From Omphalotus guepiniiformis (Eukaryota > Basidiomycota > Agaricomycetes > Agaricales > Omphalotaceae), in the NCBI GenBank assembly GCA_028554645.1, contig JAQOOI010000037.1, positions 62,001 to 126,000 on the forward strand: a stretch of DNA of 64,000 bases. The letters are read 5' to 3'. The notes under the pieces are model-generated. The model saw only the letters and a program-made list of their open reading frames with translations, made no database searches and was not told the DNA's origin. The translations under genes and the position numbers were made by a program. The stretch's first letter is position 1, and every line of letters begins with the position of its first letter. This document shows positions 1-64,000 of the stretch, piece by piece.

Positions 1-56
1 CAGCATTTACCCTCGGTCAAACGACGTTTATCTAAAAACAATCTTGCTTCGGTAAG

Positions 57-305
57 AGCAGCACCTCTGGATTGAAGATTCGCATACCTCCGAGGCTACC
101 TCCGAGCTCGCAAAATCACCCTGAGGTAAGTACTTCTCAATTGCATTGTCTGGTAACTGAGCGGACTACACGCCTGAAGGTGCAAGGAGAGGGTTGCAAT
201 CCCGCCACCTATGCTTTGGCTCCCGCATATGCCGCCATTTTTGGCCCCGAGAATTTGGAGGAGGACGAACTGACAGATCTAGAACTTGAAGATACACAGA
301 CATAG
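57..305 (+). CDS. Chromodomain protein gene, 3' exons only (left arm copy, 5' end off the window)
   Basis: Exons at 57-125 and 180-305 mirror the last two exons of the complete gene at 34895-35697. They encode a Pro/Ser-rich linker and an acidic C-terminus ending at a stop at 303-305. The intron 126-179 has GT-AG ends (GTAAGT...GAAG). The chromodomain exons would lie left of position 1, so it cannot be told whether this copy is complete. The segment appears identical to the right arm. Confidence 0.6.
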   Translation, partial: SSTSGLKIRIPPRLPPSSQNHPEVSTSQLHCLVTERTTRLKVQGEGCNPATYALAPAYAAIFGPENLEEDELTDLELEDTQT

Positions 306-545
306 AAAACCGGAGATATATTACACTGTTAGAGCGACTAGGTAAAGAGAAGGACATGGTTGCAGTAAAGAAAGTAAGAACTTGATGAGACGCAAAGAGA
401 ATGCAAGAAGACGGCAAGAAGACGGCAAGGCAATTAGGGAGGACGCAAGCAGGTAGGAAGACTCGATGGGTAAGGAAGGTAAGAAGACGGCAAGACGATC
501 AGGGAGGACATGATAATGAAGGTAAAGAAGGTGGGAAGACTATTT

Positions 546-1828
546 TCAACCAACATCTGCTTCAATTTGACGGATAAAGCGCGCCCTCTCCAGTGCGCTG
601 ATCAATACATGTTCAATCTTCTTCCACTCTGAGGATCACGACTGTAAGAAATGGTGGCACACGCGTTGACTTCGACAACGCCATACCTTTCGCTTTGAGA
701 GGAGTCGTCTTCCAAACAAGGGGGTGTCTGCGAAGCATATTTGCCTCCTCGTAAGGAATGTTCTTGAGCAACAAATAGTCAAATATTCTGAACAGAAGAA
801 CTTGAGTTTCAATGTAAACAAGAAAAAACGCAAAGAATACTTACCTGTACATGCGACTGATCTTCGCACCCAACCCATGGTCCTTTTCTTTATCTTTCTT
901 GAAGAATACTTCCCATTCACGTATAAGCTACCGTGACGCAGATCGACATCAGCTTCGGGAACACTATCTGCAAAAGGAACGGACTAACGCGCAATTTCTG
1001 CAACCGAGACTCCTCTGCTGTCGCCTTGAAGCTAGCGTTCTCGGGAGAATCGCCGAGTCCGAGTTTAAGCAACTGCAAGGACATGACTTCCACCTGTTTC
1101 TTTGAGTAATACACAATGTTCTTGGTTTGGTCTCTCTGATTCCCTGATCATACTGGGTAGCAGAGACTGCCGGCGGCGCAAGGAGAGTCACGTACCACTC
1201 ATGTGGGGGATGAGACGAATAGCCTCTCTCTGTAACGCGGTGAGCTTGTCCACATTACTCACTCGACTGCGAGACGATGTTCAGCACTAGGCAATGCAGA
1301 TCCAGATCAGGGCGAACACAGAGCACGTACTGCTTTGGCAAGCATCTGGTGCAGAGCCGCTTCTCTAGTACCCATTGTATGGTCTCTATCCGAGCGGCCC
1401 CGCAGTCCTGCACCGAACAAAGAACAATTAGACTTGACCCGACGAAGACGAGCAGAAGGCACGTGCCATGCATCTAGCAGGCCCAAAGAGTAGGTATGCC
1501 CAAGTCCACTCTTCCTGGCCAGTTGGAGGATCCGGGACGCCGCGAGCCGTTCTCGCGATCGTCCAAATATCTTTTACCGACTGTGACCGGTCGGTAAGAT
1601 AGGATCGAAGTTGTCTACAAGTGCGCGAGAATTGCATCAGAACCGGCAAGCCCATGAACTGGAACAACTGGAGTGTCTTGGTCAGAGTGATAAGAGTACA
1701 ATGCGCTCGTCACTTACCAACGCCAGCATCTCATTGGGAAGCTGCAACAGCCTCGATTCTGTCTTTTGTCGCTTGGAAGCGGCAAAAGACTTAGAATGGT
1801 ATTGTTTGCGCTTGCGGGCGCTAGGCAT
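546..1828 (-). CDS. F-box protein, 293 aa (left arm copy)
   Basis: This is the mirror of the gene at 33372-34654. Exons on the minus strand are 1718-1828, 1467-1667, 1331-1407, 1196-1266, 989-1143, 845-927, 687-787 and 546-628. The F-box core (LLQLPNEMLAL, then a Leu-rich helix with SRTCRQLRSYL) spans the first intron. A Cys-rich patch (DCGA...LCTRCLP) and charged C-terminal helices follow, as in many Agaricomycete F-box proteins. F-box proteins recruit substrates to SCF ubiquitin ligases by binding Skp1. The reading frame is intact and the translated product is identical to the right-arm copy, so both could be expressed. Confidence 0.72.
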
Positions 1829-2524
1829 GGGCGATGTACGAGAAACTCGAAGAGGTCTTGAACGAAAGGGATGGTGTCGCGCAGAGTACGAAGGGGATTA
1901 TTTCGCGAAGGATACGAAAAAGTACGAAGGTACGAAGGGGATGATTTCGCGAAGGATACGAAAACCTCGAGTGGCTAAGACTCATTATGTAGCTTTCGTG
2001 TTCTTTGTTGCCTTTGATAAAGCTTTTCGAGCTCAAGAGATCAAAGATGGGTAGCCGAAAATGGAATCCGGGGGGCAGCGTGTGCATACCTATTACCTTC
2101 CCATGCCAGGTCCTTCCCTTTTTGGAGATTTTTCGCCTCATTCCTGCTTAGTTTCAGCATACTTACACCCGCGACCCAAAGGACAAGGGGTTTGAGATGA
2201 TCTGCCTTCACAATCACCATTTTACATTTCACAATCTTTGTAGATGTCAACGTGCCAATTTCTCTTTCAACCTTTGTTGAAGCAAACGCGTCATTCTCAA
2301 TCATTCGTCATTTCCCTTTCAATGAGTCAGCGTTTCGGAGGACATGTGGCCTAATCGCCGCCACGTGTATGTACAAATCACCAGCGCTAGCTCCCGCCCT
2401 AAGTATCGGTATCCCTGCTCGACAAAGGCATCTTGTGTACTCGCTTGTCCTTCCAAGTAACCAATGATGGGTGTGACTACTCGCATTTAAGTGACATACG
2501 CTGAACTTCAAATGGATCTCACCG

Positions 2525-2532
2525 TATATATA
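2525..2532 (+). promoter_or_regulatory. TATA-like box upstream of the 2590 gene
   Basis: TATATATA lies 58 bp before the ATG at 2590, just outside the inverted-repeat arm. The distance fits a fungal TATA element with a short leader. Confidence 0.35.
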
Positions 2533-2589
2533 CCACGTATCAGTCGAAACCCCATTACCCTCCTTCGTACATTGTCTCTATCCAGCCGA

Positions 2590-3078
2590 ATGTCTAGCCC
2601 CGCCACCTCTCGTCGTTTGGGTCGTCGTGCCCTTGCCCGGCAACCATCTCCTAGCCAACCGACCAGCGTTCATGAAATGTCGGCTTCTAACAACGTTGAA
2701 CTTCGTGCAGCTGGACCGTCGGTGGCCAGGGAAGAAGTCGTTGCTGAAGCAGTTGCCGCTGAAGCAGTTGCCGATATCCCCCTTGTCCCTGAAGAAGTTG
2801 TCCCTGAAGCAGCAGTCGCCCCCCCTGTCACCGAAGCCGTTGTCATTGCCAATCACCCAAACGACGACGAACCCCCCGCGTATCAGGGTCCCCACCAACT
2901 ACCCTTCATCATTCTCTTACTACCCAAACAAGATCGGGGATGGAATCACCACACAGTTTTGGCTGGCCATGGGGTGTTCTTCGTCACGTTCCTTGCGTTC
3001 TTTGTCGCTTTTTACGCGCTCGGTGCCGCTATCGAACACCTTCCTTGTGCGCTTGCATCTGTCCCTCGACTGGGCTGA
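2590..3078 (+). CDS. Hypothetical protein with acidic Ala/Val repeats and a hydrophobic segment
   Basis: The open frame from ATG 2590 encodes about 162 aa. The N-terminus is Ser/Arg/Pro-rich. Short acidic repeats follow (EEVVAEAVAAEAVA and variants), then an EPPAYQ motif, and near the C-terminus a likely membrane helix (GVFFVTFLAFFVAFYALGAA). I do not recognise a family. A possible 66-nt in-frame intron starts at 2889. A further hydrophobic reading frame runs to 3329 and may be a spliced 3' exon, but no junction could be made to fit. It begins only 120 bp inside the inverted-repeat boundary. Confidence 0.45.
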   Translation: MSSPATSRRLGRRALARQPSPSQPTSVHEMSASNNVELRAAGPSVAREEVVAEAVAAEAVADIPLVPEEVVPEAAVAPPVTEAVVIANHPNDDEPPAYQGPHQLPFIILLLPKQDRGWNHHTVLAGHGVFFVTFLAFFVAFYALGAAIEHLPCALASVPRLG

Positions 3079-3509
3079 AAATAAAACTGACTCTGATTTC
3101 CCAGACATTACCTGGCTCTACAGACAATGTCCTTCATTGTATCCCTCTGCAACCTGTCGTGTTGCGTTTTTTAAATTTCCTGATCCAAGTCGTCCGCACC
3201 ATACCTGTGTTAATCAAGGCCCTGGTAAATATTCTGTTCAGGTTTCTGCCTCATGCTAATCCCCTTTTCAAGGTCTGCGCTCAAATCCTAGCGTGCGGTT
3301 GGGCAATTTTCGTGGGAATCACCAATTAGATTGATCTGATATGTACCAGTATTCTGATATCTTTGTAATTCTAAGTATACTATCACCTGTACCCTGTACT
3401 TGCTACCCATCAGAATCAGAGGTTCAACGTTCAGGGACCAAGTGTCCGTGAACGAAAAGAAAACATTCATAAATGGGGCTCTGTTGTAGTTCCAAATTGC
3501 GAATATGCT

Positions 3510-4400
3510 ACCAGGGGAGATCATCTGTGATGTTCTACTTAGAGGGAGATGGCATCATGGTTGAGGCCGACCTTGAATCGATCTGCCCTCGGAATCAGAT
3601 CAATTTCTGGATATATTGCACGGAAATAATAAAATGACAACCCTGCGAGACATGAGCACTGGTAATGCAAAAGTCTGACTAGTGGGCGGTAGTTAAGCTA
3701 ATTGAAGTACACATTACAACGAGAGCGTCGGGGGGAAGGGGACGTAGCGAGCGCAATGCAATACACCTTTGTCGTGGTGAGGAGTGCTGCGAAGGGCTGT
3801 AGAACGTCCCGAATCAACGCGAGCACCGCGAGGGCTGATAAACGAGGGAGCAGACATTTGAGAGCGGCGGTAGGCGGGAAGGTAGAAGGAAGACAAGTCA
3901 AAGACACAAAAAAAGGTGATGAGCACTGTCTGGTCCGATCGCAATCCGAGTCCTTAGTATTGAAAAGACGCAGATGACGCAGGGCTATCCTGAACGCGAC
4001 TAATGCGTTGGAGCATACGAGCCTCTAGATATGAGCGAGAAGGGGATCGGTTGAGGATTAGGTAGATACCCGAAGTGGAGTGTAGCAGGCATTTGGCACT
4101 GGTCTCGGAGATCGCTGCGCAGGAGTCGCCTCCCTCATCCAGCTCATCACCACTATCCGCCCGATGACTTGCCGCGCGACCTCCTTGATATCAGTGTGGC
4201 GCAGATTGTATGAAACAGAGACGGGTCGAAACGACACAGAGATTTTCTCCACTGGTGAGTACTCGCCCTCCTTTCTCCAGGTCAGGCTCCATTTCTAGGA
4301 ATTCGTTCTCTTTAGTAGAGCGGCGCAATTCTCCAAAAGCCAAATGCGCTTGCAGTTGGCAACACAGTCTGATTGCTGGGCATGCAGCTCTGCAGTCGCA
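3510..4400. repeat. Dispersed repeat R2, copy A (inverted relative to B and C)
   Basis: This matches the reverse complement of 37870-38737 (positions sum to 42247 over most of its length) and, more divergently, 62630-63830 in inverted orientation. Weaker similarity to 3440-3510 resumes at 38950-39020, after about 210 bp present only in copy B. A short frame encoding MSAPSFISPRGARVDSG and a frame with EVARQVIGRI are shared by the copies. Frames are interrupted by single-base differences, so I treat it as degenerate coding sequence of unknown origin. Confidence 0.8.
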
Positions 4401-4914
4401 GTCAAGAATTTGAGCTCAAGGATTGTTTCGGCGATCGAGGCCGTGTCTCCAGAAAATCCTGCGCCAGTTACCATAAGTGCACGCTCAGCAAACAAAATCT
4501 CAATACTCACGCAAAGTTTACCCTCCAGCGCCTCCTGTATCAATCCCTCGCTCAGTAGTCTCCTCGGCATGCAGCTTCAGGTACCTGAACTCTGCCCTAA
4601 AAACCGTGATCACCGCTCCTTTCTCCAAATCATCTCTAGGATTTGGTTTCATTTAGTACCGCGCGTGTCTCCGAAAACGTCGATTGACAACACGTTTCAA
4701 TTGCTGGGCATGCAGCTGGGCAGTCAATTTCCGCGTTCGAGGGTATGAACAGTGTCGCCAGAGCATCCTACTCTGGACACAATAAGCGCGCGCTCAACAT
4801 AAGAACTCAGTACTCACGGCGAGCAGCAAAATACCTCTTATCGAGGGAGGAACAGTGGAGGTTTGGAGAGGAGATGATCACGTGATTCAACACGATCCCC
4901 CGATTACTGATATG

Positions 4915-4945
4915 TGATCAGCGGGTCGATATCTCCCAGAATAGG
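4915..4945 (-). promoter_or_regulatory. Shared promoter-like module, copy 1
   Basis: Contains the conserved word CCTATTCTGGGAGATATCGA (minus orientation) followed by CCCGCTGATCA. An ATCACGTGAT palindrome (E-box core CACGTG) lies about 40 bp away at 4877-4886. It stands between a degenerate repeat unit and the RING gene that starts at 5631. Six other copies occur in the window. Confidence 0.5.
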
Positions 4946-5058
4946 TAACTTGTTCCCAGCACTCGCTTCTATTCCTGGAAGATTCCCTCCCACGAGCCGT
5001 TCATCATCGTTTCGCAAACGTGAACTTATTTTTTCCCTCTTGTCCGCCTACCACCACG

Positions 5059-5205
5059 ATGGGATCAGCTCGCAAGGCGAACAACCACAAAATGCCTCAA
5101 CATTCCCATCCTCGCTCGAAGCCTCCTCTCGCGCTGCATCCTTTGAATACTCGTGCCCGGGACACCATCCAATCATACATGCATATGCACTTTGTTAGCG
5201 CCTGA
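5059..5205 (+). CDS. Small open frame, 48 aa, conserved in both R3 copies
   Basis: An ATG-initiated frame (MGSARKANNHKMPQ...) ends at 5205. It is identical at the protein level in the inverted copy (54478-54624, minus). It is basic and His/Pro-rich with no recognised domain. Identity of the whole block gives no evidence of selection, so coding status is doubtful. It may simply be leader or promoter of the RING gene. Confidence 0.2.
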   Translation: MGSARKANNHKMPQHSHPRSKPPLALHPLNTRARDTIQSYMHMHFVSA

Positions 5206-5630
5206 GAACTTTCAACAATACCACAGGATAAAGGGGTCGGTTTGCTCCCTTTACGCTTTGTTTCCCATTCGTCATCTTTTGACTTTCCGCGAAAACTACT
5301 GACTTTGTTCTAGTTTCCCTCTCGGGAAATTTCTTTTTCACGGCTGCAAAACACAATGGGCACGGTAGAGGGCATGGTAGAGGGAATGCCCTTTCTTTTG
5401 GTATACCAGTGGCTATCTCAATTTTGATATAAATATGTGGTACGTTCACGATATTCTGTCTCTCTCATCCTTGTCTGTTTACATTCTGTCCTGATAGCTT
5501 GATAGCTGGAACTATCTCTCGTCCGTACTCGTCACCACTACATCTAGTTCTTTTACCATATCTGCAGCCGGTGAAGCCCTTCCCAGCCCTACTTCGTCCG
5601 GTCACTGATTTTTTCCAAGTTCTTTCAACC

Positions 5631-6713
5631 ATGCCCGCTGCTCTTCGTCGATCCCCTCGTTCCACGCGATCCACTCGCACGCAATCTTTTCCATATCCAA
5701 CACCGTCTGAGACGGGTTTCTCTCCTGATATTTCCCCTCCAACTCCACCGTTCACCCCCTCACGCAAAAAGTCCTCGCCGGTCTTTCTTTCCAGCCCAGA
5801 TCCTTTTACAGCGTCGAGTTCTACCCCGGCCCCTTCATCAACTCCTTTCTCACCCCCTGCTACGCCCACCCGACGCCGCTCGTATCGACAGCGCTCATAT
5901 CGACGAAGGCCCAGAGCAGGGAAAGGTACCAGTGAAAGACCCATCATCCTTGATGACGAGACGGTTCAAGTACCTGCCGTATGCTTCTTTTTCGTAGCAT
6001 GCCAAGTTTTTTTCTGAGTTACCTCCCTAGCCGACTTCCGACTCTGTCAATCCACCACCCATCATCCTTGATGACGAGACGGATGCTCATGAGGTAGAAC
6101 ACATGGTTCAAGTACCTGCCGTATGCTTCTTTTTCGTAGCATGCCAAGTTTTTTTCTGAGTTACCTCCCTAGCCGACTTCCGACTCTGTCAATCCACCAC
6201 CCTTACCCCCACAGGACCTGGTGCAACAGTTGCAAGAAGTGACCGAGAGATTGTCCGCACTGAACCGCGCGGCTCTCGAGCGCACAAAATGCACTATTTG
6301 CATTGATCTTGCCTGGCAACCTCGTGTGTGCGTATCTCTTACATCTTCACGGTTCATTTTCTGATAATCATTGTAGACTCCGCTGTGGCCACCTCTTTTG
6401 CGGTTCCTGTCTCACTGACCTGCGTCACGCAGCCGAGCATGCTCACATTTTGTCCGGTGGAACCGGCCCCCCTCGCATTCCTTGCCCGATTTGTCGCGAA
6501 ACCATTCGGCATCCTCCCGCCCCTTGCCTTGCTCTTCAGGAAGAAGTCGATGCGTTGGCTGCGGAACAAGGACTTCACGCGCCTCCTCATCGCTATTTCT
6601 ACTGGCCTGATGATTTTACCCAGCGGCTCTATGCAGGGGTAGCAGGTTCAGTTCGACGGCGGACTGCTCCGCTTCGACGGCAACATGCTGTTAACCCGTT
6701 ACCCCGTTACTGA
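5631..6713 (+). CDS. RING-finger protein, 309 aa (copy A, with a duplicated exon)
   Basis: Exons are 5631-5978, 6031-6120, 6173-6327 and 6377-6713, with introns of 52, 52 and 49 nt, all GT-AG. Residues 1-116 are Ser/Pro/Arg-rich and probably disordered. A short Leu-rich coiled stretch (DLVQQLQEVTERLSALNRAA) precedes a C3HC4-type RING: CTIC, then CGHLFCGSC, then CPIC. All eight zinc ligands are present. The probable function is an E3 ubiquitin ligase that binds an E2 enzyme. Exon 2 (90 nt, 30 codons) and its intron are a 142-bp tandem duplication absent from the copy at 53112-54052. The duplicated intron repeats the same splice sites, so the frame is preserved. Confidence 0.8.
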
Positions 6714-7553
6714 TAGATCCTGAGTAGTTGACGTCATTCAGCATACCTATGCTCCCTCCTCAAATTATCACCCCATGCCTTAATCTTTATTGTATATCCT
6801 CTTGAAACGTATCAAATGAATTTGCTTATGTATTGGAATAGCTCAACTTGAAAGAGATTGCGAAATCGCGTGACACTACTGTGCTTGCTTATTAAAGCAA
6901 CAAGGCTGCTATCTGAATTCCACATCATGTGTATGACTGGTGGGGTGTTGATTTCGGCGATGGTCTTTTGCTGCTGGAAGTCATAACACACGCCGTCCCG
7001 TCATAAAAAAACCTCGTTGGATTGCACAAGGGGGGCTTGATGGAATTGACGCGCGTGTCTCGATATGAATTGTGAAAAGTTGGATTTTCCCAATCGGCTA
7101 AAAATCAACTTCGTTTCGTGTTGTTTTAAATCGAGAAATGCGCTCAAAGCAAATGCAGCCTCGTTAATTCACATTAATTTAGCACGATGTACATTCTTCG
7201 CAATAGATTGGGTAATATCCGAGTCAATTCATATTCGCATGTATCATATGGATTATCGGGTCATGTTGAATGATGTTGGGATTTGTGGCACCACTGTAAA
7301 TACAACATAGTGCGGGGTGCTTTTCCTACTAATTCCTCCTTTCCCAATCTCCTCCAATTCTTCGCGCTTCCCGGCGCAAGCCCGATGACGCAAGCTCAAA
7401 GATAGTGGCTAATCATGAGTTATCGCATGAAAAGGTACGGAACAAGTGGACCAAGCTTCTTTTTTGCATCTGCTGCCCGGCGAGAGGCTTCTCGAAAGCA
7501 CTAAAAGAACTAGTCAGGCAGTATCTAGGGCACGCAGTAAGTAAAGGACTTAC
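6714..7553. other. AT-rich intergenic stretch, nothing recognised
   Basis: There is no convincing open frame, RNA gene or repeat. It is more AT-rich than its flanks. Confidence 0.5.
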
Positions 7554-7773
7554 CTCAGTCTCGGCGCTATCCTTGACCTCATCCCAGTAATTTTTGAATT
7601 CAGCCGTAGTACCATTTGGGTTTTTCTGAACCCACTCCTTCGCACAAAGGTTCCTGTGGCAGTAGCATAGTAATGCGGTGACTAGCGCTGGAACGGTCAG
7701 CGCCGTTGGAGTGGCCGGTGCAGAAATCGTCGCTGAAGTCTTCGCAACGTCAACGGAGACATCGACGAGAGTC
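7554..7773 (-). pseudogene. Orphan exon of an unrecognised gene
   Basis: An open minus-strand frame runs from an acceptor (CGCACAG, at 7774) to a donor (GTAAGT, at 7553). It encodes an Ala/Thr/Val-rich stretch followed by CAKEWVQKNPNGTTAEF and KNYWDEVKDSAETE. The second half resembles a charged globular segment seen in Agaricomycete hypothetical proteins; I cannot assign it. No joinable exons are apparent downstream, and just upstream lies a piece of coatomer alpha. A chimeric remnant is therefore likelier than a gene. Confidence 0.4.
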
Positions 7774-7883
7774 CTGTGCGAAAACGTCGGCTATAGCAAT
7801 AGGAAACTCGGAGACTAAACCCGGAAAGCCAATCTCAGTCTTTTCTATACCACTCGCATTCAAACTGCAAACAAGACGCATAA

Positions 7884-8116
7884 ATGACGACTGATATTAA
7901 AAGATCTCGCACTTCCATAGTCTGTTCATACGAAATGTTAACCATGGTAAGCGACATAGATAAACCTGTGTTGCCTTGTTGAGAACAGCAAACCGATTTC
8001 TAGCAACAAAGATTGCACTCTGTCCGTTCCCCTTTTTTCCATCCACACTGGAATCCTTTAGCTCTCCACCTTGCGCCGAAGACTGCCCAGGCAGCGCCGT
8101 CAGCTCATAGATGCCA
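7884..8116 (-). pseudogene. Captured fragment of coatomer subunit alpha (COPA/Cop1)
   Basis: The minus strand 8116-7966 encodes an open frame ending SAIFVARNRFAVLNKATQ. A 44-nt GT-AG intron (7922-7965) follows, then TMEVRDLLISVV. VARNRFAVL followed by MEVRDL-NSVV is characteristic of the region after the N-terminal WD40 propeller of coatomer alpha, which coats COPI vesicles at the Golgi. Only about 60 codons remain out of roughly 1,200. The frame dies just after SVV. The fragment abuts the edge of repeat block R4 at about 8117. The identification is from memory of the family. Confidence 0.65.
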
Positions 8117-9612
8117 CAATCGCAAACTTGCGCGCGCTCAATAGACCGATGTCAGAAGCCACTTCAAAGTCGCACAAACGGACGCAATTGTCCCGAATAT
8201 AATAGAGCGCATTCACTAAGAATGCTTGAATGCAATGAGACCGCTATCGCGCCCTGCAGCAAATAGGTTGAGATTGGGATGGGCTGCGAGTACCCAAAAT
8301 CGGTCGTGCTCTCTCCTAAACGCCTGAAATACCCGGGAGAAGATGAAGCAGTCGAAAATGAATTGCCCTGGGAGGAAGAGGCGGGGGTGGAGTAAGTTGC
8401 GCTAGCTGGGGCGCCGCGTTCGTTGGTAGAGGGAGAACGCAAAGCAGTCGAAGAAGGCGCATTGCCCTGGGAGGAAGAGGCTGGAGTGCAGGTGGTGGAG
8501 AATGCTCGGCCTGCGAACGAGACACAGGGAAAGCAGAATGCAGACTTGCGCGCTCCCAGCGTGCTCCAAGTGCGCAGACCCCCGGCTAAGCGAGACCAAG
8601 GGTGCGAAGATTTAGCGCCTTGACAACATGCCTAGTTCCCGGCTCGCATTGTCGGTAGCTAGATCCTCAAGACCAGATGCAGTCGCAATTCGGCATTCGG
8701 ACCATCGGCAAGAAGTGAAACCTCGACCTCAAGGCACTCCGGATGCTTAGAACCAGCCACCTGCCCAGGTAGCACTTGCGAGTTCTGCAGCATGCGCTTC
8801 AGAGGTTCTGCAGCCAAAATAATTCAAGTGCCAGGCATCTGCAGACTCTGCTGCAGTCCGCCTTTAACTAGCTGCGGTGAAGCGCCGCGCCTCGGGTCGC
8901 GTGCGACATGAATCATCCTCCGCGCTCGTCTTGTTGCCGGGACCTATGATTTCCTGGCTGCAGATGTCGATAGACTGAGACGTGAATGGGGAAGGCTGGT
9001 AGGCGGTTGGCAAAAGTAAGAGTTGATTGGGATAACGTTCAGGATTGTTTCGGCGATCGAGGCCGTGTCTCCAGAAAATCCTGCGCCAGTTACCATAAGT
9101 GCACGCTCAGCAAACAAAATCTCAATACTCACGCAAAGTTTACCCTCCAGCGCCTCCTGTATCAATCCCTCGCTCAGTAGTCTCCTCGGCACGCAGCTTC
9201 AGGTACCTGAACTCTGCCCTAAAAACCGTGATCACCGCTCCTTTCTCCAAATCATCTCTAGGATTTGGTTTCATTTAGTACCGCGCGTGTCTCCGAAAAC
9301 GTCGATTGACAACACGTTTCAATTGCTGGGCATGCAGCTGGGCAGTCAATTTCCGCGTTCGAGGGTATGAACAGTGTCGCCAGAGCATCCTACGCTGGAC
9401 ACAATAAGCGCGCGCTCAACATAAGAACTCAGTACTCACGTCAATTTACCCTCCAGTTTGTCTGTCTACCGTTGCGAGTCGCAGTCCGGCTGCTTCGAAG
9501 CGAGCAGCAAAATACCTCTTTATCGGGGAGGGAGAGGAGATGATCACGTGATTGAACACGATCCCCGGATTACTGATATCTGATCAACGGGTCGATATCT
9601 CCCAGAATAGGA
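8117..9612. repeat. Dispersed repeat R4, copy A
   Basis: Inverted relative to 35930-37880 (copy B; sum 45997 for the first part) and 54737-56230 (copy C; sum 64305 near 9 kb). It contains a Ser/Thr-rich open frame with the repeated peptide TPASSSQGN, and the exon-like unit also found at 4.4, 36.3, 55.1 and 62.5 kb. Copies A and C share a deletion of about 390 bp relative to B (B 36555-37005), so they are closer to each other than to B. Confidence 0.85.
9581..9611 (-). promoter_or_regulatory. Shared promoter-like module, copy 2
   Basis: Same word as the other copies (minus orientation), with ATCACGTGAT at 9543-9552. To its right lie a decaying RING-like locus and the 57-bp tandem duplication. 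Confidence 0.5.
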
Positions 9613-9723
9613 GACTTTCTCACCGGTAACCGCCGGTTTGCGGGTCGGTTTTGTTGTGCAAACAATCCAGATTTGGATTGCTTATCATCCAAATATGCTC
9701 ACGTGGAGGGACTGGTCGTGAGT

Positions 9724-9768
9724 TACAGTGAACGCGAGAATTGATGTCACATTGTCGCGTTCACTGTA
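9724..9768. other. Perfect 14-bp inverted repeat (hairpin, 17-nt loop)
   Basis: TACAGTGAACGCGA and its exact reverse complement TCGCGTTCACTGTA are separated by 17 nt. It could be a hairpin, a dimeric protein site or a very small inverted-repeat element. No second copy was seen in the window. Confidence 0.6.
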
Positions 9769-9953
9769 GCTTGACTGGTGACTACTACCACCTACTCTCG
9801 TCTTAACACCCTCTTCCCCAGGTCCAAATGTTCAAAACGCATCTTCGAGTTTATTTCGCCGTTTTGCTTGTCGTCGTCTGAATATGTGACCAGAATAGGC
9901 GCTCATCTCCTCAACAGCACCTTCCTCTCCTATCTGAACGCCGCGCGGATTAA

Positions 9954-10067
9954 ACTCATGATCAGTGTGAGTATCTAAGTCTCATGCTGGAGGGTATGTG
10001 CTGCCATTCAACTCATGATCAGTGTGAGTATCTAACTCTCATGCTGGAGGGTATATGCTGCCATTCA
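9954..10067. repeat. 57-bp tandem duplication
   Basis: Two direct units (9954-10010 and 10011-10067) starting ACTCATGATCAGTGTGAG differ at only a few positions. Each unit contains a GTGAGT donor-like site, so this may be a duplicated exon end of a decayed gene. Confidence 0.8.
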
Positions 10068-10465
10068 AGCATTGACTGTCCGGTGATGTCGTCCGAATTC
10101 TCGTACATATACTTCACTTGACACAGTACAAAGGCAAAGGCGTCCATTTGCCATCGTGTCCTAGCTCACAACCTGCGCCACTCTAGTCCAGATTTAGATC
10201 GTGATACCAGCTGTCACTCCTCTCATTGCCTACCGTGCGGCTTTCCTCGCTCCTGAATGCTGACTACTCGCCGACCCCAACAACATTGCGCCTCGATTCT
10301 GATCGCTCTCCGGAGATGGAGACAGACGATGACTGAGAGGTAGCAGATGGTTTGACGCAGGAATCAATCATTCGGTACGTCCTGCCAGATCAGGTCAGAC
10401 TTTGTTTTACTCATTGCGTAGCAGAGCCTCTCCAGTGAGTCCGTTGACGACGCGTCAACTCCGAA

Positions 10466-10700
10466 CACGATCGCTGCTCAAGATACTGCTTCGCGTGCCT
10501 CATGCGCCAGGCTGCACACCACATCATGGAGGGAGATGATGTCAGTACAATGTGGTCTATGTCGCAAAGTACTCGCACGAGATTTTGAGCCCTGTCCATC
10601 AGTTGTTTCCTTCACACTAAAGGACCTGGTTGAAGCACTGGCAAATGCTTCGGGCATCGATATTCCTTATTGCCCTCCGTTTGAATGGTCCGCCCAGTGA
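10466..10700 (+). pseudogene. Degenerate RING-like gene fragment
   Basis: One frame reads HDRCSRYCFACLMRQAAHH and another, offset by one base, reads VQCGLCRKVLARDFEPC. Together they resemble the middle and last cysteine pairs of a RING finger, but the usual central histidine position is R/S and a frameshift separates the halves. An acidic tail frame continues past 10740. It lies to the right of promoter-like module copy 2, as RING gene A does for copy 1. This may be an old relative of the RING genes. Confidence 0.3.
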
Positions 10701-11829
10701 CCTCTTAGCGTATTCTGATCCGGGCGCTCTGACATCGAAGACACCCTAACAACTCCTGACGTTGAAGACTGGTACTTGGGTGGCTCAGAATGGTTTGAGA
10801 GTGCGCGGCGCTCGCTTGAACGAGTAGGAAACAGCTTGGAGGACATGGATGAATCCCATTCGAGACTTCGGTGTCACAAACACATTTAGCCTTCTCTTCT
10901 CTATTTTTTTCATCCTGCTTTGTGCTTTGTGCCTACCTTTCCTCTTTATTCAAGGTTGATTTTAACATTGATCACAACTGTAGACTTTTTCTTGTCTTTT
11001 TGTGTTCTGCGAACGCGTCAATTTTCTGTTTTTGTCTTAAACGTATTGAGCTCAAAATCGATTTACGAGATGATGAAGGGAGACGTACCGCGGAGATCAA
11101 ATGTATTAATATCTGCTCTGAGCAAAGTACTTCCGGTCGACCTTCAAAGCTTCACTGCTTCAAAGCCCAATTGCAATATGAATCAGTTATTTCGGATTCT
11201 GCAAGCCGCAGCGCTTGGTTTGAATTGCTTCTTGATTCCCTGGCTTTTGCTACCGACAATGTAAGCCATTCACTTGTGTTTTCTTTGACAAAGGATTAGG
11301 TATCAGCAGTCTGTTCTTGCAAGTCTGGATCCCACTCACGCTACCATCTTGATAGCAACCATAAACCAGTAATACCAATAAAGAACAATATGCGCACTTC
11401 ATCTGATTCACCCCGGCCGTCACACAGCAGGAACACAGGGATGTTACTTCGGAATGTCTTCATATCGAAGTGCTGTTCAAGTGCTGACCGTTGAAGTGCA
11501 ATCTATCAACAGTGTTTTCAAATTTAATATTTCTAATTAGTGCTGATGTTCACCAAACCGAAGGAAGCGCATAGCTCTTCCCAAGAAAGCTGCCAGTGGC
11601 TCCAGGCGTCCGAGTAGGTCCGAGTCGCACGACAGACACGAGCAATCACGTTGCGGAAAGAAGCAATGGTAGGTCACGGTCAACTTTAAGCTTGCGAGCT
11701 CACTGGCGGCTGCAGCTCAGCTCAGAGTCCAGACTTTGACAGAGGCGCGATTGTCGATCGGAAGCCGGGAAGGGGTACGCTGCCCCGACACCGCCGGTCA
11801 TCACGTGTATATGGTGCAGTGTCATCACA
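10701..11829. other. No recognised gene
   Basis: Contains one 142-codon frame (10871-11299) that lacks an ATG start and looks like intergenic AT-rich sequence. The stretch ends where similarity to the FunK1 block begins at about 11830. Confidence 0.4.
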
Positions 11830-11938
11830 CATAATATTAGTTCAACATTCCCCCAAAGCCACAACCTCTTGTAATCCGTGTTACTACGATCCTAGGACCC
11901 ACCACACCATCTTATTTTCACGATTTTCTACGCTTACT

Positions 11939-14682
11939 ATGAGGACTCCTCGTTCAGTGTCTTTCGGGCGCAGCGATGCAGATTTGGACCTCAATCTCCG
12001 ACGCCAAGCTGCTGTGAAGGGTCTCGATTCGACCTTCGTCGAAGTATCAGTCAATGAATTCCTTGACACGTATCTCCTCTATAGTATTGACGATAATGCC
12101 TACCACATTTGCCTGAATACCCTTCGATCGAAGAAGCAGCTCGACGGGAGTAATTGTTGGCCAGACTTCCCGGAGCAAGTTCCCCCGAGCGGAGAGGACA
12201 AGTTTTATGGTGGAAGAATTTCTCAAATGGTTGACGACATTTGCGCTGCTTACTCTACAGGCAGCAAGGCAGTCCGACACACAACGTATAACCATCGTCC
12301 CAGTTTTACCCCCACGTCTAAGATCCAGGGCTCCTCGTTCAAAATCGACGCCTTCTTCCAGCTTCTTAACTCTACTGTTCCCAAATACAAGACGCGCTCA
12401 TGTAGCAAAACCTTCTCTGCCGACTTGGTTGCCAATTGGGAGTTCAAATGCAAGAGAACACTCAAGCCTACACAGAATGTACGCTCCGTCATTCCTGCTG
12501 ATTTTCTTGATATTTACGGCCTTCTTTTGCTAAGAATCGGTATGACGTGGTTGGTGCAGCTACGCACGTTATGTGCAATGACCCACGCCGGTTGTACACC
12601 TACTCGGCACGTCTGCTCCCTACTGTTTAATACTCTTCCTTCTGATGCTTCAAATCAGGTGTCTATTGAGGGATACTGCGTTCGCCTCTGGTACTTTTCA
12701 CGGTCTCATGCAGTGAAATCCGATATCTTCGATCTTCGTACTGTATGCTCACGTCTTGGCACGGTGACTTCGTCGCTCATTGCTTTCTCTGGACAGGATT
12801 CCGAGCCATTCATCAAGTTCATCATCAAGATGTCGTTTGCCAATGAGAGGCAGCTTGGTTTCGACCAGACGGTCACTCGCCACCGGGAGCCAAATGATAA
12901 AATCTATTATGTCTACAAAATCAAGGAGCGGCGCTTCAAGACAACTTCTTGTATTTCGGAATATTTCGCGGCTACTATACCTGGCCGTGCCACCCGAGTT
13001 TGGGAGGTCCGTGAGATTGATGCTGAAGGAAAGAAGGTAGAGGGGTCCGAACCATGTGTGCTGAAAGATTATTGGGTGGACACGGGAGACACAGAGAAGC
13101 AAATTCAGAGCGCGATTTTCTCGGAACTGAGCGCCCTGCGCCTGGGCACAAAACAAATTCCTCCAGATCATCTTCCTTCCGATAAGAAGGAAGAGCAGGA
13201 GTTGCGGGCTTCTCTGAAGCATTACGAGGATTATTTCGTCACCATCGAACACGAGGAGGTGCTCACAGATCACGAAACTACAAACATCCTTCCGTCACAC
13301 CTCACATGTACTTTGATTGAAGACCTTCCCCTTCATTCCTCCCAGCCTGCGCAAGACATTGGCACTCAACGAACAGGCCACGATGGGCATCACAGTGCTG
13401 TTATTGACGACGGTCTTCAACCCCGTGTCCACGATAGGGATCAAAGTTCGAGTAGTGATCAAAGTTTGAGTAGTGCTGTTGGCGGCGGTCGTCCATTTCA
13501 GCCTAAACAGCACTGCCGTTTGATATACAAGGAGTGTTGTCGAACCATTGCTCATCTCTCCAACTTCCAAGAAATTACCAAGGCATTGTACGACTGTGTC
13601 ATGGGTCAGAATTTATTTCTTGGTTCATTTTATTATCACTAACCAACTATTCAGCGATTCATCTTTTGTACCTTGCCGGATATGTCCACCGGGATATCAG
13701 TGCTGGCAATGTTCTCTTCAAAGACACCGGAAGACTTAGTGATTTTGAATATGCTCGACGTTTTACTCGCTCTCCTGATGACGTGGCAGGAGATCCCAAG
13801 ACAGTCAGTATTCTTTGGTTCACAATGTGCTTTGTCTTACACTGTGTACTGCAGGGTACACCAGCATTCATGGCCATTGAAGTTCGGAGGGGAACATTCA
13901 TGACTAACCACGCTCCTCTTGTAGGGAGCTTGGCCACAGGTAAAACCCCGGCACTGGTGCATAGCTTTCTGCATGACGTAGAGTCGGCCTTTTGGCTTGG
14001 GCTGTGGCTTTGCACAACACACTCTACAGTTGAACTGTCATCTCACAGAAAAGAATCACGCGCTTTCCAACAGCATCGAGATATACTCAAAAGGAGCCTC
14101 TTCGCTTCGGAGATAACTGCGTATCGCGAAGACGTCATAGCATTGCGAACCATCAATAAGTCGTTATTTAGCTTTCTCTTTGACAGCAAGGAAAAGCAGA
14201 TTTCTGTGCACAATATCTTTGTCGCATTTTCCAGGGATATATTTGACTGCTATGGAGCAGTGAATTGGCCAGACTTAGTCTTCCAATGGCATACATATGC
14301 CAACTGTTTCAAAGGGGCCAAGGGTGCTTTCAGAGCTTTGGCGGGGCAATTTGGATCTTCGAAGGTGTATCATCTCGAAAGCAAGGCAAAGGATGCTCTG
14401 ATTATGACCAGCAATGTCGACAAAACTTCTGCTTCGAGTGCTTCGCTGCTGGACAAGGCAAAGGATACTCTGATCATGACCATCAATGTCGACAAAACTT
14501 CTGCTTCGAGTGCTTCGCTGTTGGACGGTCCCCCTTCAGCTGACAATGACGACACTTTGCTGCTGGACACACAGCACCGTCATTGCATTCCTTCTCAACA
14601 ATGGTTCTCAAGCAAGCGACGTGATCGGGAGGATGAACCGGAGGACCAAGGTAGTGCACAGAAGAAGCAGAAACAGAAGTAA
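11939..14682 (+). CDS. FunK1-type protein kinase, 832 aa (copy A)
   Basis: Exons are 11939-12478, 12535-12624, 12659-12742, 12797-13604, 13655-13803 and 13855-14682. The second intron (12625-12658) would be only 34 nt but is conserved in copy B. Fungal FunK1 hallmarks are present: WEFKCKRTLK, HVMCNDPRRLYTYSARLL, RLWYFSRSHAVKSDIF, the catalytic loop YVHRDISAGNVLF (H519, D521, N526) and a DFE in place of DFG (537-539), then GTPAFMAIEV. The usual lysine was not assigned. Copy-specific changes are a 6-residue insert in the Ser-rich linker and a 24-residue tandem duplication near the C-terminus (KDALIMTSNVDKTSASS and its repeat, period 72 bp). The end is Lys/Gln-rich. ATG 11939 was chosen because copy B starts at the same place. 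Confidence 0.85.
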
Positions 14683-15720
14683 TGTGGATAGGTGGTGGGC
14701 AATGGGGTTGGAGATTATCGCTTCTTACATATATTTTCTGTCATTACACATGGTCGCCCCATTTATCCTGAGAGAGAATTCCTTGAATACTGATACCTGA
14801 AGTTTGCCTGCATTATGTGCTCAACGCTATGCATTTATCTTGGTGCCGTTGAGTTGTGTAGAGGGCCTCTCCTCCGATTGACCTGGGGGTTATTGGAATG
14901 TTGTTCCTCAATAAAATCTTCACAGGTTTTTCCTTTTTCACTCTGTTTTTTATGAATTAGTTTAGTTGCCAACGCGGATTGAACTTTGCGGGTTCATCTC
15001 AATCCAATTATTTCAAGATATTCTCTATGTAACCACTATCATTTTGGCTGTTTGAACTTCGTCTTAAAACAATATATGGCATGATTTACACGACCTTTTG
15101 AGAAGAAAAGTACCAGCGGTCGTGCTTACTGATGTGCTGTGCTTCATACACTCCTCTGGATTCTTGCCGTCACTGTCAGAGATCGCGACAACGTTCCGCC
15201 AATGACGGCACGCTCGCTCATGGCACTGGAGACGACCCAAAGCGTGGCCGTTCGTTCTCGCGCTTCTCCATCGCAAGCCCCTCTCCCTCTCCTTCGAGGG
15301 ACAGTTCCAGGGGCAGCGTCGGGTTCAGTGTCGCTACCAGTCTTCATCGGCCCTCTTCCATTTGTTCCTCACCCAGCTATGCACCCGCTCTCTGGTCTTT
15401 CGTCTGGAACGAAAAGTTGATGAGCGTCTTGACTCTTGGATCGATTGCCCGAAGATTTTTTCTACTGGGACAAGGAATGCGAACTCGTCCCGACTCGTGT
15501 ATCTATCCCTAGGGTGCTTGCTCCAGTGACAGGAAGATGCCAGTCGCTTGAGAAAATGGATGACCTGGACGTTCATGTTCATGTTCCACACCTTCCACCT
15601 TCTGTTCTTTGTTCGAAATCTCTTTCAAGCTCGGACATGACATGGTAGCACAGAGAAGAAACAGAAGAAACAGAAGAAATGTGAATAGGTGCCGGGCAAT
15701 GATGTCGGGTCATCGATTCA
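14683..15720. other. Insertion relative to the mirror block; no clear gene
   Basis: About 1 kb not present in the 57.6-kb copy. A plus-strand frame at 15132-15512 is Ser/Arg/Pro-rich without a recognisable domain. At 15643-15700 the last codons and trailer of the FunK1 gene recur (AGAAGAAACAGAAG runs), which suggests that the insertion arose by tandem duplication or recombination across the kinase 3' end. Confidence 0.5.
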
Positions 15721-15790
15721 TCGATTCATGTACCCTCATCTTTGCAATTTGAACGAACAGTGACAAGATTTTACTTTGGTGTACAGATTG
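15721..15790 (+). repeat. 70-bp direct repeat, left copy
   Basis: Identical over 70 bp to 17592-17661, starting CGATTCATGTACCCTCATCT and ending GTGTACAGATTGT. The two copies flank the dioxygenase-like pseudogene. Flanking bases differ immediately outside. Confidence 0.95.
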
Positions 15791-15993
15791 TCTGGCCAAG
15801 AATAGGCCCTTGGGACAATGCCGAAGATCGTCAGTTTCTTAATTTTAGCACAAGAATTAGGGCTGGCTCGGAAGGAAGTGTTTGGACAGGCACTTGTGAA
15901 GTATGTCTGAGTAGCTACTACATGTTCTCAAGAAATGTAATAGCTGTTATTGCTGTAAATAGGTGTGATACATTCATTTTTATTGAGCAAGAA

Positions 15994-17183
15994 TCAAAAT
16001 GCAAGGCGTACTATTACTTCTGTCAGACCCACATTGCGCCCACATAGACGGTGTAGCTGTCTTCTTCCAATCCTCCCAGGTCTGAAAACCATTGTAGATC
16101 CATCGAAACCAGCCACCTGCGGAGTACTGAAGAAACGAGTATCTCGATTCACCAGGTTGAACCGGGGGTTCGAATGTACCAGGGCTGATGGGATAAGTAT
16201 AGTGGTACCAGGTGGAAACCTAATTGCAAGTCCAAGGTCCCGCAGTATTAAATGGCCGCCTCGATCCGGGTCGTAGAAACCAACGGAGGTGATAGCGCAC
16301 CTGCCAAATGCGACATTATTACTGTCGAGATGCGGAAGAGACACTGAAAAGGGACCGAAAGTCCAGGAACAAGCGGCAAAGGAGACAAAGTTGGGCCTAA
16401 GACGAGAGTTCCATCTTCGCAAGGCTGTAAGACCTTGGACATAGCAGTCGTGCACGCGCGGAGCAAACCCTGCAAATTAAGCTTTGCGAGTATTTAGTAT
16501 GTGACCGCCCAACACTGATAAATGATCGTACTATTTCGTGTAGCCAGCGATTCACTGAAAGGCCAAACAAGCAAGCAATGAGTGAAGCACAAGCAGTTGT
16601 CTATTGTGAGTGCCTCAAAACGTCCAGGGCGCTGTGTGAACGTGAGCAAAACATTGATCGCACACAGTTCGCACTCATTGCAGGAAATCCCCTCGTCGAT
16701 GTTGTTCCTCCTTCGCTGTAAAGGATGTCTTCGTCCGCAAGTCCTCGACGGCCCGTGTTGCAGCATCAATGACACCTTGCCAATCGGACTTGCCCTTCCC
16801 GGGAGCGCCCAAAACTGAGATCACAACTTGGTTTCGGACGATGATGGCGTAGGTTTCACTATGAGGTAAATATTCAAAATACTGCTTTGACGAGGACACA
16901 ATTTTACTCACTCTTCCTGCCAATCCACTAAACGCAGCCCCTCATCACACGCCTCTTCTAGAGAGATATGCTCCTGACGAAATTCTTACGACGGCCAGTC
17001 CAGCCTGCAGAGCTCACAGATACCTGGTTGGAGTCCCAGTCCGGCGCTAACAGAGTCTTTGCTTGCGCCGCTTTCTTTCCTGCAACACGCTTAATGGGCT
17101 CGCTTTGATCTGCGGCGTTTGTCCGCCTTGCACGCTGCGCGTCGGAATGGTGACTGCATGGGTGAGGAAGCGGGGCTGGCCAT
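15994..17183 (-). pseudogene. 2OG-Fe(II) dioxygenase-like gene, broken (copy A, catalytic core retained)
   Basis: A minus-strand locus reads from MASPASSPMQSPFRRAA (17183) through FVREHISLEEA-like sequence and a GT-AG intron (about 16889-16941). Next come VRNQVVISVLGAPGKGKSDW and RRGDFLQ. After AACSWTFGPFSVSLPHLDSNN comes YDPDRGGHLILRDLGLAI and then ILIPSALVHSN. This matches an Agaricomycete family that I know as dioxygenase-like, with HxD (HLD) and a distal His (VHSN) as likely iron ligands. Right after HSN the frame shifts: the family-like continuation (SRYSFLQYSAGGWFRW) lies in another frame. The N-terminal part is also fragmented. A TET/JBP-like relationship is inference. Confidence 0.55.
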
Positions 17184-17591
17184 GGTGGGAGACAGCGCTG
17201 TGGATGTTTAGGAGCCTGAGAGATAACAGAGCATGCAGGCAAGTACGGACTATGCTCACCAACCGGAAGGTCATCAGTCATCATCCTCATCGTACTCTTT
17301 GTCCACTGCATTCGTACGCATCATCTTGCTCTTCGTTGACATAGTCGCGTACGTCCGAATCGTCAATGATTCTCTCGCCATGCTCCGTCGCGGTCGTCAT
17401 GTTGTGGATCCATCTCGTCTTCTGAGTCATGCCCCTTGCCCCTATCTTCCTTCACGGTTCGCATCTCATTCTCCTCTTTCAACGCGTTCCGTGTATCAAA
17501 CGACCAGGCTCCTTCGATGGGCTGGCCAGAGTGTGGCGCAATCACGCCTACAACATGATTCATTGAGACCATAGTACGAGCTTACGCGAGC

Positions 17592-17661
17592 CGATTCATG
17601 TACCCTCATCTTTGCAATTTGAACGAACAGTGACAAGATTTTACTTTGGTGTACAGATTGT
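17592..17661 (+). repeat. 70-bp direct repeat, right copy
   Basis: Identical to 15721-15790; see that entry. Not found in the mirrored block at 56-58 kb. Confidence 0.95.
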
Positions 17662-18203
17662 AGTACCCGAACCTAAGTCCATGTCCTGCAGCAAAGTCGA
17701 CGAAAGATATTAGTATACCGTTAAACTAATCCGGAGCAAAATACACTGTGTTGGCATTCATGCTGAAAGATGCGCCATACATGAAAGAGATGACCAATGG
17801 AACGCGTACTTACTTTTGTGGTTGAGCGTGTTGCTGCGTGGTGAGAGTCGCTGGGGAAGTAGAAAGGAGATGGAAGCTGTATATATGGCGTCGTGAGCAC
17901 CCAGTGTGGAAAATGCACGGCATGAGCTCTGAGATCCACGTACCTCTGCCTACAGCGTCCTACGTCGTGTCCTCAAATTGGAAGTTGAAAATGTAAATTA
18001 AGACCGCAGTTGGGAGGCAAGCACCTGGGCATTGGACGCGCAGGGTACGGGCAGCGAAAGATGCAGAATTGCAGCGCCCGAACCTTACCACCTCCTGGTG
18101 GTAGGCAAACAAGAGGCAAAATTGGCGATTGTGCCAGCGAAAACGGTGATGATGAGTGTGTGAGAGGGATTCATCCAGGAATAGAAGTTCTGCGAACAAG
18201 TTA
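17662..18203. other. Leader-like region related to R3 upstream sequence
   Basis: From about 18070 the sequence resembles 54600-54740 (shared words such as TGGTGGTAGGC, CAAGAGG and CCAGGAATAGAAG), that is, the sequence upstream of promoter-like module copy 5. There is no supported coding frame. Confidence 0.45.
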
Positions 18204-18233
18204 CCTATTCTGGGAGATACCGTCCCGCTGATC
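18204..18233 (+). promoter_or_regulatory. Shared promoter-like module, copy 3
   Basis: A variant of the module (ACCTATTCTGGGAGATACC, then CCCGCTGATC), 200 bp upstream of the dioxygenase-like gene at 18434. The flanking GAACAAGTTACC is shared with copies 5 and 6. The E-box palindrome is not preserved here. Confidence 0.5.
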
Positions 18234-18433
18234 TGGTATATTTACATAGATATCGCAAACCAGATAACTGATCAATCGATCATCTCCTGCTCCAAGCTCC
18301 TCAACTTCAACTTGCGCCTTAGGTCGCCTTAAACTGAGTACGCGATCCTACGCACTCTCTTGTGCACCAGGCTGCCTTCCTGCTTTCGTCGCTGAGCACC
18401 CCGCTGGTCATCCTATCTGGTGCGTTCCTACAA

Positions 18434-20012
18434 ATGCCAGAAAAACGAGGCTCTCGAGCTCGCGACTTTGCTGCATTTTGCCTGGCTATAGGCACAGGTG
18501 CATCCAAGAACGACGACTTGCTTGCCATCTTGGCTTCCCCAGCCGAGTCGAAGGCAGCAGGCAACCAGTTGCACCAGCATCTGGCACTGCATGCCCGCAG
18601 TTCGTACGGCCCAGAAGCTTCCGAGGCTACCATATTCAGGGACTTCCTCTCGTGGGCTGGCAAGAACGAAGGCAGCATCCCTACCACTGTGTCTTCAGCT
18701 CTAGCCTTGAGAAAGAGCACGCTCGCTGCTGATACAAAGAGGAAGCTTATGACTGAGCTTGGCCTAAACCCGCACTCTTTTCATGGGAAGCAAAGAAGGG
18801 AAAATGCATGGAGAAAAGTCGAGACCATTCCCGTCACTGCGCCGTCGAACTATCCGCCTGCAGACCACTGGCTTATTGAGACTGATGCAATCGCCGCCAA
18901 GTGGACACCTTTTCTTAAGCACGGGAAACTTCCGGACTCGCGCAGGGGCCGCAAAGAGATTCACCGAGTGGATACCACCAAGCTCTCTCACGACATCGCA
19001 GAGGACAAAAGTGTGCTGTTTGTTGACAATGGTGGTGAGTGCTGCATGTTTGAAGTTTAATTTGCATATAATTGGTTTTTTAGGGGAAACTGTCTTCCTT
19101 GTACTGCGTGATTTCTGCAGTGTCCCAGATATAGTGAAGTATGCAGATAATGTGGTTCGAGAGTACACAAAATCCACCAAGAGTGTTCGGGTAAGTAGCA
19201 CTTTCATTTTGGCTCAATCTTCATGCTGATTATACACTTTCCAGCTCGAAGATGCCGGCAACATAGCGATTTCTGGTTGGTCTGCAGGGTCCAGATCCAA
19301 CTCATGCTTTGACTGGGCACGCAACATCACCAACCGGAAACTCACAGACGATGACCGAAAATCTCTTCGCTACCGCATATCTTCCGTGTTCGCATTACTA
19401 TGGAATCTTTGCCAGGGGATCCTGCCACAAGAAATATTAGATGATTTTGAGCAGTGGCAGAAGTCCACTGGTATCTTTGATATGGACTCAGGCATACACT
19501 CGGGTGATGGCAGAAATTCTTACACTGTTGAGTATAAGGGTGAAAAGATTCTGTTCCAGGGTGCGAGAATGGCACCGCCCCAGGGTGTCTGTGCTTGCAA
19601 CTACGCACGGTGAATTATTTGCTGGCAAAATCAAGCAACGCACTAATAAATTACCAGGGCGAGCCACACCGAGAAGCAGCCGCATAAGTGGGCAATTGCG
19701 TGGACGACAGGTAGAGCCTCTGATCTTGGCGGTGGTCACTTTTACAGCTGCCACTGGGGAATCCGGGTGCGATCTGCTGCTAATACCCTTGTCGCCTGGC
19801 AGCCAAAGGAAGTTCATGGCACGAGTCTTCAGGACATCAATCCAGATCCACGGCACAAGCTTCCGACCATCATCCAATCTGGACTATCAGTAGTGACATC
19901 GTCTCGCCTTGTTAAAGCGTTCCAGAAATTCCAAGGTGGAGGAGCAGATCCAGTCGAGGTTGACAAAGTTGGTAAAGAGTGTCTCAGGCGAGATGAGGAA
20001 GACGATGAATGA
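18434..20012 (+). CDS. Intact Agaricomycete-type hypothetical, 475 aa, possibly dioxygenase-like
   Basis: Exons are 18434-19034, 19084-19190, 19245-19609 and 19658-20012; introns of 49, 54 and 48 nt are GT-AG and all phases join. ATG 18434 is the first in frame. The N-terminus is basic with LHQHLALHARSSYGPEASEA. The C-terminal part reads ILFQGARMAPPQGVCACNYA, KQPHKWAIAWTTG, GGGHFYSCHWGIRVRSAAN and WQPKEVHGTSLQD, a pattern I recall from an expanded Agaricomycete family. Its spaced histidines and beta-rich layout suggest a double-stranded beta-helix, but the iron ligands cannot be assigned. It lies 200 bp from promoter-like module copy 3 and converges on the disrupted gene ending at 20258. Confidence 0.7.
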
Positions 20013-21372
20013 GTAGTGTATTGACTTAGTTCTGTGCGACCTAGTGCTGCGAATCTTATGTTTTTAAGACTCGAAAAACATCAGTGCCTGTCAACTGACT
20101 TTGCCTCTCACGCGAAGCTTTTGCATTGCAACCACGGGACTTCAAGAATTGATATATAGATCTACAGGTTCAATGCAGGAATGTAGTACAGATTATAGAG
20201 AGAAAGAAAGATGCGAGTCATAGGCACTAAGCAACGAATCTTGAAATTAAGACTTTATCAAGTAGATCGAAGGAAGAAGTCGATATCCGGGAATGGGAAA
20301 TCGGGGCCTGGCTTGAGCTGGCGCTTTTCGCTCTCAGTCAAGGACGCTAGCCATGTTTGTGAATAAAAATTTGCCGGCAAATTCGCTACAGCCTGCCTGC
20401 AACTACGAATGGGATGACGAGGGCGCTGACGGATATGAGGTTCAGAGCCTGGCGCCCGATTACCGTAGGTAGAGGTCTTAAAGGATTTTTCGCTGATATG
20501 AGAGAAAATGCGGAGTAGGTCGGGGCTCCTCCACTCTAGCGAATGTACGTGGAACGGCTTGCGAGCTCTTGGGGCTTTGTCGTCGTCGCTCTCATCAGAG
20601 CTCATACCTTGCGGGCCAACTACCATCAAGGCTTGGGAAAGGGAGTACCACCATTCTTCCTCACTTGTGCCGGTGGAATCTTGTCTGCGGTCAATGACAT
20701 ACTGCCTCCTGTCTTTAAAGATCTGAAGCTATGGTTAGCGAAGAAGTCCCGAAGGGGGAAGAGGACTTACCGTGTTTCGGCGGTGATCTCTGCGAGCGCG
20801 GCACAATTGGTATTTCTCGAACTTCAATGCGCGCTCACGCGCCTGTTCAGGCGTTTCATCATCGAAGGGAGTGTGACGACTGAGGAGTGCCTTCAGCGTC
20901 TCAATCCTCTGGAGAAAATGGCTCTTGATCGCTTCCTCGCGCTCGAAATCTTCAACATCCACCCCCGCACTTTTACCTTCACTCCTCTGGCGCTGGTTAA
21001 AGAGGGTAAGGAATTCTTCAGAGAGATGCTCGTTCCAAGCATGTTTGGGCTTCTCCCAGTAAATGGGGACATGAAATCTACTCAACCCTGGATGGTCAAG
21101 GTTACCGAAGAACCAATCCTTGACATCGTCCGAATCTGCGTATAGGTCGTTCTTTTGCATTGACTCCAACAAATCTTTATCGTGCTCTATGCCCAGAAGA
21201 TTGTTCATGAAAACTCGAATCTCTGTCTGCAAACGAATTGTCAAAGTCTAACTCTGGTGGAGGCATAAGGAGAGAATATTAACTCACGAGTAGTTCGGTG
21301 CGAGCTTGATCGCGATACACGTCCGGCCTGCGCACTTGAAACCTACCCGTTCTCTTCTTCTTTGATCGGTTC

Positions 21373-21910
21373 TGTTACGGCTATGCGCCGGAACTCCGGG
21401 TCAGACCTCCGGTTTCTAGAACTTCTTTGATTTCTTCTTCCTGACATCTATTCAATCTTTCCATATGGTTCACTTTACAAATTCACGCTTTCCTATTCGC
21501 TTTTATTATTCTTTTCTACTCCGGACATCCGAACGTCGCCAACGTTCCATGTTCTTATTGTTCTTTAGTTTCATTCTTCTCACACTATTGTTTTATTACT
21601 CCGAGTATCTCCGGTAGAATACTCATATAAATACTTCACGCTTATACTGTATATACTTTAGTTTTAAATCAATTTAGTCTCCGGACTACTATCTTGAATT
21701 TCTCGTCTGAACTCTCATCTCTCCTCGGACTTCCAATCCGGGTGCAGCACGGGGGGCAGTATCGAAATAATACTGCCTACCGGGTGAAGTCTTGTTGCCG
21801 GAGCAATTCGGAGCTCCTGGTTCTCCTGTCTTGTTCCTTTCGACTCTTTCTCTCGGACCTCCTCGGAGGTCCTCGCTCTCTTACCGTCTCTAGTCCGCAC
21901 GGACTTAACA
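21373..21910 (+). repeat. 5' LTR
   Basis: 538 bp with TGTTA...TAACA ends. A TATAAAT at 21626-21632 could serve U3. The predicted transcript start 25-35 bp downstream falls at about 21655-21665. Confidence 0.95.
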
Positions 21911-21912
21911 GT

Positions 21913-21922
21913 ATTTAAAACT
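21913..21922 (+). promoter_or_regulatory. Candidate self-priming primer-binding site
   Basis: ATTTAAAACT, 2 bp after the 5' LTR, is the exact reverse complement of AGTTTTAAAT at 21660-21669 within the LTR, right where transcription should begin. No initiator-tRNA-type TGG site follows the LTR. This matches the Tf1/sushi self-priming arrangement, in which the RNA 5' end primes minus-strand synthesis. Inference from complementarity only. Confidence 0.5.
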
Positions 21923-21944
21923 CTTCTCTGTGCTGCTATTGATC

Positions 21945-23567
21945 ATGTCACAACATCCTACAAACCCCTTACTTGAGGCTTCACAGTCTCACGCACCATT
22001 TTACCAAGGTCGCGATCCCAATGCTCTTCGTGAGCGGCGGAGATCCGGTCTTTACTCAGTTCGCGCAAGCGAATTCGTCTCACCAAGCCGAGGCTCACGC
22101 CTTTCTCAACAACCTCCGGTTTTATCAACATTATTTTCACCAGGTCATTTGCCTGGTTTTCGAAATCCTCCGGTAACTCCGACTCGTCGAACTTCCACAA
22201 TGCCGGGAGTTTTACCGATACATGAAGACATGTCCGACACTGCTCCTGAAGAGCAGAATGACGAAGACGATGACATTATCGCAGCGGCGACGGAAGGAGA
22301 GGCTGGTGATCAGCCAGAAGGAATAGGAGGTAATGGTGGGGATCCTGGAGAAGGCGATGAAGGTAATGGTGGTGGTGGACCAGGCCATGGAGGTCCGGGT
22401 GGACCTGGCGGGCCTGGAGGACCAGGTGGAAATGGTGGCGGTGGACCGGGTGGACCTGGGGGTCCTGGAGGACCTTCCGGGGGTACCGGTGGCACCGGTG
22501 ATGAAGATTTTAGGCGGATGATGCAGGAGTTTCTTACCACTAGCATGGCTGGTTTTACTAACATGGCTAGGGCTTTTAACACTCAGGCATCCGCGGCTCC
22601 GGAGAGCAAATCACGCTTGAAGGAGCCGGACGTTTTCGATGGATCAGATCCGCGGAAGCTCCGAAATTTCATCATTTCTCTGGCCCTTCACCACTCCGAT
22701 CGGCCTCAATATTTTTCCTCCGACGATCGAAAGATCACATTTGCGCTCTCCTATTTGTCTGGATCGGCTCTGGAATATTTCCAGCCAGAGCTGCTGAACC
22801 CGGATCCGGACGATCCTCCGGCATGGATGGTCAATTATCAGGCCTTCATGCAGGAGCTGATGGAAAATTTCGGAGAGTACGATATGGAAGCGGAGGCTGA
22901 GCAACGCCTCAGTGGGCTCAAAATGAGGGATACGGATCGAATCCGTAATTACAATGTAAAGTTCGGAGCCTACGCAGCGATGGTTCTTTGGGATCAAGCT
23001 GCTTTACGTTGGGCCTATTATCAAGGTTTGCCATCTCGTATTAAGGACGAACTAATGCGGATCGAGTATCCGAAAACCTATCAGGGGACCCGGAAAGAGG
23101 CCACCAAGATTGACGCTCGCCACTGGGCTCGCTCTGCTGAAAAGCAGCGAGAACAGCGAACGTCCGGTGGAGGCTCCGGTAACTCCGGAAGTGGATCCTC
23201 TACTTCACAATCCGGTTCGCAGAAGAAGAAGAGTGGCAGTTTCAACAAGCCCTCCTCTTCTTCTAACAACCGCTCGAACTCCGGAAACTCCGGATCTGGT
23301 TCTGGTTCTGGCTCCGGTTCTAACTCCGGCAAGACAAATTCCTCTTCGACCACGCCAAAACCATACGCGGATAGGCTAGGGAAGGATGGGAAGTTGACGC
23401 AGGCGGAGAAGGACAGGCGCCGGAAGTTGAAGTTATGTTTCTTTTGTGGAGGTAATCATACTATGGATAATTGCGATAAGCGGAAGAAGTTGAACGAGGC
23501 TCGTGGACGAGCTTCGGAGGTAACTTCGGAGGACTCCAAACCGACTCCAAAGGAGTCGGAAAAATAG
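21945..23567 (+). CDS. gag: Gag polyprotein, 540 aa
   Basis: ATG 21945 is the first ATG in frame after the LTR apart from an unlikely upstream start at 21930. After an acidic region there is a long Gly/Pro-rich tract (about residues 125-190), then the retrotransposon capsid-like region (EPDVFDGSDPRKLRNF, FALSYLSGSALEYFQPEL). A Ser/Gly-rich linker and a CCHC zinc knuckle CFFCGGNHTMDNC (CX2CX4HX4C) follow. It forms the virus-like particle and binds element RNA. The stop overlaps the pol frame. Confidence 0.9.
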   Translation: MSQHPTNPLLEASQSHAPFYQGRDPNALRERRRSGLYSVRASEFVSPSRGSRLSQQPPVLSTLFSPGHLPGFRNPPVTPTRRTSTMPGVLPIHEDMSDTAPEEQNDEDDDIIAAATEGEAGDQPEGIGGNGGDPGEGDEGNGGGGPGHGGPGGPGGPGGPGGNGGGGPGGPGGPGGPSGGTGGTGDEDFRRMMQEFLTTSMAGFTNMARAFNTQASAAPESKSRLKEPDVFDGSDPRKLRNFIISLALHHSDRPQYFSSDDRKITFALSYLSGSALEYFQPELLNPDPDDPPAWMVNYQAFMQELMENFGEYDMEAEAEQRLSGLKMRDTDRIRNYNVKFGAYAAMVLWDQAALRWAYYQGLPSRIKDELMRIEYPKTYQGTRKEATKIDARHWARSAEKQREQRTSGGGSGNSGSGSSTSQSGSQKKKSGSFNKPSSSSNNRSNSGNSGSGSGSGSGSNSGKTNSSSTTPKPYADRLGKDGKLTQAEKDRRRKLKLCFFCGGNHTMDNCDKRKKLNEARGRASEVTSEDSKPTPKESEK

Positions 23568-26500
23568 TCTGCAGCCCAGATGCCTCGACACGAAATTTGG
23601 GTTGCGTTGGCCACGATCGTGTCATCTCCGAGGTTACTCTCAACGCGTCCGCTCTTTTACACCACTCTGATTCGCTTGTATTACCACTTTGTATCAATCG
23701 GAGCTCCTCGGGCCTCAAGGGCCTCGTTAGGGAGCCCGAAAATGAGTCTACTTCATTTTTGAAATTTTCTACGTTACTTGATTCTGGTTCTTCTCATAGT
23801 TTCCTCGATTCAAAATTTGTTCATGATTATTTTCTTCCGGTAACTCCGGTTCCTCCGGTTCGACTACGCCTTCTTGATGGTTCAACCGCTTCTTCATTAA
23901 TTGAAGAGCTTGTTACTTTACCTGTTCAATTTCCTTCCGGGGAGACCTTGTCTCTTGACTTTTTTGTCACTTCTTTGGATTCGTCTTGTAAAGCTGTTTT
24001 AGGATACAACTTTCTCACCCGCTACAACCCGTTGGTTGACTGGGTCACAGGAGTTATTTCATTCCGAAACACTGATCAAACAGTTCCATCTCCCATTCCG
24101 CAGGCTGCATCTTCAACTCCGGTTGAGGTAGCGTCCATCGACGCATCTCCGACACCTACCTCTCGTCCTCGGAAGGCGAACTTTCCCTTTGAACCCATCT
24201 ACTCATATCCAACCGTCACGCAAATGGGAGCAAGAATTTCGGACCCGTCGGATCCGGATATTGCTTTTATTGGTGCTGCAGCATTCATACGGGCTTGCAA
24301 GGAAGCTGGACAAGATCCCATTGTGATCTACGGACGTCCGGTTACCTCCGTTACTGGTAACGCAGCATCTATCCATTCACCTGTTGATCTCTCCGGAATA
24401 CCGGAAGAGTATCACGATTTTGCTGACGTTTTTGATGAAGGTCTTTCAGAAGTCTTACCACCGTACCGCCCTTACGACCTTAAAATCGACTTAGAGGACG
24501 GTGCTGAACCTCCCCTCGGACGTGTTTACCCACTGTCCGCAAAGGAACTAGAGGCCCTTAGGGCTTTCTTGGACAAGCATCTCGCCAACGGATTCATTAC
24601 GACCTCTTCATCTAAACATGGAGCGCCGGTATTGTTTGTTCCTAAAAAGAATGGCTCACTCCGTCTCTGTGTAGATTTTCGTGGCTTGAACAAGATTACC
24701 CGCAAGGACCGGTATCCTTTACCATTAATTTCCGACCTCCTCGACGCTCCTAAAAAGGCGAAAATCTATACCAAGCTTGATCTTCGACATGCTTACCACT
24801 TGGTCCGGATCGCCGAGGGAGACGAATGGAAAACTGCTTTCCGCACCAGATACGGCTCTTACGAATGGAAGGTCATTCCCGAGGGACTAACCAATGCTCC
24901 GGCGGCTTTTCAACGGTTTGTAAATGAAATATTTGCTGACTTACTAGACGTCTACGTTATTGTCTACCTTGACGACGTTCTAATCTATTCGGACAACCGA
25001 GCAGACCATCGAAAACATGTCCGCGAGGTTCTCCGACGCCTCCGGAAGCACGGCTTATTCTGCAATCCCAACAAATGTGTCTTCGACTCCGAAACTGTTG
25101 AATACCTCGGTTACATTCTGTCACCGGACGGTCTTCGGATGTCCGAGGAGAAGGTTAAGGCCATCGTCGATTGGCCCCTTCCTCGACCCGGACGAATCAA
25201 AGACATTCAGTCCTTCCTTGGTTTCTGTAATTTCTATCGCCGTTTCATCTTCAACTATTCTGGTATCGTGGTTCCACTAACTCGTCTTACTCGCAAAGGT
25301 ATTCCTTGGAAATGGTCCGAGGAGTGTCAACATTCTTTTGATTCACTTAAATCTGCTTTTCTTTCCGCTCCTGTTCTAACTCACTGGGAACCTGACCGAC
25401 AGATAATCCTGGAAACGGACGCCTCGGACTACGCCATAGCGGCAATTCTTTCACTTCGTATGGACGATGGAGAAATCCATCCAGTCGCATTTCTTTCTCG
25501 GACCCTTCATGCCGCCGAGCTCAACTACGACACCCACGACAAGGAGCTCCTCGCCATCTTTGAATCTTTCCAACACTGGCGGCATTACTTGGAGGGCTCC
25601 GCAACGCCGGTCGACGTGGTCACAGATCATAAGAACTTGGAGTACTTCAGTACTACCAAGGTCTTGACACGCCGACAGGTTAGATGGAGTGAATACTTGT
25701 CTCACTTTAATATGGTAATCCGGTTCCGACCGGGACGCCTCGGAGCAAAACCTGACGCTCTGACTCGACGTTGGGACGTCTACCCAAAAGAGGGAGATAG
25801 CACTTACGCTACGGTCAATCCACAGAATCTGAAACCGATTTTCACCCAAGAACAACTATCGACTTCACTTCGAGCAACTTTCCTAGAAGGTCCGGTCCTT
25901 CGCGCTAGTATCATTATGGATCTCGACAAACTACATCAGTCGATCCGGGAATCACTAGCTTCAGACTCGGAGTCCAAGGCAGGTATGTCACTTGCCAATG
26001 ATGATGCTAACAAACGTTGGACTTTAGACAACTCCGGACAACTCCGGCTCGACGGTCGCATCTATGTTCCAGACTCGGGTGACCTGCGGCTTCAGGTACT
26101 TCGATATTTCCATGACCACCCACTTTCAGGACACTTTGGGCAGAACCGGACACTCGAGGTCATCCGAAGACAGTATACCTGGCCTCGGATCCGAGAGTTC
26201 GTCCGGTCCTACGTGCAATCCTGCACTGTTTGCGGTCGCAACAAGAGCCGTAGACACCGTCCTTATGGTCTTCTGCAACCTCTCCCAGTTCCGGAACGTC
26301 CTTGGGATTCCATATCCATGGACTTCATTGAACAACTTCCGAACTCTCATGGCTTTACAGCCATTCTAGTCGTGGTAGACAGGGCATCTAAGCAAGCCAT
26401 TTTTATTCCTACTTTTGACACCATAACCTCCGAACAGCTAGCTCAACTTTTCGTCCTTCACGTATTCTCCAAACACGGTGTTCCTCGGCATGTCACCTCC

Positions 26501-27403
26501 GACCGGGGCTCCGAGTTTGTCTCGCAGTTTTTTAGGGCTTTAGGTAAAGCGTTGCAGATGGAGCTTCATTACACCTCCGGTTATCATCCGGAGGCTGATG
26601 GACAAACTGAACGAGCTAACCAAACTCTGGAACAGTACATCCGAATTTATTGCTCTTACCAACAGGATGACTGGGATGAACTCTTGGCCATTGCAGAGTT
26701 TGCCTACAATAACGCTCCGAACGGCTCCACTGGCATTTCACCCTTCTTTGCCAACAAAGGTTATCACCCAAACCTTTCAATACATCCGGAATACGACCTC
26801 GCATCCGACCGGGCTCGACAGTTTGTGGTCAACCTTGACGAGCTCCACACTTTTCTACGCAATGAGATTACTCTTGCTCAGACTCGTTACAAGGAACAAG
26901 CTGACCGGCGGAGGTCCTCGGCTCCGGAATTTCCCATTGGCTCAGAAGTATATCTTAACGCTAAGCACATTCGTTCTACCCGTCCTACAGCTAAATTTTC
27001 CGAGAAATATCTAGGACCATTTAAAATTCTAGCTCGACCTAGTAACCTTGCCTATACACTACAGCTTCCGGACTACCTCCGGTCCGTACATCCAGTATTC
27101 CATGTCTCTCAACTCGAACCAGCACCTCCCAACACCATTCCTAACCGCACTCAACCTCCGCCTCCGCCGGTTGAGGTCAACGGTGAAGTTGAATACGAGA
27201 TTGCTCAGATACTGGATTCCAAGCTGGACCGGAGACGCCGAAAGTGTCCGCTATTGTACTATGTGCAATGGCTTGGTTATGAAGGGACGGATGAAGAATT
27301 TTCATGGGTCTTAGCTGATGAACTCACAGCTGAAGACTACATCCAGGAGTTCCATGTCCGATATCCGGACAAACCTGGACCTCTGTCGAAGTTGACAATC
27401 TGA
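23558..27403 (+). CDS. pol: Pol polyprotein (PR-RT-RH-IN-chromodomain)
   Basis: The pol frame is -1 to gag and already open upstream of the gag stop. GGAAAAAT at 23558-23565 is a plausible slip site, so no ATG is needed. Motifs in order: aspartic protease LLDSGSSHSF (about 23774), RT with VIPEGLTNAPAAFQRF and YLDDVLIYS (24965), RNase H ETDASDYAIAA (25411), integrase zinc finger HPLSGHFGQNRT with CTVC, and DDE residues in SMDFIEQLP, TSDRGSEFVSQFF and HPEADGQTERANQT. A C-terminal chromodomain (EYEIAQILDSKLDRR, YYVQWLGYEGTDEEFSWV) defines a chromovirus and probably guides integration to modified histones. No internal stop. Confidence 0.93.
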   Translation, partial: GKIVCSPDASTRNLGCVGHDRVISEVTLNASALLHHSDSLVLPLCINRSSSGLKGLVREPENESTSFLKFSTLLDSGSSHSFLDSKFVHDYFLPVTPVPPVRLRLLDGSTASSLIEELVTLPVQFPSGETLSLDFFVTSLDSSCKAVLGYNFLTRYNPLVDWVTGVISFRNTDQTVPSPIPQAASSTPVEVASIDASPTPTSRPRKANFPFEPIYSYPTVTQMGARISDPSDPDIAFIGAAAFIRACKEAGQDPIVIYGRPVTSVTGNAASIHSPVDLSGIPEEYHDFADVFDEGLSEVLPPYRPYDLKIDLEDGAEPPLGRVYPLSAKELEALRAFLDKHLANGFITTSSSKHGAPVLFVPKKNGSLRLCVDFRGLNKITRKDRYPLPLISDLLDAPKKAKIYTKLDLRHAYHLVRIAEGDEWKTAFRTRYGSYEWKVIPEGLTNAPAAFQRFVNEIFADLLDVYVIVYLDDVLIYSDNRADHRKHVREVLRRLRKHGLFCNPNKCVFDSETVEYLGYILSPDGLRMSEEKVKAIVDWPLPRPGRIKDIQSFLGFCNFYRRFIFNYSGIVVPLTRLTRKGIPWKWSEECQHSFDSLKSAFLSAPVLTHWEPDRQIILETDASDYAIAAILSLRMDDGEIHPVAFLSRTLHAAELNYDTHDKELLAIFESFQHWRHYLEGSATPVDVVTDHKNLEYFSTTKVLTRRQVRWSEYLSHFNMVIRFRPGRLGAKPDALTRRWDVYPKEGDSTYATVNPQNLKPIFTQEQLSTSLRATFLEGPVLRASIIMDLDKLHQSIRESLASDSESKAGMSLANDDANKRWTLDNSGQLRLDGRIYVPDSGDLRLQVLRYFHDHPLSGHFGQNRTLEVIRRQYTWPRIREFVRSYVQSCTVCGRNKSRRHRPYGLLQPLPVPERPWDSISMDFIEQLPNSHGFTAILVVVDRASKQAIFIPTFDTITSEQLAQLFVLHVFSKHGVPRHVTSDRGSEFVSQFFRALGKALQMELHYTSGYHPEADGQTERANQTLEQYIRIYCSYQQDDWDELLAIAEFAYNNAPNGSTGISPFFANKGYHPNLSIHPEYDLASDRARQFVVNLDELHTFLRNEITLAQTRYKEQADRRRSSAPEFPIGSEVYLNAKHIRSTRPTAKFSEKYLGPFKILARPSNLAYTLQLPDYLRSVHPVFHVSQLEPAPPNTIPNRTQPPPPPVEVNGEVEYEIAQILDSKLDRRRRKCPLLYYVQWLGYEGTDEEFSWVLADELTAEDYIQEFHVRYPDKPGPLSKLTI

Positions 27404-27608
27404 TCGGACGTCCTCGGACGTTGATGGTCTTGGTGTTTCTTTCTTTCTCTCTATCCCTTTTGCTCTCTCTCTTACTATCACGCTTATCTCGTTATAAAAA
27501 ACAGACATTTATTTATACAAAACAAAACAAAAGCTATCAAGAAAAACAAAACAAAAGACATATTATATACAAGTTCTTTTTCTTTTCTATCTACAACTCA
27601 TTCTCTAT

Positions 27609-29090
27609 TCATGTCCTACTCGGACCTCCTCGCTCTTCCCGTCGTCTTTCAATTTCTTTTCGCCTTTCAGCGAACATCTTTCGCTCCTCCGCGGTATAGC
27701 GAGTATTCGTTTCCTCTTCTTCTCTGATCCTCTCTGCCGGTACTTCTCGGAGCCCCGTACAGATCTCGTCCACCTGCTCAAAAAACTCAGTCAACTGAGC
27801 GGCCTCTCCGCCCAGTACTCCTTGCACCATCCTACTGTTCATGACACTAGGCAACGTCGGCTCTCGCACCTCCGGACGGGCATCCGATCGCTCTGCTTGG
27901 TCGCGCTCCCAAGCAAAGTGTAATTCCCGGCCCATTTCGGCAAGCCGGATCGAGGCGTTGATTATCGCCTGGTTCATGATATAGGACCCCTGAACAGGAG
28001 TCGTGGCACCCATTGCCATTCCCAAGGCAAGGGCCCAGTCGCGGGTCCGTTCCGCCAAGAATACACCCCAACTAGAGACCTCTTCTCTAGTTGAGTAGAC
28101 GGCGGCGTCAACGTCATCGATCCGCCGGTTCACCAAGTCCAAGTCGGAGAGCTCCGCGGAGTCCCGAGGCTCTCCTGCTCGTCCCTCTACTTTCTTCTCC
28201 AACTTAGCTAACCTAGAAAGGATTTCTTCATTTTGCTGCATAAGCAGCTCGAGGGAAGCCGGAGAAAAAGAAGTGGTGGTGCTCGGAGCACCGACTCGCT
28301 CCGAAAACGAGCATTTTGATTTTTGTTTCCTGCATTCGTCGCAGGAGGTAGACTTGGTGTTCCGAGGGCGCCCGGAACAGTGGTATCGTCGTGCCCGGCA
28401 CTGCAGGCAGGCGGGTCGGGAGCTAGGAGCTCCGGTTTCTTCTTCTTCGTCCTCTTCATCTGAAATGACAATAGACTAATATTTTGTTATAACTCAATTC
28501 CAATACTGGTATTCATTTACTTACCGCTGAAATCACATTTTTTCTCTTTTTCTTAGGAGACCCACCGGCCTCCGGTTCTTCTTGCGCCTTCCGTTTTCCA
28601 TCCCTCTTCTCTTTCCTTCTCCTCGCCTCCTCGGCCTTCTCAATAGCCCGCCTGGCTTTCTTCTCCTCCTCCGCCTCACTTTCCTCCTCGGCCCTCCGGT
28701 TCTCCTCATCCAGAATCCTTTGCGCCTCCTCAACTTCTCTCCTCCTCCGCTCTCGCTCCTCCGCCCTCCACTTTTCTTGCGCCTCCTGACGCCACTCCTG
28801 AATCCTCCGGACTTCCTCTGTCCACTCATTCTTTGCCTTATCGTACTCAGCCCACTCCCTATCTTCTTCCTGTTCAACTAAAAGAACATTGAGTATCGGA
28901 CATCCGCAGACAGGATAAACTCACCCAAGGCAATAGCCACTTTTATTCTGTCAAACTCCTCCGCATTCTCCGGTGTCTTCCTTCGAGGCAAGGCTGGTTT
29001 GACCCTTGGCTCGGGTTCCGGACGTCCGAAGGGCGCCGGTAAGGGGTACTCCTCCTCAAAGCTGGGGGTGGTGGCGCGGTTTGATGACAT
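27609..29090 (-). CDS. Antisense cargo gene: coiled-coil Zn(II)2Cys6-type protein, 461 aa
   Basis: Exons on the minus strand are 28925-29090, 28525-28877 and 27609-28475; introns of 47 and 49 nt are GT-AG and phases join. ATG 29090 gives MSSNRATTPSFEEEYPLP. Residues about 57-160 form a highly charged coiled coil (VRRIQEWRQEAQEKWRAEER and similar), followed by a nuclear localisation signal SPKKKRKN. Exon 3 has an acidic run and then cysteines 196, 199, 206, 218, 221 and 228, spaced C-x2-C-x6-C-x11-C-x2-C-x6-C. That is the GAL4-type binuclear cluster. A second coiled coil follows (LLMQQNEEILSRLAKLEKKVEG), as in dimeric Zn2Cys6 regulators. It lies wholly between pol and the 3' LTR. Family relatives are unknown to me. 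Confidence 0.8.
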
Positions 29091-29300
29091 CGTTGTGTTG
29101 GGCCTACGGGGTGGATTTGCGCGGGGTTGAGGAACTTAGAGGTTTGCAGGCTAGGCTTTTATATCTATCCAGTGTTTGGCAGGATTTGGTCGATGTTGAA
29201 AATTCGGACACATCTCACTCCGAGGGGCAGGGTCGGACTTGGGACTTCGGACCTGGGACTTGGGACTTGGGACTTAGGGTTCTTGAGGGCAAGAACCCTA

Positions 29301-29312
29301 AGAGGGAGATAC
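29301..29312 (+). promoter_or_regulatory. Polypurine tract
   Basis: AGAGGGAGATAC directly precedes the 3' LTR and is the expected plus-strand priming site. Confidence 0.7.
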
Positions 29313-29850
29313 TGTTACGGCTATGCGCCGGAACTCCGGGTCAGACCTCCGGTTTCTAGAACTTCTTTGATTTCTTCTTCCTGACATCTATTCAATCTTT
29401 CCATATGGTTCACTTTACAAATTCACGCTTTCCTATTCGCTTTTATTATTCTTTTCTACTCCGGACATCCGAACGTCGCCAACGTTCCATGTTCTTATTG
29501 TTCTTTAGTTTCATTCTTCTCACACTATTGTTTTATTACTCCGAGTATCTCCGGTAGAATACTCATATAAATACTTCACGCTTATACTGTATATACTTTA
29601 GTTTTAAATCAATTTAGTCTCCGGACTACTATCTTGAATTTCTCGTCTGAACTCTCATCTCTCCTCGGACTTCCAATCCGGGTGCAGCACGGGGGGCAGT
29701 ATCGAAATAATACTGCCTACCGGGTGAAGTCTTGTTGCCGGAGCAATTCGGAGCTCCTGGTTCTCCTGTCTTGTTCCTTTCGACTCTTTCTCTCGGACCT
29801 CCTCGGAGGTCCTCGCTCTCTTACCGTCTCTAGTCCGCACGGACTTAACA
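29313..29850 (+). repeat. 3' LTR
   Basis: 538 bp; no difference from the 5' LTR was found by eye. It is followed by GGTTC, the target duplication. Confidence 0.95.
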
Positions 29851-32729
29851 GGTTCGGAGACCTGAACTCACGGAACTGCTCGTGTAACTCGGAGTTTGAG
29901 GCGTCAATCTTGCGCACGGAATCCGCCAAATCCGTCACTGAATTACAAAGCTTCTCATGAGACCCAGCAAACTTCCCCAGTGAATCAGCGAGCTTGGTCA
30001 GTGACTCAGAGATGCTTCCCAGAGTCGGATCTGACTGGGTGGATGATCCTGCCCCTGAGGCCTGAGTGCCTGCATTAGATTGCGAAGTTGCCGGGCCCGT
30101 GCCATCAGGAGATGGCTGCGCAGTAGGAGATGGCTGTGCAGTAGGAGTTGCGGCAGGAAACGCGTGGAATGAAGAGGTTGGGGTGGCGGGAGATGGTTGG
30201 ACAGATGGAGTTGGTCGGGCAAAAGGAGATGGTTGGGTAGAAGAAGAGGGTCGGGGAGTAGGAGACGGGGGGGTGCCAGAGGACGAGCCTTGATTACTCG
30301 CAGGAGAAGGTTGGGGTGTAGATGATTCGTTCGTGGTGGTACGTGGTTGGATAGCTGGTTGACCGGCAGAAGAAGGTCGGGGGGGAGAAAGAGACGCTGG
30401 AGTTCCAGGAGACGAGCCTTGATTTGGAGAAGGTCGGCCTGCAGATGATTCGTTCATGGCGGGGGGTGGTTGGATAGCTGGTTGACCGACAGAAGAAGGT
30501 CGGGGGGGAGTAGGAGACGCTGGGGCTCCAAGAAACGAACCTTGATTTGGAGAAGGTCGGCCTGCAGATGTTTCGTTCGTGGTGGGGGTGGGTTGGATAG
30601 CTGGTTGACCGACAGAAGAAGACGCTGGGGTTCCAGGAGACGAGCCTTGGTTTGAAGAAGGTTGGTTCGAGACATCGGGATTGTTTCGTTGCGGACGGCC
30701 ATCACCCCAGATCGCAGGCTGGCGTTGTTTGCGGACAGGCTTGCTTCCTTTATTTAAAAGACATCGCATAAGGTTGGTGCCTCTCCCCACCGGTTGCACG
30801 AAGGGAGGCTGGTGTATCAATTAGCACACGGCGTGATAGAAGAGAGGAAATCAACTTACAGGTGCGGCAGGTGCGGCAGGTTGTACTGGGTCGTCTCTTT
30901 GAAGGCCAGCACCGTTACTCCGATCGGGAGGATTGCTAGACGGCACCGCTGCCTCATCATCTACGTCCATAGTCTGCTGATCAATGTATCAACACAAGGG
31001 CATATTAGAAGAGGGAAATCAGCTTACATTCGGTCTTCGTGAATTGGGTGCGGCCGGTTGTACCGTGTCGTCTCTTTGAAGACCAGGACCGTTACTCTGA
31101 TCAGAAGTATTCCTAGACGACACCGCTGCCTCATCATCTACGTCCATACTCTGTGTCGTGCTATTTGCTGTCGCTAACGTCTCGAGACCGGCGATGGTGC
31201 CATCTGGTATGGAGTTGGTGACAGCAGCCCGATTTTCCTTCTCTAATTGACCAATTGTTTGCTGCATTTGCTGCAAGTTGAGTTGCAGCTCTCGAGCCTG
31301 CAGCTGACAGTTCTATGTCAGCCAAAACACCGTCAAGTGTGTGTTAAAGTGATATACCTCGTGTTGAGCGTCTCTTTCGGTCAGAGTTGCGGTCAGAGTT
31401 GCCTCCGCCTGTTGCCAGATCTCCTGCTGCAACTGTTCTCTCAATGCCGCCACCAGGTGCTTCATTTCGTTTTGCATCTTGTTTTGCATCTCGTTCTGCA
31501 TGTTCTCTTTTGCTGACACGAGTTGACTTATTTGCTGCTGCTGCGCTAGCAGCTGGGTGTCGAACGCTTGCTTTTGCTCCGCTAATTGAGCGACATACTC
31601 CTTTCTCTGCGAACAATTTACTCAGAAGAAGTTAGTGTAAAGAAAGGAAAATCGACATACCGCAACTTTCCTCATCTTTACGATCTTTAATGGGCTAGTC
31701 AATACATATATGAGGCAGCAAATGTAGAATGACTTACGTGCGTGTACCCATTACCGTCGCGATTTACAATGGTACCATCCTCCGAGTCAGTATCATTCTC
31801 GGTATTGCCATCATGCCCTCGTTTTGACAGTGTTGTTGGGGGTAGCGATGTCCCGCTGCTACTACCTGTTGGCTTTGGCAGCGGGCGGGGTCGAGCTCGC
31901 GCTGTCGTGTTCGAGGCGGTCGGAAAAGTTTTCAGTGGCCAGGTGGAGAGCGGGACTGGAGTCTTCAAAGAGGACAGGACTGGAGCAAAGACTGGCGTTG
32001 CTGGAGCCGGCGGTACCTGCGAGGAAGAGCTCGGCCTCGTGGAAGTCGGTACCGGAGCGAGGGTTGGTGCGGGCAATGCCTGCAGGGAAGAGCTAGAGTC
32101 CATCTGTGTTATAGACGGCGGGACTGGAGTGAAGGATGCGAGTGTTGAGGTAGCCGACGGCTGTGTTGCTGGAGTTGGCGATAGCTGTGAGGAAGGGTTT
32201 GGAGCCGGGGGGATGTCTGATGTCGTTGGTGCGGACAATGCCTGCGGGGAAGAGCTCAGAAGAGGGGGCATCTGTCCTATGGACGGCGGGACTGGAGAGA
32301 TTGGCGAGCTTATTGAAGTGAGGAATGGCTGCGAGGCGAGAGTGGCGGGTATATGAGGCAGTGGCTTATGATTCGAAGAGGCATTCGGAATGAGCTGCGA
32401 TTCCGAATCATAGTAAAGGGGCGGCATGACTACGCCTGAGAAGGGTGGACCACCATCTTCATCCACCGCCATGCGGTTGCTCTGGGCGCCCTGTTCAGGC
32501 TTGCAGGAATGCAAATGAGAAAGGAGCCGGTACAGCAGCCAGCAGAACACATACCCCAAGCCCTGGCGCTTCCATCTCAACATCATCTCGAAACGGACGA
32601 GTAACCATGTCGCGGAGATTGCGCATCATCGTGAACGCTGGGGATACTAATCGAAAAGGAACCACTCAAAAATTAGGAGCGAGTTATAACGTCGAAGGTA
32701 GGCGTCGTGGGACAACACCTGAATTACAT

Positions 32730-35199
32730 CCATCATTGGTTACTTGGAAGGACAAGCGAGTACACAAGATGCCTTTGTCGAGCAGGGATACCGATACTTA
32801 GGGCGGGAGCTAGCGCTGGTGATTTGTACATACACGTGGCGGCGATTAGGCCACATGTCCTCCGAAACGCTGACTCATTGAAAGGGAAATGACGAATGAT
32901 TGAGAATGACGCGTTTGCTTCAACAAAGGTTGAAAGAGAAATTGGCACGTTGACATCTACAAAGATTGTGAAATGTAAAATGGTGATTGTGAAGGCAGAT
33001 CATCTCAAACCCCTTGTCCTTTGGGTCGCGGGTGTAAGTATGCTGAAACTAAGCAGGAATGAGGCGAAAAATCTCCAAAAAGGGAAGGACCTGGCATGGG
33101 AAGGTAATAGGTATGCACACGCTGCCCCCCGGATTCCATTTTCGGCTACCCATCTTTGATCTCTTGAGCTCGAAAAGCTTTATCAAAGGCAACAAAGAAC
33201 ACGAAAGCTACATAATGAGTCTTAGCCACTCGAGGTTTTCGTATCCTTCGCGAAATCATCCCCTTCGTACCTTCGTACTTTTTCGTATCCTTCGCGAAAT
33301 AATCCCCTTCGTACTCTGCGCGACACCATCCCTTTCGTTCAAGACCTCTTCGAGTTTCTCGTACATCGCCCATGCCTAGCGCCCGCAAGCGCAAACAATA
33401 CCATTCTAAGTCTTTTGCCGCTTCCAAGCGACAAAAGACAGAATCGAGGCTGTTGCAGCTTCCCAATGAGATGCTGGCGTTGGTAAGTGACGAGCGCATT
33501 GTACTCTTATCACTCTGACCAAGACACTCCAGTTGTTCCAGTTCATGGGCTTGCCGGTTCTGATGCAATTCTCGCGCACTTGTAGACAACTTCGATCCTA
33601 TCTTACCGACCGGTCACAGTCGGTAAAAGATATTTGGACGATCGCGAGAACGGCTCGCGGCGTCCCGGATCCTCCAACTGGCCAGGAAGAGTGGACTTGG
33701 GCATACCTACTCTTTGGGCCTGCTAGATGCATGGCACGTGCCTTCTGCTCGTCTTCGTCGGGTCAAGTCTAATTGTTCTTTGTTCGGTGCAGGACTGCGG
33801 GGCCGCTCGGATAGAGACCATACAATGGGTACTAGAGAAGCGGCTCTGCACCAGATGCTTGCCAAAGCAGTACGTGCTCTGTGTTCGCCCTGATCTGGAT
33901 CTGCATTGCCTAGTGCTGAACATCGTCTCGCAGTCGAGTGAGTAATGTGGACAAGCTCACCGCGTTACAGAGAGAGGCTATTCGTCTCATCCCCCACATG
34001 AGTGGTACGTGACTCTCCTTGCGCCGCCGGCAGTCTCTGCTACCCAGTATGATCAGGGAATCAGAGAGACCAAACCAAGAACATTGTGTATTACTCAAAG
34101 AAACAGGTGGAAGTCATGTCCTTGCAGTTGCTTAAACTCGGACTCGGCGATTCTCCCGAGAACGCTAGCTTCAAGGCGACAGCAGAGGAGTCTCGGTTGC
34201 AGAAATTGCGCGTTAGTCCGTTCCTTTTGCAGATAGTGTTCCCGAAGCTGATGTCGATCTGCGTCACGGTAGCTTATACGTGAATGGGAAGTATTCTTCA
34301 AGAAAGATAAAGAAAAGGACCATGGGTTGGGTGCGAAGATCAGTCGCATGTACAGGTAAGTATTCTTTGCGTTTTTTCTTGTTTACATTGAAACTCAAGT
34401 TCTTCTGTTCAGAATATTTGACTATTTGTTGCTCAAGAACATTCCTTACGAGGAGGCAAATATGCTTCGCAGACACCCCCTTGTTTGGAAGACGACTCCT
34501 CTCAAAGCGAAAGGTATGGCGTTGTCGAAGTCAACGCGTGTGCCACCATTTCTTACAGTCGTGATCCTCAGAGTGGAAGAAGATTGAACATGTATTGATC
34601 AGCGCACTGGAGAGGGCGCGCTTTATCCGTCAAATTGAAGCAGATGTTGGTTGAAAATAGTCTTCCCACCTTCTTTACCTTCATTATCATGTCCTCCCTG
34701 ATCGTCTTGCCGTCTTCTTACCTTCCTTACCCATCGAGTCTTCCTACCTGCTTGCGTCCTCCCTAATTGCCTTGCCGTCTTCTTGCCGTCTTCTTGCATT
34801 CTCTTTGCGTCTCATCAAGTTCTTACTTTCTTTACTGCAACCATGTCCTTCTCTTTACCTAGTCGCTCTAACAGTGTAATATATCTCCGGTTTTCTATGT
34901 CTGTGTATCTTCAAGTTCTAGATCTGTCAGTTCGTCCTCCTCCAAATTCTCGGGGCCAAAAATGGCGGCATATGCGGGAGCCAAAGCATAGGTGGCGGGA
35001 TTGCAACCCTCTCCTTGCACCTTCAGGCGTGTAGTCCGCTCAGTTACCAGACAATGCAATTGAGAAGTACTTACCTCAGGGTGATTTTGCGAGCTCGGAG
35101 GTAGCCTCGGAGGTATGCGAATCTTCAATCCAGAGGTGCTGCTCTTACCGAAGCAAGATTGTTTTTAGATAAACGTCGTTTGACCGAGGGTAAATGCTG
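32730..35199. repeat. Right arm of large inverted repeat
   Basis: This is the partner of 1-2470. It carries the F-box gene on the plus strand and exons 6-7 of the chromodomain gene on the minus strand. The known similarity stops at 35199 only because the left arm meets the window edge there. In this arm the chromodomain gene continues intact to 35697. An imperfect tandem repeat of about 38 bp lies at 33239-33315, just upstream of the F-box start, and contains the repeated words TATCCTTCGCGAAAT and CCCCTTCGTAC. Confidence 0.95.
33372..34654 (+). CDS. F-box protein, 293 aa (right arm copy)
   Basis: Exons are 33372-33482, 33533-33733, 33793-33869, 33934-34004, 34057-34211, 34273-34355, 34413-34513 and 34572-34654; all phases join over 882 nt. 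Intron 2 appears to be GC-AG (donor GCACGT at 33734), since no GT donor keeps the frame. The F-box (residues about 28-60) spans intron 1: LLQLPNEMLAL, LFQFMGLPVLMQFSRTCRQL. DCGAARIETIQWVLEKRLCT is a Cys motif typical of Agaricomycete F-box proteins. VYYSKKQVEVMSLQL and REWEVFFKKDKEKD helices follow. It probably acts as an SCF substrate receptor. The basic N-terminus (SARKRKQYHSKS) could be nuclear. It is convergent with the chromodomain gene; 240 bp of pyrimidine-rich sequence separates the two stops. Confidence 0.72.
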
Positions 35200-35697
35200 T
35201 GAAGCTTACTTTCGCAAGCTTTTTAGAAATTCGAGTTTGTTTTGCCCAGTAAATCTCCAATAGCACTGGACAACGCAGGCCGGAAGCGGGCTCCCACCTG
35301 GACAATCTCTTGAGCCTTCCGCGTCCCGGGATTGGCGATACTTACGAATTCTCGGATGAAGGATACCCCTTCCACTGTATTAAGATAGTGGCCATTGGAA
35401 TAGACGTTTGAGTACGAGCTCGGAGATCACTCACTTTAATTAGGTATTCCTAACCCAATGTTCACCCGTTAGATATAGAATGTAGTGTCGAGAAGTGACG
35501 CGAGAGCTTACAGGCGATGTTGCTAGACCTCGGTGGTCCAAAATTTTTTCTATGTACAACGCAAACCAACGAAACATCAGCTCAAACTAACTCTGGCCCG
35601 ATGCCAGCTACTCACCTACTTCCCATAGTTCTTCTCCGCCTTCGGTAAAGTAGCGCTCGGTCGTCTTACCTCGAGCAATTGCATTCGAGCGATTCAT
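34895..35697 (-). CDS. Small chromodomain protein, 148 aa, seven exons
   Basis: Minus-strand exons are 35616-35697, 35512-35549, 35435-35449 (15 nt), 35346-35374, 35210-35297, 35075-35143 and 34895-35020; phases sum to 447 nt. The chromodomain is assembled across five exons: ELWEVEKILDHRGLATSP, EYLIK, WKGYPSSENSWEP. It has the aromatic-cage-like W and the usual KWKGYP...SWEP core, so it should bind methylated histone tails. The C-terminal half is Pro/Ser-rich then acidic (LEEDELTDLELED). Only this copy is complete: the left arm copy runs off the window, 61515-61854 is truncated and 39695-39980 is degenerate. Promoter-like module copy 4 lies about 230 bp upstream. Confidence 0.78.
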
Positions 35698-36510
35698 GAC
35701 GAGGAAGCTTACAGAAAGATAGAGCGAGATAGAGCAAATGAAATGAATTTCTTGGCTACTACTGCAATGCTAGCTATTAGCCTAGTATTAAACCTTCGTT
35801 GTGGGTCAAGTCAATGTCGAAGTCAACGTCAAACGCGTAACACGTGACACACTGCCTCATCTAATATCGGATGGGAGGCTGAAATCTGCCAGAAATAGAT
35901 AGTCGATTCGTGGGTATGAGTCTCCTATTCTGGGAGATATCGACCCGCTGATTATATATCAGTAATCGGGGGATTCGTGTTGAATCACGTGATCATCTCC
36001 TCTCCAAACCTCCACTGTTCCTCCCTCGATAAGAGGTATTTTGCTGCTCGCCGTGAGTACTGAGTTCTTATGTTGAGCGCGCGCTTATTGTGTCCAGCGT
36101 AGGATGCTCTGGCGACACTGTTCATACCCTCGAACGCGGAAATTGACTGCCCAGCTGCATGCCCAGCAATTGAAACGTGTTGTCAATCGACGTTTTCGGA
36201 GACACGCGCGGTACTAAATGAAACCAAATCCTAGAGATGATTTGGAGAAAGGAGCGGTGATCACGGTTTTTAGGGCAGAGTTCAGGTACCTGAAGCTGCG
36301 TGCCGAGGAGACTACTGAGCGAGGGATTGATACAGGAGGCGCTGGAGGGTAAACTTTGCGTGAGTATTGAGATTTTGTTTGCTGAGCGTGCACTTATGGT
36401 AACTGGCGCAGGATTTTCTGGAGACACAGCCTCGATCGCCGAAACAATCCTGAACGTTATGCCAATCAACTCTTACTTTTGCCAACCGCCTACCAGCCTT
36501 CCCCATTCAC
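35381..36510. repeat. Direct repeat of 61531-62620 (chromodomain 5' part + module + exon-like unit)
   Basis: The two copies lie in the same orientation at an offset of 26157 bp for most of their length and are nearly identical. Left similarity ends inside exon 4 of the chromodomain gene. Confidence 0.9.
35924..35951 (+). promoter_or_regulatory. Shared promoter-like module, copy 4
   Basis: CCTATTCTGGGAGATATCGA, then CCCGCTGAT, with ATCACGTGAT about 40 bp further right. About 230 bp upstream of the minus-strand chromodomain gene. Confidence 0.55.
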
Positions 36511-37880
36511 GTCTCAGTCTATCGACATCTGCAGCCAGGAAATCCACGCACATAGGTCCCGGCAACAAGACTCATTGAGGAGCTCCAACGCGAACGAGAA
36601 GCCCGGGAGCGCGGAGGATGATTCATGTTGCCTACAAGGAGCACGGCGGCGAAACACGAGATGAGCAACGTGCATTTAGAAGTGAAGGAGTCTGCGTTGC
36701 AAAGCGCACTGAAATGACCTCGCTCGCGCCCAGTTGTTCACACAATTTCGGTCACAAACCTGCTACTTTTCCTTCCGCGCCCGCCAGACCAGTCTCCGGG
36801 ACGTCCACTTGTCCCGGCACCAATTGCACTTCTAAAATGCGCCTAGCCCACCGCTGCGCGGTGACTCTTCATTCTCCCACCCCCATCTGGCGGCGCCTAC
36901 TGTCCCCACCAACCAAGGCCACGCGATTGAGGAGTAGATTGAGGAGGCGATTGCGGCTCCTTTCGTGGTGCTGCGGGTGGCTGTTTTTGCACGCGACCCG
37001 AGGCGCGGCGCTTCACCGCAGCTAGTTAAAGGCGGACTGCAGCAGAGTCTGCAGATGCCTGGCACTTGAATTATTTTGGCTGCAGAACCTCTGAAGCGCA
37101 TGCTGCAGAACTCGCAAGTGCTCCAGTGGCGTGACCTGCAACCACTTGCGAGACCTCTGCGGGATCCTGCGGATGCGGTTCTCACTGCTACTAGATTTCA
37201 AGCGCCTGGACTGCTACCGTGCTGCTACCTGGGCAGGTGGCTGGTTCTAAGCATCCGGAGTGCCTTGAGGTCGAGGTTTCACTTCTTGCCGATGGTCCGA
37301 ATGCCGAATTGCGACTGCATCTGGTCTTGAGGATCTAGCTACCGACAATGCGAGCCGGGAACTAGGCATGTTGTCAAGGCGCTAAATCTTCGCACCCTTG
37401 GTCTCGCTTAGCCGGGGGTCTGCGCACTTGGAGCACGCTGGGAGCGCGCAAGTCTGCATTCTGCTTTCCCTGTGTCTCGTTCGCAGGCCGAGTATTCTCC
37501 ACCACCTGCACTCCAGCCTCTTCCTCCCAGGGCAATGCGCCTTCTTCGACTGCTTTGCGTTCTCCCTCTACCAACGAACGCGGCGCCCCAGCTAGCGCAA
37601 CTTACTCCACCCCCGCCTCTTCCTCCCAGGGCAATTCATTTTCGACTGCTTCATCTTCTCCCGGGTATTTCAGGCGTTTAGGAGAGAGCACGACCGATTT
37701 TGGGTACTCGCAGCCCATCCCAATCTCAACCTATTTGCTGCAGGGCGCGATAGCGGTCTCATTGCAATCAAGCATTCTTAGTGAATGCGCTCTATTATAT
37801 TCGGGACAATTGTGTCCGTTTGTGCGACTTTGAAGTGGCTTCTGACATCGGTCTATTGAGCGCGCGCAAGTTTGCGATTG
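35930..37880. repeat. Dispersed repeat R4, copy B (longest version)
   Basis: Aligns inverted to 8117-9612 and direct to 54737-56230. It uniquely retains about 450 bp (36555-37005) that the other two lack; that part holds an open frame rich in Arg/Pro (36618-37025) with no recognised domain. The Ser/Thr-rich TPASSSQGN frame is at 37480-37740. Confidence 0.85.
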
Positions 37881-38737
37881 CAAAGCTGCATGCCCGGCAA
37901 TCAGACTGTTGCCAACTGCAAGCGCATTTGGCTTTTGGAGGTTCCTAGAAGTTGCAAGCACGTTGCTTGGAGATGGCTCGAGTACTCACCAGCGGAGAAA
38001 ATCTCTGTATCCTTCCGACCCGTCTCTGTTTCATAAAATTTGCGCCACACACTGATATCAAGGAGGTCGCGCGGCAAGTCATCGGGCGGATAGTGGTGAT
38101 GAGCTGGATGAGGGAGGCGACTCCTGCGCAGCGATCAACCGAGACCAGTGCCAAATGCCTGCTGCACTCCACTTCGGGTATCTACCTAATCCTCAACCGA
38201 TCCCCTTCTCGCTCATATTTAGAGGCTCGTATGCTCCAACGCATCAGTCGCGTTCAGGATAGCCCTGCGTCATCTGCGTCTTTTCAATACTAAGGACTCG
38301 GATTGCGATCGGACCAGACAGTGCTCATCACTTTTTTTTGTGTCTTTGACTTGTCTTCCTTCTGCCTTCCCGCCTACCGCCGCTCTCAAATGTCTGCTCC
38401 CTCGTTTATCAGCCCTCGCGGTGCTCGCGTTGATTCGGGACGTTCTGCAGCCCTTCGCAGCACTCCTCACCACGACAAAGGTGTATTGCATTGCGCTCGC
38501 TACGTCCCCTTCCCCCCGACGCTCTCGTTGTAATGTGTACTTCAATTAGCTTAACTAACACCCACTAGTCAGACTTTTGCATTACCAGTGCTCATGTCTC
38601 GCAGGGTTGTCATTTTATTATTTCCGTGCAATATATCCAGAAATTGATCTGATTCCGAGGGCAGATCGATTCAAGGTCGGCCTCAACCGTGATGCCATCT
38701 CCCTCTAAGTAGAACATCACAGATGATCTCCCCTGGT
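37870..38737. repeat. Dispersed repeat R2, copy B
   Basis: See 3510-4400. Contiguous with R4 copy B, an arrangement matched by the 61.5-63.8 kb locus except that R4 is missing there. Confidence 0.85.
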
Positions 38738-39694
38738 TTTATGGATATCGTTCATGACGACACCGACAATCGTGAGCGAGGTTGATCGAAAGCGGTAAGA
38801 AAGCGACATTGTGCGAGGATTTCTATGTTGGAGAAGATGCGCAGCTCTATGACGCGGGTACAACCGTCATTTATTTGTTTGGGGACCTATTCTCCTTCCA
38901 ATTCTCGCCCTTCTCACAGGTGGCATTCCTCGTCCCCGTACGACCTTACAGCATATTCGCAATTTCGAACTGCAACAGAACTTGTAAGAGGCGGAGTATG
39001 CTGCGCTGATGCGAGCAATTTATCAGGATCGGGCTTGCACGGTAGCGTGTCATTTTCGTGCGCACAGCATGGCGGTGTCAAGGTCGTGGACTTACAGGCA
39101 TCATGGGCACCCGGGCCATTAATGAGTGTGTTGGGATCTAGTGAGCAATCGGCGGTGTTGGACGTGTTTCCGTTTGTTGGTAATAGTCATCTGCAAGCCG
39201 GCGATCGTCCAGGAAGATTTGTACCACAGATGGCTGTTAACGTACGATATCAGTACGTCCGTTTTAGTCTGTAGCTGGCTTTCACTTTTCATTGAATCAC
39301 TGCTCTGCAGATGTGAATGAACCCTAAAGAACGCAACGTCAAGGACCCGTTCAAAAGTGTATCGTGGATGTCTACTCTCGATACGGTTGAAAGCTTCTAA
39401 TATTATCTATCTATGCCTCATTTCCCCCCGCCTTACGCGGCGTGAGATTTGGTTTTGTCCAGTTGTCTTGTGGCTTTGCTGGGTGAAGACCTGCATGCGG
39501 TGAGTCTACGTCACTTACTGGTGAAAAAATATTCCCTTTCCCCTACTTTAGCGAACCATTTTTTCGTACATTTATAATACGGCTTTGTGTCGTCTGACCT
39601 CTTCTCCTGGCTGCCATCGCTGTGCCCATCAGTCGTCGTCTCTCTCCAGGAGAAGCCGGCGCTCCAGAGCGCAAGACCAGTGGCTGCGAGGATC
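38738..39694. other. Unassigned stretch with a 149-codon open frame
   Basis: ATG 38825 to stop 39274 is open on the plus strand but has no recognisable domain and no splice support. About 38950-39020 matches 3440-3510 inverted. The rest looks single-copy. Confidence 0.35.
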
Positions 39695-39980
39695 ATGAAT
39701 CGTTCGAACACAACTGCTCGAAGTAAGACGACTACATTACCAAAGGTGGAGAAGAAATGTGTAGGTGGGTAATTGACGCCCGCGCGAGCCAGTTCGAGCT
39801 AATGCTTTCGTTGGTTGCAATGTAGTGGACTGAAATCCTGGGAATTCTGGACCACCGAGGCCCAGCAATATTGCCTGTAAGCAAGTGTACCAAACGGGTG
39901 TTTGCGAATCGCGGTGACCTCTTCGTTTCAGGTTGAGCGAGCGGCAATTGAACGTAGTATTTCTAATTAGGAACTTTCTT
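39695..39980 (+). pseudogene. Degenerate chromodomain gene fragment
   Basis: MNRSNTTARSKTTT from ATG 39695 matches the start of the chromodomain gene (MNRSNAIARGKTTE). Beyond an intron-like gap, EILGILDHRGPAILP matches EKILDHRGLATSP. The splice phase gives an immediate stop and the WKGYP core is absent. An older, diverged copy in opposite orientation to 34895-35697. Confidence 0.55.
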
Positions 39981-40253
39981 GAAGGTGAGCATTTGTCACC
40001 ATCATATCTGACGGATCCTCACCATTTCCACGTTGTCTGAAGAATAATTGATTTCGTTTTGGGTTACTGTATGTGAGTAGTTGCTTGTAATTTCGCGCAA
40101 TCAGTAAGCGGAGTTTCCCACCGTATCTGTCATCGGAAAGCACATTTGATGCCTTAAATGGAATAGAACATGTGGACTGTGGTTTTTACATATATATCGG
40201 TTAACGCTGCGTGATATACATACCCCTTACTCATACACAACCACGAGCAATCC

Positions 40254-43200
40254 ATGGCCCCGCAAAAACCCTGTCATTGTCGCTCTCACAATTGTAGCGG
40301 GCGGCGGGTTGATGCCCACGTTTTCCGAGCCCACCATCTAGACGATCGCCGGCTTGCAGATGACCACCATCAACAAGTGGAAACGCGACTTGATGCTGCC
40401 CTGGAGCGCCAGTACACTGCGCTTAGTGAAACCCTATCTCAAGTTCGAATAGAAGGGAAAGACCCTGTTCTTCTTACAGCGATGGGAGCGCCTCCTGCTC
40501 CTCGACCAACCCAGCATTCCTTAAGTCGCGCTCTCCAACAAGTCGCAACCACTAATAGAGTACTTCAGCGATTGGAGGACTTGGTGGCGCTGATCTCAAA
40601 CGATCTGGGAGACGCAAAGAAAGAGCGCCTCCTAGAATGGGAAACCAACGCCGGTAGCATGGAGGTCGAACTAAGGATCTGCGAAAGATGGAAGCGCCCC
40701 GAAGTCAAAGAGCTGTGTCTCCAAGCTCGTCGAGTGCTCACTCGTTGCCATACACTCATTGATGCTCGCCGCCAGACCCTGACGCTGATGGAGGAGGAGA
40801 AGCGGAGAAATATGGACGGTCCAGGTGCCCATGACACCTGTAAGTCCAAGATTTTTCACAGGATTATTGCAGGATCTGACTCTTCAGCTAGCACACCACT
40901 ACAATGGGCCACTCGAACGAACCCACCCTGTGATCCAACTGGTGGTTTTCATGATAGTGGCCTGCAACGTGGTCCTTCGCTTACCTCGGCGAGGATGTAA
41001 TTGGCTCTTTGGCATGAGCTACTACATCTGCCAAACGGCGATGCTTTTTGCATTGAGCATGACCGAATTACCCGCATTCATTAGGAGAATGATGTCAATT
41101 TTTCCTCGCGACCTTGACACCGCCAAGCAACAGTTCAATCTTGGCGGCAAGGAGACCATTTATGCTGTATGCACGAAATGCCACGCTACGTACAAGCCCG
41201 ATCCTGATAAACCGCTCGCGCCGTATCCTGTGCGGTGCAACTCCAAGCGCAATCAGGGGCATGCTCGGGGTGGTGCCTGCGACACTATCCTAACCCGCGG
41301 AAAGAAACTAGGCAGCGACACGGTTTATGTTCCTATCCGACCTTTTGTCTCTTTCGATCTCAAAGATTGGCTTGGTGGTATGCTCTCTCGCCAAGGTTAC
41401 GAAGACATGATGGATGCAGCATGGACCCGCACAGGGGAAAAGCTGTCACCAGATGAGCTGGTGGACATATTTCATGGCTCTGTTCTGAAGGAGTTCAAAG
41501 GGCCAGATGGCAAAACACATTTCAGCCTGGGTGGAGATGAGGGCCGCTATGTCTTTGCGTTGGGTTTTGATTTCTTTAATCCTTTGACAAACAAAATTGC
41601 CGGAAAGAGGAAATCTGTGGGAGTCCTCACTCTCACTTGCTTAAACCTACCACTGGAGATACGGTATAAACCAGAGAACATGTTCCTCGCTGGTATCATC
41701 CCTGGACCTCGGGAACCTCCTCTGGTCGTTAACTCGTATCTCACTCCCTTGATTGATCAATTCCTCGAGTTTTGGAACACCGGGGTGTTTTACAGCCGCA
41801 CATTCAAATTCGAGATGGGACGACGAGTTATATGCGCCTTAATCGCTGTTATTTGTGACCTTCCTGCAGCGCGGAAGTTGGGTGGTTTTGCTGCGTGCAC
41901 GGCCAAGGTGTTTTGCACGCGATGCTGCTGCCGGACTGATAAGGAGGGTCTAAATAACTTCGACATTGAAAATTGGCAAGAACGAACAAACGAGGACTGG
42001 CGTGAATCTGCCCGTCAGTACAAGGAGATGGCTGAATTTAACCATAACCGTGCTGAAGGCTTCTTAGCAACAACGGGAACTCGATGGAGTGAACTTTTGC
42101 GCCTACCTTATTTTGACCCTTCCCGCTTCATAGTAGTCGATTCCATGCACAACCTGTTCCTGGGTTTGCTAAAGGACCATTTTAGAACAGTATTTGGTTA
42201 CCGAGTCGAACACACCGAAGGCGGGGAGAAAGATGATTTGGAGGAGCCCCTGGTATATTCCATCGCCATCGAGCCCTCTGCAGACAACCCCTCCCCTCAG
42301 GGCAAGAAACCCGAAGATGATGTCAGAAAGATCATTGACAAGCTTCAGCACCCCATGGCCGTCTCATTGCAAGATAACATCACGTTCTTTGAAACAGTCC
42401 AGAAATTTGCCAGATTTAACAGGGCTGCTCTGCTCTTCGTGGCAAAAGGTGTTTCATGCATCAAGCACGATGCCTCGGACGTACCCAAGAAAGGCCAAAA
42501 GTCTGCTAAGGAAAGACGAGAGAACGCCATGCTAGCACAACAACATGTATCACCAGCAGTGAACGAGGCAAATCAGACGCGATACACTATCGCATACCAG
42601 CTATTAGACTGGGTAAGAAACCTACAGCCTTGTGTTTCCATAGCTAACCATGCATGTCAGCGAAAAGGTCAATTGGAAGTTGAAGGAGCGCCGCTAGCGA
42701 CGGCGAGTGTCGGCAATGTATTCAGTTCACAAGAGATCAAGGAAATATGGAATGATATCAATACCACTGTGAAGCCGGCTTGGTTCACATCTGTTCCAAC
42801 AACAGCAACGAGCGGTAAACTGAAGGCAGAGCAGTGGCGAGCTCTTGGCTTGACGTATATGCCTGCTTCCTTGCTCCGCCTATGGGGCGACTCGGATGGA
42901 TCAGATTACAAACGCAAACTGCTACACATGACCATGTGTCTTGTGTCTGCTCTTCATGTAGCGGTGTCGCGCGTTACGTCCGACAATCATGCCAACGCGT
43001 ACTTGTTATACATGTCGGAGTACCGCCGATTTCTTCAGGAGTTGTTCCCAACCTTTCATTGCCATCCCAACCACCACATGGCTATGCATCTACCTGAATT
43101 TTTGCGCATGTATGGGCCTGTTCACGGGTGGTGGATGTTTCCTTACGAGCGAGTCATTGGAATGCTGGAACGCATACCGACTAACTATAAAGAAGGTCTG

Positions 43201-44007
43201 CCCATCCGTGTTCTCATTTCTTTGGGTCTCTTTATGCTCAATACTGTGTTATAGGAGAATATGAGGCGACCATCGGGCGATCTTTTACTCAGGCGAATAA
43301 CTTGCGCGCGATTCAATACAAGATCCAGTGCCCTCAGGCCCATACAATATTCGTTTGAGATATTCCAGAAACTCATAACGACGCAAACGCAAGATACTTT
43401 GAGCTATGACTTGCATGATCCCTCAGAGCTGGATTTGGGCACCGATGACGTCTTAGATGCCATTATGGGATATCAAGGGACTAGGAAGAAACACAAGTTT
43501 CCGGACCATCTCAAAGCGGCTTTCCGAGCCACAGGAAAGTCTGCTCCGTCGCAAATTTACATGCCATCTAACTTCAAAATTCGAGGAGTAGGGTATTCGA
43601 CGCATCGCGAGCACGAAGGTAACAGCTGCGTCTTGTTGTCCATGCAAGGCTATGATAGGCCAATCCCGGTATGCATCGAAGACTTCGTCATAAATGTAGA
43701 ACAACCCTTGGAAACGTACATTGTATTTCGGCGACTACTACCTGCTACCACCCACAAAGACTTTTCAGCATCGTATCCTATTTTTCGGATGCAATTATTG
43801 CGTAACACCTTATCCAGCGAGGTAGAAATCGTGGATAGCGCGACGTTCGGTAATCCACCTCACTTTGCCAAGACGATCATCGCTGCGGCGGGTGAAGAGC
43901 TTGCAGGAGTCATTTCTTTGTCCAAGGTAGAGCATAGTCCAGGCTGCATGCACCAATGTGATGTAATTGACACTTCACTTGCAGACGCTTCGTTTTCAGG
44001 TGGTTAA
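40254..44007 (+). CDS. tnp2/CACTA-type transposase, about 1,150 codons, possibly frameshifted
   Basis: ATG 40254 starts a Cys/His motif (CHCRSHNCSGRRVDAHVFRAH). Exon joins proposed: 40254-40824 to 40862 (37-nt intron), an optional 48-nt intron at 42613-42660, and 43196-43254. The central part has the family hallmarks DLPAARKLGGFAACTAKVFC, VVDSMHNLFLGLLKDHFR and MHLPEFLRMYGPVHGWWMFP, YERVIGMLERIPTNYKEG. The tail (IRGVGYSTHREHEGNSCVLL, FRRLLPATTHKDFS) is also typical. Between about 43310 and 43370 the frame changes and no intron fits, so a one-base lesion is likely. No terminal inverted repeats or target duplication were found. Convergent with the Spt5-like gene. Confidence 0.75.
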
Positions 44008-44177
44008 CGGAGAGGCGAGGGTACAATGACCTGGCTTCGCTTAACTGTGTATATTTCATAACAATTGTAGTTTATGCCAGTATTTCATATTTCTAAATAT
44101 AAATTTATGTGCCCGAGCGTTGTAAATACCAAGAAAACTCCCTCGAAAATGCGAAAAACAAAAAAAATCACACCACT

Positions 44178-47100
44178 TCAGTTGCTGATCGTGATAGAAC
44201 GAACTTCTGGATAAGGATGGTCTTCTCGCAACCTCTTACGTCGCCCATCCAAAAGCCTGTTCACATGTTTCCTCGCCGTTTCCGATTCCTTTTCACACAA
44301 GGCAAGACATCGTTCATGCAGTTCGAGTTCTTCAGTGGTCACGGCTTCTTTTCCATCCTTGAAAACCATAACAGCAAGGATGAGCATAGCACTCTCGGCA
44401 GACCTGGAGTCGTCAGTAAAGCAGTGATACAAACGTCGAACGAGTTTTCCAGCATGCTCTCCTGAAATGACAACCATCAAGCCTTTTTCGGTGTTATATT
44501 TCGGACGCGTTTTTGATGGCTTGACCTGAAATGGCCATACGAGTTCATATAAGCCACTGCGGTTATACGGAACCCGTCGAGGTGCGAGACACCCCTCAGA
44601 GCGCAGGACCGCAACGAGTATGTCGTGATTAGTGTTATCGTTGCTGTCGTTAACAATATCCACCAAGAACCGCTTATCCTCTAGACAAGGATTTAAGATC
44701 CATAATCCAGACGATTCAAAAGTTGGCATAGGCAGGAGGTTGTGATTCTCGTCCAAGGGATGTCGCAAGATATTTCCAACTTTTTCCCCGTACCACCGTC
44801 TCTCCGGATCGGCGTAATTATAATATGAACAGCCTTCAAATGGCGAGCGTGAGGCTGGGTCCCAAGTTGGCGAGCTTCGGTCTATTTCGGCCGGAGTTGG
44901 TGTCTGTTCCTTCCACTGGAAATCAGGAAGTGGTGCCATGGGCTCGTAGTCGATGCTAAAGGCGGGATTGAACGAGAATGCTTTGGCTTGATGTGCTTTG
45001 AGAGGCTTACAGACTGCAAGCTGAAGTAAGGAGCTGCGACAAGTGAGACAACAGAATGAATCAACACAATTCGACTCACGTGGCTTCTCGTACATGACTA
45101 TAGTCAACCCATTCAAGCTTGTTTGTAGTGTAAGACGAGATCGTCTCCATCTGAAACCCTACCAAGAGCCCGCTGGGTGCGGAGGAATGGGATTCGTTAG
45201 CCACCACTGTGATGCAGGCGTTATCCTGGCGAATGTCCTTCACTAACGCAAACTGCCCTTTGTGCGGCCCTTGAATGATCAGTACCCTCATCTCTTTCCA
45301 TGGGACATCTCCCGTGAATAAGTCGTCATTTTTCCGCGCAGTGCTTGACTGTTCTTCTCTGTCCTCGGGTAGATCCTGACCAGTTGGTCGTGATGCTGAT
45401 GTATGCGGCGGGACAGCAATTCTCAAAGAATTTGGATGGACACACCAGGTCTATAGCTAGTGTCAGCCTAAAGGCGAGAAAATCAATTGCAACGTTAACT
45501 CACTTGGAGTATTTCGCCTCCACCCGCAGTCCGACTTGAGAATTCAAAAACCTCCACCTCTAAAGACCACTCTGGTGAAAGAGCCCACCCCGATTTTCCT
45601 AGGTGAGTTCCTGCAATCACCTCGACGTACTGCCCAGGGCTGATCTTCTTGAGGAGGGATTGCGCTGGGAGAGTTACGACCACACCCCTGAGCTCTTGGG
45701 GGCTATTCAGTTTGACGTCCATTTCTGACTCTCCGATTTTGACGGTGATGCCGACATAATGATCTGTGACTATGCTCTTGACTTCTTCACCTTCCTCGAA
45801 CTCCCAGGCACTATGCACAGGCAGTGAGTTGAAAACGAAAAGCGGGTGCTTGCTTCGCTGGAACAGCTCAGCAATCTCGAATGGGATTTTTCCAACCCAT
45901 GGTTTCAGAGAAGCGTGTTCAAATGACTCGTAGAGTAAGCCGTGCTGATATAGACGACCTTTGAAATAGTATTCCTCGCCACCAGTTGGCTCGACGCTAT
46001 CCAGTCCATAGATGATCTTCATCTGTTCCGGGAGAAAAAGAGCTAAGGAGGGTGGCTCAGAAATACGACGTTTCCGTTTCCGCGACGCCGCTCCTACTCG
46101 GTGATCTTGCTTCTTCTGTTCTGGCTTGAAGAGACGAAGGAGAGGGACCAGGACCAAATCGACCGATTTTGTAATGAAGAAGGTCCGTGGCTCATCTGTG
46201 CTGACCGGTGCTCCGAATTCATTTTCGTTTACTACCAAGGCAGGATAGTCCTTGTATGGACCTTTGGTAACACGAACCCAGTCTCCTGGTTTGTAGCTTT
46301 CGCGAACGGGCTTGACCGCAGATAGTATGCCATACTCTTCGGAATCGGGAACGAGGGTAGCTCCTTTGAATCCATGGCGATCTTTTAAGATGCCAGGAAT
46401 GAGTTTCAAGGTTTTTGTCAGCGTATTTTTGGTTAATAGAGACCGTGTTCGAATATAGATACACCCTTCGTCAAAACCGGTCATGTACGCAAACTTGATT
46501 TCCTCGGGTTTGATACGTTCCACCCATTTGGTTAGGAGAGAAAGTATAGCGAACTCAGAACCAGGCTGCGGGATGAAACTGAGGTATAAAAAGACCAAAC
46601 GGTGCAAACGAAGAAGCACCTACCTTGCATCGAATTCTCCATAACGGCCAGTCGCTTGCCAAATGCTGTAGCCCGCCTGAAGAAAAACACCTGACGTCGT
46701 CATTGTTGTTCGTTGGCTCTGAAGTAACAAGCTGCAGGGACGATGGTTTGCGTGTTTCTCGAATTGTATCTGCTCTCCCTAGTCCCTCGATGCCATTCAT
46801 CAGCGGTGACGATGATCTCTGCTCCCCTAGACGTGATCCAGGGTGAGACGTAAACCCAAATTCTTCGATCTCAAGCTCAGCTGTGTTTGGACCAGGTCGT
46901 CCAACTCTCGAATAGCGATCTTCCAAGTCAGATACAAGTGCATCCCACCTGCGCTGCATTGTATCGCGACTAGAATGAGCTGCTACAACAGGGATTGGCA
47001 TGCCATCACCGTCTTCGACATCACGATCGAGATTTTCTTTGTGGGACTCGTCAAATTCTCCCTCAGAGTCATACTCCTCCTCCGAATCAACAACAGCTTG

Positions 47101-47206
47101 AAAATCCAAGAACCGACAAGCCTTAGCGATATTCTGAGAAAGACATCATTTACGATGATCATGCTAATATACACGAACTCACCAGTCTGAAAACCCCTCG
47201 ATTCAT
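44178..47206 (-). CDS. Spt5-like NGN/KOW protein, 940 aa
   Basis: Minus-strand exons are 47183-47206, 46624-47133, 45504-46565, 45080-45450 and 44178-45033; introns of 49, 58, 53 and 46 nt, phases joining to 2,823 nt. NIAKACRFLDFQAVVDSEEE and a strongly acidic N-terminus resemble the start of Spt5-family proteins. An NGN-like domain spans the second intron: WPLWRIRCKPGSEFAI, then VERIKPEEIKFAYMTG. KOW motifs follow at residues about 269-289 (YKPGDWVRVTKGPYKDYPAL), 500-520 (SPGQYVEVIAGTHLGKSG), 595-612 (VLIIQGPHKGQFALVKDI) and near 850 (VVISGEHAGKLV). Canonical Spt5 binds RNA polymerase II through NGN/KOW; this divergent paralogue may be a chromatin or silencing variant (inference). Frames are intact. 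Confidence 0.82.
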
Positions 47207-47489
47207 TAATGGTGCTGTCCAAAATGAAGTAGTTACTGCCAAGGGAAATGGTTCACTGGTGTACTGGAGAGAGAGCAAAATTTGTTGTGTGCTAAGCTGT
47301 CGGGGCGGCGATTCTTCCTGGAAAGGAAGGTGGAACTCACGATCCCGAACGAGTCAATTTCTCACTTGTGGCACTTTGGACAAGAAATTATAGTATTATT
47401 CCGATCACATATGCAGATAGATAGATAGATACACAGCATAGTAGACTGAGCAGGAACTGATATATCAAAGACACATGTAGGAACTGATA

Positions 47490-49486
47490 TCAAAGACGTG
47501 CAACTTCTTGAATTGAGTCGGGCGAATCGACGAGACTGGGTGCGATACAATCTTCACCATCGTCATACTTCAAGGCCAGCTTTCTCGCATTCATACGCTG
47601 CAGAATATCTTCTACCGACAGCATTTCCTCTGCGTGCGTCACGGATGGCTGGACCACATCTCGACGAACTTCAACCTGGCCTTCAGACTGAAGACGAGCC
47701 AAAGAGGACTGCATACCGGACAAGAGATGTTGCGATATACGCATCGAGCAGAGGGACTTTACTGCCTGTACACAAGATGTTCAACAAGGCGTTAGATAAT
47801 CAGACGAGTCTACACACCGTCCCAATGCAGTGACCCCAAACCGGATAAGTTAGAAATAGGAGGAGCAAAGTGATGATGACGTCGCGTGTATCGTGTTTTC
47901 TTTCTTCAAGCCGCGGGCGACGCGGTGGACGCTCGCTTTTCTTGGCTTGATGTTCTATGACATCTGATTTGAGCGCCTCGCTTGCTTCGCCTTGAGCTTC
48001 CGGTGCTCTTGGTATGTTCGGCACTTTGGCAACTTGTCTCTGAAAAAAGGGGGAGGGAAGTCGATTTCATGGATTAACGGATGATGGACGCTGACCTCCT
48101 TCACCCATATGCAAACCTTGGCAGGCCAACTAGTTGATCCGCTAGCAATGATGTACCGACTCGCGGTGCAGACACTCTGGATTGGCTCAAATTTGTGAGA
48201 AGCTGGGAAAAAGCAAGTAAACTCACTGCAACGGACTGGATCGGAATAGACCCTGGAGAAATGCTGGATCAGCTAGGTTAACCTAATAGTATGAGGTATG
48301 CTCTGACCAATTTCCTGTTCCAGCGTCTGCAATAGGTTCCCGACGCAATCGCCGTCAAGAATATCGTATAGATAGATTTTGCCGTCATCGCTGCCACAAA
48401 CAGCCAGACCTCCGCTCGCCTCGGCAAACACACACTGTTTGGGAGTCCTTAGTTGCGAATTCACGGTCAGAGTCATTATAGGGACTCGTTGAGGGATTCG
48501 ATATACATCGAATGTTCCGGTTGATAAATTGTGCACAAGCAGTCTGGACTGCCCGGCTGATAAAGCGGCATCTCCACTGTGCTCAAAATGCTCAAATGAA
48601 TGTGGAGAACACAGTGCTTTGCAACTCACATGCCACTCTTAAGTGTGGTGCTCCAATCTTCTTCCCCATTCTGAGCATCGCGGCAAGAGCTAACAAGCGA
48701 TGTCGGTGTGGGCCACGATAGGAAAAAGTGCTTGATCAACTCACAGAACACCAGTCTCGAGCCCAACTACCAATAAGCTTTCGTTGGAATTTCCGTAGAA
48801 GCGGAGGCCGCGAGGAATTGCGCTGATTGTGCTTCTCCACAGCTCTATTAAGGCTGTGGATGAAAGATGTTATCGTGAAGCAGCATTTGGGCTTGAAGCA
48901 ACGCTTACTGTCGCCATCCGCCACTTCATACACTTTGAAATGACCAGAATGACTTGCCACCGCGACCCGTTGATTCGTGGAATCGCAGGCTACGCATTCA
49001 ACGGCGTCGTCCAAGTCAAAGACAGCGTTTACAAGCAGATCGTTCTGGAAAGGGTTCGTCAGACATGGATCCAGAGCACTGAGCAAAGACTCGACGCACT
49101 GCCTCCTGCAGTTCGCATATAGTCATACCGCCGTATCCCGAGCCGACACACAGAGCGCGAACGGGACGCTCTGGCATCCATGCGAGACAAGTAACCTGCC
49201 CCCAGCTCTCGTGTCGGAAGCTTTGTAACAAGCGCCCTGTCCGAGTACTCCAAACTTGTGCAACCTCGTCATCTCCTAATGGGAGTGACAAGTGGTGAGT
49301 GGCTCAAACACAAAAGATAGAATGGAGGAGAAACTTACCGCCGGTCGCCAGAATTTCTCCGTCGCGAGTGAAGGCCAAGCAATTCACAGGAGCTTGATGC
49401 GCTTCAAGCTGGTGCTCCAGGTGGTAAAATTGCTGCTGATTCATCGTCGCTGAAGATGAGGGATTCTCTGCAGTGGCACTGGCCAT
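47490..49486 (-). CDS. WD40-repeat protein with C-terminal membrane helix, 500 aa
   Basis: Ten exons on the minus strand: 49339-49486, 49100-49275, 49045..49099 intron then 48909-49044, 48745-48853, 48630-48689, 48308-48576, 48227-48252, 48096-48176, 47818-48039 and 47490-47765. All phases join. WD-type segments: HQAPVNCLAFTRDGEILATG, DDEVAQVWSTRTGRLLQSF, AVECVACDSTNQRVAVASHS, FAEASGGLAVCGSDDGKIYL, CTASRYIIASGSTSWPAKVC. Residues about 389-407 (VIITLLLLFLTYPVWGHCI) form a hydrophobic helix behind a Lys/Arg/Pro-rich stretch, so the propeller is probably membrane-tethered. I recall similar WD40+TM proteins in Agaricomycetes. Shares a 272-bp divergent promoter with the gene at 49759. Confidence 0.8.
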
Positions 49487-49703
49487 GGATTCGTTGAAGT
49501 TAGATGAGAGGAACAGGTTGCAGAGGCAGCTTTTGTATTCGGTACATGTAGCGAACAAAGAGCCTTTATCGGGAAGATATTTATAAGCGTTCATCGGCCT
49601 GAGGCGCTCGTCTGATCATGTGATGCTATCAGGGGCTCAATGGGCTCCGTTGTTTCTGAATAGGCACGGTATCGTTAGAGCAAGAAATTGGGATCCCGGA
49701 GCA

Positions 49704-49710
49704 TATAAAA
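49704..49710 (+). promoter_or_regulatory. TATA box of the 49759 gene
   Basis: TATAAAA lies 49 bp before ATG 49759 in the divergent intergenic region. Confidence 0.45.
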
Positions 49711-49758
49711 ACGCACCTTGAGCTCAGAGTGGCCAACTCGCCCTGAAACCCATCCAAG

Positions 49759-50563
49759 ATGACAACACCCCCGCTCTACATCAAGAAACATCACCCTATC
49801 ATAGCACAGCGAATAGTGTTTGACCTCGCACCACCTCGACCTCTCCCAACCATCGCTGCAAGGACCACGTTTCCCGATAATTTCCTGCTTTCTAGAACAC
49901 CAGCTCCTGATGGGCGCACCCCGAATGTCGATGAAGGCAACCCCTCAGGTGTACGGGAACCCGACAATTCGCAAGAAGCCGCACCACAATCAGCTGACAG
50001 CGCGCCAACAGCCCAACACACCAACGATGCGGAGCAATCCGCCGAGCCCAACGTGAGAAGCCAGCGTAGAAAGGAGCTAATTCCTAAACCTCATGGCGAG
50101 GCTGGAAAGCCAGGATGTGGAGGATACACCCTTGAAAAAAAACTAACCGATAACTACGGGTGGACACAGACACAATACAATGAATTGAGAGTAAGTCAGC
50201 ATGCCATGGGCAAACAAAAACTTAACTGACCAATGTATGTAGACATCCGCGCGAAGTGAAGCCACAAGGAAGTTGGACCTCACCAGGTCTTATGCCTCTC
50301 AGAATCAGAAAAAGATCCAAGAAATCTGCGAGAAGGTCAGCAACACGGCTTTAAACTTGACTAAATCAAACTAGTTCTCACCTTTTGTCTCGCAGATTAC
50401 AGACGAATTCAAAGCGGTGAATCTTGATGATTACGATGGATGCTGGCCTGTTCGAGATCTGCTGAAGATGCACTTGAAGACAAGGTCGAGTGCGCATCGA
50501 CGAAGGGTTGAAAGGGCGGACGCAGAGGCATACCATAGGCACAAATCCAGAGCAGAGGAGTAG
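49759..50563 (+). CDS. Hypothetical protein, 230 aa
   Basis: Exons are 49759-50190, 50243-50335 and 50396-50563; introns of 52 and 60 nt, phases join to 693 nt. The N-terminal half is Pro/Ala/Asn-rich. The C-terminal half is charged and helical (TLEKKLTDNYGWTQTQYNEL, TRKLDLTRSYASQNQKKIQ, DDYDGCWPVRDLLKMHLK) and resembles a widespread Agaricomycete family of unknown function. Intact; divergent from the WD40 gene. Confidence 0.75.
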
Positions 50564-51152
50564 AGATAGAGATGTAGAATATATATAACCGCTTGTGACT
50601 TCGTCGACGAGGAAAGTGCCAACAGACGATCACGTGAAGAGACGAGAGTGTCTAATTATCAGATCTGGAGAAGGAATTGTCCCAGAAATGGTTGTCCCAA
50701 TCTGAGATTCCGCGCCAGCGTGTGAAAACCAAAATCTTTGGGTCATTTTCACCTCTTGTGGCTTCAGAAGACCTCCCAGGATCTGTGTAAATTATCATCG
50801 CACAAGAGGTAGTTATCAATACTCAAACCTCAGCAGTGGTATCCCAAAAGGACATCTAACAGGGCGGATCTTCGCCGCTACTATCACAAACTCGACCGTC
50901 TCATGATGCTCGTTTTGCACGAAACCTGCGCTGGAAAAGCATTAAAGAGTTGTGCGCTCATCGCAACTTGCTCAGGATGTTCTGGAGACACTCTTCCCCG
51001 AGCGACGAAACAAGCCCTTGAACACTTTGAACACTCAAACTCGCGACTGCAGAGCTGCATGCGGAGCAAGGAGATTTGGATTACACTCCCAATTCTGAGC
51101 CAGTTTTCTTCTGACAGCTGGTTGGTGTATTCCCGTCCGTGGAGCATCGTTT
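50564..51152. other. Degenerate member of the dispersed exon-like unit
   Basis: 50930-51100 resembles the unit at 55.2 and 62.6 kb (shared words GTTCTGGAGACAC, GACTGCAGAGCTGCATGC). 51120-51190 resembles 60885-60950 (TTCGTGGAAC/GCGGTACCGATACA). Frames are interrupted, so this is an old relative of the repeats. Confidence 0.5.
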
Positions 51153-51701
51153 GTGGAGCATCGTTCGTGGAACCGATACAGGGCTTCGAAAGTCTTGCTG
51201 AAGAATGAGAATGGGGCGACGAAGGCCATTCCTCTCAGTGGGGCAATACTCAAGGCAGCAGCGCATGATCGAATCCCAGACGATATCGAACCAGATCCAT
51301 CCTACTGGCGGCAACAACGTCTGCGCCGGCCAGGTGAGTGCCTTCATTCTCACTTGTTTCTTCGCAATATATCCAATGCGCCCACAATTTTTTCAGCCGA
51401 AACTCTCAAGGAGCTAGCGGCGCAAGACAACCAGATTGAAGGACGGATCAGAGCACTTTCTGAGGCGCGCAACACGCGTCGCGACGGACGAGCTCTTGCA
51501 ACTTCGAGAGGATTTGAGAGTGCACCGGGCGGCGCTGGTCGGGTGCAGAAGCCGCTCAGGCTCGAGACAAGGCCGGACCGAAATCGTCCGGTTGGTTTTA
51601 ACTGCTGCTGCACTGCCGCAGCTCTTTCATACTTACTTTCACGACAAAGCACATTCCAGCATCCTCAATACCTCTCTAAACACCCTCTAAACACCCTCTA
51701 A
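51153..51701 (+). CDS. Doubtful hypothetical open frame, about 180 codons
   Basis: Open on the plus strand without a clear ATG start. A likely 63-nt intron (51335-51397, GTGAGT...TTTCAG) would join DPSYWRQQRLRRP to AETLKELAAQDNQIEGRIRA, a short amphipathic helix. The end runs into the 11-bp tandem array before the Skp1-like gene. No family recognised. Confidence 0.3.
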   Translation: MEHRSWNRYRASKVLLKNENGATKAIPLSGAILKAAAHDRIPDDIEPDPSYWRQQRLRRPGECLHSHLFLRNISNAPTIFSAETLKELAAQDNQIEGRIRALSEARNTRRDGRALATSRGFESAPGGAGRVQKPLRLETRPDRNRPVGFNCCCTAAALSYLLSRQSTFQHPQYLSKHPLNTL

Positions 51702-51750
51702 ATACCCTCTAAACACCCTCTAAACACCCTCCAAACACCCTCTAAACACC
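51672..51750. repeat. 11-bp tandem array in the Skp1-like promoter
   Basis: About seven units of CTCTAAACACC with few changes end 7 bp before the start codon at 51757. It is not the fungal telomere repeat (CCCTAA). Copy number could vary between strains and affect expression. Confidence 0.85.
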
Positions 51751-51756
51751 TTTACC

Positions 51757-52463
51757 ATGCCAATGATCGCCCTTCGCTCGGCCGACAACAAGGTCTTTCA
51801 CGTTAAATGGTCGTCGATTAACCGCGCCATCCTCATAAAGAACTTTGTTGATGGTGAGCATCACCACCATCGCACCTGACGGATTCTCACCCTTTCTTAG
51901 ACTTAGGTGTACCTAAGGAGCCCATTTTCCTTCCCAATGTGACTTCTAAGCCACTTGAAAAGGCGAGCGCCTTTTATTGATTCTTTGCACTCTGCTAACC
52001 CTGCGCCGTCATTTTTCGGCGGTGTTGCTTTCAGGTCATTGAGTACCTGAACATGCACAGGAATGACCCGAAACCAGTTCAGAACGAGTCGCGAACCATA
52101 TCCGACATCCTGCGCTTAAGAGAAAAACCGGTCACGACATGGGATCAGTCGTTCTTTGACATATCTCTACCCTTCATGTTCGAGGTCATCCTTGCTGCAA
52201 ACTACCTGGATGTCCAGGATCTTTTGTGAGTGTGTTTGACCCACTGTTCTTGGAGACGCTGGCTGATTATGATTAGGGATTTGGCAGCGAAATACATGTC
52301 CCGTCTAATTGAGGGCATGGATGATAGACGCATTCGGATGCTGTTCAATATCGCAAACGATTTTACACCCGAACAACAGGTGGAGTCCCAATTAACTCAC
52401 TTTGAAGCCATCTCAGCTCATCTTCATCTTTTCCAGTCCCACATTGACCGAGACAACACTTGA
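51757..52463 (+). CDS. Skp1-like SCF adaptor, 157 aa
   Basis: Exons are 51757-51853, 51907-51962, 52035-52225, 52277-52379 and 52437-52463, phases summing to 474 nt. Intron 2 (51963-52034) is GC-AG. Family landmarks: FLPNVTSKPLEKVIEYLNMH, TTWDQSFFDISLPFMFEVIL, AANYLDVQDLLDLAAKYMS, RIRMLFNIANDFTPEQQ. Length matches Skp1 (about 160 aa). Skp1 links cullin-1 to F-box proteins. The N-terminus diverges (ADNKVFHVKWSSINRAILIK) and the usual Trp-containing C-terminus is replaced by SHIDRDNT, so F-box choice may be altered. Probably a paralogue, not the housekeeping gene. Confidence 0.87.
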
Positions 52464-53104
52464 TTAGCGGGTTATACCGCATCCGGCATTACTCAAAGAA
52501 ATTTTGTGGTAGTTAGCAACGATTATCTTGCGTGATCCACGATTACATAACTTGAAATCTAGAGGCTGACTCCGGGAGACTAGGTCTGTATACTTTTCGT
52601 CTGTATTTATTGCGGTGCCCTGTGAACGTGCTACAATATTTCTCGCTTTATTTATCCAGTTTTCGCCTGTTTTTCATTCATCTCTTCCTAGCCTCGTTTC
52701 ATTTCTAAATGCAACCTTTCCTCTGACTTTCCTACCCTCTCCTCTGTACTGTGATATTGACTTTTACATTCATTTCTGCACCCTCTTTCTTTGAGGCACG
52801 CTGTTCCGGCTGTTTTCTAGAGTAACATGTCGGATAATAAAGCTTTCAGTGTCTCGATCCTCTGGATGAAATGAGTCTTGATGAAATGAGTCTTGAATTT
52901 TTTCGCCGCGCGTGTGACCAGGTGTGACCATTTTGATTATTCCGAGATAAGCCTAAGGGAAATTAAACCCCACATGGCTGTCCCATTTACACGTGGCTCC
53001 TGGCTGAAGACTGGTTGGCGGTGCACGGCGAAACATAGCTAAGGACAACCGCCAAGTACATATCTTGCTTATTCATAAAACGACACGTGGTTTTGATTGA
53101 TAAA
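52464..53104. other. Intergenic, nothing recognised
   Basis: Pyrimidine-rich and AT-rich stretches without a supported frame. Ends at the edge of block R3. Confidence 0.5.
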
Positions 53105-53111
53105 CTGTTTA

Positions 53112-54052
53112 CTACACTATTATATCAATAACGGGAGTAGCAGCACGACGAAGCTGAGCAGGCTGGGGTGGAAACGCAGCTGCAACATCTGCATGGAATC
53201 GCTGGGCAGATTCATCCGGCCAGTAGAAATAGCGATGAAGAGGAGCTTGGAGTCCTTGTTCCTTAGCCAACGCATCGACTTCTTCCTGAAGAGCAAGGCA
53301 AGCAACGGGAGGATGCCGAATGGTTTCGCGACAAATCGGGCAAGGAATGCGAGGGGGGCCGGTTCTCCCATTCATACGGTGAACATGCTCGGCTGCGTGA
53401 CGCAGGTCAGTGAGACAGGAACCGCAAAAGAGGTGGCCACAGCGGAGTCTACAATGATTATCAGAAAATGAACCGTGAAGATGTAAGAGATACGCACACA
53501 CGAGGTTGCCAGGCAAGATCAATACATTTGGAGCATTTTGTACGCTCGAGAGCTGCACGGTTCAGTGCGGACAATCTCTCGGTCACTTCTTGCAACTGTT
53601 GCACCAGGTCCTGTGGGGGTAAGGGTGGTGGATTGACAGAGTCGGAAGTCGGCTAGGGAGGTAACTCAGAAAAAAACTTGGCATGCTACGAAAAAGAAGC
53701 ATACGGCAGGTACTTGAACCGTCTCGTCATCAAGGATGATGGGTCTTTCACTGGTACCTTTCCCTGCTCTGGGCCTTCGTCGATATGAGCGCTGTCGATA
53801 CGAGCGGCGTCGGGTGGGCGTAGCAGGGGGTGAGAAAGGAGTTGATGAAGGGGCCGGGGTAGAACTCGACGCTGTAAAAGGATCTGGGCTGGAAAGAAAG
53901 ACCGGCGAGGACTTTTTGCGTGAGGGGGTGAACGGTGGAGTTGGAGGGGAAATATCAGGAGAGAAACCCGTCTCAGACGGTGTTGGATATGGAAAAGATT
54001 GCGTGCGAGTGGATCGCATGGAACGAGGGGATCGACGAAGAGCAGCGGGCAT
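53112..54052 (-). CDS. RING-finger protein, 279 aa (copy B)
   Basis: Minus-strand exons are 53705-54052, 53498-53652 and 53112-53448. It has the same architecture as copy A with all RING ligands (CTIC... CGHLFCGSC... CPIC) but without the duplicated 30-residue exon. The C-terminal 35 residues differ most from copy A (SAQRFHADVAAAFPPQPAQL, end ATPVIDIIV), and HVHRMNGRTGPP replaces HAHILSGGTGPP. It is intact. Probable E3 ubiquitin ligase. Promoter-like module copy 5 is about 690 bp upstream. Confidence 0.8.
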
Positions 54053-54736
54053 GGTTGAAAGAACTTGGAAAAAATCAGTGACCGGACGAAGTAGGGCTGG
54101 GAAGGGCTTCACCGGCTGCAGATATGGTAAAAGAACTAGATGTAGTGGTGACGAGTACGGACGAGAGATAGTTCCAGCTATCAAGCTATCAGGACAGAAT
54201 GTAAACAGACAAGGATGAGAGAGACAGAATATCGTGAACGTACCACATATTTATATCAAAATTGAGATAGCCACTGGTATACCAAAAGAAAGGGCATTCC
54301 CTCTACCATGCCCTCTACCGTGCCCATTGTGTTTTGCAGCCGTGAAAAAGAAATTTCCCGAGAGGGAAACTAGAACAAAGTCAGTAGTTTTCGCGGAAAG
54401 TCAAAAGATGACGAATGGGAAACAAAGCGTAAAGGGAGCAAACCGACCCCTTTATCCTGTGGTATTGTTGAAAGTTCTCAGGCGCTAACAAAGTGCATAT
54501 GCATGTATGATTGGATGGTGTCCCGGGCACGAGTATTCAAAGGATGCAGCGCGAGAGGAGGCTTCGAGCGAGGATGGGAATGTTGAGGCATTTTGTGGTT
54601 GTTCGCCTTGCGAGCTGATCCCATCGTGGTGGTAGGCGGACAAGAGGGAAAAAATAAGTTCACGTTTGCGAAACGATGATGAACGGCTCGTGGGAGGGAA
54701 TCTTCCAGGAATAGAAGCGAGTGCTGGGAACAAGTT

Positions 54737-56230
54737 ACCTATTCTGGGAGATATCGACCCGCTGATCACATATCAGTAATCGGGGGATCGTGTTGAATCA
54801 CGTGATCATCTCCTCTCCAAACCTCCACTGTTCCTCCCTCGATAAGAGGTATTTTGCTGCTCGCCGTGAGTACTGAGTTCTTATGTTGAGCGCGCGCTTA
54901 TTGTGTCCAGAGTAGGATGCTCTGGCGACACTGTTCATACCCTCGAACGCGGAAATTGACTGCCCAGCTGCATGCCCAGCAATTGAAACGTGTTGTCAAT
55001 CGACGTTTTCGGAGACACGCGCGGTACTAAATGAAACCAAATCCTAGAGATGATTTGGAGAAAGGAGCGGTGATCACGGTTTTTAGGGCAGAGTTCAGGT
55101 ACCTGAAGCTGCGTGCCGAGGAGACTACTGAGCGAGGGATTGATACAGGAGGCGCTGGAGGGTAAACTTTGCGTGAGTATTGAGATTTTGTTTGCTGAGC
55201 GTGCACTTATGGTAACTGGCGCAGGATTTTCTGGAGACACGGCCTCGATCGCCGAAACAATCCTGAACGTTATCCCAATCAACTCTTACTTTTGCCAACC
55301 GCCTACCAGCCTTCCCCATTCACGTCTCAGTCTATCGACATCTGCAGCCAGGAAATCATAGGTCCCGGCAACAAGACGAGCGCGGAGGATGATTCATGTC
55401 GCACGCGACCCGAGGCGCGGCGCTTCACCGCAGCTAGTTAAAGGCGGACTGCAGCAGAGTCTGCAGATGCCTGGCACTTGAATTATTTTGGCTGCAGAAC
55501 CTCTGAAGCGCATGCTGCAGAACTCGCAAGTGCTCCAGTGGCGTGACCTGCAACCACTTGCGAGACCTCTGCGGGATCCTGCGGATGCGGTTCTCACTGC
55601 TACTAGATTTCAAGCGCCTGGACTGCTACCGTGCTGCTACCTGGGCAGGTGGCTGGTTCTAAGCATCCGGAGTGCCTTGAGGTCGAGGTTTCACTTCTTG
55701 CCGATGGTCCGAATGCCGAATTGAGGTCGAGGTTTCACTTCTTGCCGATGGTCCGAATGCCGAATTGCGACTGCATCTGGTCTTGAGGATCTAGCTACCG
55801 ACAATGCGAGCCGGGAACTAGGCATGTTGTCAAGGCGCTAAATCTTCGCACCCTTGGTCTCGCTTAGCCGGGGGTCTGCGCACTTGGAGCACGCTGGGAG
55901 CGCGCAAGTCTGCATTCTGCTTTCCCTGTGTCTCGTTCGCAGGCCGAGTATTCTCCACCACCTGCACTCCAGCCTCTTCCTCCCAGGGCAATGCGCCTTC
56001 TTCGACTGCTTTGCGTTCTCCCTCTACCAACGAACGCGGCGCCCCAGCTAGCGCAACTTACTCCACCCCCGCCTCTTCCTCCCAGGGCAATTCATTTTCG
56101 ACTGCTTCATCTTCTCCCGGGTATTTCAGGCGTTTAGGAGAGAGCACGACCGATTTTGGGTACTCGCAGCCCATCCCAATCTCAATTTATTTGCTGCAGG
56201 GCGCGATAGGCGATAGCGGTCTCATCGTAT
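54737..56230. repeat. Dispersed repeat R4, copy C
   Basis: Direct to copy B and inverted to copy A. It shares the central deletion with A but retains about 100 bp lost from A. It has a private 44-bp tandem duplication at 55678-55765. Confidence 0.85.
54738..54768 (+). promoter_or_regulatory. Shared promoter-like module, copy 5
   Basis: Mirror of copy 1, between RING copy B and the R4 unit, with ATCACGTGAT at about 54797-54806. Confidence 0.55.
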
Positions 56231-56752
56231 TCAAGCATTCTCAGTGCACCAGAATGAATGCGCTCTATTTTGAATCGTTGATCTTCACCTGCGGCCCCGT
56301 AGATATTTCGACCTCAAAACCGGAGAGATGTTTCACTTTGCACGGCCATTCTTGACTACCTTCGAACTTCTGCGGCTTCGCAGCATTCCTCACCACGACA
56401 AAGGTGTATTGCATTGCGCTCGCCACGTGACTAGCCCATCGAAGGAGCCTGATCGTTTGATGCACGCGTTGAAAGAGGAGAAGGATGCGAACCGTGAAGG
56501 AAGATAGGGGCAAGGGGCATTTGACTCAGAAGACGAGATGGATCCACAACATGACGACAGCGACCGCGCATGGCGAGAGAATCATTGGCGATTCGGACGT
56601 ACGCGACTATGTCAACGTAGAGCACGATGATGCGTGTGAATGCAGTAGCACAGACAAAGAGTACGACGAGGATGATGACTTTCCGGCCGGTGAACATAGT
56701 CCATACTTGCCTGCATGCTCTGTTGTCTCAGGCTCCTAATCATCCACAGCGC

Positions 56753-57516
56753 ATGGCCACCCCCGCTTCCTCACTCATGCAGTCACCATTCCTAGTGCAG
56801 CGTACAAGGCGGACAAACGTCGCAGATATAAACCAGGCCAGCGAGGTAAACATCGCGTTGAACGAGCTCGGAAGAACAAAGAATTTCAGGACTGTGAAAG
56901 CGCGTTGCGCGAAAGAAAGCAGCGCAAGCGAAGCGCCGGACTGGGACTCCAACCAGGCACCTGGACTTGCCGCCGTCGAAGTTTGTCAGGGAGCATATCT
57001 CTCTAGAAGAGGCGTTTGATGAGGGGCTGCGTTTAGTGGATTGACAGACAGAGTGAGTAAATTTGAGTTCTCATTAAACCACTGTATTGAAGGTTTACTT
57101 CATTCAGTGACACACCATCATCGACCGAAACCAAGTTGTGATCCTTGCTGACGTTCACATAGCGCCCTGGAAGTTTGAGGCACTCGAAGAAGACAACCGC
57201 TTCCCGCTGCGCTTCACTCATTGCTTGCTTGTTTGGACTTTCAGCGATGCTACACGAATAGTACGATCATGCTTCAGTGTTGGGCGGTCACACATTAAAT
57301 ACTCGCAAAGCTTTGTTTGCAGCGTTTGCGCCACGCGTGCACGACTGCTGTGTCCAGGGTCTCACAGCCCTTGCGAAGATGGAATTCTCGTCTGAATGCC
57401 CAACTTTCCCCGTCACTGCCTTTTCCGCTTGTACCTGGAACTTCGGCCCGGCTATGCAAAATTACCTTTGTTCACCGAAATCCTTGCACGGTATCAAAGT
57501 ATGCCTTGCTTTTTGA
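56753..57516 (+). pseudogene. 2OG-Fe(II) dioxygenase-like gene, twice deleted (copy B)
   Basis: Starts MATPASSLMQSPF at 56753. EHISLEEAFDEGLRLVDW-like sequence is readable near 57000-57050, then a GT-AG intron and HTIIDRNQVVILADVH. The segment equivalent to GAPGKGKSDW...RRGDFLQ (about 200 bp) is missing. The readable frame ends TWNFGPAMQNYLC and a foreign tail, because about 290 bp holding the HxD...H core of copy A is absent. Cannot be catalytic. Confidence 0.6.
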
Positions 57517-57644
57517 TTCTTACTCAATAAAAGATGTATCAGACCTATCCACAGCAATAACAGCTATTACATTTCTTGAGAACATGTAGTAGCTACTCAG
57601 ACATACTTTACAAGTGCCTGTCCAAACTTTTCCTTAACCGCCAC

Positions 57645-60313
57645 CTATTCACATTTCTTCTGCTTCTTCTGTGTGCTACCTTGGTCCTCCGGTTCATCCT
57701 CCCGGGCATATCGCTTGGATGGGAACCAATGTCGAGAAGGAATACCAGCGCGCTGATGACCGCGCTGTTGTCGGTGCTGCGTGTCCAGCAGCAAAGTGTC
57801 GTCATCGGCTGTGGTTGCGAGTTTCTTGTCCACGCTGTCATCGTCATTGTCACGTCTAAGCAATTCTATAAGGGGAAGATCCTCTGCCTTGCTTTCAAAG
57901 AGATGATACACCTTCGAAGATCCAAATTGCCCCGCCAAAGCTCTGAAAGCATCCTTGGCCACTTTGAAACAGTTGGCATATGTACGCAATTGGAAGACTA
58001 AGTCTGGCCAATACGTTGCTCCATAGCAATCAAATATATCCTTGGAAAATTTGACAAAAATGTTGTACACAGAACTCTGCTTTTCCTTGCGGGCAGAGAG
58101 AAAGCGAAATAGTGCGTCATCGATGTCTCGCACTATTATGACATTTTCGCGATACGTGTTTACGCTTGAGGAGAAGAGGCTCCTATTGAGTGTATCTCGA
58201 TGCTCTCTGAGCCGTTTTTGTGTGCCAGATGACCGATCAACTGCAGAGTGTGTTGTGCAAAGCCACAGCCCAAGCCAAAAGGTTGACTCCACATCGTGCA
58301 TAAAGTTATGCACTAGTGCCGGGGTTTTACCTGTGGCCAAGCTCCCTACAAGACGAGTGCAGTTAGCCACGAATGTTCCCCTCCGAACTTCAATGGCCAT
58401 GAATGCTGGTGTACCCTGCAGTACACAGTGTAAGACAAAGCACATTGTGAACCAAAGAATACTGACTGTCTTGGGATCTCCTGCCACGTCATCAGGAGAG
58501 CGAGTAAAACGTCGAGCATATTCAAAATCACTAAGTCTTCCGGTGTCTTTGAAGAGAACATTGCCAGCACTGATATCCCGGTGGACATATCCGGCAAGGT
58601 ACAAAAGATGAACCGCTGAATAGTTGGTTAGTGATAATAAAATGAACCAAGAAATAAATTCTGACCCATGACACAGTCGTACAATGCCTTGGTAATTTCT
58701 TGGAAGTTGGAAAGATGAGCAATGGTTCGACAACACTCCTTGTATATCAAGCGGCAGTGCTGTTTAGGCTGAAATGGACGACCGCCGCCAACAGCTCTAC
58801 TCGGACTTTGATCCCTATCGTAGACACGGGGTTGAAGACCGTCGTCAATAACGGCACGGTAATGCCCATCGTGGCCTGTTCGTTGAGTGCCAATGTCTTG
58901 TGCAGGCTGGGAGGAATGAAGAGGAAGGTCTTCAATTAAAGTACATCTGAGGTGTGACGGAAAGATGTTTATAGTTTCGTGATCTGTGAGCACCTCCTCG
59001 TGTTCGATGGTGACAAAATAATCCTCGTAATGTTTCAGAGAAGCCCGCAACTCCTGCTCTTCCTTCTTATCGGAAGGAAGATGATCTGGAGGAATTTGTT
59101 TTGTGCCCAGGCGCAGGGCGCTCAGTTCCGAGAAAATCGCGCTCTGAATTTGCTTCTCTGTGTCTCCCGTGTCCACCCAATAATCTTTCAGCACACATGG
59201 TTCGGACCCCTCTACCTTCTTTCCTTCAGCATCAATCTCACGGACCTCCCAAACTCGGGTGGCACGGCCAGGTATAGCAGCCGCGAAATATTCCGAAATA
59301 CAAGAAGTTGTCTTGAAGCGCCGCCCCTCGATTTTGTAGACATAATAGATACTATCATTTGGCTCCCGGTGGCGAGTGACCGTCTGGTCGAAACCAAGCT
59401 GGCTCTCATTGGCAAACGACATCTTGATGATAAACTTGATGAAAGGCTCAGAATCCTGTCCAAAGAAAGCAATGAGGGACGAAGTCACCATGCCAAGACG
59501 TGAGCATACAGTACGAAGATCGAAGATATCGGATTTCACTGCACAAGACCGTGAAAAATACCAGAGGCGAACGCAGTATCCCTCAATTGACACCTGATTT
59601 GAAGCATCAGAAGGAAGAGTTTAAAACAGTAGGGAGCAGACGTGCCGAGTAGGTGTACAACCGGCGTGGGTCATTGCACATAAAGTGCGTAGCTGCACCA
59701 ACCACGTTATACCGATTCTTAGCAAAAGAAGGCCGTAAATATCAAGAAAATCAGCAGGAATGACGGAGCGTACATCCTGTGTAGGCTTGAGTGTTCTCTT
59801 GCATTTGAACTCCCAATTGGCAACCAAGTCGGCAGAGAAGGTTTTGCTACATGAGCGCGTCTTGTATTTGGGAACAGTAGAGTTAAGAAGCTGGAAGAAG
59901 GCGTCGATTTTGAACGAGGAGCCCTGGATCTTAGACGTGGGGGTAAAACTGGGACGATGGTTATACGTCGTGTGTCGGACTGCCTTGCTGCCTGTAGAGT
60001 AAGCAGCGCAAATGTTGTCGACCATTTGAGAAATTCTTCCACCGTAAAACTTGTCCTCTTCGCTCGGGGGAACTTGCTCTGGGAAGTCTGGCCAACAATT
60101 ACTCCCGTCGAGCTGCTTCTTCGATCGAAGGGTATTCAGGCAAATGTGGTAGGCATTATCGTCAATACTATAGAGGAGATACGTGTCAAGGAATTCATTG
60201 ACTGATACTTCGACGAAGGTCGAATCGAGACCCTTCACAGCAGCTTGGCGTCGGAAATTGAGGTCCAAATCTGCATCGCTGCGCCCGAAAGACACCGAAC
60301 GAGGAGTGCTCAT
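57645..60313 (-). CDS. FunK1-type protein kinase, 807 aa (copy B)
   Basis: Minus-strand exons are 59774-60313, 59628-59717, 59510-59593, 58666-59455, 58467-58615 and 57645-58415, matching copy A junction for junction, including the 34-nt intron. Catalytic motifs are the same: YVHRDISAGNVLF, DFEYARRF, GTPAFMAIEV. It lacks both copy-A inserts; the C-terminal tail is instead EDLPLIELLRRDNDDDSVDK and ends Lys/Gln-rich. FunK1 kinases are an expanded fungal family of poorly known targets. The start lies about 125 bp from promoter-like module copy 6. Frames are intact. Confidence 0.85.
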
Positions 60314-60438
60314 GGTAAGCGTACAACTGAAATAAGATGGCGTGGTCGGTCCTAGGATCGTAGCAACACAAATACAAGAGGTCGTGGTTTGGGGGAAATG
60401 TTGAACTAATGAATTATGTACTGTGAGTGAACAAGTTA

Positions 60439-60469
60439 CCTATTCTGGGAGATGTCGACCCGCTGATCA
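60439..60469 (+). promoter_or_regulatory. Shared promoter-like module, copy 6
   Basis: CCTATTCTGGGAGATGTCGA, then CCCGCTGATCA, between FunK1 copy B (minus) and a plus-strand open frame at 60662. The E-box palindrome is changed to ATCATGTGAT. Confidence 0.55.
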
Positions 60470-61514
60470 GATATCATATATCACCAATCGGTTCTGGATC
60501 ATGTGATCATCTCTCCTCCAACCTCCACGACCATTCAATAATTTCAATTTCTTTTGGCGTTTCGAATTAGATCCTCAGACCGATAGCATAAAACTTTGCC
60601 CGAGGCTGAGCTCGACGAGGATGTTGCGGATATGCAACCCTTGTCCCGGTCAGAAGGTGCGATGGCTGCAAAGCTGCGCGAGTTCTATGGTCTATGCCTA
60701 GTGCGTTTGGAGAATGAGCAGAACCTGTAGGTGCGTGACAAGGAGACTAGCGGGTGTGGAACGATAGCGAGGGAGTCGAGTTGCACGCTCGTTTCTTGGA
60801 GATTGCTCTCCCAAGTGCTCACCGGCAGAAGGATGTTGCACGTTCTGAGCCAGCGCAGATCTTTGTATTCTTCCGACCGTTGGTCAGGGAGTTTCCCTAC
60901 CCCAACGTTCGTGGAGTATCGTTCGCGGTACCGATACAATGGTGGCTATGACCATACCTGTACCTGCACTCATTCTGCACTCCGTGTCTTGTCCGCTTTC
61001 ATCTGCGCTACACAATGTGTCGAAAGCACGATCAGAAATTGATCAAGAGCGAAAGGGAGGTTGCGAGGCAAGTTATCGGGCGGATTTTTGGTGATGAGCT
61101 GGATGAGGGAGACGATGATCTAGGGTGGCGAATAATCAAACATTGAACCATGCCATCACGCTCGGGCTCTCCGCGGGCTAAGAGATTTTCCTGGAAGCAG
61201 ACAGCAGACTGAACGTACTCTTGCTCAGTGCAGAGCCAGCAAATGCCTGCTACACTCTATATCAGGTCGCAGCACGCCTCTCAGCTTCGTCAGCAACGGC
61301 GAAGTGTTGTTGCACCCCCCTTCTAGTCAGCTATGCCCCGTCGCTTTGGCTGTCAGAGGCAATGTTTCTATTGGTGTTTGTTTTTCTGCCTTTTCGTTTT
61401 TCTGCCTTCTGAAAGCAGTTCAACGTATCAGAGCGGCAACATGTTGAGCGGACAGAACGTTGTTGAAATCGTTGCTCGGCATTGTGACCTTCGCGCGGGT
61501 GAAGGCGACGAGCG
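60470..61514. other. Gene fragments related to R2 and to 51.1 kb
   Basis: A frame PEAELDEDVADMQPLS...MAAKLREFYG ends at 60730. Another at about 61000-61146 reads EREVARQVIGRIFGDELDEG and ends IIKH. The R2 copies carry EVARQVIGRI followed by a one-base deletion, so this locus may keep the ancestral frame. No family recognised; splice joins not found. Confidence 0.35.
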
Positions 61515-61854
61515 TTACTTCTTCGTTTTAATCCACTGCATTAAGATAGCATTGGAATAGACGTTCGAGTACGAGCTCGGAGATCACTCACTTTAATTAG
61601 GTATTCCTAACCCAATGTTCACCCGTTAGATATAGAATGTAGTGTCGAGAAGTGACGCGAGAGCTTACAGGCGATGTTGCTAGACCTCGGTGGTCCAAAA
61701 TTTTTTCTATGTACAACGCAAACCAACGAAACATCAGCTCAAACTAACTCTGGCCCGATGCCAGCTACTCACCTACTTCCCATAGTTCTTCTCCGCCTTC
61801 GGTAAAGTAGCGCTCGGTCGTCTTACCTCGAGCAATTGCATTCGAGCGATTCAT
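61515..61854 (-). pseudogene. Truncated chromodomain gene (copy C)
   Basis: Exons 1-3 (61773-61854, 61669-61706, 61592-61606) match 34895-35697. At exon 4 the sequence diverges right after the first Trp codon: W is followed by IKTKK and a stop instead of KGYPSSENS. The lost part includes the second half of the chromodomain, so binding is unlikely. Confidence 0.65.
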
Positions 61855-62620
61855 GACGAGGAAGCTTACAGAAAGATAGAGCGAGATAGAGCAAATGAAA
61901 TGAATTTCTTGGCTACTACTGCAATGCTAGCTATTAGCCTAGTATTAAACCTTCGTTGTGGGTCAAGTCAATGTCGAAGTCAACGTCAAACGCGTAACAC
62001 GTGACACACTGCCTCATCTAATATCGGATGGGAGGCTGAAATCTGCCAGAAATAGATAGTCGATTCGTGGGTATGAGTCTCCTATTCTGGGAGATATCGA
62101 CCCGCTGATTATATATCAGTAATCGGGGGATTCGTGTTGAATCACGTGATCATCTCCTCTCCAAACCTCCACTGTTCCTCCCTCGATAAGAGGTATTTTG
62201 CTGCTCGCCGTGAGTACTGAGTTCTTATGTTGAGCGCGCGCTTATTGTGTCCAGCGTAGGATGCTCTGGCGACACTGTTCATACCCTCGAACGCGGAAAC
62301 ACTCATTGAGCTCAAATTGACTGCCCAGCTGCATGCCCAGCAATTGAAACGTGTTGCCAATCGACGTTTTCGGAGAAACGCGCGGTACTAAATGAAACCA
62401 AATCCTAGAGATGATTTGGAGAAAGGAGCGGTGATCACGGTTTTTAGGGCAGAGTTCAGGTACCTGAAGCTGCGTGCCGAGGAGACTATTGAGCGAGGGT
62501 AAACTTTGCGTGAGTATTGAGATTTTGTTTGCTGAGCGTGCACTTATGGTAACTGGCGCAGGATTTTCTGGAGACACAGCCTCGATCGCCGAAACAATCC
62601 TTGAGCTCAAATTCTTGACT
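61531..62620. repeat. Direct repeat of 35381-36510
   Basis: Same orientation, offset 26157 bp. To the right it joins R2 directly, without the R4 core present at 36.5-37.9 kb. Confidence 0.9.
62081..62110 (+). promoter_or_regulatory. Shared promoter-like module, copy 7
   Basis: Identical core to copy 4, about 230 bp upstream of the truncated chromodomain copy. Confidence 0.55.
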
Positions 62621-62629
62621 GCGACTGCA

Positions 62630-63830
62630 GAGCTGCATGCCCAGCAATCAGACTGTGTTGCCAACTGCAAGCGCATTTGGCTTTTGGAGAATCGCGCCGC
62701 TCTACTAAAGGGAACGAATTCCTAGAAATGGTGCCTGACCTGGAGAAAGGAGGGTTGAACACGGTTCCTAGAAGTTGCAAGCATGTTGCTTGAGATGGCT
62801 CGAGTACTCACCAGTGGAGAAAATATCTGTGTCGTTTCGACCCGTCTCTGTTGCATACAATCTGCGCCACACTGATATCAAGGAGGTCGCGCGGCAAGTC
62901 ATCGGGCGGATAGTGGTGATGAGCTGGATGAGGGAGGCGACTCCTGCGCAGTGATCTCCGAGACCAGTGCCAAATGCCTGCTACACTCCACTTCGGGTAT
63001 CTATCTAACCCTTAACCGATCCCCTTCTCACTCATATCCAGAGGCTCGTATGTCTCCAACGCATCAGTCGCGTTCAGGATCGCTTGAGCCCTGCGTCATC
63101 TGCGTCTTTTCAATACTAAAGACTCGGATTGCGATCGGACCAGACAGTGCTCATCACTTCTTTTTGTGTTTTTGACTTGTCTTCCTTCTACCTTCCCATC
63201 TACTGCCGCTCTCCGCCGCTCTCAAATGTCTGTTCCCTCGTTCATCAGCCCTCGCGGTGCTCGCGTTGATTCGGGATGTTCTACAGCCCTTAGCAGCACT
63301 CCTCACCACAACAAAAGCATTACGCCCTCTCCTAGCCACTGTAACACTATCGGTAATATTGCGGTCGCTGCGTCCTCTCCCCCCGACGCTCTCGAGGAAG
63401 TTGGCCCTGTTTTTCGAAGACCCCAATGTAGAGGGTGATCATCAGGTTGCAGATGCAGGCCCCATCGAAGCGCTCAATTTGCATTCTCTAATTGCAATTC
63501 CCAACCATGAGAAACAATCCTCGCTTATCCAGATCCCCAATGAAATGGTTTCCTTCGACGACGCATTGGTCAATGGAGCTTCTTAAGAGTTATTTGTGGG
63601 GGGATTTTGTACTTCATAGCTTTGTATTTATTGGCCACAGTTGCTAAACACCTTCCCTGTAAGTCCACTTTCAATATTGGGGTCTGCTTCAAACTGACTC
63701 TGGCAACGTAGACGTCTCATGGCTCTTTAGACTATGCTCACTCTGTTGTGTACTGCAATTAGCTTAAGTACCGCCCGCTAGTCAGAACTCTTACATTACC
63801 AGTGTTCATGTCGCCGTTCCCTTTTTCATC
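62630..63830. repeat. Dispersed repeat R2, copy C
   Basis: Direct to 37870-38737 and inverted to 3510-4400, with more substitutions and about 350 bp of private sequence. A frame MSVPSFISPRGARVDSG continues to 63438, and another frame with FFEDPNVEGDHQV runs to 63586. Neither has a recognised domain. Confidence 0.75.
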
Positions 63831-64000
63831 GTTGTTTTTGACTATTGCCGTACAATATATTTTCAGTAATCGCGCGACCCGAGCCTGCATCAGCCCTGTT
63901 TCGCGCATGAAGGACTGCAACGCTCTGCTCAGCTCCGCTTGGGCTGCCGTGTACATCGAGCGGGACGTCAACCAGCTCCAGCACACAAGAAGCAGCGCCT
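63831..64000. other. Window edge, possible gene start
   Basis: A plus-strand frame MKDCNALLSSAWAAVYIER from 63907 is open to the window end. Too short to classify. Confidence 0.2.

What the first reader, a model, noticed from the sequence alone, without database searches (positions are those of the whole stretch)
27609..29090. Chromovirus carries an antisense, intron-containing Zn(II)2Cys6 cargo gene
Seen: three minus-strand exons with GT-AG introns of 47 and 49 nt and matching phases give 461 aa. They combine a charged coiled coil, an SPKKKRKN nuclear signal and six cysteines with exact GAL4-type spacing (x2, x6, x11, x2, x6), all between pol and the 3' LTR. Known: introns in sense orientation are lost during retrotransposition, while antisense ones are retained; antisense ORFs are reported for some plant LTR elements. 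Inference: the element encodes its own nuclear DNA-binding regulator, perhaps acting on LTR promoters or host silencing. I am not aware of this arrangement in fungal Ty3 elements.
Basis: partly seen in the sequence, partly recalled or inferred. Interest (0 to 1): 0.92.

Follow-up and report, generated by a model that had tools for sequence, protein, structure and literature searches.

The report
Retrotransposon's backward-coded DNA-binding protein gene
A fungal jumping element carries, written on its opposite strand, a working-looking intron-containing gene for a DNA-binding protein, and the element's own DNA is unusually rich in the kind of short sequence such proteins are known to recognise, which suggests that the element makes a regulator for itself.

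Summary
Confirmed. A 461-aa, two-intron gene lies antisense between pol and the 3' LTR of a young Ty3 chromovirus (LTRs 538/538 identical). It is real: 21 of 28 copies keep the spliced frame while intron lengths drift, dN/dS is about 0.1, and 26 of 26 copies whose pol match reaches its end carry it. Its zinc-cluster cysteines are invariant in 8 alleles. Relatives (31-49% identical) form a tandem array without gag or pol; one has the same intron phases, so host-gene capture is likely. New here: the gene is a mosaic, hypervariable cassette in otherwise near-identical elements, and the element is paved with CGGA/TCCG, the CGG-type half-site of zinc-cluster proteins. CGGA ranks first of 136 4-mers in gag+pol under two synonymous nulls, but shows no excess in two sister families without this protein. 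One sister family has its own, unrelated spliced antisense gene. The layout is known (plants; Boty brtn); the zinc-cluster, self-targeting version appears new. Expression and binding are not shown.

The parts
21373..21910 (+). 5' LTR, 538 bp, with 18 CGGA/TCCG sites (4.8 expected)
   Evidence: identical to the 3' LTR
21368..21372 (.). target-site duplication GGTTC, left copy
21945..23567 (+). gag (Pfam Retrotrans_gag and DUF4939 just above cut-off, Ty3_capsid below; a CX2CX3HX4C knuckle near the C-terminus, by eye)
23597..27403 (+). pol: protease-like region, RT, RNase H, integrase, chromodomain (residues 1200-1253)
28925..29090 (-). antisense gene exon 1 (ATG at 29090)
28878..28924 (-). intron 1 (47 nt here; 46-68 nt in the intact copies)
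28525..28877 (-). exon 2: charged helical region and SPKKKRKN (28560-28537)
28476..28524 (-). intron 2 (49 nt; 49-50 nt in the copies)
27609..28475 (-). exon 3: zinc cluster and conserved C-terminal region, stop ending at 27609
28311..28409 (-). Zn(II)2Cys6 motif C196-C228; cysteines invariant in the 8 alleles compared
29156..29163 (-). TATAAAAG, 73 nt before the antisense ATG: the gene's probable own promoter, outside the LTR
   Evidence: present in 28 of 29 copies
29273..29302 (.). perfect 13-bp inverted repeat next to the polypurine tract
   Evidence: in 25 of 29 copies
29313..29850 (+). 3' LTR
29851..29855 (.). target-site duplication GGTTC, right copy

Best explanation
The element encodes its own sequence-specific DNA-binding regulator. 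A host zinc-cluster gene, probably a member of the tandem family still present in the genome, came to lie antisense between pol and the 3' LTR. Because it is antisense, its introns are not removed from the genomic (sense) RNA and survive retrotransposition, while its own mRNA, started at a TATA box just inside the 3' LTR, is spliced. The protein enters the nucleus, binds CGGA/TCCG sites spread over the LTRs, gag, pol and its own gene, and keeps element chromatin open or raises LTR transcription (self-targeted anti-silencing or activation, like the VANC proteins of plant VANDAL transposons). Shown: the gene, its selection, its presence in 26 of 26 copies with a pol end, invariant cysteines among alleles, array relatives, a site excess absent from two sister families, retention of sites at synonymous positions. 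Inferred: transcription, splicing, nuclear entry, binding to CGGA, direction of capture, and the positive sign.
For: Spliced frame kept in 21 of 28 copies with drifting intron lengths. dN/dS mostly 0.06-0.15 for pairs with dS above 0.2; ratio of means 0.11, mean of ratios 0.15 for pairs with dS above 0.05. Gene next to pol in 26 of 26 copies whose pol match reaches its end. TATAAAAG in 28 of 29 copies. Zn_clus hit; five cysteine columns invariant in an alignment with five array relatives, the sixth missing only where one fragment starts too late. CCGGA/TCCGG 89 in 7,940 bp of element against 66 in 55,522 bp outside. In gag+pol CGGA is first of 136 4-mers under a synonymous-codon shuffle (140 against 83.6, z 8.3) and under a synonymous plus junction-dinucleotide null (140 against 106.3, z 5.0). 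LTR 18 against 4.8. Under the same two nulls family B gag+pol has z -3.8 and 0.7, family C pol z 0.9 and -0.2. Within CGGA the diverged antisense alleles agree at synonymous third positions in 1506 of 1679 comparisons, 89.7% against 78.4% expected (rank 4 of 125 words). Each of 9 alleles tested keeps an excess of CGGA (z 3.0-5.4). 68 of the first 100 listed dense CTCCGG pairs in the genome lie in this family's copies or LTRs (my reading of coordinates and sequence).
Against: No RNA or binding data. That zinc clusters read CGG triplets is recalled knowledge; the exact site of this protein is unknown, and the Pfam score is near the cut-off. One array relative has shortened cysteine spacing and two array frames show no Zn_clus match. 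Only three families were compared, one copy each, so family specificity could be coincidence. CGGA was picked from a word scan, not predicted beforehand. In one search three words rank above it (ATAA, CCGG, AGCT), and the pairs are not independent. The site excess is moderate against the strictest null. The host array has a weaker excess (190 against 136). VANC motifs sit mainly in non-coding repeats (PMC5735166, passages), whereas here they are also in coding DNA. The sign of regulation is not determined by anything here.
Confidence: 0.55

Rival explanations
1. Same protein and same sites, opposite sign: it is a self-limiting repressor (copy-number control, or damping of LTR transcription), as HTLV-1 HBZ inhibits Tax-dependent activation.
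For: HBZ is an antisense-encoded, spliced regulator that inhibits Tax-dependent activation (abstract of PMC1459196). An antisense promoter next to the 3' LTR would also oppose sense transcription (TATA box; inference).
Against: A repressor that lowers its carrier's spread is harder to keep under strong purifying selection across copies, unless it protects the host or excludes rivals.
Confidence: 0.22
2. The protein acts on host genes (cargo that helps the host, or rewires it), and CGGA richness of the element is incidental.
For: Relatives sit in a host-like tandem array without gag or pol. CGG-type sites occur in many fungal promoters (recalled).
Against: CGGA excess is found in the element family carrying the gene and not in two sister families, and sites are retained among alleles.
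Confidence: 0.12
3. CGGA richness is a codon-pair or mutational habit of this lineage, unrelated to the protein.
For: Part of the excess disappears when junction dinucleotides are kept (z 8.3 falls to 5.0). Only three families compared, one copy each.
Against: It is also seen in the non-coding LTR (18 against 4.8) and, in pol, in all three codon frames and both strand readings, while CGGG-type words are depleted.
Confidence: 0.25
4. Only the antisense RNA matters (dsRNA, interference); the protein is incidental.
For: Antisense transcripts of retroelements can act as RNA (discussed in PMC7264820, passages).
Against: Differences fall on third codon positions (for example 14/4/75 at positions 1/2/3), and dN/dS is about 0.1.
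Confidence: 0.03

Closest known systems
brtn of Boty (Ty3 element of Botrytis cinerea; Zhao et al. 2011, seen only as cited in PMC7264820 and PMC8365987)
   Same: Additional gene antisense to gag-pol, between pol and the 3' LTR, in a fungal Ty3 element
   Different: The citing passages that I saw name no zinc cluster, introns, host relatives or self-directed binding sites for it; I could not read the original, and sequence homology was not tested
Antisense aORFs of plant elements (Grande gene23, RIRE2, Retand with TRP28; PMC7264820, PMC11963269, passages)
   Same: Same place and strand; nuclear localisation reported for Grande gene23; TRP28 predicted to bind DNA
   Different: Different protein family; the term intron occurs in the main text of neither paper; no target site reported in the passages seen
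HTLV-1 HBZ (PMC1459196 abstract)
   Same: Antisense-encoded, spliced regulator at the 3' end of a retroelement
   Different: bZIP; transcription starts inside the 3' LTR; here a TATA box lies between the ATG and the LTR; homology not tested
VANC21/VANC6 of Arabidopsis VANDAL transposons (PMC5735166, passages)
   Same: Element-encoded DNA-binding protein with a short motif dense in the cognate family (inferred here)
   Different: DNA transposon (recalled); motifs mainly in non-coding tandem repeats; anti-silencing shown there, not here; homology not tested
Fungal Zn(II)2Cys6 transcription factors (Gal4/Leu3/Put3 type)
   Same: Six cysteines with C6 spacing and basic residues; weak sequence match to LEU3 and PUT3
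   Different: Zinc cluster in mid-protein after a long charged helical region; 11 residues between the halves; Zn_clus is the only Pfam match, no fungal-TF middle domain

Membership tests
Ty3 chromovirus | LTRs with TSD, gag, pol in order PR-RT-RH-IN, chromodomain | tested here: met
   identical 538-bp LTRs, 5-bp TSD, Pfam RVT_1, RNase H, rve and Chromo above cut-offs; protease models below cut-off
Antisense aORF between pol and 3' LTR | Conserved antisense coding region there in most copies | tested here: met
Zn(II)2Cys6 proteins (PF00172) | CX2CX6CX5-12CX2CX6-8C, above Pfam cut-off | tested here: met
   21.8 bits against 21, narrow; cysteines invariant among 8 alleles; spacing range recalled
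Zn(II)2Cys6 proteins (PF00172) | Binds CGG-type sites | not testable with these tools
   only indirect: CGGA excess in this family
VANC-like anti-silencing system | The bound motif is dense in the cognate family and not in relatives | tested here: inconclusive
   CGGA excess in family A, none in B or C; three families only, and that CGGA is the bound motif is assumed, not measured
VANC-like anti-silencing system | Homology to VANC | not tested
   no comparison with a VANC protein was run; Pfam shows only Zn_clus
VANC-like anti-silencing system | Removes silencing marks | not testable with these tools
   no chromatin data
HBZ-type antisense regulator | Spliced antisense mRNA | tested here: inconclusive
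   splice sites and frame conserved; no RNA

The most novel reading that the evidence does not exclude
The antisense zinc-cluster gene is the swappable recognition part of a self-targeting anti-silencing system: captured from a rapidly diversifying host gene array, kept as several old alleles that recombine between otherwise uniform elements (balancing or frequency-dependent selection), and matched to CGGA sites that selection has written even into the synonymous positions of gag, pol and the gene itself. Antisense, intron-keeping regulators may be a common second module of such fungal chromoviruses, since a sister family carries a different one at the same place.
Probability: 0.3. Interest if true: 0.92.

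Novelty: new variant of a known kind. Interest (0 to 1): 0.76.

Why it matters
Antisense extra genes of LTR retrotransposons have long been described, and a 2020 review still calls their functions unknown (PMC7264820, passages). This one has a recognisable DNA-binding motif, a probable host source, strong purifying selection, introns that mark it as a separately expressed gene, and a candidate target site visible in the element's own DNA. That turns an open question (what are antisense aORFs for?) into one binding experiment.

Tried and rejected
Relatives outside this genome: the search for homologous proteins with residues 160-461 and with the six-member alignment A1 found none; viral-contig scans with exon 3 and with pol found none. 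The other collections are prokaryotic, phage, plasmid or E. coli and were not searched, so nothing is known here about other fungi.

Structure: a single-sequence AlphaFold model of exon 3 had pLDDT 47 and was not searched further.

Subtelomeric location of the array: no TTAGGG x4 in the assembly, so I say only that some of its blocks lie near contig ends (for example C1:2141-6232, C13:4663-8517).

dsRNA-only function and chance open frame: rejected by codon-position and dN/dS evidence. A uniformly faster mutation rate for the gene: rejected, because the window's gene is identical over 1482 nt to two copies (L002, L003) whose pol ends differ by 1.8-1.9%, while copies with pol ends 0.4-0.5% different (L017, L023, L024) have exons 6-13% different.

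Family B's avoidance of CGGA (z -3.8) did not survive the stricter null (z 0.7), so I claim only absence of excess. A direct-repeat spacing of 9 between CGGA sites (9 against 1.1) may come from Gly/Ser repeats in gag and is not used. DNA polymerase X-like frames (named by eye) downstream of the family C element are single-copy DNA.

No paper listed there describes, by title or shown start of abstract, a zinc-cluster gene antisense in a retrotransposon; that is not proof of absence.

Full report
WHAT IS THERE. The window holds a complete-looking chromovirus, 21373-29850, with identical 538-bp LTRs and a GGTTC duplication, gag and a pol with RT, RNase H, integrase and chromodomain. TATAAAAG lies 73 nt before the ATG, outside the LTR, and is present in 28 of 29 copies.

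IS IT REAL. The genome (G000, 42.5 Mb in 80 contigs) has 28 copies that could be examined, the window's own included; three other loci (one split gene, two fragments) were left out. 21 of 28 keep the spliced frame, 19 of them with the ATG; 7 of 28 are broken. In 25 of 28 the joined coding length is a multiple of three although it ranges from 1269 to 1392 nt; in the 21 open copies intron 1 is 46, 47, 48 or 68 nt and intron 2 is 49 or 50 nt, and GT and AG stand at both introns. The 19 different open coding sequences give dN/dS of mostly 0.06-0.15 for pairs with dS above 0.2; pairs with L018 or L019, whose exon 1 start is replaced, run to 0.21; ratio of means 0.11 and mean of ratios 0.15 for pairs with dS above 0.05, and the close pair L017-L023 has 0.27. 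Differences lie on third positions (14/4/75 for positions 1/2/3, L003 against L006). In 11 of the 13 pairs compared, dN/dS of the pol end is higher than that of the antisense gene. In 26 of 26 family A copies whose pol match reaches residue 999-1000 the gene lies beside pol (matched by coordinates by me; one search scored 46 of 682 candidates, so copy numbers are lower bounds).

WHAT THE PROTEIN IS. Pfam finds Zn_clus, 21.8 bits against a cut-off of 21; LEU3 and PUT3 are the best, weak, PDB matches (E 0.069-0.28). The six cysteines do not vary among the 8 alleles compared. In an alignment with five array relatives of 31-49% identity, five cysteine columns are invariant and the first is missing only where one fragment starts too late; one relative (L063:5887-6522) has three residues fewer between its second and third cysteine. 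The stretch IVISDEEDEEEE (residues 175-186) resembles a SUMO-interacting motif (recalled, untested); family B's protein has similar acidic IDL stretches.

ORIGIN. A protein search of the same genome finds distant relatives on several contigs (C15, C1, C4, C13, C78, C41, C5). On C15 at about 178-194 kb they form a tandem array of at least seven same-strand genes or gene remnants with no gag or pol match. Member 1 (L062:1838-3234), in its best-scoring gene model, has two introns in the same phases, 1 and 0. The window's exon 3 is 49% identical to member 1, while member 1 is 28-37% identical to the four other members compared. The simplest reading is capture of a host gene with its introns; the reverse direction is not excluded, and no tree was built.

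A HYPERVARIABLE CASSETTE. Against the window, copies differ by 0.4-3.5% in the pol end (L016 and L028, which align badly there, excepted) and by 0.2-7.1% in the LTR (L010, which does not align there, excepted), but outside the nearly identical L002-L005 the gene's exons differ by 2.8-26.7% each. The window's gene is identical over 1482 nt to L002 and L003, whose pol ends differ by 1.8-1.9%; L023 and L024 have pol ends 0.4-0.5%, post-pol spacer 0.5% and LTR 0.7% different, but exon 3 about 8% and exon 1 12-13% different. Sliding windows show mosaics. So divergent alleles of this gene are exchanged between near-identical backbones. dS in the gene is 2.2-8.3 times that of the pol end in the 13 pairs compared. 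Backbone sweeps with retained alleles, or selection for diversity, would both do this.

THE TARGET SITE. CCGGA/TCCGG occurs 89 times in 7,940 bp of element and 66 times in 55,522 bp outside; this word scan is where CGGA was first seen, so the motif was not predicted beforehand. Keeping protein and codon usage, CGGA is the most over-represented of 136 4-mers in gag+pol (140 against 83.6, z 8.3). Keeping junction dinucleotides too, it is still first (140 against 106.3, z 5.0). The non-coding LTR has 18 against 4.8. All nine antisense alleles tested have an excess (z 3.0-5.4). At synonymous third positions inside CGGA the 8 alleles agree in 1506 of 1679 comparisons (89.7%) against 78.4% expected; CGGA ranks 4 of 125 words, after ATAA, CCGG and AGCT, and pairs are not independent (the first 25 codons were dropped). 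In the whole genome CTCCGG-N0-20-CTCCGG has 281 matches against 140 for the reversed pattern; of the first 100 listed, 68 lie in this family's copies or LTRs by coordinate and sequence. Zinc-cluster proteins typically read CGG triplets (established knowledge, recalled). The array region has a weaker excess (190 against 136); the other blocks of the window have a deficit or no clear excess.

CONTROLS: SISTER FAMILIES. Family B (pol 52-53% identical; L064) has CGGA 10 against 25.7 in gag+pol (z -3.8), or z 0.7 under the stricter null. Family C (pol 45%; L068, pol only) has z 0.9 and -0.2. Family C has an LTR match about 225 nt after the pol match at C59 and about 120 nt after it at C19, so no room for such a gene in the two copies checked of five listed at 44-45%. 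Family B has a different antisense gene at the same place: four exons, 327-331 aa in the models used, no Zn_clus hit (228 residues of the last exon scanned) and a single cysteine in L064's protein, kept open in L064, L065 and L066 with dN/dS 0.30, 0.18 and 0.19; 10 of 10 family B pol matches listed have a match to it beside them on the opposite strand.

MECHANISM. Most likely the protein is a self-directed regulator: nuclear, binding CGGA sites over LTR and body, favouring element expression. Motif density as the basis of family specificity is what VANC21 shows in Arabidopsis (PMC5735166, passages). The sign is open; HBZ is the precedent for a damping role (PMC1459196 abstract).

COMPARISON. 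[quoted passage not shown]). Plant Retand elements encode antisense TRP28 proteins predicted to bind DNA (PMC11963269, passages). The zinc cluster, the conserved introns, the host relatives, the allele swapping and the family-specific site excess are what I did not find in the listings, abstracts and passages seen.

Noticed in passing
L064:6251-7402 (-): A sister chromovirus family has its own, unrelated antisense gene with three introns downstream of pol, under purifying selection and beside 10 of 10 listed pol copies.
   Followed up: partly
window 20735-21372 and 29851-30820 (-): The element sits in an exon of a minus-strand host gene with a Pro/Ser-rich, repeat-containing product; with the flanks joined the frame stays open across the site for about 30 codons, to a GTGAGT that looks like a splice donor. 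The antisense zinc-cluster gene has the same strand as this gene.
   Followed up: partly
L062:1838 to L063:7881 (contig C15): Tandem array of at least seven very divergent relatives; the ORFs at L063:3880-4824 and 6919-7881 show no Zn_clus match. Related blocks are listed on C1, C4, C13, C78, C41 and C5.
   Followed up: partly
C1:6161, C4:39430, C13:8446, C15:177889: A CTCCGG pair (CTCCGGTAGGGTGAACTCCGG) lies within the first exon of array member 1 on C15, and the same sequence occurs at the matching places of C1, C4 and C13.
   Followed up: no
window 29273-29302: Perfect 13-bp inverted repeat just upstream of the polypurine tract, kept in 25 of 29 copies; role unknown.
   Followed up: no
window 21373-21910 and 29313-29850: The 40 LTR matches scored (of 64 candidates) are 97-100% identical although many gene alleles differ at dS 0.25-0.5, a sign of homogenised or recently swept backbones.
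   Followed up: partly
window 21911-21950: The sequence after the 5' LTR shows no obvious tRNA primer-binding site by eye; self-priming as in Tf1-like elements is possible (recalled, untested).
   Followed up: no
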